Notes under the pieces: model-generated | Told to the model about the DNA's origin: nothing | Database searches by the model: none | Seen by the model: the letters and a program-made list of their open reading frames with translations, nothing else | Shown here: positions 1 through 64,000 of the stretch, one piece after another | How positions within the stretch are numbered: the stretch's first letter is position 1 | Layout of the letters: each line of letters begins with the position of its first letter | Position numbers and translations under genes: made by a program | Source of the DNA: Flavonifractor sp. An10 | Lineage (GTDB): Bacteria; Bacillota; Clostridia; Oscillospirales; Oscillospiraceae | Direction: 5' to 3' | Assembly: GCF_002161215.1 (NCBI RefSeq) | Contig: NZ_NFMB01000012.1 | Location: forward strand, 1 to 64,000 | DNA length: 64,000 bases

Positions 1-214
1 GGCCCAGGCCCGCCCCCTCCACCGCCGGACGGAGCAGCGCCCAGAGGGCCCACAGGGCGGCCAGCAGCACCGGCAGGGCCGCCAGGGCGGACAGCCACCC
101 CGCCTCCCCGGCCAGGGCCGCGGTCTGGGCGGGGAGCACCCCGATGGCCGGGGCCAGCAGGGCGGCAAAGAGCAGCGAGAGCAGCTGCCGCAGAGAGATG
201 CGGTCGTCGGCCAT
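1..214 (-). CDS. gerAB: Spore germination protein GerAB-like (N-terminal part, cut by window edge)
   Basis: Only about 71 N-terminal codons are present; the gene runs off the left edge. GerAB proteins are amino-acid-permease-like inner-membrane subunits of the nutrient germinant receptor of endospores. The start is an ATG at 214 with an AGGAGG ribosome-binding site seven bases upstream. After a short polar head (MADDRISLRQ) come two hydrophobic stretches rich in Leu and Ala, as expected for the first membrane spans of an endospore-germination permease. The assignment rests mainly on position: it follows gerAA and gerAC on the same strand, completing an A-C-B operon order. The fragment itself is too short for a firm family call. 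Confidence 0.7.
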   Translation of the reverse strand, partial: MADDRISLRQLLSLLFAALLAPAIGVLPAQTAALAGEAGWLSALAALPVLLAALWALWALLRPAVEGAGLG

Positions 215-251
215 GAATGTTCCTCCTTCTGGTTTGGCTCTGTGATACGCC

Positions 252-283
252 TGCAAGGCGCGCCGGGGTCGTCGCGCCCCACA
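252..283. repeat. GGCGCGCC...CGCGCCCC palindromic repeat unit in the gerAC-gerAB gap
   Basis: This unit (GGCGCGCC, GGGGTCGT, CGCGCCCCAC) recurs near 10048-10070, 17584-17610, 18466-18493, 34400-34425, 46637-46658 and twice inside mutL. Here it fills most of the 73-base gap between two operon genes, so it lies in the transcript. Confidence 0.7.
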
Positions 284-287
284 TCCT

Positions 288-1391
288 TTATCCCTCCTGC
301 CGGGCGGCGTCGTAGCCGCGGCGGAGCTCCGCCTCCACGGACAGCTCCAGCTCCAGCCCGGCCAGGGAGGCGTTTTCCAGGGCCGCCTTGTGCCACGGCC
401 GGGCCAGGGCCGCCCGGCTCAGCAGACCCAGGTAGTCGGCGTCCAGCTCCCGGGCCAGGGAGAGGGCGGCCCACGCCCGGTCATGCTCCACCCGGGCCAG
501 CGCCTCCTCCAGGGCATGGGCCGCCTGCTCGTCCCGCAAGTCCAAATCCCCCTCGGCCAGGTTGGCCTCCACCTTACAAATGACGGTCAGGCCGGTGAGG
601 GCGCCCCCCTCCACCACCGGGCGCACCGAGGCGGAGGCCCCCACCACCCGCAGGGCGGCGGTGCCGCCCCCGTCCAGAGGGAGCTCCACCACGTCGGCCT
701 CCACCGAACCCAGCAGCAGGTTGATCCCCCGAGCGGCGTCCTCCCCCGCCCAGGCCGCCAGGGCCCCGTCCTTCACGATGCCGTATCCGGCGGCGGGCAG
801 GCCGGTTTCCGCCGTCACGGCGGGGAGAAAGGTGGCCCCCTGGGCGTAGAGGTCGGTAATGGCGTCCTTCACCGTCCGGCGGGCGGAGCCGGAGAGCAGG
901 CCCGCGTCCTCCGCCATGGCCTCCAGCCGGCCGGCGGCGGAGCCGTCCCGGGCCGCCGCCTCCAGGGCCGCGCCGGCCTCCCCGCCCCGCACCAGGTAGA
1001 GGGCGGTGTCCAGGCGCATCTCCACATCCCGGAGCACATAGTCCAGGGTGGGCCACAGCCCCCGGCGGGCCAGCTCCTCCCCCGCCAGCAGCTGGCCCAC
1101 GTGGCCGAAATAGAGATAGGAGGCCCCCTCGCTCTGGAGGCCCAGCACCGCGGCACTGAGGGTGGCGGCCGAGCCGTTCACCACGGTGGCCCCGCTGTCC
1201 GGCCCGTCCCCCGCCCCGCTGGAGGCGGTGACGGCCACCTGCCCCGCCTCCGCCGCGTCCACCCCCAGGGTCTGCATCAGCTCCATGTCCTCGATCTCCC
1301 GGCCGCGGGGCAGCGCAGCCACGTCCCGGCGGCAGCCCGCCAGGGGGAGGAGCAGGGCGGCGGCCAGGAGGGCGCACAGTACCCGCCTCAC
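288..1391 (-). CDS. gerAC: Spore germination lipoprotein, Ger(x)C family
   Basis: GerAC is the membrane-anchored lipoprotein subunit of the germinant receptor. The start chosen is a GTG at 1391, whose last bases overlap the gerAA stop (GTGA overlap); this gives a classical lipoprotein signal of RR, a hydrophobic core and a lipobox ending LAGC at about residue 21, the cysteine being the lipid attachment site. An upstream in-frame start would put 15 polar residues before the signal and is unlikely. About 367 residues, normal for the family, with the GREIEDM...LGVD motif typical of Ger(x)C just after the lipobox. It lies between gerAA (overlapping) and gerAB. Confidence 0.88.
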   Translation of the reverse strand: MRRVLCALLAAALLLPLAGCRRDVAALPRGREIEDMELMQTLGVDAAEAGQVAVTASSGAGDGPDSGATVVNGSAATLSAAVLGLQSEGASYLYFGHVGQLLAGEELARRGLWPTLDYVLRDVEMRLDTALYLVRGGEAGAALEAAARDGSAAGRLEAMAEDAGLLSGSARRTVKDAITDLYAQGATFLPAVTAETGLPAAGYGIVKDGALAAWAGEDAARGINLLLGSVEADVVELPLDGGGTAALRVVGASASVRPVVEGGALTGLTVICKVEANLAEGDLDLRDEQAAHALEEALARVEHDRAWAALSLARELDADYLGLLSRAALARPWHKAALENASLAGLELELSVEAELRRGYDAARQEG

Positions 1392-2902
1392 CGCTGGTTC
1401 CTCCGGTTGGCGGGGTGGATGGCCGCCGGGCGCCACTTCACCCGGGGCAGGGGGCGGCGGATCAGCCCGCTCCCCTGCGCCGGCCCGTCGGACTCGGTGG
1501 CGAAGGGGGAGAGATAGGACACGCCGAAGCTCTCCAGCCCCGCCAGGTGGGCCACCAGGGCGGCCAGGGCCGCCGCCGCGCCGAACAGGCCCGCCAGGCT
1601 GGCCGCCGCCACCAGCAGGAACCGCCAGATACGCAGGGCCCCCGCCAGCTCCTGGGAGGGCATGGTGTACCCGGCGATGCCGGCCACGGCCACCACGATG
1701 AGCACCGCCGGGGAGACGATCTTGGCCTCCACCGCCGCGCTGCCCACCACCAGGCCGCCGATGATGGACACGGTCTGGCCGATGGACTGGGGGAGGCGCA
1801 GGCCCGCCTCCTGGAGGATCTCAAAGGCCAGCAGCAGCACGATCACCTCAAAGGCGGAGCGGAAGGGCACGTCCTGCTTGGCGGCGATGATGGACAGGGC
1901 CAGCTTGGTGGGGATCATCTCCTGGTGGAAGGTGACCATGGCCACATAGAGGGCGGGGAGCAGCAGGGTGAGGAGCATGCAAGTGTAGCGCAGCAGGGTG
2001 AGCACCGTGGCCAGCATCCAGCTCTCCGACCTGTCCTGGGGGGCCCGGAGGAAGTCCCCCAGCACCCCGGGGGCCAGGTAGCCCAGGGGCAGGCCGTCGA
2101 TGAGGATGCCCACCCGGCCCTCCGCCAGGCCGGCGCAGAAGCGGTCAGACCGCTCGGTGTACTGGAGCAGGGGGAAGGGGGTGCGCTGGGCGGGGACGAT
2201 ATACTCCTCGATGTTGCCGGTGGCCAGGACGGCGTCGATGTCGATGTCCGCCAGCTGGGCCGCCACCCGGTTCACCAGGGCGGGGTCGGTGAGCCCCTCT
2301 ATATATAAGATGTCCACCAGGGTGGCCGACTGCCGGCCCACGGTCTGCTCCCGGATGCGCAGCTCCGGGGCCTTGATGTGGCGGCGGACGATGGAGGTGT
2401 TGGTGCGCAGGCTCTCCACAAAGGCGTCCCGCGCGCCTTTGAGCACCGTCTCGTTGCTGGGGGCGGAGATGGAGCGCTTCTCCTCCGTGCCGGTAAACAG
2501 GGAGAGCACGGCGGATTCCCCGGGAAAGAACAGCAGGCACCAGCCGGACACCAGGTCGAAGGCCGCCTGATCCAGGGTGGTGCGCTCCGCGGCGGACAGG
2601 TTGTACAGGGCTCCGTCCTCCATCTTCTTCATCAGCGCCCCCATGTCGGCGCAGCCGGCCAGGGAGCTGTCCTGGGCCAGGGGGCGGAGCACATAGTCGC
2701 TGACCCGCTCCATCTTCACCATGCCGCTGAGGTAGCACAGGGTGAGGGTGGGCCCCCCCTCCAGGGCCACCGGGCGCTTGGTGAAGTCCACACAGCCCCG
2801 GAAGATCTCCTCCACCCCCGCCAGGGTCAGGGGCCCCGGATAGCGGGGCTCCCTTCTGGGGTGGGGCTCCCCCGGCTCCCTTCTCGGCCCGAATATACCC
2901 AT
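1388..2902 (-). CDS. gerAA: Spore germination protein GerAA-like
   Basis: A 504-residue GerA-family subunit of the spore inner-membrane germinant receptor. The N-terminal half is a soluble domain with the conserved segment around residues 145-235 (VRRHIKAPELRI...TLVDILYIEGL...IDAVLATGNIEE) and the loop FPLLQYTERSD. The C-terminal half, from about residue 290, holds four or five hydrophobic spans and the family motif VTFHQEMIPT. The ATG at 2902 is preceded by AAAGGAGGGG. First gene of an operon; the promoter upstream fits sigma-G, so expression in the forespore is expected. Confidence 0.93.
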   Translation of the reverse strand: MGIFGPRREPGEPHPRREPRYPGPLTLAGVEEIFRGCVDFTKRPVALEGGPTLTLCYLSGMVKMERVSDYVLRPLAQDSSLAGCADMGALMKKMEDGALYNLSAAERTTLDQAAFDLVSGWCLLFFPGESAVLSLFTGTEEKRSISAPSNETVLKGARDAFVESLRTNTSIVRRHIKAPELRIREQTVGRQSATLVDILYIEGLTDPALVNRVAAQLADIDIDAVLATGNIEEYIVPAQRTPFPLLQYTERSDRFCAGLAEGRVGILIDGLPLGYLAPGVLGDFLRAPQDRSESWMLATVLTLLRYTCMLLTLLLPALYVAMVTFHQEMIPTKLALSIIAAKQDVPFRSAFEVIVLLLAFEILQEAGLRLPQSIGQTVSIIGGLVVGSAAVEAKIVSPAVLIVVAVAGIAGYTMPSQELAGALRIWRFLLVAAASLAGLFGAAAALAALVAHLAGLESFGVSYLSPFATESDGPAQGSGLIRRPLPRVKWRPAAIHPANRRNQR

Positions 2903-2945
2903 GCCGCGCCCCTCCTTTTGTCGATTTTGTCGAATGGAACTTTGT

Positions 2946-2974
2946 TAGGATGCCCTTCTTTTGCCCGGTTATAC
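2946..2974 (-). promoter_or_regulatory. Sigma-G-type promoter for the gerA operon
   Basis: On the minus strand GTATA (2974-2970) is followed after 17 bases by CATCCTA (2952-2946). This fits the forespore sigma-G consensus (GHATR, about 18 bases, CATNHTA) as described for Bacillus. The gerAA start is 44 bases further on. Assignment is by consensus only. Confidence 0.6.
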
Positions 2975-2991
2975 AAATTTGTCCGCACCCG

Positions 2992-3020
2992 TTGCAATTT
3001 GCCCCCGTTGCTGATATACT
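2992..3020 (+). promoter_or_regulatory. Sigma-A promoter for the hydrogenase operon
   Basis: TTGCAA at 2992-2997 and TATACT at 3015-3020 with a 17-base spacer. It diverges from the gerA promoter. A short dyad (AGTTCA...TGAACT) lies in the leader at about 3038-3054. No Rex-type box was found. Confidence 0.75.
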
Positions 3021-3140
3021 TTTAACGAAACTCATAAGTTCAATCAATGAACTACCCACTTTCCTTTTGGTCAGTACCCGGCGCCCCCCTTTTCAGGCGG
3101 GGTCTCTTTTGTCTCAATTTCATTGTAAGGAGGAGCGGAA

Positions 3141-3641
3141 ATGAAACCCTTTACCCAGGCCGCCGAGACCCTGGATCAGGAGCTGGCGGAGAAGATTGAC
3201 GGCATCCTGGCCGCCCACGGCGGGGATCCCACCCAGCTGGTGGGCATCCTGCTGGACGTGGAGGCCGCCGTGGAGCGGCACTATATTCCGGAGTCCGCCG
3301 CCTACTATGTGTCGGAGAAGCTGGGGGTAAAGCCCACCCAGGTGTACGACGTGATCTCCTTCTACTCCGCGCTGCACGACAAGCCCAGGGCCAAGTTCAC
3401 CCTGGAGGTGTGCAACAGCGCCCCCTGCCGGGTGAAGGACAGCGACACCCTGCTGGCCACGCTCAAGCGGCTGCTCAACCTGGAGGTGGGCGAGGTGACC
3501 TACGACGGCCGCTTCTCCATCGAGAAGGTGCCCTGCTTCGGTGCCTGCGACGTGTCGCCGGCGGTGCGGGTCAACGGGGTGGTCTACGGCCATCTGGACA
3601 GCGAGGAGCGGATTCTGGACATGCTCCAGCAGCTCAATTAA
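3141..3641 (+). CDS. hydC: NADH-dependent [FeFe] hydrogenase subunit C (NuoE-like, thioredoxin-fold 2Fe-2S)
   Basis: A 166-residue NuoE/24-kDa-type subunit. It carries one [2Fe-2S] cluster in a thioredoxin-like fold; the ligands are visible as CNSAPC (about residues 91-96) and CFGAC (about 133-137). The N-terminal helical part with the ESAAYYVSEKLG segment is also typical. RBS AAGGAGGAGCGG precedes the ATG. It is the first gene of a tight operon with the NuoF-like and HydA genes (12-base gap, then 4-base overlap), so it most likely passes electrons within a cytosolic electron-bifurcating or NAD-linked hydrogenase. Confidence 0.9.
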   Translation: MKPFTQAAETLDQELAEKIDGILAAHGGDPTQLVGILLDVEAAVERHYIPESAAYYVSEKLGVKPTQVYDVISFYSALHDKPRAKFTLEVCNSAPCRVKDSDTLLATLKRLLNLEVGEVTYDGRFSIEKVPCFGACDVSPAVRVNGVVYGHLDSEERILDMLQQLN

Positions 3642-3653
3642 GGGGGAGAGGAC

Positions 3654-4919
3654 ATGAGCAAGACCGTCTGTTTCATCACCCGGAACTTCGGGAAGTACGA
3701 CCCGGACAGCCTGGCCGGCTATGAGGCCATCGGCGGCTTCCGGGCCCTGCGCCGCGCCCTTGGCATGGACGGGTACGCCATCGCCGACGTGCTGGCCGCC
3801 AACGGCGTCCAGGGCCGGGGCGGCGCGGCCTATGACATGGGCAGGAAGTGGCGCCAGGCCCGGGACGTGCAGGGCGCCCACAAGTGCGTGGTGTGCAACG
3901 CCGACGAGGGCGAGCCGGGCACCTTCAAAGACCGGGAGCTGCTGACCCGCGACCCCTTCCAGCTGCTGGAGGGCATGATCATCGCCGGCTGGGCCGTGGG
4001 GGCGGACAACGGGTACATCTACATGCGGGAGGAGTACTCCCACCTGCGGCCCCGCATCCTCTCCGCCATCGCCCAGTGCGAGGCGGCGGGCTACCTGGGG
4101 GACAACATCCTGGGCTCGGGGCTGAACTACCGCATCCACCTGTACTCCGGCGCGGGGGCCTATGTGTGCGGCGAGGGCTCCGCCCTGGCCGAGTCCATCG
4201 GCGGCAACGCCGGCCGGCCCCGCATGAAGCCCCCCTTCATCAAGCAGTGCGGCGTGTTCCACCTGCCCACCTGCGTCAACAACGTGGAGTCCCTGTCCCT
4301 GGTGGCCCCCCTGCTGATGGACGACGAGGGCTACTACAAGCGCCAAGGCACCCCGGACTGCCCGGGCACCAAGATGATCTCCGTGTCCGGCAACGTGAAG
4401 CACCCCGGCGTGTTTGAGGTGCCCTTCGGCATCACCATCCGGGAGATCGTCTACGACCTGGCCGGGGGCATGGAGAGCGACGAGTACCCCCTGCGCCTGG
4501 TGCAGCTGGGCGGCGCGTCGGGCCGCATCTGCTCCCCGGCCCAGCTGGACACCCCCTACACCTACAAGGGCATGCGGCAGGCCGATCTCACCGCCATCGG
4601 CTCCGGCGCGGTGCTGGTGGTGGATGAGCGCACCAGCGTCATCGGCTTCCTGCGCATGACCCAGGAATTCTTCTCCCACGAGAGCTGCGGCCAGTGCACC
4701 CCCTGCCGGGAGGGCAACCGCCACATCTCCCTGCTGCTGGACAAGGTGGCCGCCGGCACCCACACGGAGAAGGACATCGCCACCCTGAAGAAGTTTGCCG
4801 ACATCATGTCCAGCGCGTCCCTGTGCGGCCTGGGCGAGACGGCCCAGTCCGCCCTGCTGTCCGCCATGAAGCGTTTCCCGGAAGTCTTTGCCGTGAAAGA
4901 GGAGGTCGCCGTCCGATGA
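3654..4919 (+). CDS. hydB: NADH-dependent [FeFe] hydrogenase subunit B (NuoF-like, FMN and NAD binding)
   Basis: A 421-residue NuoF/51-kDa-type flavoprotein that binds NAD(H), FMN and one [4Fe-4S] cluster. Visible motifs: the nucleotide/FMN-binding GRGGAAYDMGRKW near residue 60, the FMN region CNADEGEPGTFKDRE, and the cluster motif CGQCTPCREG near residue 345 with a fourth Cys in SLCGLG. HydB proteins of well-studied bifurcating hydrogenases are about 600 residues, with an extra N-terminal thioredoxin-like 2Fe-2S domain and two C-terminal 4Fe-4S clusters. This one has neither, so it is the minimal NuoF core. Start ATG with GGGGGAGAGG; the stop overlaps hydA by ATGA. Confidence 0.92.
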   Translation: MSKTVCFITRNFGKYDPDSLAGYEAIGGFRALRRALGMDGYAIADVLAANGVQGRGGAAYDMGRKWRQARDVQGAHKCVVCNADEGEPGTFKDRELLTRDPFQLLEGMIIAGWAVGADNGYIYMREEYSHLRPRILSAIAQCEAAGYLGDNILGSGLNYRIHLYSGAGAYVCGEGSALAESIGGNAGRPRMKPPFIKQCGVFHLPTCVNNVESLSLVAPLLMDDEGYYKRQGTPDCPGTKMISVSGNVKHPGVFEVPFGITIREIVYDLAGGMESDEYPLRLVQLGGASGRICSPAQLDTPYTYKGMRQADLTAIGSGAVLVVDERTSVIGFLRMTQEFFSHESCGQCTPCREGNRHISLLLDKVAAGTHTEKDIATLKKFADIMSSASLCGLGETAQSALLSAMKRFPEVFAVKEEVAVR

Positions 4920-6667
4920 GCGAAATGGTACATATCACCGTCAACCGCCAGCCCCTGGAGGTGCCCGCGGGCACCCGGGTCATCGAGGCGGCCAAGATGC
5001 TCAACATCGACATCCCCCACCTGTGCTACCACCCGGATCAGACCATCAAGGCCCACTGCCGGATGTGCATGGTGGAGGTGGTGGGCTCCCGCAAACTCAC
5101 CGCCGCCTGCTCCACCGTGGTGTGGGAGGGCATGGAGGTCATCACCGACTCCAAGAAGGTGTACGACGCCCAGACCGGCGTGCTGGATCTGATCCTGGCC
5201 GACCACAAGACCAACTGCCTCTCCTGCGCCCGCAACGGCAGCTGCGAGCTGCAGGATCTCTGCCGCCGGTTCAACCGGCTCCACCCGGAGCTGCCCGACA
5301 TCTCCTCCAATGAGCCGCTGCGCATCGACAACCCCTCCATCGTCCGGGATCCCTCCAAGTGCGTCAAGTGCGGCCGCTGCGTGAAGGTCTGCTCCGAGGT
5401 GCAGGGCTGCGCCGCCCTGACCTACTCCAGCCGCTCCGCCGATTTCAAGGTCACCACCGCCTTCGACCTGCCCATGGACGAGACCGACTGCGTCCTGTGC
5501 GGCCAGTGCACCCTGGTGTGCCCGGTGGGCGCCCTGGTGGAGACCGACTACACCAACGAGGTGTCCGCCGCCATCCAGGATCCTTCCAAGCACGTGATCG
5601 TGCAGGTGGCCCCCTCCGTCCGGGTGGCCCTGGGCGACGAGTTCGGCCTGGAGAGCGGCGCCATCGTCACCGGCAAGATGGTCACCGCCCTGAAGATGCT
5701 TGGCTTTGAGAAGGTGTTCGACACCAACTTCTCCGCCGACCTCACCATCATGGAGGAGGGCAGCGAGCTGCTGGAGCGCATCAAAAACGGCGGCAAGCTG
5801 CCCATGATCACCTCCTGCTCCCCCGGCTGGGTCACCTACATGGAGAAGCACCACCCGGAGCTTATCGACAACCTGTCCACCGCCAAGAGCCCCCAGGGCA
5901 TGTTCGGCGCCGTGGCCAAGACCTACTATGCCCAGAAGATGGGCTGGGATCCCCACGACGTGGTGAGCGTCTCCGTCATGCCCTGCACCGCCAAGAAGTA
6001 CGAGGCCAGCCGGCCCGAGCTGGGCCGGGACGGCTATCAGGACGTGGACTACGTCCTCACCACCCGGGAGCTGGCCAAGCTCATCCGCTACGTGGGCCTG
6101 AACCTGTCCGACCTGCCCGACAGCGAGTTCGACTCCCCCCTGGGCATCGGCTCCGGCGCGGGGGCCATCTTCGGCGCCACCGGCGGCGTCATGGAGGCCG
6201 CCCTGCGCACCGCCTATGAGCTCCACACCGGCAAGACCCTGCCCCGCCTGGAGTTCGACGCCGTGCGGGGCGACGTCAACGCCATCAAGGAGGCCGTCAT
6301 CGACCTGGACGGCACCCCCCTGAAGGTGGCGGTGGCCAACGGCCTGAAGAACGCCGAGGAGATCATCCGCCGGGTGGAGAGCGGCGAGGCCGACTACATC
6401 TTCATCGAGATCATGGCCTGCCCCGGCGGCTGCATCGGCGGCGGCGGACAGCCCATCGGCACCAACAACGCCGTCCGGGACGCCCGCATCCAGGCCCTGT
6501 ACGAGATCGACCGGAGCCTCCCCCTGCGCAAGAGCCACGAGAACCCGGAGATCAAGACCATCTACGAGGAGTTCTTCGGCGCGCCCCTGTCCAGCCGGGC
6601 CCACGACCTGCTCCACACCCACTACCACGCCCGCAAAAAGCGGCACGATTTCTCCCATCTGAAGTAA
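4916..6667 (+). CDS. hydA: [FeFe] hydrogenase catalytic subunit HydA
   Basis: A 583-residue group-A [FeFe] hydrogenase that reduces protons or oxidises H2 at the H-cluster. Domains in order: N-terminal [2Fe-2S] (Cys ligands about residues 36-66, CRMCM), His-Cys3 [4Fe-4S] (DHKTNCLSC...CELQDLC, about 98-115), a two-[4Fe-4S] ferredoxin unit (CVKCGRCVKVC and CVLCGQCTLVCP, about 145-205), then the H-cluster motifs L1 TSCSPGW (about 300), L2 MPCTAKKYE (about 355) and L3 ACPGGCIGGGGQP (about 502), followed by the small-subunit-like tail. The ATG at 4916 overlaps the hydB stop. Redox partners are its two upstream neighbours and ferredoxin. H-cluster maturases (HydEFG) are not in this window. Confidence 0.97.
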   Translation: MSEMVHITVNRQPLEVPAGTRVIEAAKMLNIDIPHLCYHPDQTIKAHCRMCMVEVVGSRKLTAACSTVVWEGMEVITDSKKVYDAQTGVLDLILADHKTNCLSCARNGSCELQDLCRRFNRLHPELPDISSNEPLRIDNPSIVRDPSKCVKCGRCVKVCSEVQGCAALTYSSRSADFKVTTAFDLPMDETDCVLCGQCTLVCPVGALVETDYTNEVSAAIQDPSKHVIVQVAPSVRVALGDEFGLESGAIVTGKMVTALKMLGFEKVFDTNFSADLTIMEEGSELLERIKNGGKLPMITSCSPGWVTYMEKHHPELIDNLSTAKSPQGMFGAVAKTYYAQKMGWDPHDVVSVSVMPCTAKKYEASRPELGRDGYQDVDYVLTTRELAKLIRYVGLNLSDLPDSEFDSPLGIGSGAGAIFGATGGVMEAALRTAYELHTGKTLPRLEFDAVRGDVNAIKEAVIDLDGTPLKVAVANGLKNAEEIIRRVESGEADYIFIEIMACPGGCIGGGGQPIGTNNAVRDARIQALYEIDRSLPLRKSHENPEIKTIYEEFFGAPLSSRAHDLLHTHYHARKKRHDFSHLK

Positions 6668-6672
6668 AGAGG

Positions 6673-6707
6673 GGCCGGGGGACAGCCAATCTGGCCGTCC
6701 CCCGGCC
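6673..6707 (+). terminator. GC-rich hairpin after hydA
   Basis: GGCCGGGGGAC and GTCCCCCGGCC form an 11-bp stem starting six bases after the hydA stop. No T run follows, so termination here alone is doubtful; a better terminator lies at 6925-6963. Confidence 0.45.
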
Positions 6708-6712
6708 TCAGG

Positions 6713-6921
6713 CTCTCGAAAAAGTGGCTTCGCCACTTTTTCGAGAAAAATTGCATGGCGGAAGGGACTCGATTTCTTGCGAAATTGTCGCCCCTTCCGC
6801 CATGAGAAGTGTCATTTCCGACGCACATGTCGCCGGAAATGACGGATTTTGATTTGATTCCTGCGGCTGCGGCCGCAGGAACTCTGCGAGGCCCTCCTTC
6901 GCGGGAGGTCTTTCGACAGGC
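6713..6921 (+). repeat. Multi-hairpin structured repeat, copy 1 (about 209 bp)
   Basis: Successive hairpins: CTCG-AAAAAGTGGC with its complement; CATGGCGGAAGG with CCTTCCGCCATG enclosing a smaller ATTTCTTGCGAAAT hairpin; TGTCATTTCCG with CGGAAATGAC; and CCTGCGGC...GCCGCAGG. About 90% identical to 29377-29583 in inverted orientation. Both copies lie between convergent genes. The first stem differs by a paired change (CTCG/CGAG here, CTCA/TGAG in the other copy), which suggests selection on structure. Confidence 0.85.
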
Positions 6922-6924
6922 TAG

Positions 6925-6963
6925 GGCCGTGGGCCGCCGATTCGGCGGCCCACGGCCTCTTTT
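6925..6963 (+). terminator. Intrinsic terminator downstream of the hydrogenase operon
   Basis: GGCCGTGGGCCGCCG and CGGCGGCCCACGGCC form a 15-bp stem with a TT-containing loop, followed by TCTTTT. It works in the plus direction, so the structured repeat at 6713-6921 would be part of the hydrogenase mRNA 3' end. Confidence 0.75.
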
Positions 6964-6968
6964 CGCCT

Positions 6969-7569
6969 CTATTCCGGGATAAACTCCGTGGTGCAGCCCA
7001 TGCCGTTCCAAACCTCCCCGTCGGAGCGGTAATACTTCCGCTCTGACGTGCCGTCCTTCCGGGTGTAGTCGATGACGAATACCTGCCCGGCCTCGATGGG
7101 TATGGGATAGTTGTTATAGGGCAGCACATCGCCGCCCTCGGGGCAGTCTTTGAAGTCCTCATAGGCCCCCTCCAGCCGCCAGAAGGCCCGGGACTGGTAA
7201 TCCTCGCTCCAGCCGGAGATGTCCTCCTCCCCGAAGCAGGACGCCTGGTACGCCTTCCCCGCCACGGTGAGGGTATCCGTCCCCTGGGGCTCCCAGGCCA
7301 TCCAGGAGATATCCTCGGTGCGGAGGGCATCCCCGTACCGCTCTGTCAGCTGGGCGGCCATGGATGGGACGGTGCCGGCGGAGTCCGCCATGGCATCCGG
7401 GTCGGTATGGGCCGCGCTCCTCCAGATAGTCCCGGTAGCGGGCCCCGGTGCTGTCGTACTGGTGGCCCACGTCGGTGCCGTGGAACACAGTCTCCGGGCA
7501 CCCCTCCTTGACGGTGCGGTAAAAGTCCAGCGTCTCGGCGCCGGAGGCGTAAGTACCCTCCCAGGCCAT
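6969..7569 (-). pseudogene. Decayed gene: truncated and frameshifted, function not identified
   Basis: Two reading frames on the minus strand join into one plausible protein. The first (from 7569) reads MAWEGTYASGAETLDFYR... to RYRDYLEER, then breaks; the second reads AAHTDPDAMADSAG... to the stop at 6969. One extra base in GAGGAGCGCGGCC (about 7418-7430) accounts for the break. An in-frame TGA lies just before the first ATG, so the N-terminus also seems lost. The remnant (about 195 codons) looks like the C-terminal part of a longer, acidic, Tyr/Trp-rich protein. I do not recognise the family with confidence. A sequencing error cannot be excluded for the frameshift, but it would not explain the lost start. 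Confidence 0.6.
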
Positions 7570-7686
7570 ACCGGGCCTTTTTTCTCAGTATAGCAGATTC
7601 CGCCCCGTCAAAAAAGGGATCTCAGATTAAAATGGGCTGAAACCCGCCCGCTGGGCGGGCCGGCCCAAATTTTACAAAAAAAGGGC

Positions 7687-7715
7687 TTGACAAACCGGGC
7701 CGCCGCCGTTATACT
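7687..7715 (+). promoter_or_regulatory. Sigma-A promoter of the trpB T-box transcript
   Basis: TTGACA at 7687-7692 and TATACT at 7710-7715, spacer 17. The T-box leader begins about 20 bases downstream. Confidence 0.85.
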
Positions 7716-7734
7716 GTAGCAAATTAAATCGGTA

Positions 7735-8013
7735 AACCGATGACGAAGAGGAGTAGTCCGGTATCAAGGCCTCTCAGAGAGCCGCGGGTGGTGGGATCGC
7801 GGCAGGCGGCGTCCGGGTGAATGGACTTCCGAGGGCATGGCGAACGGCCGCAGGCTCAGTAGCGAGACGGGGACTCCGCCCGTTATCAGGGGAGCGCGTG
7901 CTGGTCGGCATGCGAAAGTGAGCGGGCGTGTGCTTGGCATACGTCAATCCGGGTGGCACCGCAGAGGTCTTGGCCTTTGTCCCAGAGCAGAAGATGGGAC
8001 GAGGGCTTTTTTC
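7735..8013 (+). promoter_or_regulatory. T-box riboswitch, tryptophan specific
   Basis: The leader senses uncharged tRNA-Trp and prevents termination when tryptophan is scarce. Visible parts: GACGAAGAGGAGTAG at the 5' stem, the AGAGAG segment at 7775, the specifier loop GTGAA-TGG-AC with TGG (Trp) at 7822-7824, and the conserved T-box sequence GGGTGGCACCGCAG at 7951-7964. The competing terminator is 7972-8012: GGCCTTTGTCCCA pairs with TGGGACGAGGGC (G-U pairs included) and is followed by six T. The specifier matches the downstream trpB. Confidence 0.93.
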
Positions 8014-8051
8014 ATGCCCTCCTCCCCCGCACAACGGCAAAAAAGGAGTGT

Positions 8052-9443
8052 ATGAACATGACGAAGATCCCCCACCGCCTGTACCTGACCGAAGACCAGA
8101 TGCCCCAGAAATGGTTCAACCTGCGCGCCGCCATGCCTGAGCAGCCCGACCCCCTGATCCACCCCGGCACCCTCCAGCCCCTGGGGGTGGACGATCTGTC
8201 CCCCATCTTCTGTGAGGAGCTGGCCCGGCTGGAGCTGGACGGCGCCACCGAGTACGTGGACATCCCGGAGCCCGTCCGGGACGTGTACAAGATGTACCGC
8301 CCCTCCCCGCTGGTGCGGGCCTATGAGCTGGAGAAGGCCCTGGACACCCCGGCGAAGATCTACTACAAGTTCGAGGGCAACAACACCTCCGGCTCCCACA
8401 AGCTCAACTCCGCCGTGGCCCAGGCGTACTACGCCAAGCTGCAGGGCCTCACCGGCGTCACCACCGAGACCGGCGCGGGCCAGTGGGGCACCGCCCTGGC
8501 CGAGGCGTGCAGCTACTTCGGCCTGACCTGCGACGTGTATATGGTCAAGTGCTCCTACGAGCAGAAGCCCTTCCGCAAGGCGGTGATGGGGGTGTTCGAC
8601 GCCCAGGTGACCGCCTCCCCCTCCCCCACCACCGACATCGGCCGCAAGATTCTGGCCGAGACGCCGGACACCACCGGCAGCCTGGGCTGCGCCATCTCCG
8701 AGGCGGTGGAGGCCGCCCTGAACAGCGGTGGCACCAAGCGCTATGTGCTGGGCAGCGTGCTCAACCAGGTGCTGCTCCACCAGTCCATCATCGGCCTGGA
8801 GAGCAAAATCGCCATGGAGCAGCTGGGCGAGTACCCCGACGTGGTGGTGGGGTGCGCCGGCGGCGGCTCCAACCTGGGCGGGCTGATCGCCCCCTTCATG
8901 GCCGACAAGCTCCGGGGGGTGAAGAACCCCCGCATCGTGGCGGTGGAGCCCGCCTCCTGCCCCTCCTTCACCCGGGGCAAGTACGCCTACGACTTCTGCG
9001 ACACCGGCAGGGTTACCCCCCTGGCCCGGATGTACACCCTGGGCTGCGGCTTCATCCCCTCCGCCAACCACGCCGGCGGCCTGCGCTACCACGGCATGAG
9101 CCCCATCCTCTCCAAGCTCTACCACGACGGGTATATGGAGGCCGTGGCCTACGAGCAGACCAGGGTTTTCGAGGCCGCCGTCCTCTTCGCCAAGCGGGAG
9201 ACCATCCTCCCCGCCCCCGAATCCGCCCACGCCATCCGGGGCGCCATCGACGAGGCCCTGAAATGTAAGGAGTCCGGCGAGGCCAAGACCATCCTCTTCG
9301 GCCTCACCGGCACCGGCTACTTCGACATGACCGCCTATGAGAACTATCTCAGCGGGCAGATGAGCGACTCCATCCCCACCGACGAGGAGCTGCAGAAGGG
9401 CTTCGACTCCCTGCCCAAAATCCCCCAGAACGAGGGGATCTGA
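8052..9443 (+). CDS. trpB: Tryptophan synthase beta chain, TrpB2 (TrpB-like) type
   Basis: A PLP enzyme that condenses indole with L-serine (or a related reaction) to give L-tryptophan. The 463-residue length, longer than the ~400 of classical TrpB, and the N-terminal FNL...PLIHPGTL region mark the TrpB2 subgroup. The PLP lysine is in GSHKLNSA (about residue 117) and the phosphate-binding glycine loop is GCAGGGSNLGG (about 268-278). ATG at 8052 follows AAAGGAG; the leader upstream is a Trp T-box. It stands alone: no trpA or other trp gene is adjacent, consistent with TrpB2 acting without TrpA, for example salvaging indole. Confidence 0.93.
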   Translation: MNMTKIPHRLYLTEDQMPQKWFNLRAAMPEQPDPLIHPGTLQPLGVDDLSPIFCEELARLELDGATEYVDIPEPVRDVYKMYRPSPLVRAYELEKALDTPAKIYYKFEGNNTSGSHKLNSAVAQAYYAKLQGLTGVTTETGAGQWGTALAEACSYFGLTCDVYMVKCSYEQKPFRKAVMGVFDAQVTASPSPTTDIGRKILAETPDTTGSLGCAISEAVEAALNSGGTKRYVLGSVLNQVLLHQSIIGLESKIAMEQLGEYPDVVVGCAGGGSNLGGLIAPFMADKLRGVKNPRIVAVEPASCPSFTRGKYAYDFCDTGRVTPLARMYTLGCGFIPSANHAGGLRYHGMSPILSKLYHDGYMEAVAYEQTRVFEAAVLFAKRETILPAPESAHAIRGAIDEALKCKESGEAKTILFGLTGTGYFDMTAYENYLSGQMSDSIPTDEELQKGFDSLPKIPQNEGI

Positions 9444-10110
9444 GAAAGCCGCGGTCTTCCGGCAGCAGGGCGCGGCATCCCTGACGCGCCGCCCGACTCC
9501 CTGCAAGGCGGAACGGGCCGCCGAGGGCGGCGGCCCCGGCGCGCGTATCAACTGCCGGGCCCGCAGGGGCGGATATCCTCCGCCCGAAGCCTTCCCCCCC
9601 ACAGGGGGGAAGGTGGCGCGGCCAAGCCGCGGCGGATGAGGGGCTCCACGTTCTCACACCGGGGGCGCCCCTCGCGGGACGGGCCTGCCCGGCCGGGGCC
9701 CCCATTTCTTCCCGAAGAAATGGGGAGAAAGAAGGGCCGGGGGGCTTCGCCCGCCCTGGGCCCCCCAGTACGGGGGCTCATGGCGGCGGCAGGCTGTACA
9801 GAGAAGGCAAGAACCGGGCGTGCATCCACGCCCGGTTCCTTTTTGGTTTCGTGACAGGCGCTGTCGCGCCCTGGGCGGCACGCATCGATCACCCCGCAAG
9901 CCCTGATCATTGCCACACTGTACCGGCCTGGCCCGCCGGGCCGCCGCCGGTGCCATGCCGCTGAAATATCGGGGCAGTTGCGGCAGCCATCCGTAGGGGC
10001 GCACCTATGTGTGCGCCCGCTTGCCTGCGTATCCACCAACCCGTGGGGCGCGACGACCTCGGCGCGCCATCCAACTGCCTGGGTGCCCCCCGGGGTGCCC
10101 CGGCGAAACT
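9444..10110. repeat. Mosaic of intergenic repeats, no gene
   Basis: A 667-base gene-free stretch assembled from repeat units seen elsewhere in the window. In order: a GGTGGCGCGGC...GCGGCGGATGAGGGG unit (9587-9643, related to 60828-60957), a CAGGGGCGGATATC palindrome (9564-9586), a CATTTCTTC-CCG-GAAGAAATG hairpin (9706-9728, also near 17758), a hairpin ACCGGGCGTG...CACGCCCGGT with trailing T run (9812-9843, also 46705-46738), a ~115-bp unit ending GCCGCTGAAATA (9856-9971, also 18026-18140 and 46751-46870), and GTAGGGGC- and GGGGCGCGAC-type palindromes (9993-10070). The T-tailed hairpin may serve as the trpB terminator. Confidence 0.75.
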
Positions 10111-10115
10111 TTGTG

Positions 10116-10144
10116 TTGCACATTGTCCCCCGGGTGGTTATAAT
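10116..10144 (+). promoter_or_regulatory. Sigma-A promoter for the F420-ligase-like gene
   Basis: TTGCAC at 10116-10121 and a perfect TATAAT at 10139-10144, spacer 17; the ATG is 34 bases downstream. Confidence 0.85.
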
Positions 10145-10178
10145 AGGGGGGACATCAAACACAAAAGAAGGTTTTGCC

Positions 10179-10895
10179 ATGGAATTCCGCGCAAACGAGG
10201 GAAAAAGCGTCACCATAGAGGTAAACGGAAAGACCTACGCCCGCCACGCCATTCAGACCCACTTCGTGCAGGTGGGCGAGAGCTATGTGGAGCTGGTGGA
10301 GAAGTACGTCAAGCCGGTGTGGCAGCCGGGGGATCTCCTCTCCTCCAGCGAGAAGATCATCGGCCTGTGCCAGAAGCGGGTGGTGTACAAGAAGGACATG
10401 AAGGTGGGCTGGCTGGCCCGGTTCCTGTCCCGGTTCGCCTCCCACTCCTCCGCCGGCATCGGGGTGGACAGCCCCTACAAGATGCAGTTCGCCATCAATG
10501 AGCGGGGGGCCCTGTTCGTGATCTGGGCGGCCATCTGCGCCGGCTTCGGCAAGCTCTTCGGCAAGCGGGGCGTGTTCTACGAGATGGTGGGCCAGGAGGT
10601 GTCCGGCCTGGACGGCTTCTATGACCACGAGTTCCAGGAGTACGGCGAGTTCGGCATCCGCATCCCGGAGAACCCCGGCAAGGTGTGCGACGAGATTGAG
10701 GCCGCCACCGGGGTGCAGGCCATGATCGTGGACGCCAACGACCTGAACGTGGAGATCCTGGGCAAGGCCTCCTCCATCACCCTGGATGACGAGACCCTGA
10801 AGGGCCTGATCCGGGACAACCCGGCGGGCCAGTCCCGGGAGCTGACCCCCTTTATCCTCATCCGCGAGGTAAAGGAGGAGGGCGAGACCGCCTGA
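10179..10895 (+). CDS. F420-0:gamma-glutamyl ligase-like domain protein (CofE fold)
   Basis: 238 residues resembling the CofE/F420-ligase family (glutamate ligation to a phospholactate-type acceptor). Family-like features are the PGDLLSSSEKIIG segment near residue 47 (matching GD-hydrophobic-SxKI of CofE), the following basic stretch, and ANDLNVEILG near residue 190 (the D-x-N motif region). Firmicutes of this kind are not known to make F420, so the substrate is probably different; no cof genes are nearby. The ATG at 10179 lies downstream of a strong promoter with only a weak RBS (AAAAGAAGG). Single-gene unit ended by the hairpin at 10928-10963. Confidence 0.62.
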   Translation: MEFRANEGKSVTIEVNGKTYARHAIQTHFVQVGESYVELVEKYVKPVWQPGDLLSSSEKIIGLCQKRVVYKKDMKVGWLARFLSRFASHSSAGIGVDSPYKMQFAINERGALFVIWAAICAGFGKLFGKRGVFYEMVGQEVSGLDGFYDHEFQEYGEFGIRIPENPGKVCDEIEAATGVQAMIVDANDLNVEILGKASSITLDDETLKGLIRDNPAGQSRELTPFILIREVKEEGETA

Positions 10896-10927
10896 CTTCC
10901 GCAGCACTCCACCATGAAGATTCCATT

Positions 10928-10963
10928 AAAAAGAGCGAAAGTGCGTTGCACTTTCGCTCTTTT
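10928..10963. terminator. Bidirectional-looking terminator whose 3' arm carries the next promoter
   Basis: GAGCGAAAGTGC and GCACTTTCGCTC form a perfect 12-bp stem with loop GTT, flanked by AAAAA on the left and TTTT on the right. The 3' arm contains the TTGCAC -35 box of the downstream promoter. Confidence 0.85.
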
Positions 10964-10973
10964 CTGCTACAAT
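10946..10973 (+). promoter_or_regulatory. Promoter for the LTA-synthase-like gene, nested in the terminator
   Basis: TTGCAC at 10946-10951 lies inside the terminator hairpin; TACAAT at 10968-10973 follows after 16 bases. If the hairpin extrudes or is transcribed through, read-through and initiation here could interfere. Confidence 0.65.
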
Positions 10974-11015
10974 AGGGTTTACGTAAACTTCTTGTAAAGG
11001 CAGAGACACCGACCC

Positions 11016-12890
11016 ATGACTTACACCGTAGAAACACCCCGCAGCAAAAAACGCCGCCTCCGCTGGCCCAAGCTCCCGCTCGCGGAGCGGCAGCTGGCCT
11101 GGACGGGCCGGGCCCTGCTGCTCCTCCTCCCCGTGCTGGCCTTTGTGCTGGTGGAGTATCTGAACTACAACAGCTGGGACGACTTCACCCCTGTCCAGAT
11201 TGCCCTCAACCTGGCCTGGTACTACCTGCTGGAGCTGGTGTTCTACTTCGTCCGTCGGCGGCGGCGCATCGCGGCGGCCAAGTGGGCCTTCGGCATCGCC
11301 TGGGGCATCGGCATGGCCAACCACTACTTAATCTCCTTCCGGGGCCGCACCCTGTTCCCCGGCGACTTCCTCACCCTGCGCACGGCGGCCAACGTGGCGG
11401 GCAACTACGACTACCGCCCCGACTCCATGCAGTGGCTCACCATCGGCATCTTCGCGGCGGTGCTGGTGCTCCTGTCCTTCCTCCCCAGGGAGGAGAAGCG
11501 GCCCTTCGACTGGCGGGGCTTTGCCCCCGCGGCGGCGGGAGCGGCGGTGTTCCTGGCGGCCTTCTTCGGCACCGGCTGGGTGGAGGGCCTGGGCATCGAG
11601 CCCTCCATGTGGACGACCCGGGGCAACGGCCTGGTGCTCAACTTCACCGTGTGCCTGAAATACATGAAGGTGGAGAAGCCGGACAGCTACTCCCAGGAGA
11701 CGTTGGCGGCCCTGGCCGGGGAGAACCCCAGCGACGCCGCCGATGCGGCGGCCTCGGCGGACGGGGGCATCCGGCCGGTGAATGTGATCGTGATCATGAA
11801 CGAGTCCCTCTCCGATCTCTCCGTCCTCCCCGGGGTGGAGAGCAATATGGACGCCATGCCCTTCCTCCGCTCCCTCACCGAGAACACCGTCAAGGGCTAC
11901 GCCTACTCCTCCGTGTTCGGCGGCACCACCGCCAACTCGGAGTACGAGTTCCTCACCGGCAACACCACCGCCTTCCTCCCCGCCGGCACGGTGCCCTACC
12001 AGATGTACGTCTCCCCCGGCGACCCCTCCCTGGTGGGCCAGATGGAGGCCCTGGGGTATACCACCATCGCCGCCCACCCCTACCGCTCCTCCGGCTGGAA
12101 CCGGCCCACGGTGTACGCCGACTACGGCTTTGATGAGGTCTATTTCGAGAGCGACTTCCAGGATCGGGCGTACATGCGGGGGGACGCGCGCACCGGCTAC
12201 GTCACCGACCGGTGCGACTACGAGAACCTGATCCGCTGGTACGAGGAGAAGGAGGAGGGGCAGCCCCTGTTCCTCTTCAACGTGACCATGCAGAACCACT
12301 CCGCCTATCAGATGGCGTGGACGAACCTGCCCAAGGAGGTGTGGCTCACCGGGGAGCTGGAAAACCGCTTCCAGACGGTGAACCAGTACCTCTCCCTGGT
12401 GTACCAGAGCGACCAGGCCTTCGAGTATCTGATCGACTACTTCTCCCAGGTGGAGGAGCCCACCATGATCCTCCTGTTCGGCGACCACCAGCCCCAGGTT
12501 GCCACCAACTTCTACACCGACGTGCTGGGCACCAACCCCGACACCGCCGACGCCCAAAAGAAGCAGATGGTGCCCTTCGTGCTGTGGGCCAACTACGACA
12601 TCCCGGAGGCCCAGGGGGTGGAGCTGTCCCTCAACTACCTGTCCGCCCTGCTGATGGACACCGCCAACCTGCCCATGACCGGGTATCAGAAGTTCCTCTC
12701 CCAGCTGTGGGAGACCGCCCCGGTGATCAACACCGTGGGCATCCGGGACGCCCAGGGGAACTGGTACGGGGAGAACGCCGCCCTGCCGGAGGAGCTGGAC
12801 GGGGCCATTGAGGACTACAAGGTGCTGCTCTACAACAACGTGTTTGACAAAAAGGATCGGGTGGAAAACTTCTTCACCCTGTCGGACTAG
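11016..12890 (+). CDS. LTA synthase family phosphoglycerol transferase (sulfatase fold)
   Basis: A 624-residue membrane enzyme that transfers glycerol-phosphate from phosphatidylglycerol to a lipoteichoic-acid-type or glycan acceptor outside the cell. The N-terminus has about five membrane spans (residues ~28-210), followed by an extracellular alkaline-phosphatase/sulfatase-like domain. Visible catalytic features: metal-binding VIMNES near residue 265, the nucleophile Thr in FGGTTANSEYEFLTG near 304, and GDHQP near 490. ATG at 11016, with a weak upstream GGCAGAGAC. It is monocistronic between two hairpins. Acceptor specificity cannot be read from sequence. Confidence 0.88.
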   Translation: MTYTVETPRSKKRRLRWPKLPLAERQLAWTGRALLLLLPVLAFVLVEYLNYNSWDDFTPVQIALNLAWYYLLELVFYFVRRRRRIAAAKWAFGIAWGIGMANHYLISFRGRTLFPGDFLTLRTAANVAGNYDYRPDSMQWLTIGIFAAVLVLLSFLPREEKRPFDWRGFAPAAAGAAVFLAAFFGTGWVEGLGIEPSMWTTRGNGLVLNFTVCLKYMKVEKPDSYSQETLAALAGENPSDAADAAASADGGIRPVNVIVIMNESLSDLSVLPGVESNMDAMPFLRSLTENTVKGYAYSSVFGGTTANSEYEFLTGNTTAFLPAGTVPYQMYVSPGDPSLVGQMEALGYTTIAAHPYRSSGWNRPTVYADYGFDEVYFESDFQDRAYMRGDARTGYVTDRCDYENLIRWYEEKEEGQPLFLFNVTMQNHSAYQMAWTNLPKEVWLTGELENRFQTVNQYLSLVYQSDQAFEYLIDYFSQVEEPTMILLFGDHQPQVATNFYTDVLGTNPDTADAQKKQMVPFVLWANYDIPEAQGVELSLNYLSALLMDTANLPMTGYQKFLSQLWETAPVINTVGIRDAQGNWYGENAALPEELDGAIEDYKVLLYNNVFDKKDRVENFFTLSD

Positions 12891-12895
12891 CCAAA

Positions 12896-12937
12896 GGCCC
12901 GGCGCACGGAGTGTTTCGTGCGCCGGGCCGTATTTTT
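12896..12937 (+). terminator. Strong intrinsic terminator after the LTA-synthase-like gene
   Basis: GGCCCGGCGCACG and CGTGCGCCGGGCC form a perfect 13-bp stem with a 7-base loop, followed by GTATTTTT. The mfd gene converges on it from the right. Confidence 0.9.
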
Positions 12938-12947
12938 CTGAGCCTAG

Positions 12948-16457
<3,510 letters not shown>

Positions 16458-16566
16458 GGGGCACCTCTCAATAAAATAGAAAATTTTGGAAGCCACAGGC
16501 ATGCCGGTATCCGGCCGGGCCGGCTCCGACGGGCCGGGCTTCATAAAAATAAAGTCAGTTTTCCTA

Positions 16567-16594
16567 TTGACTTTAATTTTATTTATGTTATACT
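16567..16594 (+). promoter_or_regulatory. Sigma-A promoter for the DUF2089 operon
   Basis: TTGACT at 16567-16572 and TATACT at 16589-16594, spacer 16, in an AT-rich pocket. An AAAGGAG precedes the first start codon. Confidence 0.82.
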
Positions 16595-16629
16595 CAATTT
16601 TGTTAAAACTTTTGGAAAGGAGCAGCGCA

Positions 16630-16932
16630 TTGGATCTGAATCAAATCCCCCAGTGGCTCCTGGCGCTGGAGCCGGAGGACATAGCCTTCCTGAAAAACTT
16701 CGTCCTGAAATCGGGCTCCCTGAAGGAGATCGCCCGGCTCTACGGGGTCTCCTACCCCACCGTCCGGCTGCGGCTGGACAAGCTCATTCAGAAAATCGAG
16801 CTGAGCGACCAGCAGAAGGAGGCGCCCTTCTCCGCCTTCATCAAGGGCCTGGCCGTGGACGGGCGGGTGGATCTGGACACCGCCAAGCTCATCATCGACA
16901 GATATCAGAGAGAAAAGGAGGCAGACGCATGA
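16630..16932 (+). CDS. DUF2089 family putative DNA-binding protein
   Basis: 100 residues, all typical of DUF2089: WLLALEPEDIAFLKNFVLKSGSLKEIARLYGVSYPTVR (broken here only in listing) covers a helix-turn-helix with the motif KEIARLYGVSYPTVRLRLD at about residues 31-49. The start is a TTG at 16630, seven bases after AAAGGAG; no in-frame ATG exists near it. Role unknown, presumably a transcriptional regulator. The stop overlaps the start of a small membrane protein (ATGA), a layout like regulator-plus-membrane-partner cassettes (for example anti-sigma-like pairs), which is inference. Confidence 0.85.
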   Translation: MDLNQIPQWLLALEPEDIAFLKNFVLKSGSLKEIARLYGVSYPTVRLRLDKLIQKIELSDQQKEAPFSAFIKGLAVDGRVDLDTAKLIIDRYQREKEADA

Positions 16933-17204
16933 ATCCGCTGCTTACCCTGGCCGCCGCCGCGGCAATTACCGTGTTCCACATCTGGGCCTCCCGGAGAAGG
17001 CCCAGGTACTGGTATCTGGGCGGCATCGTCCCCGCCCTGTGGATTGGGGCCGTTGTTTTCCTGCTGGCAAACGGCATGATCCGCCCGGCGGAGGACTGGA
17101 AGATGCTGCTCTTCCCCACCGCCATTCTCCTGCTCATCTGGCTGGAGGGCCATCAGGCCGCCAGGAAAAAAGAGCTGGAGCGCATGAGGGCAAAGGATCT
17201 GTAA
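16929..17204 (+). CDS. Small two-span membrane protein, function unknown
   Basis: 91 residues; translationally coupled to the DUF2089 gene by a 4-base overlap. Hydrophobic spans at about residues 4-20, 28-47 and 58-74 (two or three spans), then a basic tail. The last residues RMRAKDL match those of the next protein (KMRAKDL), and 23 bases around the two stops are identical, pointing to a shared origin of the 3' ends. No family recognised. Confidence 0.75.
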   Translation: MNPLLTLAAAAAITVFHIWASRRRPRYWYLGGIVPALWIGAVVFLLANGMIRPAEDWKMLLFPTAILLLIWLEGHQAARKKELERMRAKDL

Positions 17205-17250
17205 CGCACAAAGCCACCATTTATCCATACATGAAAAAGGAGCATCTGAT

Positions 17251-17523
17251 ATGAGAGCCTTGCTTGTACTCCTGTTGACCTTTGTAATCCTGGCCGTGCA
17301 GTTCCATCTGGGCCTTCGGAAAAGGAAGCTGCTGGGCGCCGTTCTGCCGGCAGTCATGGCGGCACTGTTCGTCTTCATCAGCCTTGCGGGAAAAACGACG
17401 GAATATATCGCCGCGGGGATCCTCTGCGTCATCGCCATCGTGATCGTGTGGGCAGTGGGATATGCCAAATCCGCCAAGCACGAAAAGGCTGCGCTGGACA
17501 AGATGAGGGCAAAGGATCTGTAA
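17251..17523 (+). CDS. Small membrane protein sharing its C-terminus with its neighbour
   Basis: 90 residues with three hydrophobic stretches (about 2-19, 27-46, 49-68) and the C-terminal tail KMRAKDL. RBS AAAAAGGAG eight bases before the ATG. It follows the previous gene after 46 bases, so it is probably in the same transcript. Its codon use is less GC-rich than that of nearby housekeeping genes. Function unknown; the pair may be partner proteins of the DUF2089 regulator. Confidence 0.75.
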   Translation: MRALLVLLLTFVILAVQFHLGLRKRKLLGAVLPAVMAALFVFISLAGKTTEYIAAGILCVIAIVIVWAVGYAKSAKHEKAALDKMRAKDL

Positions 17524-18508
17524 CGGTCTACGCCAGAGCATTCCCGGCGGGTATCCGCCCGTTTGCCCCCGCAACCACTGACCTCGTGGGGCGCGACGAC
17601 TCGGCGCGCCCTGCCATCCTCTGACCATTCACTGGGGGCTCCCCCGTGGAACACGCCTACACGGCGGGTGGCAACTGCCGTGCCCTGTAGGGGCGGATAG
17701 TATCCGCCCGCCCGGTGGAGGCTCGGCCTCCCGGCGGGGGCCTGCCCGGCCGGGGCCCCCATTTCTTCCCGAAGAAATGGGGGGAAAGAAGGGGCCGGGG
17801 GTGTGCCCCCGGCGCCCCCCCAGTACGTGGGCTGTTGGCGGCGGTGGGTTGTACGGACAGGGCAAAGACCGGGCGTGCATTGCCGCCCGCCCCATTGGCG
17901 CTTGCGGTAATTGGGGCCCCCGCCGAAGCCCAGCGAAGCGGGTTCGGTGGGGAGAGGAGGCCCAGCGGAGGGAGTGAGCTTTCGGGCCTGCCCGGAAGCG
18001 AACGATCCGTAGCTTGGGCCGACGACGCCGCGCCTTGGGCGGCACGCATCGGGATTGCCCCGCAAGCCCTGATATCTGCTGCACTGTACCGACACGGCCC
18101 GCCGGGCCGCCGTCGGCGCCTTGCCGCCGAAATACTATGGCGCTTGTGGCGGCGGGAAACGGCGCGTCAGGGATGCCGCGCCCTACAGTGTCGCTCCCGA
18201 GCGGCGGAGGCGTTACGAAGTAAGCCTTCGCCGCCGGTATGTTACCTGTAGCACAGCTCGGGGGAAGTTCCAAGAAGGGGGAATCGCAATTCCCCCTTTT
18301 TGGTCGATCTAAGGTGGGGGCGTGGGGGAGGGAACTCGAAATCCCTCCCCCACCCTTTCTTTCTCCCCACTTTCTTTCGGAAAGAAAGTGGGGCCGCCGG
18401 AGGCCGGGCCTCCATGGGGCGGGCGGCCACAGGCCGCCCCTACAGACCATGGCAGTTGACACGCGCGCCGGGGTCGTCGCGCGCCACGGGCCCGGCGGTT
18501 GACGGCCC
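17524..18508. repeat. Long mosaic of intergenic repeats, no gene
   Basis: 985 gene-free bases made of repeat units: GGGGCGCGACGACTCGG palindrome (17586-17612), GTAGGGGC palindrome (17687-17710), CATTTCTTC-CCG-GAAGAAATG hairpin (17758-17782), the two-hairpin element (17914-18015), the ~115-bp unit (18026-18140), a ~120-bp unit with the stems GGCGGAGGCG...CGCCGCC and CCAAGAAGGGGGAA...TTCCCCC (18191-18310, 90% like 51010-51125 inverted), a CCCCACTTTCTTTC-GGAAAGAAAGTGGGG hairpin (18374-18403), and further GGGGC-type palindromes (18425-18493). It splits the usual pth-mfd neighbourhood. Confidence 0.75.
17914..18015 (-). repeat. Two-hairpin covarying repeat, copy 1
   Basis: Read on the minus strand: stem GCTT-c-CGGGC with GCCCG-a-AAGC (17999-17978), then the constant CATTCCCTCC-like linker, then CCCCACCGAA...TTCGGCGGGG (17952-17917). 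Related copies lie at 34436-34550, 36632-36732 and 40040-40150 with different but still pairing stem sequences. Confidence 0.75.
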
Positions 18509-19105
18509 CTAGCCGTTAAACCGGTTCATGGCCTTATCGGGGCCGTGTTCGACATAGCACGCCACGGCGGCGGCAGCCTTTTTCACCGCCGCCTGGATGG
18601 TTTTCAGATCCTCCCCGGTGAACTTGGAGAGCACCCAGTCGGCCATATCGTAATCGGGGTGGGGCTTCTCCCCCACGCCGATTTTGATCCGGGGGAACTG
18701 GTCGGTGCCCAGATGCTGGATGATGCTTTTGAGGCCGTTGTGCCCCCCGGCGGAGCCGCTCTTGCGGATGCGCAGCTTGCCGATGGGCAGGGACACGTCG
18801 TCGGAGATGACCAGCACCCGCTCGGGGGGGATCTTGTAGAACCGGGCGGCCTCCCCCACGGCCTCGCCGGACAGGTTCATATAGGTCACCGGCTTCATGA
18901 GCAGCACCCTGGCGCCCCCCAGCTCCACGGTGTTGGTGAGGGCGCGGTGCTTCAGCCTCTGCACCGGCACCCGCGCCCGCTCGGCCAGCTCGTCCACGGT
19001 GAGAAAGCCCACGTTGTGGCGGGTATTCTCGTACTTGTCGCCCGGGTTGCCCAGGCCCACCACCAGCCACTCGGCGCCGGAGCTTCGATTTCTGTCAAAA
19101 AACAA
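18509..19105 (-). CDS. pth: Peptidyl-tRNA hydrolase
   Basis: Frees tRNA from peptidyl-tRNA that drops off ribosomes. Family motifs: VGLGNPGDKYENTRHNVGF near the N-terminus with the catalytic His of TRHNVG, the KPVTYMNLSGEAV block, SDDVSLPIGKLRIRKSGSAGGHNGLKS (split across the middle; the GGHNG loop is diagnostic) and the PRIKIGVG segment. The start chosen is a TTG at 19105, six bases after GGAGGG, giving 198 residues; an upstream ATG at 19126 has no good RBS. Downstream of prs with an 84-base gap, as in the common glmU-prs-pth-mfd order. Confidence 0.95.
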   Translation of the reverse strand: MFFDRNRSSGAEWLVVGLGNPGDKYENTRHNVGFLTVDELAERARVPVQRLKHRALTNTVELGGARVLLMKPVTYMNLSGEAVGEAARFYKIPPERVLVISDDVSLPIGKLRIRKSGSAGGHNGLKSIIQHLGTDQFPRIKIGVGEKPHPDYDMADWVLSKFTGEDLKTIQAAVKKAAAAVACYVEHGPDKAMNRFNG

Positions 19106-19189
19106 GGTTTTCCCTCCACGCGGCAACAGGGGCGGAGCAACGCTCCGCCCCTCGCCGTTATGGTTTTCGTTTGGTTCAGCCGCCGGTTC

Positions 19190-20149
19190 TTACACGAACA
19201 GCTTGGACACGGACACCTCTTCGTAGATGCGCTCGATGGCCTCGGCGAACATGTGGGCCACGGAGAGGTACTTGATCTTCTCGCACTTGACGCCCTCCTT
19301 GGGGGGCACGGTGTCCAGGAAGTAGAGCTCCTTGATGACGCTCTTCTCGATGCGCTCCACCGCGGGGCCGGAGAGGACGCCGTGGCTGGCGCAGGCGATC
19401 ACGTCCACCGCGCCGCCCAGCTCCACCAGGGCCTGGGCCGCGCCGCACAGGGAGCCGGCGGTGTCCACCATGTCGTCAAAGAGGATGACCTTCTTGCCCT
19501 GCACGTCGCCGATGATGTTCATGACCTCGGAGGAGTTGGCCTTCTGGCGGCGCTTGTCCACGATGGCCAGGCCCATGCCCAGCTTCTGGGCGAAGGCCCG
19601 GGCCCGGGCCACGCTGCCCACGTCGGGGGAGACGACGATCACGTCGTCCTCGCTGCCGTTGAAGCGGTCGTGGAGGTAGTTGGTGAAGATGGGGTTGCCC
19701 AGCAGATTGTCCACGGGGATGTCGAAGAAGCCCTGGATCTGGTTGGCGTGGAGATCCATGGTGAGGACGCGGTCGGCGCCGGCCCGGGTGATCAGGTTGG
19801 CCACCAGCTTGGCGGAGATGGGGTCGCGGGGCTTGGTCTTGCGATCCTGGCGGGCATAGCCGAAGTAGGGCATCACGGCGGTGATGCGCCCGGCGGAGGC
19901 CCGCTTCAGGGCATCGATCATGATGAGCAGCTCCATCAGGTTGTCGTTGACCGGGGAGCAGGTGGACTGAACCACGAACACGTCGGAGCCGCGGACGGTC
20001 TCGTAGATGGAGACAAAGTTCTCCCCATCGGAGAAGGCGCCCACCTCGGCGTTGCCCAGCTCGGTACCCAGCTCCTTGCAGATGGCCTCGGCCAGGGGAC
20101 GGTTGGAAGTGCCGGAAAAGATCTTGATGTCCTTACCGTGTGCGATCAT
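19190..20149 (-). CDS. prs: Ribose-phosphate pyrophosphokinase
   Basis: Makes PRPP from ribose-5-phosphate and ATP for nucleotide, His and Trp synthesis. The 319-residue length is standard. Visible: the N-terminal SGTSNRPLAEAICKELG, the catalytic flexible-loop region YFGYARQDRKTKPR (about residues 95-108), and the PRPP-binding loop LFDDMVDTAGSL (about 225-236). The ATG at 20149 follows GAGAGGATG. It sits 62 bases after glmU on the same strand, probably cotranscribed. Confidence 0.97.
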   Translation of the reverse strand: MIAHGKDIKIFSGTSNRPLAEAICKELGTELGNAEVGAFSDGENFVSIYETVRGSDVFVVQSTCSPVNDNLMELLIMIDALKRASAGRITAVMPYFGYARQDRKTKPRDPISAKLVANLITRAGADRVLTMDLHANQIQGFFDIPVDNLLGNPIFTNYLHDRFNGSEDDVIVVSPDVGSVARARAFAQKLGMGLAIVDKRRQKANSSEVMNIIGDVQGKKVILFDDMVDTAGSLCGAAQALVELGGAVDVIACASHGVLSGPAVERIEKSVIKELYFLDTVPPKEGVKCEKIKYLSVAHMFAEAIERIYEEVSVSKLFV

Positions 20150-20211
20150 TCTTTAACAACATCCTCTCACATTATCTCTATATTCCGGCCCGCGGAGTTG
20201 CGGGCCCGGTC

Positions 20212-21405
20212 TTACTTTCGGCGGGCGCGGCGCTTGGCGGCCCACTGCTTCTTGACGGTCTGGCGGGTGCGGGCGATGGCCAGGGAGTCGCCGGGCACAT
20301 CGTCGGTGATGGTGGAGCCCGCGGCGGTGTAGGCCCCGTCGCCCACCTTCACCGGGGCCACCAGGTTGGTGTTGCAGCCGATGAAGGCGTCGTCCCCGAT
20401 GGTGGTGCGGAACTTGGTGAAGCCGTCGTAGTTCACGGTGACGGTACCGCAGCCAAAGTTGACCCGCTCCCCCACGTCGGAGTCGCCCACATAGGTCAGG
20501 TGGGAGATCTTGGTGCCCGCGCCGATGGTGGAGTTCTTCAGCTCCACGAAGTCACCCACCTTCACGTTCTCGCCCACATGGCAGTTGGGCCGGATGTACG
20601 CGAAGGGGCCGATCTTCACCCCGTCGTCCACCCTGCTCTCGTTGAGCTGGGAGGCGTTGACGGTGACGTTATCCCCCACGGTGCAGTCGCGGATCATGGT
20701 GTTGGGGCCGATCTCGCAGTTCCTGCCGATGACGGTCTCCCCCCGCAGGATGGTGCCGGGGAGCACCACGGTGCCCTCCCCCACCTGCACCCGGGGGCCG
20801 ATGCAGCACTGATCCGGAGCCAGGAAGCGGACGCCGGCCATCATCAGCCGGTGGGCGCCCATCTGGCGGGCCGCCAGCTCGGCCTCCACGCGGCCCTCCC
20901 ACCCGGAGCGGATGGGATAGGCGCCCTGGAACCAGACGCCCCGGCTGTTGAACTTGTCGCCCCTCTCCTTCAGGGCCTCCTCCAGGCCCACGCCCTCGCC
21001 CAGGGCGGCGGACAGGGCGGCGGCATCCACCCGGTAGACCCCGGTGTCCTTGCTGTCCAGCACGCCGCCGTTCTCCGCGTTCACCAGGGTTCTGGCGTCG
21101 TCCCAGCGCAGCAGCACCGGCTTGGTGATCACCACCACCTTGCCCTCCAGGGCGTCCAGGAAGGCCAGCAGCTGCCCCACCGCGTCCTCGGTGGTGCCGG
21201 TGACCAGCTCCGTGCCCTCGGGGAAGCAGGCCGCGGCCTGTTCCCGGTCGTCACTGTGGCAGACCACAAAAAACCGCTCCACCCCGGCGCTGCGCAGGGA
21301 CTCCGCCAGCCAGCGGGCCGCCGGGTCAAAGAGCAGCTCCTCCAGCATCAGGGACGGGCCGTTTCCCTCCCGGGGGAGGAACACCACCGCTCCAGTCGCG
21401 TTCAT
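20212..21405 (-). CDS. glmU: GlmU homologue with degenerate uridylyltransferase domain and intact acetyltransferase domain
   Basis: 397 residues against about 455 for bifunctional GlmU. Residues ~190-397 form the left-handed beta-helix acetyltransferase that makes GlcNAc-1-P: RPNCHVGENVKVGDFVELKNS, KISHLTYVGDSDVG with the catalytic His, NYDGFTKFRT, and the AGSTITDDVPGDSLAIARTRQ end are all there. The N-terminal domain is shortened and lacks the nucleotide-binding LAAGxGTRM signature; the equivalent position reads LPREGNGPSLM, and the QxGTAHA and GDxP motifs are not recognisable. It therefore probably acetylates only or uses another nucleotide step. ATG follows GAGGAGATGG. First gene of the glmU-prs-pth run. 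Confidence 0.85.
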   Translation of the reverse strand: MNATGAVVFLPREGNGPSLMLEELLFDPAARWLAESLRSAGVERFFVVCHSDDREQAAACFPEGTELVTGTTEDAVGQLLAFLDALEGKVVVITKPVLLRWDDARTLVNAENGGVLDSKDTGVYRVDAAALSAALGEGVGLEEALKERGDKFNSRGVWFQGAYPIRSGWEGRVEAELAARQMGAHRLMMAGVRFLAPDQCCIGPRVQVGEGTVVLPGTILRGETVIGRNCEIGPNTMIRDCTVGDNVTVNASQLNESRVDDGVKIGPFAYIRPNCHVGENVKVGDFVELKNSTIGAGTKISHLTYVGDSDVGERVNFGCGTVTVNYDGFTKFRTTIGDDAFIGCNTNLVAPVKVGDGAYTAAGSTITDDVPGDSLAIARTRQTVKKQWAAKRRARRK

Positions 21406-21593
21406 GTCGCCATCTCCTCAAAAAATGGATTTCTTGCAACAAGATTATAGCAAAGCGGGGCGGAAAATGCACCGCTATTTTCAAAAAAACCGCCCATTTT
21501 TTCACGGTTAGGAGGCTTGCACAATTTCTCCGCCCCTTCTTGACGGGATCTTTACAAAACAGCCGTCCATCGTCCCCATATCGTGGTCATCTG

Positions 21594-22076
21594 TCACCTC
21601 ACCAGGGACAGCATTGCCCGCCGCAGGGCCAGGCGCCGCCAGACGTGGAGCACCTCCGCCACGGAGCACAGCTTGTCGGCCAGGCACACCGCGGCGGCCT
21701 CCCGGCTGTGGGGCATCCGGACGGACAGGGGCCACATGTGGGCCAGGATGCAGTTTTCCTCCTTGGGGGACAGGGCCCCCTCCAGGGCCGCGGCGTTTCT
21801 GGCCGCCGCCACCGGGTGGGCAAAGCACTGCCGCCAGGAGGGCAGGGAGCGGGGGTCGTAGAGGTACAGGTCGTGGAGCAGGCCCGCCCGGGCGGCCAGG
21901 GCCCCGTCCGCCCCCCACCACCGGGCCAGCCGCCAGGCCACATAGGACACGAAGGCGCTGTGCTCATAGCAGGACACCCCCGGGTGGTGGCGGATGGTTT
22001 TCAGCCGCGCCACCTCCGGCGCGGCCAGCAGCGCCGCCACGCAGTCCCGGTATTCCTTCCACTCCGCACGCTCCAT
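21594..22076 (-). CDS. HD-domain phosphohydrolase-like protein
   Basis: 160 residues with HD-family metal-binding features: RHHPGVSCYEHS (His near residues 29-38), AGLLHDLYLYD (the HD pair near 66), and a later H...D (LAHMWP, ADKLCS). Such proteins hydrolyse phosphoesters of nucleotides or cyclic nucleotides; the substrate is not evident. The ATG at 22076 follows GGGGGCGGAG; the longer frame runs into repeats. It stands alone between glmU and nifJ, with AT-richer flanks. Confidence 0.8.
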   Translation of the reverse strand: MERAEWKEYRDCVAALLAAPEVARLKTIRHHPGVSCYEHSAFVSYVAWRLARWWGADGALAARAGLLHDLYLYDPRSLPSWRQCFAHPVAAARNAAALEGALSPKEENCILAHMWPLSVRMPHSREAAAVCLADKLCSVAEVLHVWRRLALRRAMLSLVR

Positions 22077-22188
22077 GGGCTCCGCCCCCTCTGTCTGAGT
22101 TCTGTCTCCATTATAACCCTCCCGCACCCGGTTGTCACTGGAAATTTGGCGGTTTTCCGCCGCGGGATTTCTGCCCCGGCGGATAAAA

Positions 22189-22328
22189 GCGCCCCGCCTG
22201 CGGCGGGGCCCCCGAAGAGGCCGCCATAAAAACGGGCCCCGGACAGAAGTCCGGGGCCCTTGCGCGAACTTGATTACTTGTACAGCTCGACGAGACGGGT
22301 CAGGTGCTCGTAGCGGGCCTTTGCGGCC
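22189..22328 (-). repeat. Distal duplicate of the nifJ 3' end plus its terminator
   Basis: This 140-bp segment matches 22450-22590 with only about five differences. It contains the last ~18 nifJ codons including the stop (identical to the gene) and the hairpin GGGCCCCGGAC...GTCCGGGGCCC followed on the minus strand by GTTTTT. The gene-joined copy has lost that T run (GTTCTA). The distal copy therefore looks like the original downstream context, separated from nifJ by the inserted element at 22329-22449. Confidence 0.88.
22228..22262 (-). terminator. Intrinsic terminator for nifJ (distal, intact copy)
   Basis: GGGCCCCGGAC and GTCCGGGGCCC (11 bp) with loop TTCT, then GTTTTTATGG in the minus direction. 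The proximal copy at 22494-22523 has the same stem but no T run. Confidence 0.8.
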
Positions 22329-22449
22329 ATACCCCAGCGGGCCAGCGGCCCGCCGGGAGCCCCTATTTGATTTCACATGCTCGGGGCAAGTGAATTGCCC
22401 CTGCGCCGAGGTTTTGCCTTCGGCAAAACGCTTGGACGCGCCTTGCGGC
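22329..22449 (+). repeat. Three-hairpin structured element at the nifJ 3' end
   Basis: 121 bp between the two nifJ-end copies. Core: CATGCTCG, stem GGGGCAA-GTGAA-TTGCCCC, CTGCGCCGAG, stem GTTTTGCC-TTC-GGCAAAAC, GCTTGGA, stem CGCGCC-TTGC-GGCGCG. The same architecture occurs at 34105-34253 and twice at 58463-58713 with different pairing bases. Confidence 0.85.
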
Positions 22450-22535
22450 GCGCCCCGCCTGTGGCGGGGCCCCCGAAGAGGCCGCCATATAGAACGGGCC
22501 CCGGACAGAAGTCCGGGGCCCTTGCGCAAACTTGA

Positions 22536-25500
22536 TTACTTGTACAGCTCGACGAGACGGGTCAGGTGCTCGTAGCGGGCCTTTGCGGCCTCTTCGTTCT
22601 CGGCGAAGAGCTCCTTGGCGCGCTCGGGGAAGGCGCGGGTCAGGGAGGAGTAGCGGGCCTCGTTCATCAGGAACTCCTGATAGCCGCCGGCGGGGGCCTT
22701 GGAGTCCAGGGTGAAGGGGTTCTTGCCCTCGGCCTTCAGGGCGGGGTTGAACCGGAACAGGTTCCAGTAGCCGCACTCCACGGCCTTCTTCATCTCCATC
22801 TGGCAGTTGGCCATGCCGCCCTTGATGGAGTGCATCTCACAGGGGGCGTAGCCGATGACCAGGGAGGGGCCGTGATAGGCCTCGGCCTCGGTGATGGCCT
22901 TCAGGGTCTGGTTGGGGTTGGCGCCCATGGCCACCTGGGCCACGTAGACGTAGCCGTACTGCATGGCGATCTCCGCCAGGCTCTTCTTGGGCTGGGTCTT
23001 GCCGGCGGCCGCGAACTGGGCCACCTGGCCGATGTTGGAGGCCTTGGAGGCCTGGCCGCCGGTGTTGGAGTACACCTCGGTGTCGAACACGAAGATGTTC
23101 ACATCCTCGCCGGAGGCGATGACGTGATCCAGGCCGCCGTAGCCGATGTCGTAGGCCCAGCCGTCGCCGCCGAAGATCCAGATGGACTTCTTGTTCAGGT
23201 ACTCCTTCTCCTGGAGAATCTCAGCGGCCAGCTTGCAGGCGTCGCAGTCGCAGAACTGCTTGCCGGCGGCCTTCAGCTCCTGGCCGTGGGCGGCCAGCTT
23301 GGCGTCGGGGCAGGCGCACAGCTCATCCACGGTGCACAGGCCGTCCTCCAGGGCGGCGATGTAGGCCTTGGCGGCCTCGCCGTTGGCCTCGCCGTCGTTC
23401 ATGGTGTCCAGCCACTTCTGGCCGGCCTCCTTGATGGCGGCGGAGCACCAGGACACATTCAGCAGGTCGCGGGTCTTGGCGGCCAGCCGGTCGCGGATGG
23501 CCTTCTGGCCCAGGAACAGGCCCAGGCCGTGCTCGGCGTTGTCCTCAAACAGGGAGTTGGCCCAGGCGGGGCCCTTGCCCTCCTTGTTGACGGTGTAGGG
23601 AGAGGTGGCAGCCGGGCCGCCCCAGATGGAGGAGCAGCCGGTGGCGTTGGTGATGTACATCCGGTCGCCGCACACCTGGGTCACCAGGCGGGCATAGGCG
23701 GTCTCGGCACAGCCGGCGCAGGAGCCGGAGAACTCCAGCAGGGGCTGCTTGAACTGGCTGCCCTTGACGGTCTTGGTGTCCTCCATGTCGGCCTTGGGGG
23801 CAACCTTGGCCACCATGTAGTCAAACACGGCCTGCTGCTCGGCCTGGGACTCCTGGGGCTTCATCTCCAGGGCCTTGACGGGGCAGGTGCTCACGCACAC
23901 GGAGCAGCCCATGCAGTCCAGGGGGGAGATGGCGATGGCGAACTTGTACTCGCCCTTGCCCTTGCCGGCCTTGATGTCCACGATCTTGGCGGCGGCGGGG
24001 GCGTTCTTGGCCTCCTCCTCGGTGAGGGCGTAGGGGCGGATGGTGGCGTGGGGGCAGACGTAGGAGCACTGGTTGCACTGGATGCACTTGGAGGCGTCCC
24101 ACTCGGGCACGGTGACGGCCACGCCGCGCTTCTCGTAGGCGGAAGCGCCCTGGCAGAAGGTGCCGTCCTCATGGCCGTTGGCGAAGGCGGACACGGGCAG
24201 GGAGTCGCCGTCCATGCGGCCCACGGGCTCCATGATCTCCTTGACCATCTTGACGGTGGCGGCGTCGCCCTCCAGGTGCTCGGCCACGGGCTTGTCCTCG
24301 GCGGTGGCCCAGGAGGCGGGAACCTCAAACTTGTGGAAGGCGGTGGCGCCGATGTCGATGGCCTTGTGGTTCATATCCACCACGTCCTGGCCCTTCTTCA
24401 GGTAGGAGTGGGTGGCGGCGTCCTTCATGTAGCCGATGGCCTCGGTCTCGGGCATCACCTTGGCCAGGGCGAAGAAGGCGGACTGCAGGATGGTGTTGGT
24501 GCGCTTGCCCATGCCGATCTCGATGGCCAGGTCGATGGCGTTGATGGTGTAGACCTGGATGTTGTGCTCGGCGATGTAGCGCTTGGCCACGGCGGGCATG
24601 TGGTGATCCAGCTCCTCGTCAGACCACTGGCAGTTGATGAGGAACACGCCGCCGTCCTTCACGTCGCGAACCATGGGGAAGCCCTTGACGATGTAGGCGG
24701 GCACGTGGCAGGCCACGAAGTCGGCCTTGTTGATGTAGTAGGGGGCGCGGATGGGCTCATCGCCGAAGCGCAGGTGGCTGATGGTCACGCCGCCGGTCTT
24801 CTTGGAGTCGTACTGGAAGTAGGCCTGCACGTACTTGTCGGTGTGGTCGCCGATGATCTTGATGGAGTTCTTGTTGGCGCCCACGGTGCCGTCGCCGCCC
24901 AGGCCCCAGAACTTGCACTCGATGGTGCCGGGGGCCGCGGTGTTGGGGGAGGGCTTCTCCTCCAGGGAGGTGAAGGTCACGTCGTCCACGATGCCCACGG
25001 TGAACTGGCGCTTGGGCTCGGCCTTGGTCAGCTCCTCATACACGGCGAACACGTTGCTGGGCGGGGTGTCCTTGGAGCCCAGGCCGTAGCGGCCGCCGAT
25101 GATGGTGGCCTGCCGGCCGGCGTTGGCGAAGGCGGTGACCACGTCCAGGTACAGGGGGTCGCCCTGGGCGCCGGGCTCCTTGGTGCGGTCGAGCACGGCG
25201 ATCTTGGTGGCGGTGGCGGGAATGGCCTCCAGTAGCTTGTCGGCGCGGAAGGGGCGGTACAGGCGCACCTTCACCAGGCCCACCTTCTCGCCGTGGGCGT
25301 TCAGGTAGTCGATGACCTCCTCGGCCACGTCGCAGATGGAGCCCATGGCGATGATCACGCGGTCAGCGTCGGGGGCGCCGTAGTAGTTGAACAGCTGATA
25401 GTTGGTGCCCAGCTTGGCGTTGACCTTGCCCATGTACTCCTCGACAATGCCGGGGACGGCGTCGTAGTACTTGTTGGCGGCCTCGCGGTGCTGGAAGAAG

Positions 25501-26171
25501 ATGTCGCCGTTCTCGTGGGAGCCGCGCATCACGGGATGCTCAGGGTTGAGGGCGCGCTTGCGGAAGGCCTCCACCGCGTCCATGTCCACCATGTCGGCCA
25601 GATCCTCGTTGTCCCAGATGGCGATCTTCTGGATCTCGTGGGAGGTGCGGAAGCCGTCAAAGAAGTTCAGGAAGGGGACGCGGCCCTTGATGGCGGCCAG
25701 GTGGGCCACGGCGCCCAGATCCATGACCTCCTGGGGGTTGGACTCGCACAGCATGGCAAAGCCGGTCTGGCGGCAGGCCATGACGTCGGAGTGGTCGCCG
25801 AAGATGTTCAGCGCGTGGGTAGCCACGGTACGGGCGGACACGTGGAACACGGCGGGCAGCAGCTCGCCGGCCAGCTTGTACATGTTGGGGATCATGAGCA
25901 GCAGGCCCTGGGACGCGGTGTAGGTGGTGGTCAGCGCACCGGCGGCCAGAGAGCCGTGGACGGTGCCGGCGGCGCCGGCCTCGGACTGCATCTCAATGAC
26001 CTTGACGGTGGTGCCGAAGATGTTCTTGCGGCCCTGGGCAGCCCACTGATCCACATTGTCGGCCATGGGGCTGGAGGGGGTGATGGGGTAGATGCCCGCC
26101 ACCTCGGTGAAGGCGTAGGACACATGGGCGGCGGCGGTGTTGCCGTCCATCGTTTTCAGCTTTCTAGCCAT
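22536..26171 (-). CDS. nifJ: Pyruvate:ferredoxin (flavodoxin) oxidoreductase
   Basis: A 1211-residue single-chain PFOR that converts pyruvate and CoA to acetyl-CoA, CO2 and reduced ferredoxin. Domains: N-terminal pyrimidine-binding TPP domain (PITPSSPMAD near residue 31), middle transketolase-like and gamma domains, a two-[4Fe-4S] ferredoxin domain (CIQCNQCSYVCP about 700; CMGCSVCVSTCP about 755), and the C-terminal TPP-diphosphate domain (GGDGWAYDIG about 1000, DTEVYSNTGGQ). ATG at 26171 with AGGAGG ten bases upstream. Its reduced ferredoxin would feed the hydrogenase at 3-6.7 kb. The gene's 3' end is duplicated downstream. Confidence 0.98.
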   Translation of the reverse strand: MARKLKTMDGNTAAAHVSYAFTEVAGIYPITPSSPMADNVDQWAAQGRKNIFGTTVKVIEMQSEAGAAGTVHGSLAAGALTTTYTASQGLLLMIPNMYKLAGELLPAVFHVSARTVATHALNIFGDHSDVMACRQTGFAMLCESNPQEVMDLGAVAHLAAIKGRVPFLNFFDGFRTSHEIQKIAIWDNEDLADMVDMDAVEAFRKRALNPEHPVMRGSHENGDIFFQHREAANKYYDAVPGIVEEYMGKVNAKLGTNYQLFNYYGAPDADRVIIAMGSICDVAEEVIDYLNAHGEKVGLVKVRLYRPFRADKLLEAIPATATKIAVLDRTKEPGAQGDPLYLDVVTAFANAGRQATIIGGRYGLGSKDTPPSNVFAVYEELTKAEPKRQFTVGIVDDVTFTSLEEKPSPNTAAPGTIECKFWGLGGDGTVGANKNSIKIIGDHTDKYVQAYFQYDSKKTGGVTISHLRFGDEPIRAPYYINKADFVACHVPAYIVKGFPMVRDVKDGGVFLINCQWSDEELDHHMPAVAKRYIAEHNIQVYTINAIDLAIEIGMGKRTNTILQSAFFALAKVMPETEAIGYMKDAATHSYLKKGQDVVDMNHKAIDIGATAFHKFEVPASWATAEDKPVAEHLEGDAATVKMVKEIMEPVGRMDGDSLPVSAFANGHEDGTFCQGASAYEKRGVAVTVPEWDASKCIQCNQCSYVCPHATIRPYALTEEEAKNAPAAAKIVDIKAGKGKGEYKFAIAISPLDCMGCSVCVSTCPVKALEMKPQESQAEQQAVFDYMVAKVAPKADMEDTKTVKGSQFKQPLLEFSGSCAGCAETAYARLVTQVCGDRMYITNATGCSSIWGGPAATSPYTVNKEGKGPAWANSLFEDNAEHGLGLFLGQKAIRDRLAAKTRDLLNVSWCSAAIKEAGQKWLDTMNDGEANGEAAKAYIAALEDGLCTVDELCACPDAKLAAHGQELKAAGKQFCDCDACKLAAEILQEKEYLNKKSIWIFGGDGWAYDIGYGGLDHVIASGEDVNIFVFDTEVYSNTGGQASKASNIGQVAQFAAAGKTQPKKSLAEIAMQYGYVYVAQVAMGANPNQTLKAITEAEAYHGPSLVIGYAPCEMHSIKGGMANCQMEMKKAVECGYWNLFRFNPALKAEGKNPFTLDSKAPAGGYQEFLMNEARYSSLTRAFPERAKELFAENEEAAKARYEHLTRLVELYK

Positions 26172-26202
26172 TTGAAACGATTCCTCCTCTTTGTCTGTCG
26201 CT

Positions 26203-26264
26203 CCAGGGCAATGGGAATCCGTCCCCGCCGCCGGTCCGGCCGGGCCCGATTCCCATTACCCTGG
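26203..26264 (-). promoter_or_regulatory. Long hairpin in the nifJ 5' leader
   Basis: CCAGGGCAATGGGAATC and GATTCCCATTACCCTGG pair over 17 positions with one mismatch around a 28-base GC-rich loop. It lies in the leader between the promoter and the RBS of nifJ. It may stabilise the mRNA or bind a regulator; it has no T run and is not a terminator. Confidence 0.6.
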
Positions 26265-26311
26265 CGGTTTTTGCCGCGGCTTACCTGCCGGTAGGCCGTT
26301 TAAGCGCCTTC

Positions 26312-26340
26312 ATTGTAACACCATCTTTCCCGTTTGTAAA
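26312..26340 (-). promoter_or_regulatory. Sigma-A promoter for nifJ
   Basis: On the minus strand TTTACA (26340-26335), 17 bases, TACAAT (26317-26312). The leader is about 135 bases long. The region 26341-26510 is AT-rich and otherwise empty. Confidence 0.75.
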
Positions 26341-26513
26341 TCCATTCTGCCCTCCAAATTTAATTTTTCTTTTTTGTTCCTGAATTAGAAAAAATGATCC
26401 GCTTTTTTGGGGCGTTTTGCGGAAAAACTTTTGATATTAGCTATAACTAACTAAACTAGAAGGGCTAAAATATGCAGTTTATCCACACTCCGCTCTTCCC
26501 CCCTTCCACCCCC

Positions 26514-26543
26514 TTGGCAGGCCCCCTTTTTTCATGCTATACT
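26514..26543 (+). promoter_or_regulatory. Probable promoter for the comM-like gene
   Basis: TTGGCA at 26514-26519 and TATACT at 26538-26543 (spacer 18) with TGC just before the -10. Confidence 0.6.
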
Positions 26544-26570
26544 ATAAAAAAAAGGAAGGGCGGCGGTGGC

Positions 26571-28088
26571 ATGCTCTGTGAGGTGCGCTCCCTGGGGTTG
26601 AGCGGAATTGCGGGCTATGAGGTGAAGGCGGAGTGCGATCTGTCCCCCGGGCTGCCCGCCTTTGAGGTGGTGGGCCTGCCCGACGCGGCGGTGAAGGAGG
26701 CCCGGGACCGGGTGCGCGCCGCCATCCGCAACTGCGGCTTCCCCTTCCCCGTGTCCCGCATCACGGTGAACCTGGCCCCGGCAGACCGGCGGAAGGTGGG
26801 CACGGTGTACGACCTGCCCATGCTGGTGGGCATCCTGGCCGCCGGGGGGCAGCTGCGCCTGGACGGGCCGGACAGCGCCTTTGTGGGGGAGCTGTCCCTG
26901 TCCGGCACCCTGCGGCCGGTGGCGGGCATGCTGCCCATGGCCCTGGCCGCCCGGGAGGCGGGGGTGAAGCGGCTGTACGTCCCCGCCCCCTCCGCCGCCG
27001 AGGCCACCCTGGCCGGCGGCATGGAGGTCTACCCGGTGGAGAGCGTGGCCGCCCTGGTGGCCCACCTGCGGGGGGAGGCGCCCATCGCCCCTGCCGCCCC
27101 CTGGACACCGGGGGCGGAGGCGGGGGAGGCCCCCGACTTCGCCGACGTGAAGGGCCAGGAGAGCGCCAAGCGGGCCCTGGAGATCGCCGCCGCCGGGGGC
27201 CACAACATCGCCATGGTGGGCCCGCCGGGCTCGGGCAAGTCCATGCTGGCCCGCCGCCTGCCCTCCATCCTGCCGGAGCTGAGCCGGCGAGAGGCCCTGG
27301 AGGCCACCGCCGTCCACTCGGTGATGGGCCTCACCAGCGCCCAGCGCCCCCTGCTGGTGCAGCGGCCCTTCCGCGCCCCCCACCACACCATCTCATCCAC
27401 CGGCATGGCCGGCGGCGGCACCCCCGTGCCCCGGCCGGGGGAGATCTCCCTGGCCCACAACGGGGTGCTCTTCCTGGACGAGCTGCCCGAGTTCCACAAG
27501 GACGTGCTGGAGGTGCTCCGCCAGCCCCTGGAGGAGGGGTGGGTCACCATCAGCCGCTCGGCGGGCAGCGAGCGCTTCCCCGCCCGCTTCATGCTGGTGT
27601 GCGCCATGAACCCCTGCAAGTGCGGCTGGTACGGCTACGGCAGCCGGTGCCGCTGCTCCCCCAGGGACGTGGAGAAGTACCTGGGCAAGCTGTCCGGCCC
27701 CCTGCTGGACCGCATCGACCTGTACGCCGAGGTGCCTCCCCTGGACTTTGACGAGCTCTCCCGCCGGCCGGCGGCGGAGCCCTCCGCCGTCATCCGGGCC
27801 CGGGTGGAGGCGGCCCGGGCGGTGCAGGCCGCCCGCTTCGGCCCGGACGGCCCGTCCTGCAACGCCCACATGGGCCCGGCGGAGCTGGCGGCGTACTGCG
27901 CCCTGGACGCCGACGGCCAGGCCGTCATGAAGGGGGCCTTCCAGCGCATGGGCCTCACCGCCCGGAGCTATGACCGCATCCTCCGGGTGGCCCGCACCAT
28001 CGCCGATCTGGACGGCGCGGCGGACATCGGCGTGGAGCACCTGGCCGAGGCCGTCCAGTACCGGGAGAGCGCCTATCTGCGCCGATAG
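26571..28088 (+). CDS. comM: YifB/ComM family Mg-chelatase-like AAA ATPase
   Basis: 505 residues. ComM-like ATPases are hexameric helicase-type proteins that promote branch migration during natural transformation in other bacteria; in Firmicutes the role is less clear. N-terminal Lon-protease-like fold domain (LPAFEVVGLPDAAVKEARDRV, split here at the family-typical GLPD), then the AAA core with Walker A GPPGSGKSM (about residue 222), Walker B LFLDELPEF (about 303), and a CxxG/Cys-rich insert MNPCKCGWYG. The C-terminal domain ends VQYRE. The ATG at 26571 is the conserved MLxxVRSxxL start; RBS GGAAGGG. Confidence 0.92.
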   Translation: MLCEVRSLGLSGIAGYEVKAECDLSPGLPAFEVVGLPDAAVKEARDRVRAAIRNCGFPFPVSRITVNLAPADRRKVGTVYDLPMLVGILAAGGQLRLDGPDSAFVGELSLSGTLRPVAGMLPMALAAREAGVKRLYVPAPSAAEATLAGGMEVYPVESVAALVAHLRGEAPIAPAAPWTPGAEAGEAPDFADVKGQESAKRALEIAAAGGHNIAMVGPPGSGKSMLARRLPSILPELSRREALEATAVHSVMGLTSAQRPLLVQRPFRAPHHTISSTGMAGGGTPVPRPGEISLAHNGVLFLDELPEFHKDVLEVLRQPLEEGWVTISRSAGSERFPARFMLVCAMNPCKCGWYGYGSRCRCSPRDVEKYLGKLSGPLLDRIDLYAEVPPLDFDELSRRPAAEPSAVIRARVEAARAVQAARFGPDGPSCNAHMGPAELAAYCALDADGQAVMKGAFQRMGLTARSYDRILRVARTIADLDGAADIGVEHLAEAVQYRESAYLRR

Positions 28089-28096
28089 GGCCGGGC

Positions 28097-28125
28097 TGGA
28101 CAAAAATACCCAAATTGGATATAAT
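28097..28125 (+). promoter_or_regulatory. Sigma-A promoter for thiI
   Basis: TGGACA at 28097-28102 and TATAAT at 28120-28125, spacer 17, directly after the comM stop. Confidence 0.75.
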
Positions 28126-28157
28126 AATGAGACTTTTGGAAAGGAATCCGATGAGAG

Positions 28158-29324
28158 ATGAACGAGATTATTCTGCTGAAGCTGGGGGAGCTGGTGCTCA
28201 AGGGCCTGAACCGGCGCACCTTTGAAGACCGGCTCATCGCCAACGCCCGCCGCCGGCTCCAGGCCCACGGCAAATTCAAGGTATACACCAAGCAGTCCAC
28301 CATGTATGTGGAGCCCCAGGACGACAGCTGCGACCTGGACGGCGCGTGGGAGGCCATGAAGCGCCTGTTCGGCGTGGTGGGCCTGTCCCGGGCCCGGGCC
28401 TGTGAGAAGGACGCGGACGCCATGCTCCAGACCGCCATCGAGTACCTGGGGGACAAGCTCTCCGCCGCCCACACCTTCAAGGTGGAGTCCAAGCGGGCGG
28501 ACAAGAGCTTCCCCATGACCTCCATCCAGCTGTCCCAGTACGTGGGGGGCGAGCTGGACGAGAAATACCCCAACCTGAAGGTGGACGTGCGCCATCCGGA
28601 GCTGACGGTGCACCTGGAGGTGCGGGACTATGCCGCCTACGTCCACGCCGATCCGGAGCCCGGCGCCGGCGGCCTGCCGGTGGGGGTGGGCGGCCGGGCG
28701 GTGAGCCTGCTGTCCGGCGGCATCGACTCCCCGGTGGCCTCCTGGATGATCGCCAAGCGGGGCATCGCCCTGGACATGGTGCACTTCTTCTCCTACCCCT
28801 ACACCTCCGAGGAGGCCAAGCAGAAGGTGCTGGATCTGGCCAAGATCCTCACCCCCTGGTGCGGACGGCTCACCGTCCACGTGGTGCCCTTCACCGCCAT
28901 CCAGGAGGAGCTGCGCCGCAGGTGCCCCGAGGAGCTGTTCACCGTCCTCATGCGCCGGTTCATGATGCGCATCGCCGAGCAGGTGGCCCAGCGGTGCGGC
29001 GCCGGGGCCATCGTCACCGGTGAGAGCCTGGGCCAGGTGGCCAGCCAGACCATGGACGCCATGCGGGCCACCACCGCCGTCACCACCCTGCCCATCCTCC
29101 GGCCGGTGGTGGGCATGGACAAGGAGGAGATCGTCCGCATCGCCCGGAAGATCGGCACCTTTGAGACCTCCATCCTCCCCTACGAGGACTGCTGCACCGT
29201 ATTCACCCCCCGGCACCCCCGGCTCCACCCCATGCTGGGGGAGCTGGAGGCCGCCGAGTCCGCCCTGGACGTGGACGGCCTGGTGGCCGCCGCGGCGGAC
29301 GGCATCGAGCGCATCCGCGTGTAA
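28158..29324 (+). CDS. thiI: tRNA 4-thiouridine synthase ThiI (no rhodanese domain)
   Basis: 388 residues. ThiI adenylates U8 of tRNA for sulfur insertion and, in some bacteria, serves thiamine thiazole synthesis. N-terminal ferredoxin-like and THUMP domains (about 1-165) and a PP-loop ATPase domain with LLSGGIDSPVASW (about 188-200). The C-terminal rhodanese domain of enterobacterial ThiI is missing, as in most Firmicutes, where a cysteine desulfurase partner supplies sulfur; none is adjacent here. The ATG at 28158 overlaps no gene; GAGAG lies upstream as a weak RBS. Confidence 0.95.
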   Translation: MNEIILLKLGELVLKGLNRRTFEDRLIANARRRLQAHGKFKVYTKQSTMYVEPQDDSCDLDGAWEAMKRLFGVVGLSRARACEKDADAMLQTAIEYLGDKLSAAHTFKVESKRADKSFPMTSIQLSQYVGGELDEKYPNLKVDVRHPELTVHLEVRDYAAYVHADPEPGAGGLPVGVGGRAVSLLSGGIDSPVASWMIAKRGIALDMVHFFSYPYTSEEAKQKVLDLAKILTPWCGRLTVHVVPFTAIQEELRRRCPEELFTVLMRRFMMRIAEQVAQRCGAGAIVTGESLGQVASQTMDAMRATTAVTTLPILRPVVGMDKEEIVRIARKIGTFETSILPYEDCCTVFTPRHPRLHPMLGELEAAESALDVDGLVAAAADGIERIRV

Positions 29325-29338
29325 CCCACAGAACGAGA

Positions 29339-29376
29339 GACGCCCCGGGCGGCCGTTGGCCGCCCGGGGCGTCTTG
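29339..29376 (+). terminator. Terminator-like hairpin after thiI
   Basis: GACGCCCCGGGCGGCC and GGCCGCCCGGGGCGTC form a perfect 16-bp stem with loop GTT, followed by TTG. The last 18 bases (29359-29376) recur at 29586-29603, just before the convergent gene's stop, so the repeat element between them has a flanking direct repeat. Confidence 0.75.
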
Positions 29377-29583
29377 CTGTCGAAAACCTCCCACAAGGAA
29401 AAGCCTCGCAGAGTTCCTGCGGCCGTAGCCGCAGGAATAAAGTCAAAATCTGTCATTTCCGGGGACATGTGCCTCGGAAATGACACTTCTCATGGCGGAA
29501 GGGGCGACAATTTCGCAAGAAATCGAGCATCTTCCGCCATGCAATTCTTCTCAAAAAAGTGGCTTCGCCACTTTTTTGAGACG
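29377..29583 (-). repeat. Multi-hairpin structured repeat, copy 2 (inverted)
   Basis: Reads on the minus strand as the same chain of four hairpins as 6713-6921, about 90% identical. Stem changes are largely paired: CTCA...TGAG for CTCG...CGAG. It lies between the convergent thiI and CmpB-like genes and is flanked by an 18-bp direct repeat (29359-29376 and 29586-29603). Confidence 0.85.
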
Positions 29584-29603
29584 CCGCCGCCCGGGGCGTC
29601 TTG

Positions 29604-30902
29604 TTATCCGGTCATTTTGGCGTAGGGGTAGATGCGGTACATCACGTCGTCGTTGTAGTGCTCGTCCATCCACACCTGCCAGGGCTGGTCGGCCGGCTCC
29701 CCGGCGGCGCGCTGGCTGTACCGGGTCAGGGCCGCGGCACTGAAGACCATGTTCACCGCCATGAACACCGTCAGGGCCCACACCAGGAGCTTGCCCGGCC
29801 GGGCGGGGATTTTGGCGATCCACCGGGCCAGGACGGGGTAGAGCCCCTTGAACCAGGCCACGGCGGCAAAGCCCCAGAAGAAGCAGTAGAGCAGGTTGAT
29901 GCGCCCGCCCAGGTTGAAGGGGATGGCGCTGTAGTCCCAGAACACGGTGCCGAAGGCCAGCTCGGTAAACACGCTGCACAGGTACTCGTACAGGCCGCCC
30001 AGCAGGGTGCCCGCCACGAAGAAGAAGCTGGCCGAGCGCTCCCGGTACTTGTACAGCAGCAGGGTGGCCGCCGCCAGGGCCAGGCCCCACACGATGCTGA
30101 AGGGGCCCCACACCACGCTGGAGCGGCTCATCCACCAGCCCAGGCGGACGCGGCAGAACAGGGTCTCCGCCAGATCGCCGCACACGCCGCCGATGTAGAA
30201 CAGCAGCAGGATGCTGTAGAAGCTGGCGCCTTTGGTAAAGGGATTGACCTTGACGGCCTCTTTCCGCCGGACGAAGTCCGCCCGGGGATAGGCCTTTTGG
30301 ATGCGCCCCTCGGTGTGGCGGAGGATCCACTCCCCCATGCGCACCGACAGGGCGGCCAGGCGGTTGTTGAGCCGCTCCACCGGGGGCAGGACGCTGCGCA
30401 CCCCCAGCAGGGTGAGCAGGGTACCCAACACGTCCGCCGCCAGGATGCACACCAGCACCAGCAGAAGGATCTCCCGCACCAGCGGGGGGATGAGCTCATA
30501 CAGGGCCAGCAGCAGGGGGTTGCCCCACTGCACGGCGATAAGGCCCAGGGCGCCCCACACCAGGGAGGCGGTGAAGCAGATGTAGCCGTCCAGGTTCCAC
30601 TTCCGGCCGGAGTAGTCCCACCAGCGGGTGTGGGTGGCCTTCTCCAGCAGGTGGCCGGAGATCCACTCCACCACCGTGGCGGCCACGGCGCAGCCCAGGA
30701 AGAGGAAGAACCAGCTGCCCCGCAGCTCGGTCAGGCCCTCGGACAGCACCACGGCGGTGAGGCCGTAGGACGCGCACCAGGGGCCGAAGAGGACGCTGCG
30801 ATCCACATAGCGCCGCTGCCTGACCGCGGCCAGGGCCGTCTCCAGCACCCAGCCCAGGAAGGCGTAGCAGAAGAACAGCCACAGCAGGTTAAACAGAGTC
30901 AT
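29604..30902 (-). CDS. Putative ABC transporter permease, CmpB/DUF1113-type, two tandem domains
   Basis: 432 residues, almost entirely membrane spans. The N-terminal half (LFFCYAFLGWVLET..., GPWCASYGL, EWISGHLLEK...WWDYS) is the PF06541-type domain. The C-terminal half repeats the plan (FYIGGVCGDLAET, WGPFSIVWG, YEYLCS...FWDYS), so the protein is an internal duplication of two such domains. The name permease comes from database convention; no ATPase gene is adjacent and transport is unproven. Start ATG at 30902 with AAAGGTGG; a GTG nine bases earlier lies inside that RBS. Confidence 0.82.
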   Translation of the reverse strand: MTLFNLLWLFFCYAFLGWVLETALAAVRQRRYVDRSVLFGPWCASYGLTAVVLSEGLTELRGSWFFLFLGCAVAATVVEWISGHLLEKATHTRWWDYSGRKWNLDGYICFTASLVWGALGLIAVQWGNPLLLALYELIPPLVREILLLVLVCILAADVLGTLLTLLGVRSVLPPVERLNNRLAALSVRMGEWILRHTEGRIQKAYPRADFVRRKEAVKVNPFTKGASFYSILLLFYIGGVCGDLAETLFCRVRLGWWMSRSSVVWGPFSIVWGLALAAATLLLYKYRERSASFFFVAGTLLGGLYEYLCSVFTELAFGTVFWDYSAIPFNLGGRINLLYCFFWGFAAVAWFKGLYPVLARWIAKIPARPGKLLVWALTVFMAVNMVFSAAALTRYSQRAAGEPADQPWQVWMDEHYNDDVMYRIYPYAKMTG

Positions 30903-30952
30903 GGACTCCACCTTTCTCGCGCCGCACAGGGCGCGCGGAGGTCAGCGGCGGC

Positions 30953-32269
30953 TCACCGCCGCCGTGCGGGCGGGGGGATCTGGGGCTCATCGTGCTCCAT
31001 GACGTCGAAGTAGTCCTTGTCCTCCAGCTCCGGCCTGCGGTGGCGGATGGCCTCGGTGAGCAGGGGGTAGAGCACGATGGCCAGCAGGCCGCCGGAATAG
31101 CCGTTGTTGTAGAGGTTGACGCCCTCCACCGGGGTGCCGGCGTGGAGCACCACCGAGGAGTGGAGGAAGCCGGCCAGGATGCCGAAGGGCCAGCCGAAGT
31201 AGCCCGAGATGGGGGCCAGGGTGGTGCCGAACAGCATGGCCAGCTGCACCGACGGGTTGTTGATGCGCCAGTGCATGCACACGCCGCCGATGACCACGCC
31301 CACCATGATGGGCAGGATGTTGCGGGCGTGCTTGCCGAAGGCGGAGAAGCCCATGATGGCGAAGATGCCCCCCAGGGTGGGGCCGTTGAGATCCCCGCCG
31401 GTGGCCAGGATGAAGAGCATGCCGATAAGGCCGTTGATGCCGGTGTTGAGGAGCACCGGCGCGGCGCCGAACATGCGCAGGTAGTCGCTGGGGGCCCGGC
31501 CGGTGGTGAGCAGCAGCCGCCGGTACCCCGCCCAGGCCGCCCAGGCCGGCCGTCCGCACAGGAACAGGCCGGTGAGGATCAGCACGGCGCACAAAGCCCC
31601 CAGGGCCAGGGCCAGGGGCAGGTTGTTGCCCGTAGACCAGTGGCTGGCGATGTTGGGATCCGCCCCCAGGGAGCTCATCACCGGCACCAGGATCATGGCC
31701 AGCACGCCGCAGGCAAAGCCCATGTTGTACAGGTTCATGCCGTTCTGGATCTTGTAGGTGTAGGCCGACAGGGGGGGCAGCACAAAGCCGATGAGCACCC
31801 CCACCCCGATGCCCCACCACAGGTTGCCGAAGCCGTTGTCGATGGCCACGTAGCTGACCACCGGCGCCAGGGCGGTGGCCAGCAGGGCGATGGACACATA
31901 CTTGCCGAAGGGCTCCCGCCGCACCTTGGCGTAGAGGAAGGTGCCGGCGATGATGGGCCAGATGTTGGCGATGTTCTTGCCGAAGAGGGCGAAGCCGGCC
32001 ATGAGGCCCAGCTCCACCATGGTGAAGCCGTTGGGGGCCTCCCTGCACAGCCAGAGCAGGCCCACGCTGATGAGGGTCACCAGGGCGGAATTGACAAAGG
32101 CCGCGGAGATACCGGCGATCTGGATGTAGTCGGTGATGAGCGCGTCCTCCATGAGGATGATGGTGCGGATGCCGGGGATAATCTGGGCCGGATCGCCCAG
32201 CATCACCCCCACCGCCGCCAGAAAGACGCAGAAGCAGAGCGAGGCGGGATAGATTTTTGAATACCGCAT
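30953..32269 (-). CDS. DUF1576 multi-span membrane protein
   Basis: 438 residues with about ten hydrophobic spans (for example residues 8-25, 55-75, 85-105, 120-150, 195-235) and a short charged C-terminus (DEPQIPPPARRR). It resembles the DUF1576 family of Firmicutes, whose function is unknown. RBS AAAGGGG precedes the ATG at 32269. It lies 50 bases upstream of the CmpB-like gene and 39 bases after ribF on the same strand, so it may be the tail of the ribF transcript. Confidence 0.7.
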   Translation of the reverse strand: MRYSKIYPASLCFCVFLAAVGVMLGDPAQIIPGIRTIILMEDALITDYIQIAGISAAFVNSALVTLISVGLLWLCREAPNGFTMVELGLMAGFALFGKNIANIWPIIAGTFLYAKVRREPFGKYVSIALLATALAPVVSYVAIDNGFGNLWWGIGVGVLIGFVLPPLSAYTYKIQNGMNLYNMGFACGVLAMILVPVMSSLGADPNIASHWSTGNNLPLALALGALCAVLILTGLFLCGRPAWAAWAGYRRLLLTTGRAPSDYLRMFGAAPVLLNTGINGLIGMLFILATGGDLNGPTLGGIFAIMGFSAFGKHARNILPIMVGVVIGGVCMHWRINNPSVQLAMLFGTTLAPISGYFGWPFGILAGFLHSSVVLHAGTPVEGVNLYNNGYSGGLLAIVLYPLLTEAIRHRRPELEDKDYFDVMEHDEPQIPPPARRR

Positions 32270-32308
32270 GCCGTGACCCCTTTCTTCCGGTGGGTGGCTC
32301 CGATTGAC

Positions 32309-33226
32309 TTATTGGGCTGCGTTCTGCCGGTCAAAATACTCCTTGGTCTGTTGGGCGTTGTGCATGACCTCCGCCTTCAGGGCCTCCAGGCTGTCGAACT
32401 TCCGCTCCCCCCGCAGGCGCTTGTAGAACTCCATGCGGATGGTCTGGCCGTAGAGATCCCCGTGGAAGTCCAGGATGTACCCCTCCACCGTCACCCGGTC
32501 GCCGTCGTCCACCGTGGGGCGCACCCCGATGTTGGTCACCGCCGGGCGGCTCTCCCCGTTCTCGAAGTAGACCCGGGTGGCGTACACCCCGTGGGCGGGC
32601 ACCAGCACGCCGGGCTGGAAGTGGAGGTTCACCGTGGGGAACCCCAGGGTGGAGCCCAGCTTCTTGCCGTGGGCCACCGTGTCCGTCAGGGTGTGGGGGT
32701 GGCCCAGGAACTGGTTGGCCCGCTCCATCTCCCCCTGGGCGATGAGGGTGCGGATGTAGGTGGAGGAGATGGTGATGTGATCCTTCTCCACCTTGGGGAT
32801 GATGTCGCAGCCGATGCCCAGCTGGCCGCACAGCGCCCGCAGCCGCTCCGGGTTGCCCTCCCCCTTGTAGCCGAAGTGGAAGTCGTGGCCCGCCACCAGG
32901 TGCACCGCCCCGTGCTCCGCCGCCAGATAGCCGGTGACGAACTCCCGCCAGGGCATGTGCATCATCCGCTCGTCAAAGTGGGCCACGATCACCTCCCGGA
33001 TGCCGTAGCACCGGCGCATCAGCTCCGCCCGATCCAGGGGGGAGCTGAGCAGGGGCACCGCCGGGGTTTTCAAAATCAGGTTCTCCGGGTGGGTGTCAAA
33101 GGTCACCGCCGCCGGCACGGCCCCCAGCTCCAGGGCCTTCTCCCCCACCCGGCGCAGCAGGGCCCCGTGGCCCAGGTGCACACCGTCGAAGAAGCCCAGG
33201 GCAATGACTCGTTTTTCAGTCTGCAT
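32309..33226 (-). CDS. ribF: Bifunctional riboflavin kinase/FAD synthetase
   Basis: 305 residues; makes FMN and FAD from riboflavin. N-terminal nucleotidyltransferase with ALGFFDGVHLGHGALL (HxGH motif, about residues 9-24) and the later SSTYIRTLI; C-terminal flavokinase with GFPTVNLHF and the AVTNIGVRPTV motif (about 215-225). Start ATG at 33226 with GAGGTG upstream, five bases after the truB stop, so it is probably cotranslated with truB. Confidence 0.95.
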   Translation of the reverse strand: MQTEKRVIALGFFDGVHLGHGALLRRVGEKALELGAVPAAVTFDTHPENLILKTPAVPLLSSPLDRAELMRRCYGIREVIVAHFDERMMHMPWREFVTGYLAAEHGAVHLVAGHDFHFGYKGEGNPERLRALCGQLGIGCDIIPKVEKDHITISSTYIRTLIAQGEMERANQFLGHPHTLTDTVAHGKKLGSTLGFPTVNLHFQPGVLVPAHGVYATRVYFENGESRPAVTNIGVRPTVDDGDRVTVEGYILDFHGDLYGQTIRMEFYKRLRGERKFDSLEALKAEVMHNAQQTKEYFDRQNAAQ

Positions 33227-33231
33227 TGCGC

Positions 33232-34104
33232 TTACACCTCGAAAAAGCTCTTGATGGTGGTGGCCGTCCCCGCCTGGCACCGGCCCAGCAGCAGGAACTC
33301 CCCGCCGGGGCCGTAGAACCGGTAGACCCCGTCCGGCACGCCGGCCGGGCAGGGGAAGGGGTTGCCGTTCCTGGCCCTGGACAGGGCCCGGCCGGTGATC
33401 TCCACCGCGTCATACCCGTAGAAGCAGCCGTCCACCGGCCGGAGCAGAGCCGCGGGATCGGGGGCGGCCTGCACCGCCTCCAGCGTCACCGCGTCGGCCA
33501 GGGTGAAGCCGGCGGCCCCGGTGCGCCGCAGGGCGGACATGCACCCGCCGCAGCCCAGGGCCTGCCCGATGTCGTGGCACAGGGTGCGCACGTAGGTGCC
33601 CTTGGAGCACCGCACCCGCAGGGTGTAGGTGTCCGGCCCGGTCTGCTCCCCCGCCTCCAGGGCGTGGATGGTCACCGGCCGGGGGGGCCGCTCCACCTCC
33701 TTCCCCGCCCGGGCCAGCTCGTAGAGCTTTTTGCCGTCCCGCTTGATGGCGGAGTACATGGGGGGGATCTGGAGGATATTCCCCCGGAAATGGGCCAGGG
33801 CCCCCTCCAGCTCTTCCCGGGTGACGGACACAGGGCGCTTCTCCAGGATTTCGCCGGTGGTATCCTGGGTGTTGGTGACAACGCCCAGTTTTATCTCCGC
33901 CAGATATTCCTTTTCGGATTCACTGGCGAACTCCACCGCCCGGGTGGCCCGGCCGATGAACACCGGCAGTACGCCGGTGGCCATGGGATCCAGGGTGCCG
34001 GCGTGGCCCACCCGCTTCTCGCGGAAAATCCCCCGCAGCTTGGCGCACACGTCCATGGAAGTCCAGTCCCGGGGCTTGTCGATGATAATGATTCCGTTTG
34101 GCAT
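33232..34104 (-). CDS. truB: tRNA pseudouridine-55 synthase
   Basis: 290 residues; forms pseudouridine 55 in the T-arm of tRNAs. Motifs: GIIIIDKPRDWTSMDV at the N-terminus, KRVGHAGTLDPMATGVLPV with the catalytic Asp (about residues 33-51), and the YSAIKRDGKKLYELAR block. The gene's first 60 bases are duplicated at 34254-34313. The start used here (ATG, complement of 34102-34104) is the copy joined to the gene body; its RBS GGGAGG comes from the inserted element. The upstream copy has the stronger GGAGG but is cut off after 20 shared codons. Confidence 0.95.
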   Translation of the reverse strand: MPNGIIIIDKPRDWTSMDVCAKLRGIFREKRVGHAGTLDPMATGVLPVFIGRATRAVEFASESEKEYLAEIKLGVVTNTQDTTGEILEKRPVSVTREELEGALAHFRGNILQIPPMYSAIKRDGKKLYELARAGKEVERPPRPVTIHALEAGEQTGPDTYTLRVRCSKGTYVRTLCHDIGQALGCGGCMSALRRTGAAGFTLADAVTLEAVQAAPDPAALLRPVDGCFYGYDAVEITGRALSRARNGNPFPCPAGVPDGVYRFYGPGGEFLLLGRCQAGTATTIKSFFEV

Positions 34105-34253
34105 ACGCAGAAGCCTCCCTGTGCGCCAAGCATCGGCGCTTTTGCGCCGTCCGAGCGTTTTCGCCCCGGCGAAAACCTCGCCGCAGGCGGAATTCATTTC
34201 CGCCGAGGATGTAATAATCATAGGGTTCCCGCAGACGCGTGCGTCTGTGGGAT
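34105..34253 (-). repeat. Three-hairpin structured element at the truB 5' end
   Basis: 149 bp between the two truB-start copies. Minus-strand reading: hairpin CAGACGC-ACG-GCGTCTG, AT-rich linker, CATCCTCG, stem GGCGGAA-ATGAA-TTCCGCC, CTGCGGCGAGG, stem TTTTCGCC-GGGGCGAAAA, GCTCGGA, stem CGGCGC-AAAA-GCGCCG, then GGGAGG, which serves as the new truB RBS. Compared with the nifJ and mutL copies, each stem has different bases that still pair. Confidence 0.85.
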
Positions 34254-34313
34254 GCACACGTCCATGGAAGTCCAGTCCCGGGGCTTGTCGATGATGATGA
34301 TTCCGTTTGGCAT
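34254..34313 (-). pseudogene. Distal duplicate of the truB 5' end
   Basis: 60 bp identical to the truB start (34045-34104) except one synonymous change (ATC here, ATT in the gene). It has its own GGAGG six bases before the ATG and could be translated into a 31-residue dead-end peptide beginning MPNGIIII. It probably marks the ancestral start of truB. Confidence 0.85.
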
Positions 34314-34339
34314 GGCTGACCTCCGGGTGCGAAAAATAA

Positions 34340-34650
34340 AGTCTCTGCCGTATGGATGCGCGGCGCAGGCGCGCCCTCGGGGGCACCCCGGCAGGTGGAT
34401 GGCGCGCCGAGGTCGTCGCGCCCCACATCGTCGGCCCAAGCTGCGGATCGTTCGCTTCCGCGTAAACGCGAAAGCTCATTCCCTCCGCTGGGCCTCCTTC
34501 TCCCCACACGACCCGCGGCACAGCCGCTGGGCTCGCGCGGGGGCCCCATGAAACGGGCCGGGCTGTTGTCATACCCCCACAGGCGGCGCGCCGGGCCGCC
34601 GCGCCCCTGGGGAGTGCGTCAGCGGGAACGCGGGCGGATAATATCCGCCC
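34340..34650. repeat. Repeat-filled gap between nrnA and truB
   Basis: No gene. Contains the GGCGCGCC...CGCGCCCC palindrome (34400-34425), the two-hairpin element copy 2 (34436-34550; first stem GCTT-c-CGCG with CGCG-a-AAGC at 34454-34475) and a GGGCGGATAATATCCGCCC palindrome followed by CTACG (34632-34654), which reaches into the nrnA stop region. All are transcribed as part of the nusA-infB-truB operon if it is continuous. Confidence 0.7.
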
Positions 34651-35601
34651 CTACGCCTCCGCCTGTACCTGCCGGATGGCGGCTAAAATGGCGGCCTCGG
34701 CCTCGGCCAGGCCGCCGGGCACGGTGCAGCCGGCGGCGGCGGCGTGGCCGCCGCCCCCCAGCAGGGCGCACACCGACGAGGCGTTGAGCCCGCCGCTGGT
34801 GCGCACGGAGAGCTTGCAGCCCCCCTCGGCCAGCTCCCGGATGGTGACGGAGGTCTCAACCCCCTCGATCTGGCCCAGGAAGGCGGCGATGTCCTCCATG
34901 TCCCCCTCCACGGCCCCGGCCTCCTCCATGAGGGACAGGGACACGGGGGCCACGGCGATCTTCCCCCCGTCGTAGCGGTGCATCCGCTCCACGATCAGGC
35001 GCTCCACCTGGAGGCGGGGCCAGGTCTTGGTGCGGAAGTGCTTCTTGTTCAGGGGGAACACGTCCAGGCCGGTGTCCATCAGCGCGGCGGCCGTCCGGTG
35101 GGTGGCGGCGGTGGTGCTGCTGTACTGGAAGCAGCCGGTGTCGGTGGCGATGGCCACATACAGGGGGGCGGCCATGTGGGCCGTCACAGGCCCCAGCTCT
35201 TTCAGGATGTCGTAGATCAGCTCCCCGCAGGCGGCCCGGCCGGCGTCCAGGCAGGTCTGGCGCGCAAAGAACTCCTGGGAGGGGTGGTGGTCGACGGCCA
35301 GGTCAATCCCCCGCTCCAGCCAGGGCCGGCCGGCGTCGGTGAACAGGCTGCGGGCCGCGATGTCCACGCTGACCACCGTGTCCGGCGCGAAGCCCTCCGG
35401 GGCCATGAGGCCCTCCAGATAGGGCAGGAAGATGGGGGTGGCCCCGGTGCCGGGGCAGATATGGGCGGTCTTGCCCAGCCCCCGCAGGCCCCGGCACAGC
35501 CCGGCGGCGCAGCCGATGGTGTCCCCGTCGGGCCGCTTATGGGTGAGGATCAGGTAATTGTCGTGTTCCCGCAGGAACGCGGCGGCTTCCGTGACGGTCA
35601 T
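34651..35601 (-). CDS. nrnA: DHH/DHHA1 phosphoesterase, NrnA-like (oligoribonuclease / pAp phosphatase)
   Basis: 316 residues from the ATG at 35601 (a GTG nine bases earlier overlaps the rbfA stop). NrnA degrades short RNA oligomers and dephosphorylates pAp. The DHH domain shows LTHKRPDGDTIG (about residues 21-32), VSVDIA and AVDHHPS (about 104-110); the DHHA1 domain ends with LGGGGHAAAAGC (about 285-296). RBS GAGGAG eight bases upstream. Its place between rbfA and truB is a conserved Firmicutes arrangement. Confidence 0.9.
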   Translation of the reverse strand: MTVTEAAAFLREHDNYLILTHKRPDGDTIGCAAGLCRGLRGLGKTAHICPGTGATPIFLPYLEGLMAPEGFAPDTVVSVDIAARSLFTDAGRPWLERGIDLAVDHHPSQEFFARQTCLDAGRAACGELIYDILKELGPVTAHMAAPLYVAIATDTGCFQYSSTTAATHRTAAALMDTGLDVFPLNKKHFRTKTWPRLQVERLIVERMHRYDGGKIAVAPVSLSLMEEAGAVEGDMEDIAAFLGQIEGVETSVTIRELAEGGCKLSVRTSGGLNASSVCALLGGGGHAAAAGCTVPGGLAEAEAAILAAIRQVQAEA

Positions 35602-35606
35602 GGCGT

Positions 35607-35996
35607 TCACTCCTCGTCCTCCAGGTGGATGTGCTCGTTGGCCGGGTTGGCGGGCTTGACCACCTCCGGGTCGCGGAGCATGCTCAGGATGTGGGCGCCG
35701 GCGCCGATGGAGTCGTCCTCCACAAACTGCAGCTCCGGCGTGTAGCGCAGCTGGAGGGCCCGGCCCAGCTCCCGCCGCAGATAGCCCCCGGCGGACTTCA
35801 GGCCCTTCACCACCTCTTTTACGTCGCTCTTGTCCAGTACGCTGACGTAGATCCTGGCGTAGCGCAGGTCGGAGGTGGTGTCCACCGCCGTGATGGACAC
35901 CAGCCCGTGGACACGGGGATCCTTCACCGTGCGGATGAGGGCGGCCAGCTCCCGCTGGATCTCCTCGTTGATGCGTCCGATGCGATTGCTCGGCAT
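35607..35996 (-). CDS. rbfA: Ribosome-binding factor A
   Basis: 129 residues; a cold-shock 30S maturation factor that helps process 16S rRNA. Family features: N-terminal RIGRINEEIQRELAALI, the KDPRV..LVSITAV strand-helix, and VKGLKSAGGYLRRELGRALQLRYTPEL. The ATG at 35996 follows AAAGGAG; the longer frame is not supported. An acidic tail (HIHLEDEE) ends the protein, and its stop overlaps the alternative GTG start of nrnA. Confidence 0.95.
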   Translation of the reverse strand: MPSNRIGRINEEIQRELAALIRTVKDPRVHGLVSITAVDTTSDLRYARIYVSVLDKSDVKEVVKGLKSAGGYLRRELGRALQLRYTPELQFVEDDSIGAGAHILSMLRDPEVVKPANPANEHIHLEDEE

Positions 35997-36031
35997 AGCG
36001 TTCTCCTTTCCAGGGGGCCTCAGCCCCCGGT

Positions 36032-36442
36032 CTATCTCTCGATGGTTAAGCAGATCTGGAACTGCTCGTGTAATTGCTTTATGGCATCCAAATCCAGGTC
36101 GGCCAGCCTGCCGCCGAAGCGGTGGGGCCGGGTCGGGCCGTCTCCTACCCACAGGCTCCACAGCTCCACGGCCTCGCCGGGGCGCAGGTGCTTTTCCAGA
36201 TAGGCCCGCAGCTCCGCCGCGTCACCCTCCGTGGCCTGCAGATCCAGCTCATATTGGTATGGCTTCAGCTCCAGGCCCAGATCTTCCACCGCTTCCCGGT
36301 AGTATGTGTGCTCCTGCACGGAGAATCCGTTCGTCTCAATGCTGACCGTATGCCCGCCGTGGGAGCTGGTCTCAACCCGGCGGATGCCGGAGTCGTACAG
36401 GGGCAGGGGCCGGTCGGCGCACAGCAGGGTGACAGCACTCAT
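36032..36442 (-). CDS. Conserved-looking protein of unknown function between infB and rbfA
   Basis: 136 residues, no signal peptide and no membrane span. ATG at 36442 with a good AAGGAG RBS, and codon use like its neighbours, so it is likely real. It has two halves: MSAVTLLCADRPLPLYDSG with a beta-rich HTVSIETNGFSV, then an acidic alpha-beta part ending in QFQICLTIER. I do not recognise a family. Its position inside a translation-factor operon suggests cotranscription but not necessarily related function. Confidence 0.7.
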   Translation of the reverse strand: MSAVTLLCADRPLPLYDSGIRRVETSSHGGHTVSIETNGFSVQEHTYYREAVEDLGLELKPYQYELDLQATEGDAAELRAYLEKHLRPGEAVELWSLWVGDGPTRPHRFGGRLADLDLDAIKQLHEQFQICLTIER

Positions 36443-36757
36443 AAGCTCTCCTTATAAAGACGCACAGGCCCGCCCCCTCCTCAAATGACTTGGGGACGGA
36501 ACGGGCCTGTATGGGTTTGTGGGTTAGGGCGGGCAGGGAAAGGGTATCTCGCCGCCCCGCATGGGCGGGGCAGCAGGTCAACCCCGATCTTTGATACGGG
36601 CTTTGAGGGCCACGGCCGCCTCGTCGACACAAGCTCCAGATCACTCGCTTCGCCGCAGGCGGCAAAGCGCATTCCTTCCGCCGTGTCTCCTCTCCGAACC
36701 GGACCCGCTTCGCTGGGCTCCGGTTCGGTTTTCCTGGCACAGATCTTGGTGGCTTTT
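36443..36757. repeat. Gap between infB and the unknown gene with hairpins and two-hairpin repeat copy 3
   Basis: No gene. ACAGGCCCG...CGGGCCTGT (36465-36510) and GCCGCCCCGC-ATG-GGCGGGGC (36551-36572) can pair. The two-hairpin element occupies 36632-36732: first stem GCTT-c-GCCGC with GCGGC-AAAGC (36647-36668), second stem CCGAACCGG with CCGGTTCGG (36694-36727). The second stem has changed on both sides relative to the other copies. Confidence 0.7.
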
Positions 36758-39145
36758 TTACACCTCAATCTGCTCCATCAGGTAGGCTTCCACAATGTCG
36801 CCCTCTTTGATATCCTGGAACTTTTCAAAGGTGATGCCGCACTCGTAGCCCTGGGCCACCTCCTTGACGGAGTCCTTGAAGCGCTGGAGGGAGGCGATGG
36901 CGCCGTCGTAGATGACGATGTTGTCGCGCAGCAGGCGCATCTGGGCGCCCCGCTGCATCTTGCCCTCGGTGACGTAGCAGCCGGCCACCATGCCCACGCC
37001 GGTGATGCGGAACACGTTGCGCACCTCGGCGGTGCCCAGCTCCACTTCCTTGAACTTGGGGGAGAGCATGCCCTTCATGGCGGTCTCGATCTCGTTGATG
37101 CAGTCGTAGATGACCCGGTACATGCGCATATCCACCTTGTTGCGCCCGGCGGACTCCTTGGCGTTGTGGTCGGGCCGGACGTTGAAGCCCACGATGATGG
37201 CGTTGGAGGTGGTGGCCAGCATGACGTCGGACTCGTTGATGGCGCCCACGGCGCAGTGGATGACCCGCACCCGCACCTCTTCGTTGGACAGCTTCTCCAG
37301 GCTGGCCTTGACGGCCTCGGCGGAGCCCTGCACGTCGGCCTTGACGATGACGTTCAGGTTCTTCATCTCGCCGGCCTGGATCTGGCTGAACAGATCCTCC
37401 AGGCTCACCTTGCCCACCGGGGCGGAGGAGGCCATCTTCTGCTCGTGCTTACGCTGCTCGGCCAGCTCCCGGGCCATGCGCTCGTCGGCCACGGCGTGGA
37501 AGTCGTCGCCGGCGTCGGGCACCTCGCCCATGCCGATGATCTCCACGGGCACGGAGGGGCCGGCCTCGGTGAGCTTCTCGCCCTTGGCGCTGGTCATGGC
37601 GCGGACGCGGCCCACCGCCGTGCCGGCGATGATCACGTCGCCCTGCTTCAGGGTGCCGTTCTGCACCAGCAGGGTGGCCACGGGGCCGCGGCCCTTGTCC
37701 AGCCGGGCCTCGATCACCGCGCCGTGGGCGGAGCGGTTGGGGTTGGCCTTCAGCTCCTGCATCTCGGCGGTCAGGTTGACCATCTCCAGCAGGTTGTCGA
37801 TGCCCTCGCCGGTCTTGGCGGAGATGGGGCAGATGATGGTCTCGCCGCCCCACTCCTCGGGCACCAGCTCGTACTTGGTGAGCTGCTCCTTGATGCGCTC
37901 GGGGTTGGCCTCCGGCTTATCCATCTTGTTGATGGCCACGATGATGGGGATGTTGGCGGCCTTGGCGTGGTTGATAGACTCCACGGTCTGGGGCATGATG
38001 CCGTCGTCGGCGGCCACCACCAGGATGGCGATGTCGGTGATCATGGCGCCGCGGGCCCGCATGGCGGTGAACGCCTCGTGGCCGGGGGTGTCCAGGAAGG
38101 TGATGGTCTTGCCCTGCACCTCCACCTGGTAGGCGCCGATGTGCTGGGTGATGCCGCCGGCCTCGCCGGCGGCCACGTGGGCGTGGCGGATATAGTCCAG
38201 CAGGGAGGTCTTGCCGTGGTCCACGTGGCCCATGACCACCACCACGGGGGCGCGGGGCACCAGATCCTCCGGCTTATCCTCGGCGGTGTCGATGAGCTTC
38301 TCCTCGATGGTGACGATCACCTCGTGCTCCACCTTGCAGCCCAGCTCCTCGGCGATGATGGCGGCGGTGTCGAAGTCGATGATGTCGCTGAGGGAGGCCA
38401 TGACGCCGTTCTTCATCAGGGTCTTGACCACCTCGGCGCCGGTCTTCTTCATGCGGCTGGCCAGCTCGCCCACGCCGATCTCGTCGGGGATCTTGACGGT
38501 CAGCGGGGTCTTCTTGGCGATCTCCAGCTGGAGCCGGCGCATCTTCTCCTGCTCCTCCTGGCGGCGCTTGCCGCTCTGGAAGCCGCCCTTGCGCTGGCTG
38601 CGGCCCTGGAACTTCTGCTTGCCGCCCTGCATCTGCTTGGTCTTGCCGGCGGCCAGATCCTCCAGCCGCTGGTCGTACTTCTCCAGGTTCACCTGGCCGC
38701 CCTTGCGGGTGTCCACCACCTTCTTCTCGGGGACACGGGCGCCGGGGCGGCTGGCGGCCGGCTGCTGCTGGGGCGGCTTCTGGCCGCCCTGATTCTGGGC
38801 CTGGCCGCCGTTCTGGCCGGCGGGCCTGGCCTGGCCGCCGTTGTTCTGGCCGCCCTTGCCGCTCTTCTGGGCCTGGGGCTGCTGCCCGCCCTGGGCGGGC
38901 TTGGCCGGCTCCGCCTTGGGGGCGGGCTTGGGCTCCCGGTACACCTCGGCAAAGATGCTCTCCAGGCTGTCCACCTGGTTGTGCTGGGTCAGATACTCAA
39001 AGATCAGGGACAGCTCCCGGTCGTCCAGGGGCTGCATGTGGTTCTTGGGCGTGGTCGCATATTCGGTCAGGATGTCGGTGATCTCCTTGGAGTTCTTACC
39101 GAAGTCCTTGGCCACCTCGTGCACGCGATACTTGTTGTTCAGCAA
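36758..39145 (-). CDS. infB: Translation initiation factor IF-2
   Basis: About 795 residues. IF-2 brings fMet-tRNA to the 30S P site and promotes subunit joining. N-terminal winged-helix IF2N domain ([19 protein letters not shown]), a Gln/Gly/Pro-rich linker (about residues 55-150), a second IF2N domain, then the GTPase domain with GHVDHGKTS (about 302), [17 protein letters not shown] and SAKTG, followed by domains II-IV. The start chosen is a TTG at 39145, eight bases after GGAGG; the ATG at 39160 lies on that RBS. The TTG gives the usual [14 protein letters not shown] beginning. Confidence 0.95.
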
Positions 39146-39171
39146 AAAAGCCACCTCCATTGGCGGGCCTG

Positions 39172-39218
39172 CACCAATAGGAAAACACAGCGGCGCCGCT
39201 GCGCTTTCTTATTGGAAC
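39172..39218 (-). promoter_or_regulatory. Large hairpin in the L7Ae-infB gap
   Basis: CCAATAGGAAA and its complement TTTCTTATTGG (one mismatch) enclose an inner CAGCGGCGCCGCTG stem. It is immediately upstream of the infB RBS and may affect infB translation or mRNA processing; no T run. Confidence 0.5.
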
Positions 39219-39252
39219 AAACCCACGTCGTTGCAAACGTATTCTCGCCGTC

Positions 39253-39750
39253 TCATGGCGTCCTCTTTTTCTTCTTGCCGGGGCCCCGGTTTTTCGGCGC
39301 GGCGCGCCCGGCGGGCGGGGGCGCCCAGGGCTTTTTCTTTGCCCGCTCCAGCTTCTTCTCATGGGCCCGCTGCTCCCGCTGGCGCTGGAGCTGCCTGTCG
39401 GCCTTGTCCCGCAGCGCCTCCGCCGCGGGGCCGTAGGCGTCCGGGTCGGCCTGGGCCAGCTTCTCCACCAAGGCGGCGGCCAGCCCCGCGTCGGTGAGGG
39501 CCAGCATGGCGCAGGCCGTGCGCCCCACCGCGCCGCCCAGGGTTCCCTTGTCCCACGGGGTTTTCAGCCAGGGCACCTGGCCCGCCTCCGCGAAGCGGGC
39601 GGCCCGGCGGACGCTGTTGTCCGCCGCGTCGGCGGCCACCAGCAGCACCCTGGCCTGCCTTGCCCGGCAGGCGGCGCCGGCGGGCTCCTCCCCCACCTCC
39701 GCCCGGCCGGCCTTGCGGGCGATGCCCAGCAGGTGCAGCGCGCTATCCAT
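39253..39750 (-). CDS. Ribosomal L7Ae/L30e-like protein (YlxQ) with long basic C-terminal tail
   Basis: 165 residues; the usual YlxQ-type protein is about 100. Residues 1-100 fit the L7Ae/L30e fold (LHLLGIARKAGRAEVGEE, VLLVAADAADNS, WLKTPWDKGTLGGAVGR). The extra ~60 residues (from about 105) are Lys/Arg/Gln/Pro rich and end GPGKKKKRTP, suggesting RNA binding. Start ATG at 39750, which overlaps the ylxR stop; AGGTGA lies upstream. Position in the nusA-ylxR-ylxQ-infB order is canonical. Confidence 0.88.
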   Translation of the reverse strand: MDSALHLLGIARKAGRAEVGEEPAGAACRARQARVLLVAADAADNSVRRAARFAEAGQVPWLKTPWDKGTLGGAVGRTACAMLALTDAGLAAALVEKLAQADPDAYGPAAEALRDKADRQLQRQREQRAHEKKLERAKKKPWAPPPAGRAAPKNRGPGKKKKRTP

Positions 39751-40018
39751 CGCCGTCACCTGCCTGCATCTGCGCCTCCAGGGCGTCGTACACCCCGTCG
39801 GGCATGGGGGCGGAGAAGGCCCGCTCCAGGGCCCGGGCCTTCCGCGCCTTCTTCAGGCACTCCGGATTGGGGCACACGTAGGCCCCCCGGCCCGGCTTCT
39901 TCCCCTTGAAGTCCAGGGAGATCTCCCCCTCCGGGCTCTTCACCACCCGGATGAGCTCCTTCTTGGGCTTCATCTCCCGGCACCCCAGGCACTGACGCAT
40001 GGGGATCTTTTTGGGCAT
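39743..40018 (-). CDS. ylxR: YlxR family RNA-binding protein
   Basis: 91 residues from the ATG at 40018, eight bases after AGGAGG (a GTG further up lies in the RBS). The DUF448/YlxR motifs are present: RQCLGCREMKPKKELIRVV at the N-terminus and the diagnostic GRGAYVCPNPECL (about residues 43-55). YlxR has been linked to RNA binding and to regulation of RNase P or transcription in Bacillus. It lies between nusA, with a 170-base repeat-bearing gap, and the L7Ae-like gene. Confidence 0.92.
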   Translation of the reverse strand: MPKKIPMRQCLGCREMKPKKELIRVVKSPEGEISLDFKGKKPGRGAYVCPNPECLKKARKARALERAFSAPMPDGVYDALEAQMQAGDGDG

Positions 40019-40039
40019 CTCCGCCACCTCCTCGTCGTC

Positions 40040-40150
40040 GCAAGTTTCAGATCATTTGCTTTGCCGCAAGCGGCAAAGCGCATTCCTTCCACTGCTCCTC
40101 CTCTCCCCACCGAACCCGCGGCATACGCCGCTGGGCTTCGGTGGGGGCCC
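40040..40150 (+). repeat. Two-hairpin covarying repeat, copy 4, inside the nusA-ylxR gap
   Basis: First stem GCTTTGCCGC with GCGGCAAAGC (perfect 10 bp, 40058-40079), linker CATTCCTTCC, second stem CCCCACCGAA with TTCGGTGGGG around GCGGC...GCCGC (40105-40146). It sits within an otherwise conserved operon on the antisense strand of the transcript. A GGGCGCATCTTGTGCGCCC palindrome follows at 40167-40185. Confidence 0.75.
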
Positions 40151-40189
40151 CGTGATGGGGCGAATGGGCGCATCTTGTGCGCCCCGATA

Positions 40190-41392
40190 TTATTCCTCCG
40201 TGTCGGCGGCAGGGGCGTCCCCGCCCTCCGCCTCGTCGGCGATGATCTCGTCCCCGTCGTCCAAGATCACGTCGTCCTCGTCCTCCGGCGCCTCGTCGGC
40301 GGGGGCGGAGGCGGGCTTGATGTCGATCTTCCAGCCGGTGAGCTTGGCGGCCAGGCGGGCGTTCTGGCCCTCCTTGCCGATAGCCAGGGAGAGCTGGTCG
40401 TCGGGCACCACCACGCGGCAGCTCTTGCCCTCCTCGTGGATGTCCACGCTGACCACGTCGGCGGGGGACAGGGCGGCGGCGATATACTGGGCCGGATCCT
40501 CCGACCACTTGATGATGTCCACCTTCTCGCCCTTGAGCTCATTGACGATGTTGTTCACCCGCTGGCCCCGGGGGCCCACGCAGGCGCCGATGGCGTCCAC
40601 GTCGGGATCGGCAGACCAGACGGCCAGCTTGGTGCGGCTGCCCGCCTCCCGGGCGATGGACTTGACCTCCACGGTGCCGTCGTAGATCTCGGGCACCTCC
40701 AGCTCGAACAGGCGCTTGACCAGGCCGGGGTGGGTGCGGGAGATGAGCACCTGGGGCCCCTTGGTGGAGCGGCGCACCTCCACCACATACACCCGCAGGC
40801 GCATGCCCTCCACGTACTCCTCGCCCTTGACCTGCTCGCCGGGGGCCAGGAAGGCCTCGGTGGCCTCGTTGCCCGAGCCGATGCGCAGGCTCACGCCGCC
40901 GGAGCGGGGGTCGATGCGGGTGATCACGCCGGTGAGCAGCTCGTGCTCCTTGGAGGAGAACTCGTCATAGATCATGCCCCGCTCGGCCTCCCGCATGCCC
41001 TGGATGATCACCTGGCGGGCGGTCTGGGCGGCGATGCGGCCGAAGTCCCGGGTGCGCACCTCGATGCGGATCACGTCGCCCAGCTGGGCCTGGGGCAGCT
41101 TATCCCGGGCCATCTCCAGGCTCATCTCGGTGCAGGGGTTATCCACCTCCTCCACCACGTCCTTCTTGACGAACATGCGCACGGTGCCCTTCTCCTCGTC
41201 GGCCTCCACCGTCACGTTGTCCCCCGCGCCCTCGTGATCCCGCTTGTAGGCGGTGACCAGGGCCTGGGTGATCTTCTCCAGCATGTAGGCCTTGGGGATG
41301 CCCTTCTCCTTCTCAATCAGGTTGATGGCGGCGAAAAACTCCGCCCCGTCCAGCTCGTTGGTCTTCTGCGCTTTGGCGTTCTTCTTCGGCAT
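40190..41392 (-). CDS. nusA: Transcription termination/antitermination factor NusA
   Basis: 400 residues. NusA binds RNA polymerase and nascent RNA and modulates pausing and termination. N-terminal domain (residues ~12-135), S1 domain (about 140-215, ELLTGVITRIDPRSGGVSLRIG), KH1 (RSTKGPQVLISRTHPGLVKRLFE, split at SRTHP) and KH2 (DAIGACVGPRGQRVNNIV; LAIGKEGQNARLAAKLTGW). The C-terminal ~45 residues are strongly acidic (about 360-400). ATG at 41392 with GAGGAGATAG upstream. Confidence 0.97.
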   Translation of the reverse strand: MPKKNAKAQKTNELDGAEFFAAINLIEKEKGIPKAYMLEKITQALVTAYKRDHEGAGDNVTVEADEEKGTVRMFVKKDVVEEVDNPCTEMSLEMARDKLPQAQLGDVIRIEVRTRDFGRIAAQTARQVIIQGMREAERGMIYDEFSSKEHELLTGVITRIDPRSGGVSLRIGSGNEATEAFLAPGEQVKGEEYVEGMRLRVYVVEVRRSTKGPQVLISRTHPGLVKRLFELEVPEIYDGTVEVKSIAREAGSRTKLAVWSADPDVDAIGACVGPRGQRVNNIVNELKGEKVDIIKWSEDPAQYIAAALSPADVVSVDIHEEGKSCRVVVPDDQLSLAIGKEGQNARLAAKLTGWKIDIKPASAPADEAPEDEDDVILDDGDEIIADEAEGGDAPAADTEE

Positions 41393-41423
41393 AATCGTTC
41401 TATCTCCTCACTCGTCTCACGCG

Positions 41424-41512
41424 GGCGCGCGCCGCGCGCCCCTGTATGGCAGGTTGTATCCGGCGGGCGGATGATATCCGCCTCTGCGTAGGGCGGGGGC
41501 TTGCCCCCGCCG
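41424..41512. repeat. Palindromic repeats between rimP and nusA
   Basis: Three adjacent hairpins of the GTAGGGGC class: GGGCGCGCG...CGCGCGCCC (41429-41449), GGGCGGATGATATCCGCC (41464-41481) and GTAGGGCGGGGGC-TTGCCCCCGCC (41486-41510). They fill most of the 124-base gap and are in the operon transcript. Confidence 0.7.
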
Positions 41513-41516
41513 CCCC

Positions 41517-41972
41517 CTAAAACCGCACGGTCAGGCGAACCTGGGCCACGTCCTTCTTGGCGAAGGTGCGGGGCGCGCCGCCCAGCTCAATGGTCACGTC
41601 CCCGTCGGCATAGTCCCGCAAAATCCCGGTGTACTCCTTCCGGCCGTCCAGGGGCCGGTAGAGGCGCACGTCCACCTCGGCGCCCAGGAACTGCCGGAAG
41701 TGGGCGGGCTTTTTCAAAGGCCGGTCGGCCCCGGCGGAGGACACCTCCAGCACGTAGCTGCCCTCGATGGGGTCGGCCTCGTCCAGGGCGTCGGACAGGG
41801 GGCGGCTCACCGCCTCGCAGTCGTCGATGGACACCCCGCCCTCCTTGTCGATATACACCCGCAGGAACCACTGCCCCGCCTCCCGGACGTACTCCACGTC
41901 CCACAGGGAGCAGCCGTTTTCCTCCGCGATGGGGGCGGCCAGACCGGCCACCAGCTCGGTGACTTTTGCCAT
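41517..41972 (-). CDS. rimP: Ribosome maturation factor RimP
   Basis: 151 residues; needed for 30S assembly. Family features: SLWDVEYVREAGQWFLRVYID (split at the WDVEYV core), the SIDDCEAVSRPLSDALDE block and YVLEVSSAGADRPL with the conserved VSSPG-like turn (here SSAGADRPL). The ATG at 41972 follows AGGAGGG seven bases upstream. First gene of the rimP-nusA-infB operon. Confidence 0.95.
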   Translation of the reverse strand: MAKVTELVAGLAAPIAEENGCSLWDVEYVREAGQWFLRVYIDKEGGVSIDDCEAVSRPLSDALDEADPIEGSYVLEVSSAGADRPLKKPAHFRQFLGAEVDVRLYRPLDGRKEYTGILRDYADGDVTIELGGAPRTFAKKDVAQVRLTVRF

Positions 41973-42084
41973 GGGCAATCCCTCCTGCACAGGGGCATCC
42001 AGAAATTTACAGCCCCGCTTTTTTCAATAAGAAAGAGCGGAGCCGCAACCCCACTCTCACCATACCACTACTACTATCATACGT

Positions 42085-42113
42085 ACTATAGCACAAAAAA
42101 TCCCGCCATGCAA
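42085..42113 (-). promoter_or_regulatory. Sigma-A promoter for the rimP-nusA-infB operon
   Basis: On the minus strand TTGCAT (42113-42108), 17 bases, TATAGT (42090-42085). The leader before rimP is about 110 bases. Confidence 0.82.
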
Positions 42114-42166
42114 GGGCTTTGGGCTATTTTTTGCACCCCCCTGCGGGATCTGTAACCGAATTTGCG

Positions 42167-42194
42167 TTGACATAACAAATTCCTCTGCTAAAAT
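42167..42194 (+). promoter_or_regulatory. Sigma-A promoter for the moxR operon
   Basis: TTGACA at 42167-42172 and TAAAAT at 42189-42194, spacer 16; the moxR RBS AAGGAGGA follows 18 bases later. Confidence 0.85.
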
Positions 42195-42229
42195 GGTGGA
42201 TAAGAGCGTACAAAGGAGGACAAACCGGC

Positions 42230-43162
42230 ATGAACGAGAGCAAGACGGCGGCGGCCATTCTGGCCCAGGTGCGCCGCGCCGTGGTGGGCAAGGACGAGGT
42301 GCTGGCCCGGGTGCTGCTGGCCATTCTGGCCGGGGGGCACATCCTGCTGGAGGACATCCCCGGCGTGGGCAAGACCACCATGGCCCTGGCCTTCTCCAAG
42401 GCCCTGGGCCTGGACTACAACCGGGTGCAGTTCACCCCCGACGTGATGCCCTCGGACATCACCGGCTTCACCCTCTACAACAAGGAGGCGGGGCGGATGG
42501 AGTACCAGCCGGGGGCGGTGCTGTGCAACCTGTTCCTGGCCGACGAGCTCAACCGGGCCACCAGCCGCACCCAGTCCGCCCTGCTGGAGGCCATGGAGGA
42601 GGGGCAGGTGACGGTGGACGGGGTGTCCCACCCGGTGCCCCGGCCCTTCCTGGTCATCGCCACCCAGAACCCGGCGGGGGCCTCAGGCACCCAGCCCCTG
42701 CCCGACTCCCAGATGGATCGGTTCATGGTGCGCCTGTCCCTGGGCTACCCCGCCCCGGCGGACGAGATGGACATGGTGCGCCGCCGCCAGGGGGGCAACC
42801 CCCTGGACAGCGTGGAGCAGGTGGTGGATCGGGAGGGCCTGCTGGCTCTGCGGGAAAAGGCCGGGGCGGTCTACCTGTCCGACGAGGTGCTGGACTACAT
42901 CGTCCGCCTGGTGGGCGCCACCCGGGAGCACCCCATGATCCTCCAGGGGGCCAGCCCCCGGGCCACCCTGGCCCTGGCCGCCATGGCAAAGGCCGCCGCC
43001 CTGGTGCGGGGGCGGGACTACGTGAACCCGGAGGACGTGGAGCTGGTGTTCCCCGACGTGGTGCCCCACCGGCTGATCCTCTCCCCCCGGGCGGAGGGGG
43101 ACAAGTCCTTTGATCCGGCGGCGGAGCTGCTGGCCAGGGTCAGCGCCCCCAGGATCGGGTGA
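42230..43162 (+). CDS. moxR: MoxR-type AAA ATPase
   Basis: 310 residues. MoxR ATPases act as chaperones for metal insertion or complex assembly, usually with a VWA/DUF58 partner. Walker A DIPGVGKTTMA (about residues 44-54), the MPSDITGF loop, Walker B LFLADELNRA (about 103-112), the sensor RNQNPAG-like ATQNPAG, and a C-terminal lid domain (ASPRATLALAAMAKAAAL). ATG at 42230. First of three genes that always travel together: moxR, DUF58, transglutaminase. Confidence 0.93.
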   Translation: MNESKTAAAILAQVRRAVVGKDEVLARVLLAILAGGHILLEDIPGVGKTTMALAFSKALGLDYNRVQFTPDVMPSDITGFTLYNKEAGRMEYQPGAVLCNLFLADELNRATSRTQSALLEAMEEGQVTVDGVSHPVPRPFLVIATQNPAGASGTQPLPDSQMDRFMVRLSLGYPAPADEMDMVRRRQGGNPLDSVEQVVDREGLLALREKAGAVYLSDEVLDYIVRLVGATREHPMILQGASPRATLALAAMAKAAALVRGRDYVNPEDVELVFPDVVPHRLILSPRAEGDKSFDPAAELLARVSAPRIG

Positions 43163-43166
43163 CGCC

Positions 43167-44171
43167 ATGGCCCGGCGACGGATTGCCTACGCCGCCCTGC
43201 TGGGGCTGGCGGTGCTCTTTCAGATCTTCTTCCGCTTCTACCTGTCCACCTTCACCCTGGTGCTGGTGGTGCTCCTGCCCGTGCTGGCGGCGGCGCTGAG
43301 CCTGCCGGCGGCCCTGGGCTGCACCCTCACCCTCTCCCCCGCCGCCCCCACGGTGATCCGGGGGGGCGAGGCGTCCTTCCGCCTCACCCTGGACTGCCGC
43401 ACCCCCTTCCCCCTGCCCCGGGTGAAGGTGCGCCTGCGGTGGGAGAACCGGCTCACCGGCGAGGGGGACGCCCTGTCCTGGGCCCCCGCCCCCGGGGAAA
43501 CGGCCGGGGAGCTCACCGTCCCCGCCGCCCACTGCGGCTGCCTGGCGTGCCGGGCGGAGGGGGCGTGGACTTGTGATCTGCTGGGCCTGTTCCCCATCCC
43601 TCTGAGGAAGCCCGCCCCGGCGGAGGTGCTCTCCCTCCCCCGGCCGGTGGAGCTGGAGGTGCCCCCCGGCCTGCTGTCCGGCCGCAGCGAGGGGGCGGCC
43701 CTCCGGCCCCGGCCCGGCGGCGGCCCCGGGGAGGACTACGACCTCCGGGGCTACCGGCCCGGCGACCCCCTGCGCTCCGTCCACTGGAAGCTGTCCTCCA
43801 AGCGGGACGAGCTGGTGGTGAAGGAGATCCTGGAGCCCCACCGGGCCGCCCTGGTGCTCACCTTTGACCGCTTCGGCGCGCCGGAGGTGCTGGACGAGAC
43901 CTTTGCCCGGCTGTGCGCCCTGTCCCGCTGGCTGCTGGAGCGGCAGCGGCCCCACCACATCCGCTGGGCCGGCCCCGGCGGCACCGGCACGGAGGGTCGG
44001 CCGGTGGACAGCGAGGCGGCGCTGCTCTCCTGCCTGGCCCTGGCCTTCTCCGCCCCCGCGCCGGAGGCGGGGGCCTCCATGCTGGATCTGCCCCTCCGCC
44101 TGCCCGGCGAGGGGGGCCGGGTGCGCCGCATCCACGTCACCGCCAGCGGCCTGGAAGGGGGCGGACTATGA
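43167..44171 (+). CDS. DUF58 domain protein (membrane-anchored VWA-like)
   Basis: 334 residues. Two hydrophobic spans at the N-terminus (about 8-50), then the DUF58 signature RGYRPGDPLRSVHWKLSSKR (about 190-210), followed by a VWA-like fold (AALVLTFDRFG). Such proteins are partners of MoxR ATPases; the exact role is unknown. ATG at 43167, four bases after the moxR stop. The stop overlaps the next gene's start (ATGA), which supports a complex of stoichiometric partners. Confidence 0.88.
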   Translation: MARRRIAYAALLGLAVLFQIFFRFYLSTFTLVLVVLLPVLAAALSLPAALGCTLTLSPAAPTVIRGGEASFRLTLDCRTPFPLPRVKVRLRWENRLTGEGDALSWAPAPGETAGELTVPAAHCGCLACRAEGAWTCDLLGLFPIPLRKPAPAEVLSLPRPVELEVPPGLLSGRSEGAALRPRPGGGPGEDYDLRGYRPGDPLRSVHWKLSSKRDELVVKEILEPHRAALVLTFDRFGAPEVLDETFARLCALSRWLLERQRPHHIRWAGPGGTGTEGRPVDSEAALLSCLALAFSAPAPEAGASMLDLPLRLPGEGGRVRRIHVTASGLEGGGL

Positions 44172-46549
44172 GGCGCGAAAAAATCCGCAGGCACCGCCCC
44201 GCCCCCCTGAAGCGGGGCCCCCTGGTGCTGCTGGGGGACGGGGTGCTGCTCTTCCTGGTGCTCGCCGGCGCGGTGGGGAGCTTCTGCACCGCCTTCACCC
44301 TGGACGTGTCCCTCCCCCTGGTGTACGCCGGGTGCGCCCTGTGCGCCCTGATTTTCCTGGCGGTGTGGTCTCTCCCCCGCCGGTGGTGGGCCCTCCCCCT
44401 GGCGGTATGCGCCGGGCTGTGGGGCGCCGCCCTGTGGCGGATGTGGGACGGCCTGGCCCTGGGGGAGGTGTCCGTCCGCTGCTCGGTGGTCAACACCTTC
44501 TGCCTGAGCCTGGGGCTGGACGGCATGATCCAGCCCGCCGCGGAGCTGCCCGCCGACACCTGGACGGCGGCGGCCACCCTGCTGGTGCTGCTGGTGACAG
44601 TGCCCCTGGGGGCCCTGCTGGGCCTGGGCATCGTGCGCCTGCGCTCCTTCTGGTTTGCCTTCTGGTGCTCCGTGCCCCTGGTGCTGGCCCCCCTGTGCAT
44701 CTCCGTCACCCCCGGCTGGCTCCCCCTCATGGCCCTGGTGCTGGGGTGGTGCGTGCTGGGCCTCACCTCCCTGGCGGGGCGGCAGAACCCCCGGGGGGCC
44801 GCCCTGCTCAACCTGGTGGCCCTCCCCGCCGGGGCATTGCTGCTCTCCGCCCTCACCCTGGCGATGCCCCAGGACAGCTACCAGCGGCCCGCCTGGGCCG
44901 ACGACGCCCTGGAGCACATCACCAGCCAGGTGGTAAAATACAGCGACATCTGGCTGGACGGCACCGGGCCCTTCGGCGGCGGAGGCGGCGGCCGGCTGGC
45001 CGCGTCCGACGGCTCGGTGTCCCTGAACAGCGGGCCCCTGCGCTTCTCCGGCCGCACGGTGCTGGAGGTGGACACCGAGCTGGAGGGCCGCATCTACCTG
45101 CGGGGCTTCTCCGGCGCCCTCTACGACGGGGAGCGCTGGCTTCCCCTGCCCGACGACATCTACAGCTCGCTGGAGCTGGACTTGGAAAGCGCCGGTGAGG
45201 ACGGGGACGCCTCTGGGCAGGTGCTCGCGGACAAATACCCGAACCTGAGCCACTTGCCCTACCTCATCAAGCTCCGGGGCTGTCAGCCCCTGAACTTCCC
45301 CGCCCTGGCCGCCCGCTCGTCCGGGGAAGCCGGGGACTACGCGGCGGTGACGGTGCACAACGTGGGGGCCGACCCCGGCTATGTGTATGCACCCTACCAG
45401 ATCCTCACCCAGCCGGACGAGCTGTCCGGGGCGGAGTTCGTCTACGACTCCCACCTGGCCCGGGCGGAGGACATCTGGACGCACACCCTCTACGTCCAGC
45501 CCGACGCCGACCCGGCCCGGGATCTGGGCGCCCTCACCGGCGACGCCGCCGTGGCGGAGGAGGGCTACCGGGAGTTCGCCCGCATCTACTACCGCATGCT
45601 GCCGAATGATCCAGAGCTGTACGACGTGCTGAGTGCGAACTGCAGCGCCGCCGCCCGGCCTTTGGACGAAGACAGCCTTGCCGCCTACCAGGATGCGCTG
45701 GAGCGCGGCACGCCGGAGCCGGTGGTCTATGCCCGGATGGTTGCGGACTATCTGGCCTCCATCGCCCAGTACGACCCCAACACCCCCGCCACCCCGGAGG
45801 GGGAGGACTATGTGACCTACTTCCTCACCGAGAGCCGCCGGGGCTACTGCATGCACTTCGCCAGCGCGGCTGTGCTGATGCTGCGCTGGATCGGCGTCCC
45901 AGCCCGGTATGTGGCGGGCTACGTGGCCGACGTGCCCGCCTCCGGCCACGTGCGGGTGCCCGACTCCGCCGCCCACGCCTGGGTGGAGGTGTACATCGAG
46001 GGCTACGGCTGGGAGCCGGTGGAGGTCACCCCGGCCTATGCCGGCTCCACCCCCGGGCAGAGCGGGGTGACGGCGGAGCCGGAGGCCACTCCTACCCCCA
46101 CCCCCACGCCCTCGGCCAGACAGGCCCCTGCGGAAACCGACACCCCCGCCCCCACCGCCTCCCAGGCCGTGGAGCCGGAGGGGGACGGCGGGCAGGGCTT
46201 CGACCCGTCGGTGCTGTGGGTTCCGCTGGCCGTCCTGCTCCTCGTCCTTGCCTTCCCCCTCCGCCGCCGTCTGGCCCGCCGGGGAAGGGAAAAGCGGTTC
46301 GGAGACCGGGACACCAACCGGGCCGCCGTGGCCGTCTACCGCTACCTGCGGCGGCTGGAGCCCTGGGGCGGGGAGACGCCGGAGGAGATCACCGAGCTGG
46401 CCAAGAAGGCCCGGTTCTCCAACCACACCCTGACCGAGGAGGAGCGGCACGCCGCCGTCCGCGCCGCCGGGGACGTGGCCCGCCGGGTGGACGCCGCCCT
46501 GCCCCGTTGGAAGCGGCTCCTGTTCCGGTACGTGCTGGGGCTGTATTGA
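44168..46549 (+). CDS. Membrane transglutaminase-like (TgpA-type) protein
   Basis: 793 residues. N-terminal block of about six spans (residues ~18-235), a large extracellular part, the transglutaminase core with RRGYCMHFASAAVLMLRW (catalytic Cys, about 560), YVAGYVAD and AHAWVEVYIEGYGW (catalytic His, about 600), then a Thr/Pro/Glu linker (about 640-680), one C-terminal span (about 684-700) and a cytoplasmic DUF4129-like tail. Substrate unknown; peptide cross-linking or proteolysis at the cell surface is the usual suggestion. The ATG overlaps the DUF58 stop. Confidence 0.9.
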   Translation: MRREKIRRHRPAPLKRGPLVLLGDGVLLFLVLAGAVGSFCTAFTLDVSLPLVYAGCALCALIFLAVWSLPRRWWALPLAVCAGLWGAALWRMWDGLALGEVSVRCSVVNTFCLSLGLDGMIQPAAELPADTWTAAATLLVLLVTVPLGALLGLGIVRLRSFWFAFWCSVPLVLAPLCISVTPGWLPLMALVLGWCVLGLTSLAGRQNPRGAALLNLVALPAGALLLSALTLAMPQDSYQRPAWADDALEHITSQVVKYSDIWLDGTGPFGGGGGGRLAASDGSVSLNSGPLRFSGRTVLEVDTELEGRIYLRGFSGALYDGERWLPLPDDIYSSLELDLESAGEDGDASGQVLADKYPNLSHLPYLIKLRGCQPLNFPALAARSSGEAGDYAAVTVHNVGADPGYVYAPYQILTQPDELSGAEFVYDSHLARAEDIWTHTLYVQPDADPARDLGALTGDAAVAEEGYREFARIYYRMLPNDPELYDVLSANCSAAARPLDEDSLAAYQDALERGTPEPVVYARMVADYLASIAQYDPNTPATPEGEDYVTYFLTESRRGYCMHFASAAVLMLRWIGVPARYVAGYVADVPASGHVRVPDSAAHAWVEVYIEGYGWEPVEVTPAYAGSTPGQSGVTAEPEATPTPTPTPSARQAPAETDTPAPTASQAVEPEGDGGQGFDPSVLWVPLAVLLLVLAFPLRRRLARRGREKRFGDRDTNRAAVAVYRYLRRLEPWGGETPEEITELAKKARFSNHTLTEEERHAAVRAAGDVARRVDAALPRWKRLLFRYVLGLY

Positions 46550-46559
46550 GACGCAGGCT

Positions 46560-46945
46560 CCAGGGGCGGTATAACAACTGCCAGGCCCGTAGGGGCGGAT
46601 ATCATCCGCCCGTTTGCCCCCGCAACCGCTGGCCCCGTGGGGCGCGACGACTCGGCGCCCCCCAATACGGGGGTTCACGGCGGCAAGCGCTGTACGGGCC
46701 AGGCAAAAACCGGGCGTGCAGCCACGCCCGGTTCCTTTTTCTGTTCGTTTCAGGCGCTGCCGCGCCCCGGGCGGCCCGCGTCGATCACCCGGCAGGCCCT
46801 GACAGCCGCTGCGCTGTACCGGCCTGGCCCGCCGGGCCGCCATCGGTGCTATGCCGCCGAAATACTTTGGCGGTTACGGCGGCACACAGCATGTTTGGGC
46901 CCCACATAGCCCGTAGGGCGGGGGCTTGCCCCCGCCGCCCGTTTC
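46560..46945. repeat. Mosaic of intergenic repeats after the transglutaminase gene
   Basis: No gene. GTAGGGGCGGATATC palindrome (46589-46612), GGGGCGCGACGACTCGG unit (46637-46658), hairpin ACCGGGCGTG...CACGCCCGGT with CCTTTTT tail (46708-46738; a likely terminator for the upstream operon), the ~115-bp unit (46751-46870) and GTAGGGCGGGGGC-TTGCCCCCGCC (46912-46938). The order matches that at 9560-10070 and 17590-18140. Confidence 0.75.
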
Positions 46946-46982
46946 GTATACGCCGCAGGGCCGGCTGTGCCGGCAACGACAA

Positions 46983-47100
46983 GGGCCGGACGCCTGCTCC
47001 TGACGTCCGGCCCTCATCGAAGGAAAGAGGATACAATGAAATGAAAAGAAACTGTCTCTTGCGAGTATGATCATACCAAGGAGATGTTAACGAAAAAAAC
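46983..47100 (-). ncRNA. Candidate small RNA, unit 1 of a tandem pair
   Basis: Unit: hairpin GGGCCGGACG...CGTCCGGCCC (46983-47013), then on the minus strand a pyrimidine-rich single-stranded part containing ATTGTATCCTCTTTCC (complementary to a Shine-Dalgarno plus start region), the conserved GCAAGAGACAG, a small dyad GTATGATCATAC and GTTAACA. Unit 2 at 47203-47309 repeats this order with compensating changes in both hairpins. No clear promoter or strong T run was found, so it remains a candidate. The alternative is an untranslated structure or short upstream frame on the plus strand. Confidence 0.4.
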
Positions 47101-47202
47101 TCCATCTGTTACAGGAGTATTAAATTTCAATCTTTTTTTGTAAAGTTCCTGTCATGTGGGAAAATTCGGTGGAAAATGTGGAAAAACCGGCCAAATGCAG
47201 AA

Positions 47203-47309
47203 GTCCGGCCGGGGATTGCTCCCGCGGCCGGACGTTCTGAATTGGAGGATAGAATGAAAAGAAGCGCTGTCTCTTGCAAGTGTTATGGTAACAGAGGGTT
47301 GTTAACAAA
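47203..47309 (-). ncRNA. Candidate small RNA, unit 2 of a tandem pair
   Basis: Hairpin GTCCGGCCG...CGGCCGGAC (47203-47233); minus-strand segment CATTCTATCCTCCAATTC with a perfect anti-Shine-Dalgarno CCTCC; conserved GCAAGAGACAG; dyad TGTTA-TGG-TAACA; TTGTTAACAA. Same layout as 46983-47100. It lies downstream of tadA. The window encodes Hfq, a usual partner of such RNAs, but a link is only inferred. Confidence 0.4.
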
Positions 47310-47339
47310 CCTAGCGCCGGATGTTACAATTTCATGAAA

Positions 47340-47783
47340 TCAGCGGAGATTTTCAAAAAATTCCTGGAGCAGCCCGGCGCACTCCTCCTCCAGGATATGG
47401 CCGTACACCCGGGGGTGGTGGTTGAACCGCTCCTCAAACAGGTTGAGCACCGAGCCGCAGCACCCCGCCTTGTCGTCCCTGGCCCCGTAGCACACCACCG
47501 GGATGCGGGCGTTGACGATGGCCCCGGCGCACATGGGGCAGGGCTCCAGGGTGACGTAGAGGGTGCAGTCCCTCAGCCGCCAGCCCCCCAGGGTGCGGCA
47601 GGCGTCGGCAATGGCCTCGATCTCCGCGTGGCCCAGGGCGGTGCGCTCCCCCTCCCGCCGGTTGCGGCCCCGGCCCACCACGGAGCCGTCCTTCACGATC
47701 ACGCAGCCCACCGGCACCTCGCCCGCTTCCCCCGCCTCCCGGGCCAGGGTCAGGGCCAGGCGCATCCAGTCCTCCCGCTCCAT
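47340..47783 (-). CDS. tadA: tRNA-specific adenosine deaminase TadA
   Basis: 147 residues; deaminates A34 to inosine in tRNA-Arg(ACG). The zinc cytidine-deaminase motifs are intact: GHAEIEAI (His and catalytic Glu, about residues 53-60) and TLEPCPMCAGAI (about 83-94). The ATG at 47783 is preceded by GGGGGAG; a GTG at 47801 lies before it. Divergent from mntP with a shared promoter region. Confidence 0.95.
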   Translation of the reverse strand: MEREDWMRLALTLAREAGEAGEVPVGCVIVKDGSVVGRGRNRREGERTALGHAEIEAIADACRTLGGWRLRDCTLYVTLEPCPMCAGAIVNARIPVVCYGARDDKAGCCGSVLNLFEERFNHHPRVYGHILEEECAGLLQEFFENLR

Positions 47784-47814
47784 GACAATCTCCCCCCTCA
47801 CATACTCCTATTTG

Positions 47815-47846
47815 TTATAGCATATTTTTCTCCTGTATGCTATAAT
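47815..47846. promoter_or_regulatory. Dyad-symmetric divergent promoter between tadA and mntP
   Basis: TTATAGCATA (47815-47824) and TATGCTATAA (47836-47845) are perfect 10-base inverted arms 11 bases apart. Each arm contains an extended -10-like TGCTATAA, one for each direction (TATAAT at 47841-47846 for mntP). The symmetry could be an operator or two back-to-back promoters. No known manganese riboswitch was recognised. Confidence 0.55.
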
Positions 47847-47892
47847 CTTTTCAGCTGTTCTAACTTTCTTTTTTGAAAATGGGTGATTTTCT

Positions 47893-48450
47893 TTGGTCGA
47901 GATCTTTCTCATCGCCGTCAGCCTGGCCCTGGACGCCTTCGCGGTGTCCGTGTCCAGCGGCATCTCCATCCCCGGCTTCGGGGTGAAACAGGCCGCCAGG
48001 ATGGGCCTGTGGTTCGGCGCGTTCCAGTTCATGATGCCGGTGGCCGGCTGGCTGCTGGGCAGCAGCGTCAGCCAGTACATAGAGACGGTGGATCACTGGG
48101 TGGCCTTCGGCCTGCTGGCCGTCATCGGCGGCCGGATGGCCTGGGGCTCCCTCCGGGGCGGGGAGGAGGACGAGGCCCCCGCGGATCTCTCCGCCAGGCG
48201 GCTGTGCCTGCTGGCCATCGCCACCAGCATCGACGCCCTGGCCGTGGGAGTGTCCATGGCCTTCATGAACGTGCCCGTGCTGGCCTCCGCCGTGGTCATC
48301 GGCGTGGTGGCCTTCGCGCTGTCCCTGGTGGGCGGCCTGGTGGGCAAGCGGCTGGGCAGCCTGTTCCAGCGGCGGGCCGAGCTGGTGGGCGGCCTGGTGC
48401 TCATCGCCATCGGCGTGAAGATCCTGATTGAGCACCTGAGCGGAGGTTAG
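47893..48450 (+). CDS. mntP: Manganese efflux pump MntP
   Basis: 185 residues with six hydrophobic spans. MntP-family features: the first span with SLALDAFAVSVSSG (conserved Asp, about residues 9-22) and its pseudo-repeat ATSIDALAVGVSMAF (about 110-124), plus GLWFGAFQFMMP. It exports Mn2+ to prevent toxicity. Start is a TTG at 47893 because no in-frame ATG or GTG is near; GGGTGA lies ten bases upstream, a weak site. It heads a run with yqeC-yqeB-xdhC (3-base gap to yqeC). Confidence 0.92.
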   Translation: MVEIFLIAVSLALDAFAVSVSSGISIPGFGVKQAARMGLWFGAFQFMMPVAGWLLGSSVSQYIETVDHWVAFGLLAVIGGRMAWGSLRGGEEDEAPADLSARRLCLLAIATSIDALAVGVSMAFMNVPVLASAVVIGVVAFALSLVGGLVGKRLGSLFQRRAELVGGLVLIAIGVKILIEHLSGG

Positions 48451-48453
48451 GCC

Positions 48454-49176
48454 GTGGACATCTGGGAGAAGCTGCGCCTGGAGCCGGAGCGCCACCGGGT
48501 GGTGGCCCTGGTGGGGGCGGGGGGCAAGACCTCCACCCTCTTCGCCCTGGCCCGGGAGGCCCGGGCCGCCGGCCTGACGGCCATTGTCACCACCACCACC
48601 CACATCAGGCCCCACCCCCGCCTGCCCCTGACGGGGGAGACGGACGGGGAGAAGCTCCGCGCCCTGGTGGACGCACACGGGGTGGTGCTGTGCGGCCGGC
48701 GGGAGCCCACGGGCAAGCTGACCCTGGCCGCGGCGGTGGAGACCTGCCGCCGGGCGGCGGACGTGGTGCTGGTGGAGGCCGACGGGGCCAAGATGCTGCC
48801 CCTGAAGGCCCCGGCGGGACACGAGCCGGCCATCCCCCCCTGCGCCGACGCGGTGGTGGCGGTGGCGGGCCTGGACGGGGTGGGACAGGCCGTGGAGGCC
48901 GCCTGCCACCGGCCGGAGCGGGTGCGGGCCCTGCTGGGCGCGGGGGAGGGGCATCTCCTCACCCCGGCGGATGTGGCCGCCCTGCTGGCCCACCCCCAGG
49001 GGGGGCGCAAGGGGGTGGCGGAGGGCATGGCCTTCCGCTGCCTGCTGAACAAGGCGGACACGCCTGCGCGGCTGCAGTACGCCCGGGAGGCGGCGGCCCT
49101 GCTGGCCGCCCGGGGGATTGAGAGCGCCATTCACAGCTATACCGAGGAGGAGCGTGGCGGGTTATGCTGGTTTTGA
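48454..49176 (+). CDS. yqeC: Selenium cofactor biosynthesis protein YqeC
   Basis: 240 residues. YqeC is one of the accessory proteins found with selenium-dependent molybdenum hydroxylases. It has a P-loop-like VALVGAGGKTSTLF near the N-terminus (about residues 17-30), TTTTHI, VLVEADGAK (about 107-115) and NKADTP. The GTG at 48454 follows CGGAGG seven bases upstream. Its end overlaps yqeB by 13 bases. Biochemical role not established. Confidence 0.88.
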   Translation: MDIWEKLRLEPERHRVVALVGAGGKTSTLFALAREARAAGLTAIVTTTTHIRPHPRLPLTGETDGEKLRALVDAHGVVLCGRREPTGKLTLAAAVETCRRAADVVLVEADGAKMLPLKAPAGHEPAIPPCADAVVAVAGLDGVGQAVEAACHRPERVRALLGAGEGHLLTPADVAALLAHPQGGRKGVAEGMAFRCLLNKADTPARLQYAREAAALLAARGIESAIHSYTEEERGGLCWF

Positions 49177-49967
49177 TCAAAGGGGCCGGGGATCTGGCCA
49201 CGGGCACGGCGGTGCGGCTGCGCCGGGCGGGCCTTGACCTGGTGATGACCGAGGTGGAGCGGCCCACCGCCGTGCGGCGGACGGTGGCCTTCTCCCAGTG
49301 CATGTACGACGGGACGGCTGCCGTGGAGGGGCTCACCGCCCGGCGGGCGTCCGGAAAGGCGGAGGCCCTGGCCGCCATGGCGCGGGGGGAGATCCCCGTG
49401 CTCTGCGACCCGGGGGCGGAAATTCGGAAGGAGCTGCCCTTTGACGGGGTGGTGGACGCCATCCTGGCCAAGAGAAACCTGGGCACCGCCATCACCGACG
49501 CCCCCATCGTCCTGGCCCTGGGGCCGGGCTTCACCGCCGGGGTGGACTGCCACGGGGTGGTGGAGACCAAGCGGGGCCACGATCTGGGCCGCCTGATCCT
49601 GGAGGGCTCCGCCATCCCCAACACTGGCGTGCCCGGCGACATCGGCGGCTACACCGAGGAGCGGATCATCCGCGCCCCGGCGGACGGCATGTTTGAGCCC
49701 CTGGCCGCCATCGGCGACCGGGTGGAGGAGGGCGCGCCGGTGGCCCGGGTGGCCGGGTCGGTGGTGTGCGCCCGGCTCACCGGCGTGGTGCGGGGGATGC
49801 TCCCCGCCGGACTGGCCGTCAAACAGGGCATGAAGGCGGGGGACATCGACCCCCGGTGCGAGGTGCGCCACTGCTTCACCGTCTCCGACAAGGCCCGGGC
49901 CATCGGCGGCGGCGTGCTGGAGGGCCTGCTGTATTTTGGAAAGGAGAAGGGGTTATGGAGCGTCTGA
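49164..49967 (+). CDS. yqeB: Selenium-dependent molybdenum hydroxylase accessory protein YqeB
   Basis: 267 residues of the EF2563/YqeB family, predicted to help make or insert the labile selenium-molybdenum cofactor. N-terminal Rossmann-like IKGAGDLATGTAVRLRRAG, the CDPGAE motif, ALGPGFTAGVDCHGVVETKRGHDLG and the GDIGGYTEERI...PADG segment are typical. ATG at 49164 inside the yqeC end. The hydroxylase itself is not in this window. Confidence 0.9.
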   Translation: MLVLIKGAGDLATGTAVRLRRAGLDLVMTEVERPTAVRRTVAFSQCMYDGTAAVEGLTARRASGKAEALAAMARGEIPVLCDPGAEIRKELPFDGVVDAILAKRNLGTAITDAPIVLALGPGFTAGVDCHGVVETKRGHDLGRLILEGSAIPNTGVPGDIGGYTEERIIRAPADGMFEPLAAIGDRVEEGAPVARVAGSVVCARLTGVVRGMLPAGLAVKQGMKAGDIDPRCEVRHCFTVSDKARAIGGGVLEGLLYFGKEKGLWSV

Positions 49968-50716
49968 TCCTCTGCGGCGGGGGCCACGTGTCCCTGGAGC
50001 TGGCCCACATCGCCGGCCGGCTGGAGTTTGAGCTGATCGTCATCGACGACCGGCCGGAGTTTGCCAACCCGGAGCGGTTCCCCATGGCCCGGCGGGTGAT
50101 CTGCGCCCCCTTCCTGGAGGCCCTGGCGGAGCTGGGCAGCCGGGAGGACGACTACTACTGCCTGCTCACCCGGGGCCACGTCCACGACCGGGACTGCCTG
50201 GAGCATGTGCTGAGAGGCCGGTACGCCTACATCGGGATGATCGGCAGCCGGGCCAAGGTGGCGGCGGTGAAGGACTCCCTGGCGGCGGCCGGGTTCGCCC
50301 GGGAGGCGCTGGACGGGGTGTGCGCCCCCATCGGCCTGCCCATCGGGGGGCAGACCCCGGCGGAGATCGCCCTGTCCATCGCCGCCCAGCTGGTGCAGGT
50401 GCGCTCCCGCCGGGGCCCGGCGGCCGTCCCCCCGCCGGAGGGGGAGCCCGGCGTGCTGTGCACCATTACCGCCAAGCACGGCTCCACCCCCCGGGGCGTG
50501 GGCACCTGGATGCTGGTGCGGCCCGACGGCTCCGTCCTGGGCACCATCGGCGGCGGCGCGGTGGAGTTCCAGGCCGTCCAGGAGGCCAAAGCCCTGTGGG
50601 CGCAGGGCGGCGGCGTTAAAATGACCCGGCACTACGACCTCTCCCCCGACGCCGCCAGCCTGGGCATGGTCTGCGGCGGCAGCATGGACGTGGAGTTTAT
50701 CGTCCGCAGACCGTAG
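49955..50716 (+). CDS. xdhC: XdhC family protein with Rossmann domain first
   Basis: 253 residues. XdhC proteins bind and sulfurate (or selenate) molybdenum cofactor before delivery to hydroxylases. Here the NAD-binding-like domain comes first (LILCGGGHVSLELA, DDRPEFAN, YIGMIGSRAKV, GLPIGGQTPAEIALSIAAQ) and the CoxI/XdhC domain second (CTITAKHGSTPRGVGTWML, GTIGGGAVE, CGGSMDVEFI). This is reversed relative to classical XdhC. ATG at 49955 with AAGGAGAAGG, 13 bases inside the yqeB end, so tightly coupled to yqeC-yqeB. Confidence 0.9.
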   Translation: MERLILCGGGHVSLELAHIAGRLEFELIVIDDRPEFANPERFPMARRVICAPFLEALAELGSREDDYYCLLTRGHVHDRDCLEHVLRGRYAYIGMIGSRAKVAAVKDSLAAAGFAREALDGVCAPIGLPIGGQTPAEIALSIAAQLVQVRSRRGPAAVPPPEGEPGVLCTITAKHGSTPRGVGTWMLVRPDGSVLGTIGGGAVEFQAVQEAKALWAQGGGVKMTRHYDLSPDAASLGMVCGGSMDVEFIVRRP

Positions 50717-51180
50717 GGGCGGATACCATCCGCCCGCTTTCCCACGCAACCGCTGGCTCCGTGGGCGCGGCGGCCCGGCGCGCCGTGCGTAGGGCCGCCA
50801 TACATGGCGGCCGCTCAGTGGAGGCCCGGCCTCCGGCGAGCGCCTACGCGGCGGGCGCCCCGCTTTTGATGGCAAAAGCGGGGGAAAACCAGCAGGGCGG
50901 GGAATTTCGATTTCCACGGGTTAAGGTGGCTACGCCTGGATTGCTTTTGGGCTAAAACGTGCCACCGGCACGTTTCTTAACGCCCAAACGCCCTGCACCC
51001 ACCCCTTGAAACGACCAAGAAGGGGGAATTGCGATTCCCCCTTCTTGGAACTTCCCCCGAACTGTTCTACAGGCAGCTGACCGGCGGCGAAGGCTTACTT
51101 CGTAACGCCTCCGCCGCTCGGAGCGGGCGACCACAGGTCGCCCCTACGGGTCATGGCAGGCATCCCGCCCACCGGCGGGC
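50717..51180. repeat. Repeat-filled gap after xdhC
   Basis: No gene. GTAGGGGCGGATACC palindrome (50713-50736), GGGCGCGGCGGCC unit (50763-50785), GTAGGGCCGCCATACATGGCGGCC (50791-50812), CCCCGCTTTTG-ATGG-CAAAAGCGGGG (50859-50884), AACGTGCC-ACC-GGCACGTT (50957-50976), the ~116-bp unit inverted (51010-51125, about 90% like 18191-18310), and GGGCGACCACAGGTCGCCC-CTAC (51125-51147). Confidence 0.7.
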
Positions 51181-51188
51181 AAAAAAGC

Positions 51189-51220
51189 AGGCGCCCCGCG
51201 ATTGGGGCGCCTTTTTTTGT
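51189..51220. terminator. Bidirectional terminator between xdhC and ileS
   Basis: GGCGCCCCGCG-ATT-GGGGCGCC with seven T on the right and, on the other strand, GCTTTTTT. It can end both the plus-strand yqeC-xdhC transcript and the minus-strand ileS transcript. Confidence 0.9.
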
Positions 51221-51236
51221 CATGCGGATATGGGGG

Positions 51237-54032
51237 TTACTCGCCCACCACGGCGGCGCAGCGGGGGCACAGCTCGGGGTGGTGTCCCTCGGTGCCGATG
51301 TGCTCGTTGTGGTTCCAGCAGCGGGGGCACTTGGGGGCCTCGGACAGCTTGACGGCGATGGTGCAGGGCACCAGGCAGTCCTCCATCTTCTCGCCCTCCA
51401 CGGGCCCGGTGGTGACGGTGACCTTGGAAACGATGCACAGGGTGGCCAGATCCACGCCCTCCAGGAAAGCCGCGTCGGCGGCGGAGACGGACAGGGTGAT
51501 GTCGGTGTCCTGGGCCTTCTTGAACACGCCGGCATTGCGGGCGTTCTCCAGGGCCTTGTTCACCGCGTCGCGGAGGGAGACCAGCTTGTCCCAGCGCTCC
51601 TGTCCGGCGGCGTCCAGGGCCAGCTTCTCCTCATAGCCGGGCATGTCGTTGAGCAGCACGCTCTCGGCGTCCACGCCCTTGGCGTGCTTCATGGCGTGCC
51701 AGATCTCGTCGGAGGTGAAGGCCAGTATGGGGGCGATGAGCCGGGTCATGCCGTCCAGGATGGTGTACAGGGCGGTCTGGGCGGAGCGGCGGCCGGCGTC
51801 GTCGCCGCAGTACAGCCGATCCTTGATGATGTCCAGGTAGAAGTTGGACATGTCCACCACGCAGAAGTTGTACACGGCCCGGTAGACGCCGTGGAACTCG
51901 TAGCGGTCGTACGCCTCCCGGCAGGCCTTCACCAGGTTGTTGTAAGAGGCCAGGGCGAACCTGTCCAGCTCCTCCAGCTTGTCATAGGCCACCGCGTGGG
52001 TGTCGGGGTCGAAGTCGCACAGGTTGCCCAGCATGTAGCGGGCGGTGTTGCGGATTTTCAGGTAGGCCTGGCTCAGCTGCTTCATGATGTCCTTGGAGAT
52101 GCGCATGTCCTGGGTGTAGTCGGCGGAGGCCACCCACAGGCGGAGCATGTCGGCGCCGTACTCCCTGATGACCTCGTCGGGGGAGACGGCGTTGCCCAGG
52201 GACTTGTGCATGGCCTTGCCCTCGCCGTCCACAGTCCAGCCGTGGGTGGCGATCTGGTGATAGGGGGCCACGCCGTTGACGGCGATGGAGGTGAGCATGG
52301 AGGACTGGAACCAGCCGCGGTACTGGTCGCCGCCCTCCAGATAGAGGTCGGCGGGGTACTTCAGATAGGGGCGCTCCGCGGCCACGGCGGCCCAGGTGGA
52401 GCCGGAGTCGAACCACACGTCCATGATGTCGGTCTCTTTGGAGAAGTGGGCCTTGCCGCACTTGGGGCACACGAAGCCCTCGGGCAGCAGGTCGCGGGGC
52501 TCCTTGTCAAACCAGATGTTGGAGCCGTGCTCCCGGAAGAGCCGGGCCACGTTGGCGATGGTCTCGGGGGTGACGATGTCCGCCCCGCAGTCGTCGCAGT
52601 AAAAGATGGGGATGGGCACGCCCCACACCCGCTGGCGGGAGATGCACCAGTCGGAGCGCTCGGTGATCATGGAGATCATGCGCTCCTTGCCCCACTCGGG
52701 CTTCCACTGGATGGCGTCGCAGGACTTCACCGCGGCGTCCTTGATAGCGTCCACGGAGCAGAACCACTGCTCGGTGGCCCGGTAGATGATGGGGTTCTTG
52801 CAGCGCCAGCAGTGGGGGTAGGAGTGGGTGATGTTCTCCTTGGCCACCAGGAAGCCCTCTCGCTCCAGATCCTCCACCACCATGTCGTTGCCCTTGGCGT
52901 AGAACTGGCCGTTGTAGCGCTCGTCGGTCATGACGCCCTTGGCGTTCACCGGCACGGGCACGCCGATGTGGGTCAGGCCCGCCTTGTCGTACTGCCGGCA
53001 GATGGCGAAGTCCTCGGCGCCGAAGCCGGGGGCGGTGTGGACGCAGCCGGAGCCGGCGTCCAGGGTCACGTGCTCGCCATTGAGGATCACGCTCTCCCGG
53101 TCAAAGAGGGGGTGCTTGGCACTCATCAGCTCAAACTCGCTGCCCTTGAGGGTGGCCAGCACGGTGCAGGCGGCATAGTCGATGTGGGCGGCCTTGCACA
53201 CGCTCTCGGCCAGATCCTTGGCCAGGATATACACGTCCCCGCCGGGCACCTGGAGGAGCACGTAGTCAAACTCGGCGTTGAGGCAGATGGCGTAGTTGCC
53301 GGGAATCGTCCAGGGGGTGGTCGTCCAGATCACGAAGTAGGTGCGGCTCAGATCGGTAAGGCCCCCCAGCTTGCCCTTGTCGTCCAGCACGGGGAACTTG
53401 ACGAAGATGGTGGTGCAGGGGTCGTCGGCGTACTCAATCTCCGCCTCGGCCAGGGCGGTCTGGTCGGCGGGGCACCAGTACACCGGCTTCATGCCCTTGT
53501 AGATAAGGCCCTTCTCCGCCATCTTGCCGAAGACCTCAATCTGCCTGGCCTCAAACTCGGGCAGCAGGGTGATGTAGGGGTTCTCCCACTCGCCCAGCAC
53601 CCCCAGGCGCTGGAACTGCCCGGTCATCTTGGCGATATAGCCCTCGGCGTACTCCCGGCACTTGGTGCGGAACTGGGCGGTGGTCATCTCGTCCCGCTTG
53701 ACCTTCTTGTCCTTCAGCACGGCGGACTCGATGGGCAGGCCGTGGGTGTCCCAGCCGGGTACATAGGGGGCGCAGTGGCCGGTCATGTTCTTGTGCTTGA
53801 CGATCATGTCCTTGAGGATCTTGTTCAGGGCGGTGCCGATGTGGATGTTGCCGTTGGCGTAGGGGGGGCCGTCGTGGAGGACAAACTTGGGCTTGCCCTC
53901 GTTGCGTGCCACCATCTTGTGGTACAGATCGTGGTCGTACATGGCCTGGAGCATGTCCGGCTCCCGCTTGGGCAGGCCGGCCCGCATGGGGAAGTCGGTC
54001 TGGGGCAGATGGACGGTCTGGTTGTAATCCAT
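51237..54032 (-). CDS. ileS: Isoleucyl-tRNA synthetase
   Basis: 931 residues, class I synthetase. HIGH motif in PYANGNIHIGTALNK (about residues 49-63), the CP1 editing domain, the KMSKS equivalent as GEGKAMHKSLGN (about 600; the second half HKSLGN is clear, the Met-Ser variant is unusual), the anticodon-binding domain and a C-terminal zinc site CPRCWNHNEHIG...CPRC. ATG at 54032 with AAAGGAG. Expression is controlled by an Ile-specific T-box upstream. Confidence 0.97.
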   Translation of the reverse strand: MDYNQTVHLPQTDFPMRAGLPKREPDMLQAMYDHDLYHKMVARNEGKPKFVLHDGPPYANGNIHIGTALNKILKDMIVKHKNMTGHCAPYVPGWDTHGLPIESAVLKDKKVKRDEMTTAQFRTKCREYAEGYIAKMTGQFQRLGVLGEWENPYITLLPEFEARQIEVFGKMAEKGLIYKGMKPVYWCPADQTALAEAEIEYADDPCTTIFVKFPVLDDKGKLGGLTDLSRTYFVIWTTTPWTIPGNYAICLNAEFDYVLLQVPGGDVYILAKDLAESVCKAAHIDYAACTVLATLKGSEFELMSAKHPLFDRESVILNGEHVTLDAGSGCVHTAPGFGAEDFAICRQYDKAGLTHIGVPVPVNAKGVMTDERYNGQFYAKGNDMVVEDLEREGFLVAKENITHSYPHCWRCKNPIIYRATEQWFCSVDAIKDAAVKSCDAIQWKPEWGKERMISMITERSDWCISRQRVWGVPIPIFYCDDCGADIVTPETIANVARLFREHGSNIWFDKEPRDLLPEGFVCPKCGKAHFSKETDIMDVWFDSGSTWAAVAAERPYLKYPADLYLEGGDQYRGWFQSSMLTSIAVNGVAPYHQIATHGWTVDGEGKAMHKSLGNAVSPDEVIREYGADMLRLWVASADYTQDMRISKDIMKQLSQAYLKIRNTARYMLGNLCDFDPDTHAVAYDKLEELDRFALASYNNLVKACREAYDRYEFHGVYRAVYNFCVVDMSNFYLDIIKDRLYCGDDAGRRSAQTALYTILDGMTRLIAPILAFTSDEIWHAMKHAKGVDAESVLLNDMPGYEEKLALDAAGQERWDKLVSLRDAVNKALENARNAGVFKKAQDTDITLSVSAADAAFLEGVDLATLCIVSKVTVTTGPVEGEKMEDCLVPCTIAVKLSEAPKCPRCWNHNEHIGTEGHHPELCPRCAAVVGE

Positions 54033-54048
54033 GGGTGGTTCTCCTTTG

Positions 54049-54130
54049 TAAATTGATAATGAATAATTGAAAATGGAGAATGGGCGGTTAGGCGGCGGGG
54101 TTCGGGCCGACACACAGGTCGGCCCCTACG
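54049..54130. repeat. Half-copy of an AT-rich repeat and a palindrome in the ileS leader
   Basis: AATTGATAATG...GAAAATGG (54049-54080) resembles one end of the inverted-repeat element at 55239-55458. It is followed by GGGCCGACACACAGGTCGGCCC-CTACG (54105-54130), a GTAGGGGC-class palindrome. Both lie between the T-box terminator and the ileS RBS. Confidence 0.6.
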
Positions 54131-54148
54131 AGAGGCCGCCCGGGCAAA

Positions 54149-54443
54149 CAAAAAGCGCCCCTGCCTCACAAAGAGACAAAGGCGCAAACCTCTGCGGTAC
54201 CACTCTCATTGCCGCGGACGTGCCGCGGCCCCTCGACGGCCGGTAACGGGGCCAGGCGTCCGCACCTACTGGGCAAAGAGGCCGTTGGGGCGGCGGCTCG
54301 GAGGTGATCTTCCCGGCCCGCCCTGTCCGCCTTGCACCAAAAACGGCGGCTCTCTGCACAGGGTTGGGGGCGGTACTCGTCCTCGTCACAGCGTTTGGCT
54401 GGATAAAATCACTCGGAGGCGCGGTTTTCCGCGTCTCCGAGTA
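54149..54443 (-). promoter_or_regulatory. T-box riboswitch, isoleucine specific
   Basis: Minus strand, in order: a 5' hairpin CTCGGAG-ACGCGG-AAAA-CCGCG-CCTCCGAG (54442-54412), GACGAGGACGAGTAC (54387-54373), AGAGAGCC, specifier GGGAAG-ATC-ACC with ATC (Ile) at 54308-54306, the T-box sequence GAGTGGTACCGCAG (about 54206-54193) and a terminator GCGCCTTTGTCTC...GAGGCAGGGGCGC with TTTTTG (54185-54150). It senses uncharged tRNA-Ile, matching ileS. Confidence 0.94.
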
Positions 54444-54471
54444 TCTTACCTGTAATTCCGCCTTCTGTCAA
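54443..54471 (-). promoter_or_regulatory. Sigma-A promoter of the ileS T-box transcript
   Basis: Minus strand TTGACA (54471-54466), 17 bases, TAAGAT (54448-54443). It overlaps the end region of divIVA, whose stop is at 54478. Confidence 0.82.
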
Positions 54472-54477
54472 GAGGCT

Positions 54478-55221
54478 TTACCGGATTTCGTAGTCCTTTC
54501 CGAACTGGAGGTGGTCGAAGTCGATGCGGCGGGTGGGCTCGGTGGGCTCCTCGGCCTCCTCCTCCCCGCCGTGGGAGCGGCTCAGCTCCAGCAGCTCGGC
54601 GTACAGGCCGCCCTCCTTCTCCGGGGCGGGGCCGCCCAGATCCACCGTGTCCTCCCGCTGGCCGGCCTCGGCCTCCGCGCTCTCCTCGGCCACCAGCTTC
54701 TCCACGTTGTGGGAGATGTCCTCCACCGCGGTATCCACCGGATCCGCCGCAGGGGCGGGCTGGGCGGCGGCGGTGAGCTTGGACAGGCCGTTGAGATAGT
54801 CCATCTCGTGCTGGTACAGCTCCTTGAGCTTGGACACGTAGGCCGCCGTGGCGTTCTGGGCCGCGGTGAGGCGCAGCTGCTCGTCCCGCAGGCCCTGCTG
54901 CAGCTCCGCCATGCGGGCCTTGGCCTGGGCCTCCGCGTCCTTGAGCATCTCCGCCTTCTTGCTCTCCGCCTGGGCCACCATCTCGTCGGCCATCTTCTGG
55001 GCCGTCAGCAGGGCCTTGCGCATGGCGTCCTCGGTGGAGCGGTACTCCTCCACCTTGTCCACCAGCACCTTCATCTTGGCCTTGAGGGTGGCGTTCTCCT
55101 TGTAGAGGGTGGTGTAGTCCGCCGTCAGCACGTCCAGGAACTCGTCCACCATCGCCATGTTATAGCCCCCGAAGGACGCCTTGGCAAAGGCGTGCTCCGA
55201 TACTTCCTGCGGTGTCAGCAT
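54478..55221 (-). CDS. divIVA: DivIVA domain protein
   Basis: 247 residues. DivIVA proteins bind curved membrane at poles and septa. The N-terminal lipid-binding DivIVA motif LTPQEVSEHAFAKASFGGYN (about 2-21) with MVDEFLDVL is followed by coiled coil (about 28-150) and an acidic C-terminal tail. Start ATG at 55221 with GGAGG seven bases upstream; a TTG two codons earlier is less likely. Next to sepF and yggS, the usual division-site cluster. Confidence 0.93.
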   Translation of the reverse strand: MLTPQEVSEHAFAKASFGGYNMAMVDEFLDVLTADYTTLYKENATLKAKMKVLVDKVEEYRSTEDAMRKALLTAQKMADEMVAQAESKKAEMLKDAEAQAKARMAELQQGLRDEQLRLTAAQNATAAYVSKLKELYQHEMDYLNGLSKLTAAAQPAPAADPVDTAVEDISHNVEKLVAEESAEAEAGQREDTVDLGGPAPEKEGGLYAELLELSRSHGGEEEAEEPTEPTRRIDFDHLQFGKDYEIR

Positions 55222-55238
55222 ACTCAAACCTCCGGTTT

Positions 55239-55458
55239 AATTGATAATTGACAATGGATAATGGATAATTAGGCGGTGGACGATACCGTGCAGCACAGGA
55301 TCGTTCCCCCGGCAGTTGCCAATATCCACTTGCCAATCACAATTTTCAAGTCAATTGACCATTGACAATGGATCCTCGATAACCGGGATGGGACCGAGCC
55401 CATATGGCGGGTATCGTCTCCCTCCCAATTATCAATTTCCCATTCTCAATTATCAATT
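55239..55458. mobile_element. MITE-like element with inverted-repeat ends
   Basis: 220 bp between sepF and divIVA without coding capacity. Left end AATTGATAATTGACAATGG...GGACGATACC (55239-55287) and right end GGTATCGTCTCC...CAATTATCAATT (55410-55458) are imperfect inverted repeats of about 49 bases. An internal copy of TTGACCATTGACAATGG lies at about 55356-55373. A half-copy occurs at 54049-54095. No transposase is near, so it would be a non-autonomous element. Confidence 0.65.
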
Positions 55459-55460
55459 GC

Positions 55461-55964
55461 TCAAAAGTACAGCCCGTTGTTCTCCAGCTCGTCGATCAGA
55501 TCCCCGAGAATGTCCACGTTGTAGGGCGTGATGATGTAAGTAGAAATGGCCACCTTCTTGATCTTGCCCTCGTTGGCGTAGGCCACGCCGGACAGGAAGT
55601 CCAGCAGGCGGCGGGCGATGTCCTTGTTGGTGGACTCCAGGTTGAGCACCACGGTGCGCTTCTCCCGCAGGTGGTCGGCAATCTCGCTGGCGTTCTCAAA
55701 CCGCTCGGGCTTGACCAGCACCACCTGCAGCTGGGTGGTGGTGTGGATGTTGACCACCTTGTTGCTGCGCCGCTCGTTCTCCACGGGGTAGAGGGTGCCG
55801 GTATTCTCCTGGCTGCTCTTGGCGGCGCGGCGCTCCAGCCGCTCGCCGCCGGTGCGGTCCATCCGCTCGCTGCGGGAGACGGGCTCGTAGTCGTCAAACT
55901 CCTCCTCGTCCTCCTCGTCCTCATAGGGGCGGGCCAGGCGCTTGATCTCGTCCAAAAATCCCAT
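55461..55964 (-). CDS. sepF: Cell division protein SepF
   Basis: 167 residues. SepF polymerises, binds membrane and ties FtsZ to it. N-terminal membrane-binding helix (MGFLDEIKRLARPYE), an acidic linker (EDEEDEEEFDDYEP), and the C-terminal SepF core with VVLVKPERFENASEIADHL, VVLNLESTNKDIARRLLDFLSG (split at the NLES core) and an end in NNGLYF. ATG at 55964 with GGGAGG nine bases upstream. Confidence 0.95.
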   Translation of the reverse strand: MGFLDEIKRLARPYEDEEDEEEFDDYEPVSRSERMDRTGGERLERRAAKSSQENTGTLYPVENERRSNKVVNIHTTTQLQVVLVKPERFENASEIADHLREKRTVVLNLESTNKDIARRLLDFLSGVAYANEGKIKKVAISTYIITPYNVDILGDLIDELENNGLYF

Positions 55965-55989
55965 GTCGGTAAACCTCCCGATGTGATTC

Positions 55990-56694
55990 CTATCCCTTGT
56001 GCATGGGGGGACGGGGGCCGAACAGGGCGGTGCCCACCCGCACCAGGGTGGCCCCTTCACGGACAGCGTTCTCATAGTCGCCGCTCATGCCCATGGAGAG
56101 GCAGGTAAAGCTAGTCTTATTATCATCCATCTGACTTCTTATGTCAACAAAAAGCTGACGCATTTTTGCAAAAAACGGGCGGTTTCCGTCGGGGCCGGCC
56201 ACCGGAGGGATGGTCATGAGGCCCCGCAGGCGCACATGGGGGCAGGCGGCGGCCTGTTTCACCAGGGCGGGCAGCTCCTCCGGGGCGATGCCGCTCTTGG
56301 ACTCCTCCCCGCCGATGTTCACCTCCAGCAGGATGTCCTGTACCAGATCCAGCTTGGCGGCCTGGGCCTCGATGGCATCCAGCAGGTGGGCCGAGCCCAC
56401 CGACTCAATGAGCTCCACCCGGCCCACCACCTGCCTGACCTTGTTGGTCTGCAGGTGGCCGATGAAGTGGAGGGCCGCCCCGTCGTAGGCGTTATCCGCC
56501 AGGTGGGCGGTCATCTCCTGCACCCGGTTTTCGCCGCAGATGGTGACGCCGGCGGCGATGGCCTGGCGGATGGTGTCCGAGGTCTGCACCTTGGTGGCGG
56601 CCACCAGGGCGATCTCGGACGGGTCGCGGCCGGCCTCCCGGGCGGCGGCGGCAATGTTTGCGTTGACTTTGGCAATATTCTCTGCAAGGGACAT
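55990..56694 (-). CDS. yggS: YggS family PLP homeostasis protein (YlmE)
   Basis: 234 residues, single-domain alanine-racemase-like barrel that binds PLP and affects amino-acid and vitamin B6 balance. PLP lysine in VAATKVQTSDTI (about residue 35), GENRVQEM, HFIGHLQTNKV, and the phosphate-binding LSMGMSGDYENAV...VRVGTALFG end. ATG at 56694; 25 bases upstream of sepF on the same strand, as in many Firmicutes. Confidence 0.95.
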   Translation of the reverse strand: MSLAENIAKVNANIAAAAREAGRDPSEIALVAATKVQTSDTIRQAIAAGVTICGENRVQEMTAHLADNAYDGAALHFIGHLQTNKVRQVVGRVELIESVGSAHLLDAIEAQAAKLDLVQDILLEVNIGGEESKSGIAPEELPALVKQAAACPHVRLRGLMTIPPVAGPDGNRPFFAKMRQLFVDIRSQMDDNKTSFTCLSMGMSGDYENAVREGATLVRVGTALFGPRPPMHKG

Positions 56695-56711
56695 GTGAAT
56701 AACCTCCCATA

Positions 56712-58004
56712 TTAAGAATCCAGAATCACGGCTCCGTCTGTGAGCTCCACCGAGGAGAGGATGATCTGATCTCCGGCCCGCAGGGCCTCGCTGTCGGACA
56801 CCCCGTCGGCGGGCACCACCAGGGCGAATTCCTCCATCTGCTCCACCACGGTGACGGGCTTGAACTCCGCCTGCTGGCCCACCAGCACGAACACGCCGGT
56901 GGTGAGCACCTGGCTCTCCTCCTCCGTCTCCGGGTCGGTGACGGTCTGCTCCACCACCCGGATGGACTCGGTGGGAACCCGGATGCCCTCCCGGCTGTCA
57001 AAGACCAGCTCCACCGTCTGCCGGCGCAGCAGGGTGGTCTCGGACAGGTAGCGGTCGGTGGACAGCACCACGGCGCACTGCCCGTCCTCCTCCGGCTCCC
57101 CCACCCGCTCCACCGTCATGTCCACCTCGCCCGACCAGTCCCGGGAGAAGCGGACGGTGACGCTGCTCCCCTGGTGCAGGCGCTGGGCCTCCTCGCTGCC
57201 GGCGGCAAAGACGAAGTACCAGGTGGCGTCGGTGATCAGCTTGCCCACGGCGCCGGAGTCGGCGGCGGGCTGCTGCCGGGCGAGCTGGGTGAGCTCCGCG
57301 GCGGTGATGGTCTCCAGCTTGTCCGGTGTGAGCTGGCTCTCAAAGCCGTCGGTCTGGCCGGAGAACACCCCCGACTGGCCGGCGGTGACCGCGGTGGTGT
57401 CCTGGGCGGCCTGGGCGGTGAGGGCGGAGATCTGGGCCTCCACCTCGTCCAGGGATGCCTGGATGGCGGCGGAGGCGTCCCCCTCCCCCTCCCCTTCGCT
57501 GAAGGTGTACTCCCGCTTGTAGACCAGGCTCTTCAGCTTCTGGGCCTCCTCCTCCAGCCGGGTGAGATCCCCGGCGGCCACCGAGGCGTGGAGATCGGCG
57601 ATGGCGTCCAGCACCTGCTGGCTCAGCTGGGAGGCGTCGCCGCCGGTCTGGGCCCGCTCCAGGGCGTACTCCAGCTGCTCCCGCTCCAGGGTCAGGCTCT
57701 CCAGCTCCTGCCGCCGCTCCAGGCCCTCCCCGCTCTGGTAGAGCAGGGCCACCGTCTCCCCGCGGGCCACCTTCTCCCCCTCCTCGGGCAGCAGCTCCAC
57801 CGTGCCGCCGCCGCCGGAGAGGACGGTCTCCTCCCGCACCAGGAAGCCGGTGGCCTCCAGGCTGTCGTCCACGGTGTAGGCGTAGGACATCACAAAGGCG
57901 TACGGATCCCGGAAGCTGCGCCAGGCGGAGGCGGCCAGATAGACCACCACCGCCGCCAGCAGCACCAGCATCATGATTCGGTTGATCAGCTTCCCTTGCT
58001 TCAT
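56712..58004 (-). CDS. HlyD-like membrane-fusion/adaptor protein
   Basis: 430 residues. One N-terminal span (about 9-27), then an outside region with a biotinyl-lipoyl-like hairpin entry (ATGFLVREETVL...GEKVARGETVALLY, about 52-90), a helical part (about 95-165) and a beta-barrel-like C-terminal half. This fits the HlyD adaptor fold. No ABC transporter or outer-membrane partner is adjacent. It lies nine bases after hfq and 17 before yggS, so it is part of the hfq-sepF run. Function in this context unknown. Confidence 0.75.
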   Translation of the reverse strand: MKQGKLINRIMMLVLLAAVVVYLAASAWRSFRDPYAFVMSYAYTVDDSLEATGFLVREETVLSGGGGTVELLPEEGEKVARGETVALLYQSGEGLERRQELESLTLEREQLEYALERAQTGGDASQLSQQVLDAIADLHASVAAGDLTRLEEEAQKLKSLVYKREYTFSEGEGEGDASAAIQASLDEVEAQISALTAQAAQDTTAVTAGQSGVFSGQTDGFESQLTPDKLETITAAELTQLARQQPAADSGAVGKLITDATWYFVFAAGSEEAQRLHQGSSVTVRFSRDWSGEVDMTVERVGEPEEDGQCAVVLSTDRYLSETTLLRRQTVELVFDSREGIRVPTESIRVVEQTVTDPETEEESQVLTTGVFVLVGQQAEFKPVTVVEQMEEFALVVPADGVSDSEALRAGDQIILSSVELTDGAVILDS

Positions 58005-58013
58005 GGGCGCTCC

Positions 58014-58250
58014 TCAGTCCGCCGCCGCCTCCGCCTCCAGGGAGATGGCCCGCTCGGGCACGATGGTGGAGATGGCGTGCTTGTAGATGACCTGCTGCTT
58101 GTCCCCCGTCATAAGTACCACCACGAAGGCGTCGTATCCCGTGATCTGGCCCCGCAGCTGATAGCCGTTCATCAGAAACACGGTGACAGCGGCGCGGGTT
58201 CTCCGGGCCCGGAGCAGGAACAGGTCTTGCAGGTTGTTGGTCTTTTGCAT
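58014..58250 (-). CDS. hfq: RNA chaperone Hfq
   Basis: 78 residues, an Sm-like hexameric RNA chaperone that helps small RNAs pair with mRNAs. Sm1 motif VFLMNGYQLRGQITGYDAFV (residues ~27-46) and Sm2 motif YKHAISTIVP (about 57-66) are clear. The N-terminal QDLFLLRARR matches the usual QD-FLN-LRK region. ATG at 58250 with AAGGAG nine bases upstream. Typical clostridial order is mutL-miaA-hfq; miaA is not between them here. Confidence 0.95.
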   Translation of the reverse strand: MQKTNNLQDLFLLRARRTRAAVTVFLMNGYQLRGQITGYDAFVVVLMTGDKQQVIYKHAISTIVPERAISLEAEAAAD

Positions 58251-58383
58251 GTGGATGCACTCCTTCTTTCTGTAAGATGCATCCAATATATACCAATTAT
58301 CAGGCGAATGGTGTCGCTTTTTGTTTGGAAACCGGGCTGAAATGCCCCCGGCGGTCAGGCCCGGGCCGGCCGGTGTCCGGCCC

Positions 58384-58462
58384 CTACGCCCTCCCGAACC
58401 GCTTCTCCAGCTGCTGGCGGGTCAGCTCTATCGCCACCGGCCTGCCATGGGGACAGTATTTG
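58384..58462 (-). pseudogene. Distal duplicate of the mutL 3' end
   Basis: 79 bp matching the last 26 mutL codons including a stop. It differs from the gene's own end (58714-58792) at seven positions, all synonymous: CAT/CAC, GAG/GAA, CTG/TTG, CGC/CGG, AGG/AGA, GCG/GCA and TAG/TAA. The distal copy has the GC-rich codons usual in this genome, which suggests it is the original gene end. Confidence 0.88.
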
Positions 58463-58713
58463 CTCCCCGGCGGTCAGGCCCGCCGGGGGCCCCAAATATT
58501 TTTGCATCCTCGGCCGGAGTGAATCCGGCCTGCGGCAAGGTTTTGCTCCGCAAAACGCTTGGACGCGCCAAAGGCGCGATGCGCGGTCAAATGCGGTCAG
58601 GCCCGCCGGGGCCCCAAATATTTCTGCATCCTCGGGGCAAATGAATTGCCCCTGCGGCAAGGTTTTGCTCCGCAAAACGCTTGGACGCGCCAAAGGCGCG
58701 ATGCGCGGTCAAA
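58463..58713 (+). repeat. Two tandem three-hairpin structured elements at the mutL 3' end
   Basis: Two ~122-bp units in direct repeat. Unit 1 core from 58505: CATCCTCG, stem GGCCGGA-GTGAA-TCCGGCC, CTGCGGCAAGG, stem GTTTTGC-TCC-GCAAAAC, GCTTGGA, stem CGCGCC-AAA-GGCGCG. Unit 2 core from 58627 is the same except the first stem, which is GGGGCAA-ATGAA-TTGCCCC. The units lie between the two copies of the mutL end. Each is preceded by GCGGTCAGGCCCGCCGGGG and an AT-rich AAATATTT linker. Confidence 0.88.
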
Positions 58714-60771
58714 TTATGCTCTCCCGAACCGCTTCTCCAGCTGCTGCCGGGTCAATTCTATCGCCACCGGCCTGCCGTGGGGACAGTATTTGACCGCGCC
58801 GGACATGACGGCCTCGGCCACCTTGTACAGCTCGCCGGGGCTGTTCTTCTGTCCGCCCTTGATGGCCGCCTTGCAGGCCATGGTGTGGAGCAGGGCGTCC
58901 CGGGCGGCGTCCGGATCGGCGGAGCCGCCGGTGAGCAGCTTTCCCGCCAGCTCCCCCAGCACGTCGGGGATCTCCCCGGCGGCCACGTCGCTGGGGGCGG
59001 CCCGGACGATCAGCGTCCCGCCGCCGAAGTCCTCCGCCTCAAAGCCGAACCGCTCCAGCAGGGGCAGCTGGGCCAGCAGCGCCGCCCCCTCCTCCGCCGG
59101 CGGGGTGAACACCACCGGCTCCAGCAGGGCCTGCACCATGGGCTGGTAGCCCTCGGCCTTCAGGCGGTCGAAGTTGAGCCGCTCGTGGGCGGCGTGCTTG
59201 TCGATGAAGAGCACCTTGTCCCCCTGCTCCACGATGATGTAGGTGTTCAGCACCTCCCCCGCCATGCGCCAAGGCTCGGGCTCGGCGGCGGGTTCCGGCT
59301 CAGGGGCGGGGGCGGGCACGCTCCCCTCGTCCGGGGCCGCGCTTTGGGCCGGGGCGGCCCCTGCCGGGGAATCGGGTGCATCCTCCTGCTGTAGGGGCCG
59401 GACATCTGGCCGGCCCGCCGCCGGGGGCGCCGGTTTCGCCGGGGGCGCGGTGAAGTCGCGGAGGGGCAGGGCCTCCTGAACGGGGGAACGGCGCGCCGGG
59501 GTCGTCGCGCCCCACGCCGGGCCGCCGAGGGCGGCGGCCCCGGACGGGGAATCGGCCGCGTCCTCCCGCTGCAGGGGCCGGACACCCGGCCGGCCCGCCG
59601 CTTCGGCCGCCGGTTTCGCCGGGGGCGCGGTGAAATCGCGAAGGGGCAGGGCCTCCTGGACGGGGGAACGGCGCGCCGGGGTCGTCGCGCCCCACGCCGG
59701 GCCGCCGCCCTCCGCAGACAGGGTTGACACAGGGCGCGCCGGGGCCGGTTTCCCGTCGTCCAGGGTGAGGGCGGGCCGGGTGTGATCCCCCTCCAGGGTG
59801 GACTTGACGGCGTAGTACACCGCGTCAAAGACCTTCTTGTCGCTGCCGAACTTGACCTCCTGCTTGGTGGGGTGGACGTTCACGTCCACGGCGTTGAGCT
59901 TGGTCTGCAAATGGAGCACGCAGCCGGGGAACCTGCCCACCATCTTCTGGTTGGCGTAGGCCTCCTCCAGGGCGGCCATCATGGTGCGGCTCTTGACGTA
60001 GCGGCCGTTGACAAAGAAGTGCTGGTACCCTCTCGTGCCCCGGCAGCAGGTGGGCAGGGTGACAAAGCCGGTGACCGCCATGTCCTCGCCGGAGCCCTTC
60101 ACCGCCTTGTACCCCAGGGCCATGTCCCGGCCCAGCACGGCGTAGAGGGCGGACTGGAGCTGCCCGTCGCCGGGGGTGAGCAGCTCCTGCTTCCCGTCCC
60201 GGAGGAACTTGACGCTCACCTCCGGGTGGGACAGGGCCACCCGCTGCACCATGGCGAAGCAGGCCGCCCCCTCGGCGGCGTCCTTCTTCATGAATTTCAG
60301 CCGGGCGGGGGTGTTGTAGAACAGATCCCGCACCACCAGGGTGGTGCCCCGGGGGCAGCCGGCCTCCTCCCGGCTCACCACCGTGCCCCCCTCCAGGGAC
60401 AGGGCGGCGCCCAGCTCCTCCTCCGCCGTGCGGGTGAGCAGCTCGATGCGGGACACGGCGGAGATGGCCGCCAGGGCCTCCCCCCGGAAGCCCAGGGTGC
60501 CGATGGCCTCCAGATCGTACTCGGTGCTCAGCTTGCTGGTGGCGTGGCGGAGGAAGGCGGTGGGGGCCTCGTCATAGGCGATGCCGCAGCCGTTGTCGGT
60601 GACCCGGATCAGGCTCATGCCGCCGTGCTGGATCTCCACCGTCAGGGTGTCCGCCCCGGCGTCGATGGCGTTCTCCATGAGCTCCTTCACCACCGACGCG
60701 GGGCGCTCCACCACCTCGCCGGCGGCGATCAGATCCGCCACATGGGGGTCAAGTTGTTGGATGTGGGGCAT
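58714..60771 (-). CDS. mutL: DNA mismatch repair protein MutL
   Basis: 685 residues. MutL couples MutS recognition to strand incision. N-terminal GHKL ATPase: ENAIDAGADT, DNGCGI, GFRGEAL. C-terminal endonuclease-type dimerisation domain: DKHAAHERLNFD (canonical DQHAxxE with Lys for Gln), ACKAAIKGG and CPHGRP near the end. The linker (about residues 356-475) is two 60-residue repeats (59345-59524 and 59525-59704), Pro/Ala/Arg rich, encoded by sequence shared with intergenic palindromes. ATG at 60771. Located downstream of mutS and a CPBP protease gene. Confidence 0.96.
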   Translation of the reverse strand: MPHIQQLDPHVADLIAAGEVVERPASVVKELMENAIDAGADTLTVEIQHGGMSLIRVTDNGCGIAYDEAPTAFLRHATSKLSTEYDLEAIGTLGFRGEALAAISAVSRIELLTRTAEEELGAALSLEGGTVVSREEAGCPRGTTLVVRDLFYNTPARLKFMKKDAAEGAACFAMVQRVALSHPEVSVKFLRDGKQELLTPGDGQLQSALYAVLGRDMALGYKAVKGSGEDMAVTGFVTLPTCCRGTRGYQHFFVNGRYVKSRTMMAALEEAYANQKMVGRFPGCVLHLQTKLNAVDVNVHPTKQEVKFGSDKKVFDAVYYAVKSTLEGDHTRPALTLDDGKPAPARPVSTLSAEGGGPAWGATTPARRSPVQEALPLRDFTAPPAKPAAEAAGRPGVRPLQREDAADSPSGAAALGGPAWGATTPARRSPVQEALPLRDFTAPPAKPAPPAAGRPDVRPLQQEDAPDSPAGAAPAQSAAPDEGSVPAPAPEPEPAAEPEPWRMAGEVLNTYIIVEQGDKVLFIDKHAAHERLNFDRLKAEGYQPMVQALLEPVVFTPPAEEGAALLAQLPLLERFGFEAEDFGGGTLIVRAAPSDVAAGEIPDVLGELAGKLLTGGSADPDAARDALLHTMACKAAIKGGQKNSPGELYKVAEAVMSGAVKYCPHGRPVAIELTRQQLEKRFGRA
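59345..59704. repeat. In-frame 180-bp tandem duplication in the mutL linker, carrying intergenic-type repeats
   Basis: Two 180-bp units. Each contains a GGGGCCGGACA...GGCCGGCCC palindrome and a GGCGCGCC-GGGGTCGT-CGCGCCCCAC unit, both otherwise found between genes. The length (60 codons) keeps the reading frame. Confidence 0.85.
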
Positions 60772-60827
60772 AGAAGTACCTGCTTTCTAAAATAGGAAAA
60801 TGGGCGGTAGGATAGGGCAAACGCCGG

Positions 60828-60957
60828 GCTTCCCCCTCAGGGGGGAAGCTGTCAGCCGTTAGGCTGACTGATGAGGGGGCGGTGGTTGCCAGACGCAGTT
60901 CCCCTCATCCGACACGGCGTTGCCGTGCCACCTTCCCCCCACCGGGCGGAAGGCTTT
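60828..60957. repeat. Pair of inverted GGATGAGGGG hairpin repeats
   Basis: Left unit (60828-60878): CTTCCCCC...GGGGGAAG, then stem GTCAGCC-GTTA-GGCTGAC, then TGATGAGGGG. Right unit, inverted (60901-60957): CCTTCCGCC...GGGGGAAGG, stem GCACGGC-AAC-GCCGTGT, then CGGATGAGGGG. A third unit lies at 9587-9643 with stem CGCGGC-CAA-GCCGCG. The stems differ but pair; the tail is constant. Confidence 0.7.
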
Positions 60958-60964
60958 GGGTACC

Positions 60965-61666
60965 CTACGCCACCGCGAAGAACAGGGTGAAGGCGTTGAT
61001 GACGGCGTGGAGGGCGATGGGGCTCCAGATGGAGCCGCCGTTGTCGTAGCACCAGGTGAGGGCCAGGGACATGGGCAGATACTGGACAAACAGCAGCAGG
61101 TAGCGGAAGTCCACCTGGCCGTAGGTAAAGACAAACTGCCACACGCAGTAGACGGCGTACACCAGGGTGGAGAGCACATAGCCCAGGGCCCGGCTGTACC
61201 GCCGGCTGGAGCCGAAGAGCAGGCCGCGGAACAGGGTCTCCTCCACCACGGGCATGAGCACCACCAGAATCACCACCGTGGCGGCGGGGGCCAGGGCGAA
61301 CTGCTCCGGATAGCTGAGATTGTTGGGGTTTTCCACCGGCAGGGGGATGCGCATCACCAGGAAGTGGAGCACCCCGGCGGCAATCAGCCCGGTGACGAAG
61401 GCGAACAGGTTCTCCGGCAGCCAGTCCAGCAGCAGATGGAAGCCGTGCTTCAGGAACGTCCAGAACACCAGGAACACCAGCACGGCGGAGAGCAGGTAGT
61501 ACACCACGTTGGCCTCCGCCACCGGCAGGGCCCCCTGAAAGGCCCGCTGCACCCACCCCATCACCCAGGGGAACACCAGCACGTACAGGGCAAAAAACAC
61601 CCATCCCCGGCCCATCTCGGCCTTCGTCATCTGGGGACGCCAGGGGCGGCGCTGTCTGGTTGGCAT
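60965..61666 (-). CDS. CPBP family intramembrane glutamic endopeptidase
   Basis: 233 residues with about seven hydrophobic spans. The CPBP (Abi) catalytic motifs are EETLFRGLLFG (Glu-Glu-x3-Arg, about residues 139-149) and, near the C-terminus, LHAVINAF (His-x3-Asn). Such proteases process prenylated or membrane peptides and sometimes confer bacteriocin self-immunity. The substrate is unknown. ATG at 61666 with GAGAGGAAAA. It lies between mutS and mutL, separated from mutS by a palindromic repeat. Confidence 0.87.
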   Translation of the reverse strand: MPTRQRRPWRPQMTKAEMGRGWVFFALYVLVFPWVMGWVQRAFQGALPVAEANVVYYLLSAVLVFLVFWTFLKHGFHLLLDWLPENLFAFVTGLIAAGVLHFLVMRIPLPVENPNNLSYPEQFALAPAATVVILVVLMPVVEETLFRGLLFGSSRRYSRALGYVLSTLVYAVYCVWQFVFTYGQVDFRYLLLFVQYLPMSLALTWCYDNGGSIWSPIALHAVINAFTLFFAVA

Positions 61667-61756
61667 GGTTTTCCTCTCTTTCTCTCGGGGACAGTTGGGA
61701 ACGGGGGCCGCAGGGGGGGGCGGCGCGTCAGGGATGCCGCGCCCTACAAGGGCATT

Positions 61757-61780
61757 GTAGGGGCGGATATCGTCCGCCCG
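61757..61780. repeat. GTAGGGGC palindrome between mutS and the CPBP gene
   Basis: GTAGGGGCGGATATCGTCCGCCCG, listed as GTAGGGGCGGATATC and GTCCGCCCG. Same class as 46589-46612 and 50713-50736. It lies ten bases after the mutS stop. Confidence 0.75.
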
Positions 61781-61789
61781 CCGCGGCTG

Positions 61790-64000
61790 TCACAGCATCT
61801 GCTTGAGCTCATACACCAAATTCATGGCCTCGATGGGGGTGAGGACGTTCACGTCCACCTGCCGCAGGCGGTCGGCCACCTGGGCGGCCCCCATGTCCAG
61901 CAGGGACACCTGCCCCTCCTCCGCCGCTCTGGCGGGGGCCGCGGGGGCTGGCGCGGGGGCGCCCCCCGCCTCCAGCTCGGAGAGGATCTTCCGGGCCCGT
62001 TTCAGCACCGGCTCGGGCACGCCGGCCAGCTGGGCCACCTCGATGCCGTAGCTCTGGTCGGCCCCGCCCCGGACGATCTTGCGCAGGAAGAGCACCGTGT
62101 CCCCCTTCTTCTTGGCGGCGATGTTGTAGTTCTTCACCCCGGGGATGAGCCCCTCCAGGGCGGTGAGCTCGTGGTAGTGGGTGGCGAACAGGGTCTTGGC
62201 CCCCAGCTTCTTCCGGTCGGCGCAGTACTCCAGCACCGAGCGGGCGATGGCCATGCCGTCGTAGGTGGAGGTGCCCCGGCCGATCTCGTCCAGGATCAGC
62301 AGGCTGTGGGCGGTGGCGTTTTTCAGCAGCTCGGCCACCTCGGTCATCTCCACCATGAAGGTGGACTGCCCGGCGGACAGGTCGTCGCTGGCGCCGATGC
62401 GGGTGAACACCCGATCCACCACCCCGATGCGGGCGGCTTTGGCGGGCACGAAGGAGCCCATCTGGGCCATGAGGACGATGAGGGCCACCTGCCGCATGTA
62501 GGTGGACTTGCCCGCCATGTTGGGGCCGGTGATGATGGCCACCGTGTCGTCCTCCAGATCCATGTGGGCGTCGTTGGGCACAAAGGGGGCGCCAGTGAGC
62601 ATCTTCTCCACCACCGGGTGCCAGCCCTCGGTGATGTCGATGCGGTCGGACAGATCCACCTCCGGCCGGCAGTAGCGCCGCTCGGCCGCCACGGCAGCGA
62701 AGGAGCACAGCACGTCCACCTGGGCCACGGCGGCGGCGGAGCGCTGGATGCGCCCCACCTGGGCGGCAGCCGACTCCCGCAGCTCGCAGAAGAGCTGGAA
62801 CTCCAGGGCGGTGAGGCGATCCTGGGAGGTGAGGATCTCGTGCTCCAGATCCTTCAATTCCTGGGTGATAAACCGCTCGCAGTTCACCAGGGTCTGCTTG
62901 CGGATGTAGTCCGCCGGCACCTGGTCGTAGTAGGACTTGGACACCTCGATGTAGTAGCCGAACACCTTGTTGAAGCCCACCTTCAGGCTCTTGATGCCGG
63001 TCTTCTCCTTCTCCCGGGCCTCGATGGCCAGCACCATGTCCTTCCCCCGAGTCTGGATGTCCCGGAGGCGGTCGACCTCGGCGTCGTAGCCCAGGCGGAT
63101 GAAGCCCCCCTCCCGCACGGAGAAGGGCGGCTCGTCCACGATGGCCCGGCCGATCAGGTTCCGCAGCTCCTCCAGATCGTCCAGCTCCCCGGACAGGCTC
63201 TTCAGCAGGGCGGAGGGATAGGGGGCCAGCCGCTCCCGCAGCTGGGGCAGCTTCCCCAGCCCGGCACACAGGGACACCAGATCCCGCCCCCCGGCAGTGC
63301 CGTAGACGATGCGGCCGATGAGCCGCTCCAGATCGGTAATCTCCCGCAGGGTGTGGATGAGCTCCTCCCGGCCGATGGCGTCGTTGACCAGATCCTCCAC
63401 CGCCCCCAGCCGGCGGGAGATTGCCGCCGGGGAGAGCAGGGGCCGCTCCATCCAGGCGCGGATAAGCCGGTGGCCCATGGCGGTGCGGGTCTTGTCCAGC
63501 ACCCACAGCAGGCTCCCCTTCTTCTCCTTGGTGCGCAGGGTCTCGGTGAGCTCCAGGTTGCGCCGGGCGGTGAGATCCAGCTCCATGAACTGCCCGGAGG
63601 TGTACCAGCTCAGGGCGGCGATGTGGGACAGGTCGGTCTTCTGGGTCTCATAGAGATAGGCCAGCAGGCCCCCCACCGCCTGGACGGCGGCGTCGCAGGG
63701 CAGGGTCTCTGTCTGGCCGGGGAACTGCTTTTCCGCCGCCGTTTTCGCCGCGTCCAGCCGGAAGCGGCCCTCTCCCCCGTTTTCCACACGGCAGTTCAGC
63801 TTCTGGGTGAGAAACTCCACCAGGCCGGCGTCGCTGTACGCCCCGTCGGACAGCATGGCCTCCCGGGGGGCGTAGCGGCCCAGCTCGTTATACAGGTGCT
63901 CGTCGGTGTCGGGGCCGTCAAAGGCGGTGACGGCGCACTCGCCGGTGGAGATGTCGCAGAAGCACACGCCGGTGCCGGCGGAGTCCCGGTAGACGGCGCA
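61790..64000 (-). CDS. mutS: DNA mismatch repair protein MutS (N-terminus beyond window)
   Basis: 736 C-terminal codons; the frame is still open at the right edge, so roughly 110-130 N-terminal residues (most of the mismatch-binding domain I) are missing. MutS detects mismatches and recruits MutL. Present are the connector and lever domains, the clamp, and the ABC ATPase with ITGPNMAGKSTYMRQ (Walker A), SLLILDEIGRGTSTYDG (Walker B and D loop) and FATHYHEL. The C-terminus ends NLVYELKQML. Together with mutL it forms the usual mutSL cluster. Confidence 0.97.
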   Translation of the reverse strand, partial: CAVYRDSAGTGVCFCDISTGECAVTAFDGPDTDEHLYNELGRYAPREAMLSDGAYSDAGLVEFLTQKLNCRVENGGEGRFRLDAAKTAAEKQFPGQTETLPCDAAVQAVGGLLAYLYETQKTDLSHIAALSWYTSGQFMELDLTARRNLELTETLRTKEKKGSLLWVLDKTRTAMGHRLIRAWMERPLLSPAAISRRLGAVEDLVNDAIGREELIHTLREITDLERLIGRIVYGTAGGRDLVSLCAGLGKLPQLRERLAPYPSALLKSLSGELDDLEELRNLIGRAIVDEPPFSVREGGFIRLGYDAEVDRLRDIQTRGKDMVLAIEAREKEKTGIKSLKVGFNKVFGYYIEVSKSYYDQVPADYIRKQTLVNCERFITQELKDLEHEILTSQDRLTALEFQLFCELRESAAAQVGRIQRSAAAVAQVDVLCSFAAVAAERRYCRPEVDLSDRIDITEGWHPVVEKMLTGAPFVPNDAHMDLEDDTVAIITGPNMAGKSTYMRQVALIVLMAQMGSFVPAKAARIGVVDRVFTRIGASDDLSAGQSTFMVEMTEVAELLKNATAHSLLILDEIGRGTSTYDGMAIARSVLEYCADRKKLGAKTLFATHYHELTALEGLIPGVKNYNIAAKKKGDTVLFLRKIVRGGADQSYGIEVAQLAGVPEPVLKRARKILSELEAGGAPAPAPAAPARAAEEGQVSLLDMGAAQVADRLRQVDVNVLTPIEAMNLVYELKQML

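What the first reader, a model, noticed from the sequence alone, without database searches (positions are those of the whole stretch)
58463..58713. Three-hairpin element family with compensatory changes: a candidate undescribed structured mobile element
Four copies (22329-22449, 34105-34253, two at 58463-58713) share the order CATCCTCG, stem 1 with a constant TGAA loop, CTGCGG, stem 2, GCTTGGA or GCTCGGA, stem 3. Stem 1 arms are GGGGCAA/TTGCCCC, GGCCGGA/TCCGGCC and GGCGGAA/TTCCGCC. Stem 2 arms are GTTTTGC/GCAAAAC, GTTTTGCC/GGCAAAAC and TTTTCGCC/GGGGCGAAAA. Stem 3 arms are CGCGCC/GGCGCG and CGGCGC/GCGCCG. Paired changes with fixed loops imply function as RNA or as folded single-stranded DNA. 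Variable-length flanking duplications would fit a copy mechanism such as target-primed or template-switch insertion; that is speculation.
Basis: partly seen in the sequence, partly recalled or inferred. Interest (0 to 1): 0.85.

Follow-up and report, generated by a model that had tools for sequence, protein, structure and literature searches.

The report
Guided repeats at bacterial gene ends
A family of short, folded, protein-free DNA elements sits at the ends of conserved bacterial genes, and most copies carry a stretch of about eleven letters complementary to the exact spot in the gene where they were inserted, which suggests a mobile element that finds its target by base pairing.

Summary
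The four window copies belong to a family with 55 copies in this genome, found in 20 of 20 genomes of the genus and 21 others of 119 searched. Compensatory changes support the fold; no Rfam family matches it at gathering score. Two features define it. (1) It sits between two copies of a gene end (median 67 bp); sister species hold empty sites with one copy. The copies differ mostly at third codon positions, so one probably came from another lineage. (2) Behind the hairpins lies a segment complementary to the junction of repeat and gene: score 10 or more in 111 of 139 copies, against 1.1% of cross-gene controls. Between species it follows changes in the host target at -6 to +4 (41 of 47; 9 of 11 genes) but not further out (6 of 70). 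I read it as a guide of about 11 nt for insertion or homing at one site per gene. TnpB, reverse transcriptase, Y1 and IS110 proteins are each absent from most congeners. The effector is unknown.

The parts
58385..58462 (.). TL, outer copy of the 3'-end repeat of the gene read as mutL
   Evidence: 78-bp direct repeat, 92.3% identical to 58715-58792; 6 of 6 coding differences synonymous
58463..58592 (+). element copy 1: S0 58463-58493, S1 58512-58530, S2 58536-58561, S3 58564-58578
   Evidence: model hit 89.6 bits
58581..58592 (+). guide-like segment X' GCGCGGTCAAAT of copy 1
   Evidence: reverse complement of 58788-58799
58593..58714 (+). element copy 2 of the tandem array; X' at 58703-58714
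   Evidence: 91% identical to copy 1; model hit 85.5 bits
58715..58792 (.). TR, gene-side copy of the repeat: the end of the intact ORF 58714-60771 (-), read as mutL
58788..58799 (+). target X (ATTTG|ACCGCGC) across junction J between 58792 and 58793
   Evidence: complement of X'; same J in G014 and G016, 15 other loci read have one T and no element
22231..22328 (.). TL, outer copy of the end of the 1211-aa ORF read as pyruvate:ferredoxin oxidoreductase, with a terminator-like hairpin
   Evidence: 98-nt repeat, 99% identical
22329..22492 (+). element copy, X' CGAAGAGGCCGC at 22474-22485; a truncated older copy seems to end at 22189-22230
   Evidence: the match scored 10 (GGCCTCTTCG), two more bases by eye
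22493..22590 (.). TR, gene-side copy; target X 22585-22596, J after 22590
34254..34313 (-). TL: copy of the start of the gene read as truB, with its upstream RBS-like sequence
   Evidence: 60-nt repeat, 98%
34105..34253 (-). element copy at the truB 5' end; its tail carries an RBS-like sequence next to the ATG; X' is the complement of TGTGCGCCAAGC at 34120-34131
34045..34104 (-). TR: start of the intact truB; target X 34038-34049, J between 34045 and 34044

Best explanation
This is a family of protein-less mobile elements that insert at one exact site (J) inside the end of a particular gene, directed by an element-borne guide of about 11 nt. Anatomy, on the element strand: outer gene-end copy TL | S0-S1-S2-S3 hairpins, guide X' (complementary to about J-6 to J+5), short tail, gene-end copy TR | gene body. 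The unit that moves would be hairpins + guide + tail + gene end. Inserted at J it leaves the host gene whole, because the carried gene end replaces the displaced one, which stays behind as TL. The target X is restored by each insertion, so tandem arrays T-E-T-E-T can form. Shown: family, folds, T-E-T anatomy, empty sites, guide-target complementarity and its tracking between species, same J in different species. Inferred: that X' acts as a guide for insertion or homing, that the unit moves between species, and whether it acts as RNA or folded single-stranded DNA. Unknown: the nuclease, ligase or polymerase, and how a new gene is colonised. One fitting but untested scheme: X' pairs with the top strand, the bottom strand is nicked at J, and its 3' end is extended on the unit.
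For: X' complementary to its own target, score >=10: 34 of 41 own-genome copies vs 1.1% of cross pairs; 29 of 38 copies of other genomes vs 2.9%, controls there including the same gene in other species; pooled 111 of 139 vs 1.06% of 3392 cross-gene controls, and >=12 in 82 of 139 vs 0.06%. Matches straddle J (median -8 to +5). Over 51 pairs of orthologous insertions X' follows the host's changes at -6..+4 in 41 of 47 cases, in 9 of the 11 gene clusters with such a change. Same J in mutL of 3 of 18 loci (15 empty) and truB of 5 of 16 (10 empty, 1 unresolved), and in truB of Vescimonas fastidiosa. TL/TR differences at codon positions 73/71/352, 359 synonymous vs 137. truB: element 97.5% identical between G016 and G001 while the gene body is 78.8%. 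In 2 of 5 truB bearers (G016, G008) TR begins ATGGCTAACGG while TL keeps ATGCC, as the four empty sites printed do. Beyond the outer end of T the tail is unlike the native flank (25% identity, n=122).
Against: No effector found. 53 of 192 copies have no recognisable T, and 28 of 139 with T score below 10. Over positions -9..-1 X' sides with TR 9 times, TL 8, neither 6, and was not located in 23 copies; inside -5..-1 TR leads 5 to 1. The outer limits of the guide are less sharp than the raw counts say: of the 16 misses at -7, 6 are truB pairs in which the script placed X' in stem 3 (seen on checking), leaving 0 of 10; at -6 only 1 of 4 tracks. 35 pairs were skipped and the pairs are not independent: two gene clusters give 21 of the 41. 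Same-gene elements are on average 83.4% identical, gene bodies 85.7%, and only 34 of 109 pairs have the element more alike than the gene, so horizontal spread is clear only for some loci. 12 of 110 T pairs are identical, and third-position differences are lower near J (0.099 vs 0.137-0.170) but low again beyond 75 nt (0.102), so a simple donor model is not fully fitted. No transcript or movement has been observed.
Confidence: 0.55

Rival explanations
1. X' is a by-product, not a guide. A replication or repair polymerase folds back at J, copies about 11 nt of the target as an inverted repeat, switches to the element and back (template switching), and quasi-palindrome correction later keeps X' and X alike.
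For: Inverted repeat plus direct repeats is what fold-back template switching can leave; X' and X lie on one strand, a T length apart; arrays fit slippage between T copies.
Against: Tracking stops outside about -6..+5 (0 of 8 at -8, 0 of 10 usable at -7, 0 of 5 at +6), and the same J recurs in different species. A by-product should vary in length and place.
Confidence: 0.2
2. X' and X pair in the transcript for a regulatory purpose (a helix that encloses the start or stop codon), and the elements were spread by ordinary homologous recombination in the gene ends.
For: The pairing encloses a gene terminus; the tail at truB carries an RBS-like sequence; compensatory tracking is what a selected helix would show.
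Against: The element is antisense to the gene in 102 of 123 classifiable cases and sense in 21, so no common RNA role; the helix is centred on the edge of the duplication, which regulation does not explain.
Confidence: 0.15
3. An ordinary non-autonomous transposon (MITE-like) mobilised by an unnoticed transposase, with unusually long target duplications.
For: High copy number, empty sites, direct repeats.
Against: Duplications of mostly 30-130 bp that tend to end at codon boundaries and differ at synonymous sites; a 3' end complementary to each target; TnpB, Y1, IS110 and RVT_1 not listed for G078 and G101.
Confidence: 0.07

Closest known systems
IS110/IS1111 elements with bridge RNA or seekRNA (recalled)
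   Same: element-borne non-coding sequence that pairs with the insertion target over about a dozen bases, crossover inside the paired stretch
   Different: no recombinase in the element; guide is one contiguous antisense stretch; gene ends duplicated; IS110 protein in 9 of 20 genus genomes, not listed for G078 and G101
Group II introns, retrohoming by EBS-IBS pairing (recalled)
   Same: structured element whose own bases pair with the target around the insertion point; site-specific homing; some copies sit behind tRNA terminators
   Different: no gathering-score Rfam match of the element, about 150 nt only, inserted with a gene-end duplication, no RVT_1 match in 13 of 20 genus genomes
IS200/IS605 and REP/RAYT elements (recalled)
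   Same: hairpins and short guide sequences that recognise cleavage sites by base pairing; small non-autonomous copies
   Different: guides of about 4 nt there (recalled), about 11 here; no long duplications there; Y1 transposase in 7 of 20 genus genomes, not listed for G078 and G101
TnpB omega-RNA (recalled)
   Same: scaffold followed by a 3' guide
   Different: no strongly conserved motif beside the target; TnpB in 6 of 20 genus genomes, none in the own genome
Homing elements and ICEs that carry a gene end to restore the target gene (recalled)
   Same: insertion inside a gene end with a replacement end supplied
   Different: no endonuclease or integrase gene in the element; 38 gene clusters among 41 copies of one genome, most with their own guide

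Membership tests
Known RNA family (Rfam 15) | match at or above the curated score | tested here: not met
   only a T-box at 54169-54398 in the window; lax search of four loci gave three matches, all below their gathering scores: mir-431, mir-138, Clostridiales-2
MITE of a classical DNA transposon | terminal inverted repeats | tested here: inconclusive
   at a minimum of 20 nt no inverted pair joins the two element ends (the pairs found are terminators, X'/X, or have an arm outside the element); shorter ones not tested; the 3' end is target-specific
MITE of a classical DNA transposon | short target duplication of fixed length | tested here: not met
   T median 67 bp, 5-95% 32-126
Group II intron or other retroelement | reverse transcriptase in the genome | tested here: not met
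   RVT_1 in 7 of 20 genus genomes; none in G006 (24 element matches) and not listed for G078 and G101
IS110 / bridge RNA | IS110-type recombinase in the genome | tested here: not met
   9 of 20 genus genomes, not listed for G078 and G101
IS110 / bridge RNA | two separate guides for the two strands of the target | tested here: not met
   one contiguous complement across J; the definition is recalled
IS200/IS605 or REP/RAYT | Y1 transposase in the genome | tested here: not met
   7 of 20 genus genomes, not listed for G078 and G101
TnpB omega-RNA | TnpB in the genome; motif beside the target | tested here: not met
Guide-directed mobile element (what it works like) | guide-target complementarity that covaries | tested here: met
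Guide-directed mobile element (what it works like) | guide needed for insertion | not testable with these tools
   needs an experiment

The most novel reading that the evidence does not exclude
A new kind of mobile element: a protein-less, structured RNA or single-stranded DNA with its own guide of about 11 nt that homes into the ends of conserved genes in related species, carries a replacement gene end so that the host is unharmed, restores its own target, and relies on host or unrecognised enzymes. It would be a natural, harmless gene drive whose guide keeps up with synonymous drift of its target.
Probability: 0.4. Interest if true: 0.95.

Novelty: categorically new. Interest (0 to 1): 0.9.

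Why it matters
If true, a guide-directed insertion system exists that does not appear to need any of the four enzyme families tested (TnpB, reverse transcriptase, Y1 transposase, IS110 recombinase), is small (about 150 nt plus a gene end), is naturally reprogrammed for dozens of genes, and leaves its targets intact. It would add a kind of mobile element and possibly a new guided DNA-joining chemistry, and it makes a question directly testable: what joins the hairpin end to the gene at J.

Tried and rejected
Rejected: chance hairpins (controls); Rfam families; TnpB, reverse transcriptase, Y1 and IS110 as required partners (distant relatives below the thresholds and gaps in assemblies remain possible); a TnpB- or Cas-type motif beside the target: none seen, only a preference for C at -1 (49 of 77), T at +1 (38) and C at +2 (47). 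Rejected: local target duplication followed by decay of one copy, because the copies differ mostly at synonymous sites. The first frame assignment was wrong (spurious long ORFs in GC-rich DNA) and was redone by codon usage. X' regenerated from the outer copy TL: not supported inside the guide, 5 to 1 for TR, but undecided over the wider stretch. Four 'phage' records with the element looked at first like small single-stranded DNA phages; the three whose ORFs I listed read by eye as bacterial chromosome pieces (prfC-, spoIIE- and tatD-like genes), so they were dropped; the fourth (L333) was fetched but not read. Plasmid hit: one, an 861-kb Vescimonas replicon, kept. Literature: six search listings seen; no paper opened; nothing like this in the listings, but only open PMC papers were searched.

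Led nowhere: search for an autonomous copy among 25 copies without T or with a doubtful one. It showed instead a class behind tRNA genes (a tRNA upstream on the same strand in 8 of the 13 loci scanned).

On the required check I reran the tracking test with its single events. It gave the same number of pairs and the same totals, showed that six of the misses at -7 were misplacements of X', and gave the count by gene.

Full report
What is there. The window lies in a 3.88-Mb genome of 15 contigs. Each lies between two copies of a gene end: mutL (78 bp, two elements in tandem), the gene read as pyruvate:ferredoxin oxidoreductase (98 bp) and truB (60 bp). Gene names here and below are read by eye from translations printed, except where a record is annotated.

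The fold. 24 copies from this genome were aligned. A named structure of 21 pairs (stem 1 with its outer pairs, stem 2 as CAAG-G-TTTTGCC...GGCAAAA-CG-CTTG) has 96.8% of cells paired, 66 cells changed on both sides (shuffles 25, sd 3.8), and falls to 31-50% when slid. Stem 3 and the 5' hairpin S0 are visible in most copies printed but were not scored. The model R1 finds 55 copies at E<=2.9e-9 in this genome. Of 119 genomes 41 have a match: 20 of 20 of the genus (own included), 18 more of the family, 3 of two other families. G078 and G101, of another family, have 91 and 69 matches with weaker scores and a variant stem 2. The Rfam scan of the window at gathering score gives only a T-box.

The duplication. 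Of 192 copies examined (45, 52, 95), 139 have a direct repeat T that ends at the element. The left copy ends as a rule about 33 nt before the model start, i.e. at S0. T has a median of 67 bp, 5-95% 32-126. In 17 of the 139 the repeat found runs into the element end, as in arrays. Dropped before counting: 21 copies near contig ends, 13 duplicates, and 27 of the 156 rows, weak, cut off or repeated, that I did not enter. For the own genome I entered 45 of the 63 rows (array repeats and weak rows left out), for the next set 52 of the 57 rows. In 102 copies the gene side is a gene 3' end, with the element antisense to the gene; in 21 a 5' end, with the element in sense; 16 are unclear. The outer edge of T is within 3 nt of the stop or start codon in 58 and within 6 nt in 77 of 123. 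Beyond that edge the two flanks are unrelated (25% identity). The two T copies differ at codon positions 1, 2, 3 in 73, 71 and 352 places, 359 synonymous and 137 not. A local duplicate that decayed would not look so; two coding ends that diverged in different lineages would.

Empty sites. In mutL 3 of 18 loci read (own included) have the element and 15 have one T and no element; in truB 5 of 16 have it, 10 have one T, and one (L191) showed neither. J is at the same place in the bearers, but for an ambiguity of a few bases where the element and the gene begin alike. In truB of G016 and G008 the gene-side copy begins with ATGGCTAACGG, as in G001, while the outer copy begins ATGCC, as in the four empty sites printed; in the other three bearers both copies begin alike. 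The annotated Vescimonas fastidiosa record has the same arrangement at the same truB junction, between the DHH phosphoesterase gene and truB, with a 9-nt complement read by eye.

The guide. Reading I saw that the variable 3' end of each element holds the reverse complement of the junction between the gene-side T and the gene body. Scored as an ungapped match (+1/-2) of the element end to 44 nt around its own J, 34 of 41 own-genome copies reach 10, against 1.1% when paired with other loci. In other genomes 29 of 38 reach 10 against 2.9% (controls there include the same gene in other species). In the pooled set it is 111 of 139 against 1.06% of 3392 controls from other gene clusters, and 82 of 139 against 0.06% at score 12. 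Pairs of insertions at the same J of the same gene in different genomes show X' following the host sequence: with the differing positions masked when X' is located, 41 of 47 differences at -6..+4 are matched on both sides. Per position: -6 1 of 4, -5 6 of 8, -4 3 of 4, -3 5 of 5, -2 1 of 1, -1 3 of 3, +1 9 of 9, +3 5 of 5, +4 8 of 8, +5 1 of 1; then -7 0 of 16, -8 0 of 8, +6 0 of 5, +7 1 of 5, and 6 of 70 further out. Looking at the single events, six of the 16 at -7 are truB pairs in which the script had placed X' in stem 3, so 0 of 10 is the fair count there; read by eye those truB pairs do track. 51 pairs were used and 35 skipped because X' was not located with the mask. The pairs share species and genes: tracking is seen in 9 of the 11 gene clusters that have a difference at -6..+4, and two clusters supply 21 of the 41. 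Examples: lepA-like CACCC with GGGTG and TACGC with GCGTA; argH-like acg with CGT and acc with GGT.

Spread. Elements of the same gene and J are 83.4% identical on average (109 pairs), of different genes 72.4 (sd 4.8). At truB the elements of G016 and G001 are 97.5% identical, the genes 78.8%. Over the 109 pairs the gene body is on average at least as well conserved as the element (85.7%), so vertical descent with co-evolution may explain part of the data, and horizontal spread is shown only for some loci.

Partners. TnpB, RVT_1, Y1 and IS110 models were each run over 119 relatives. They occur in 6, 7, 7 and 9 of 20 genus genomes, and G078 and G101 are in none of the lists of genomes with a match. 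Distant homologues below the thresholds and incomplete assemblies remain possible escapes.

A second class. Among 25 copies without T or with a doubtful one, several lie directly behind tRNA genes, with the tRNA's terminator hairpin in the place of S0 (a tRNA on the same strand upstream in 8 of 13 loci scanned). I found no guide in most of these. They may be source genes or old insertions.

How it may work. The final strand reads up-TL-S0..S3-X'-tail-TR-gene. X' spans J, so in an empty site it would pair with the strand on both sides of the cut. The unit also carries X itself at the end of TR, so one molecule could hold both strands of the target. Insertion at J of hairpins + guide + tail + gene end gives the observed product, regenerates X, and explains arrays. 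Whether the unit is RNA or folded ssDNA, and what cuts and joins, is not known. Novelty rests on the tests above and on six paper listings, none opened.

Noticed in passing
54169-54398: T-box leader (RF00230, 101.7 bits) on the minus strand, upstream of the 958-aa ORF 51237-54113.
   Followed up: no
L097, L104, L123, L124, L080, L081, L083, L088: Copies of the element downstream of tRNA genes; the tRNA terminator hairpin seems to take the place of hairpin S0 and in most no guide was seen.
   Followed up: partly
L330, L331, L332 (MT838853, MT838705, MT839134): GenBank 'Bacteriophage sp.' scaffolds from human faeces, marked UNVERIFIED, that hold the element but whose ORFs read by eye as bacterial chromosomal genes; they look mislabelled.
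   Followed up: partly
L012 about 1590-2000: An element copy whose S0 side is replaced by what looks by eye like an insertion sequence with a transposase ORF.
   Followed up: no
L188 (G014 truB): The stem 1 loop of this copy is enlarged by an insert that itself looks able to fold.
   Followed up: no
G078 contig C12 9234-9673: In another family the element occurs in tight arrays (here four copies of 118-bp period) and up to 91 matches in 1.9 Mb, with a different stem 2.
   Followed up: partly
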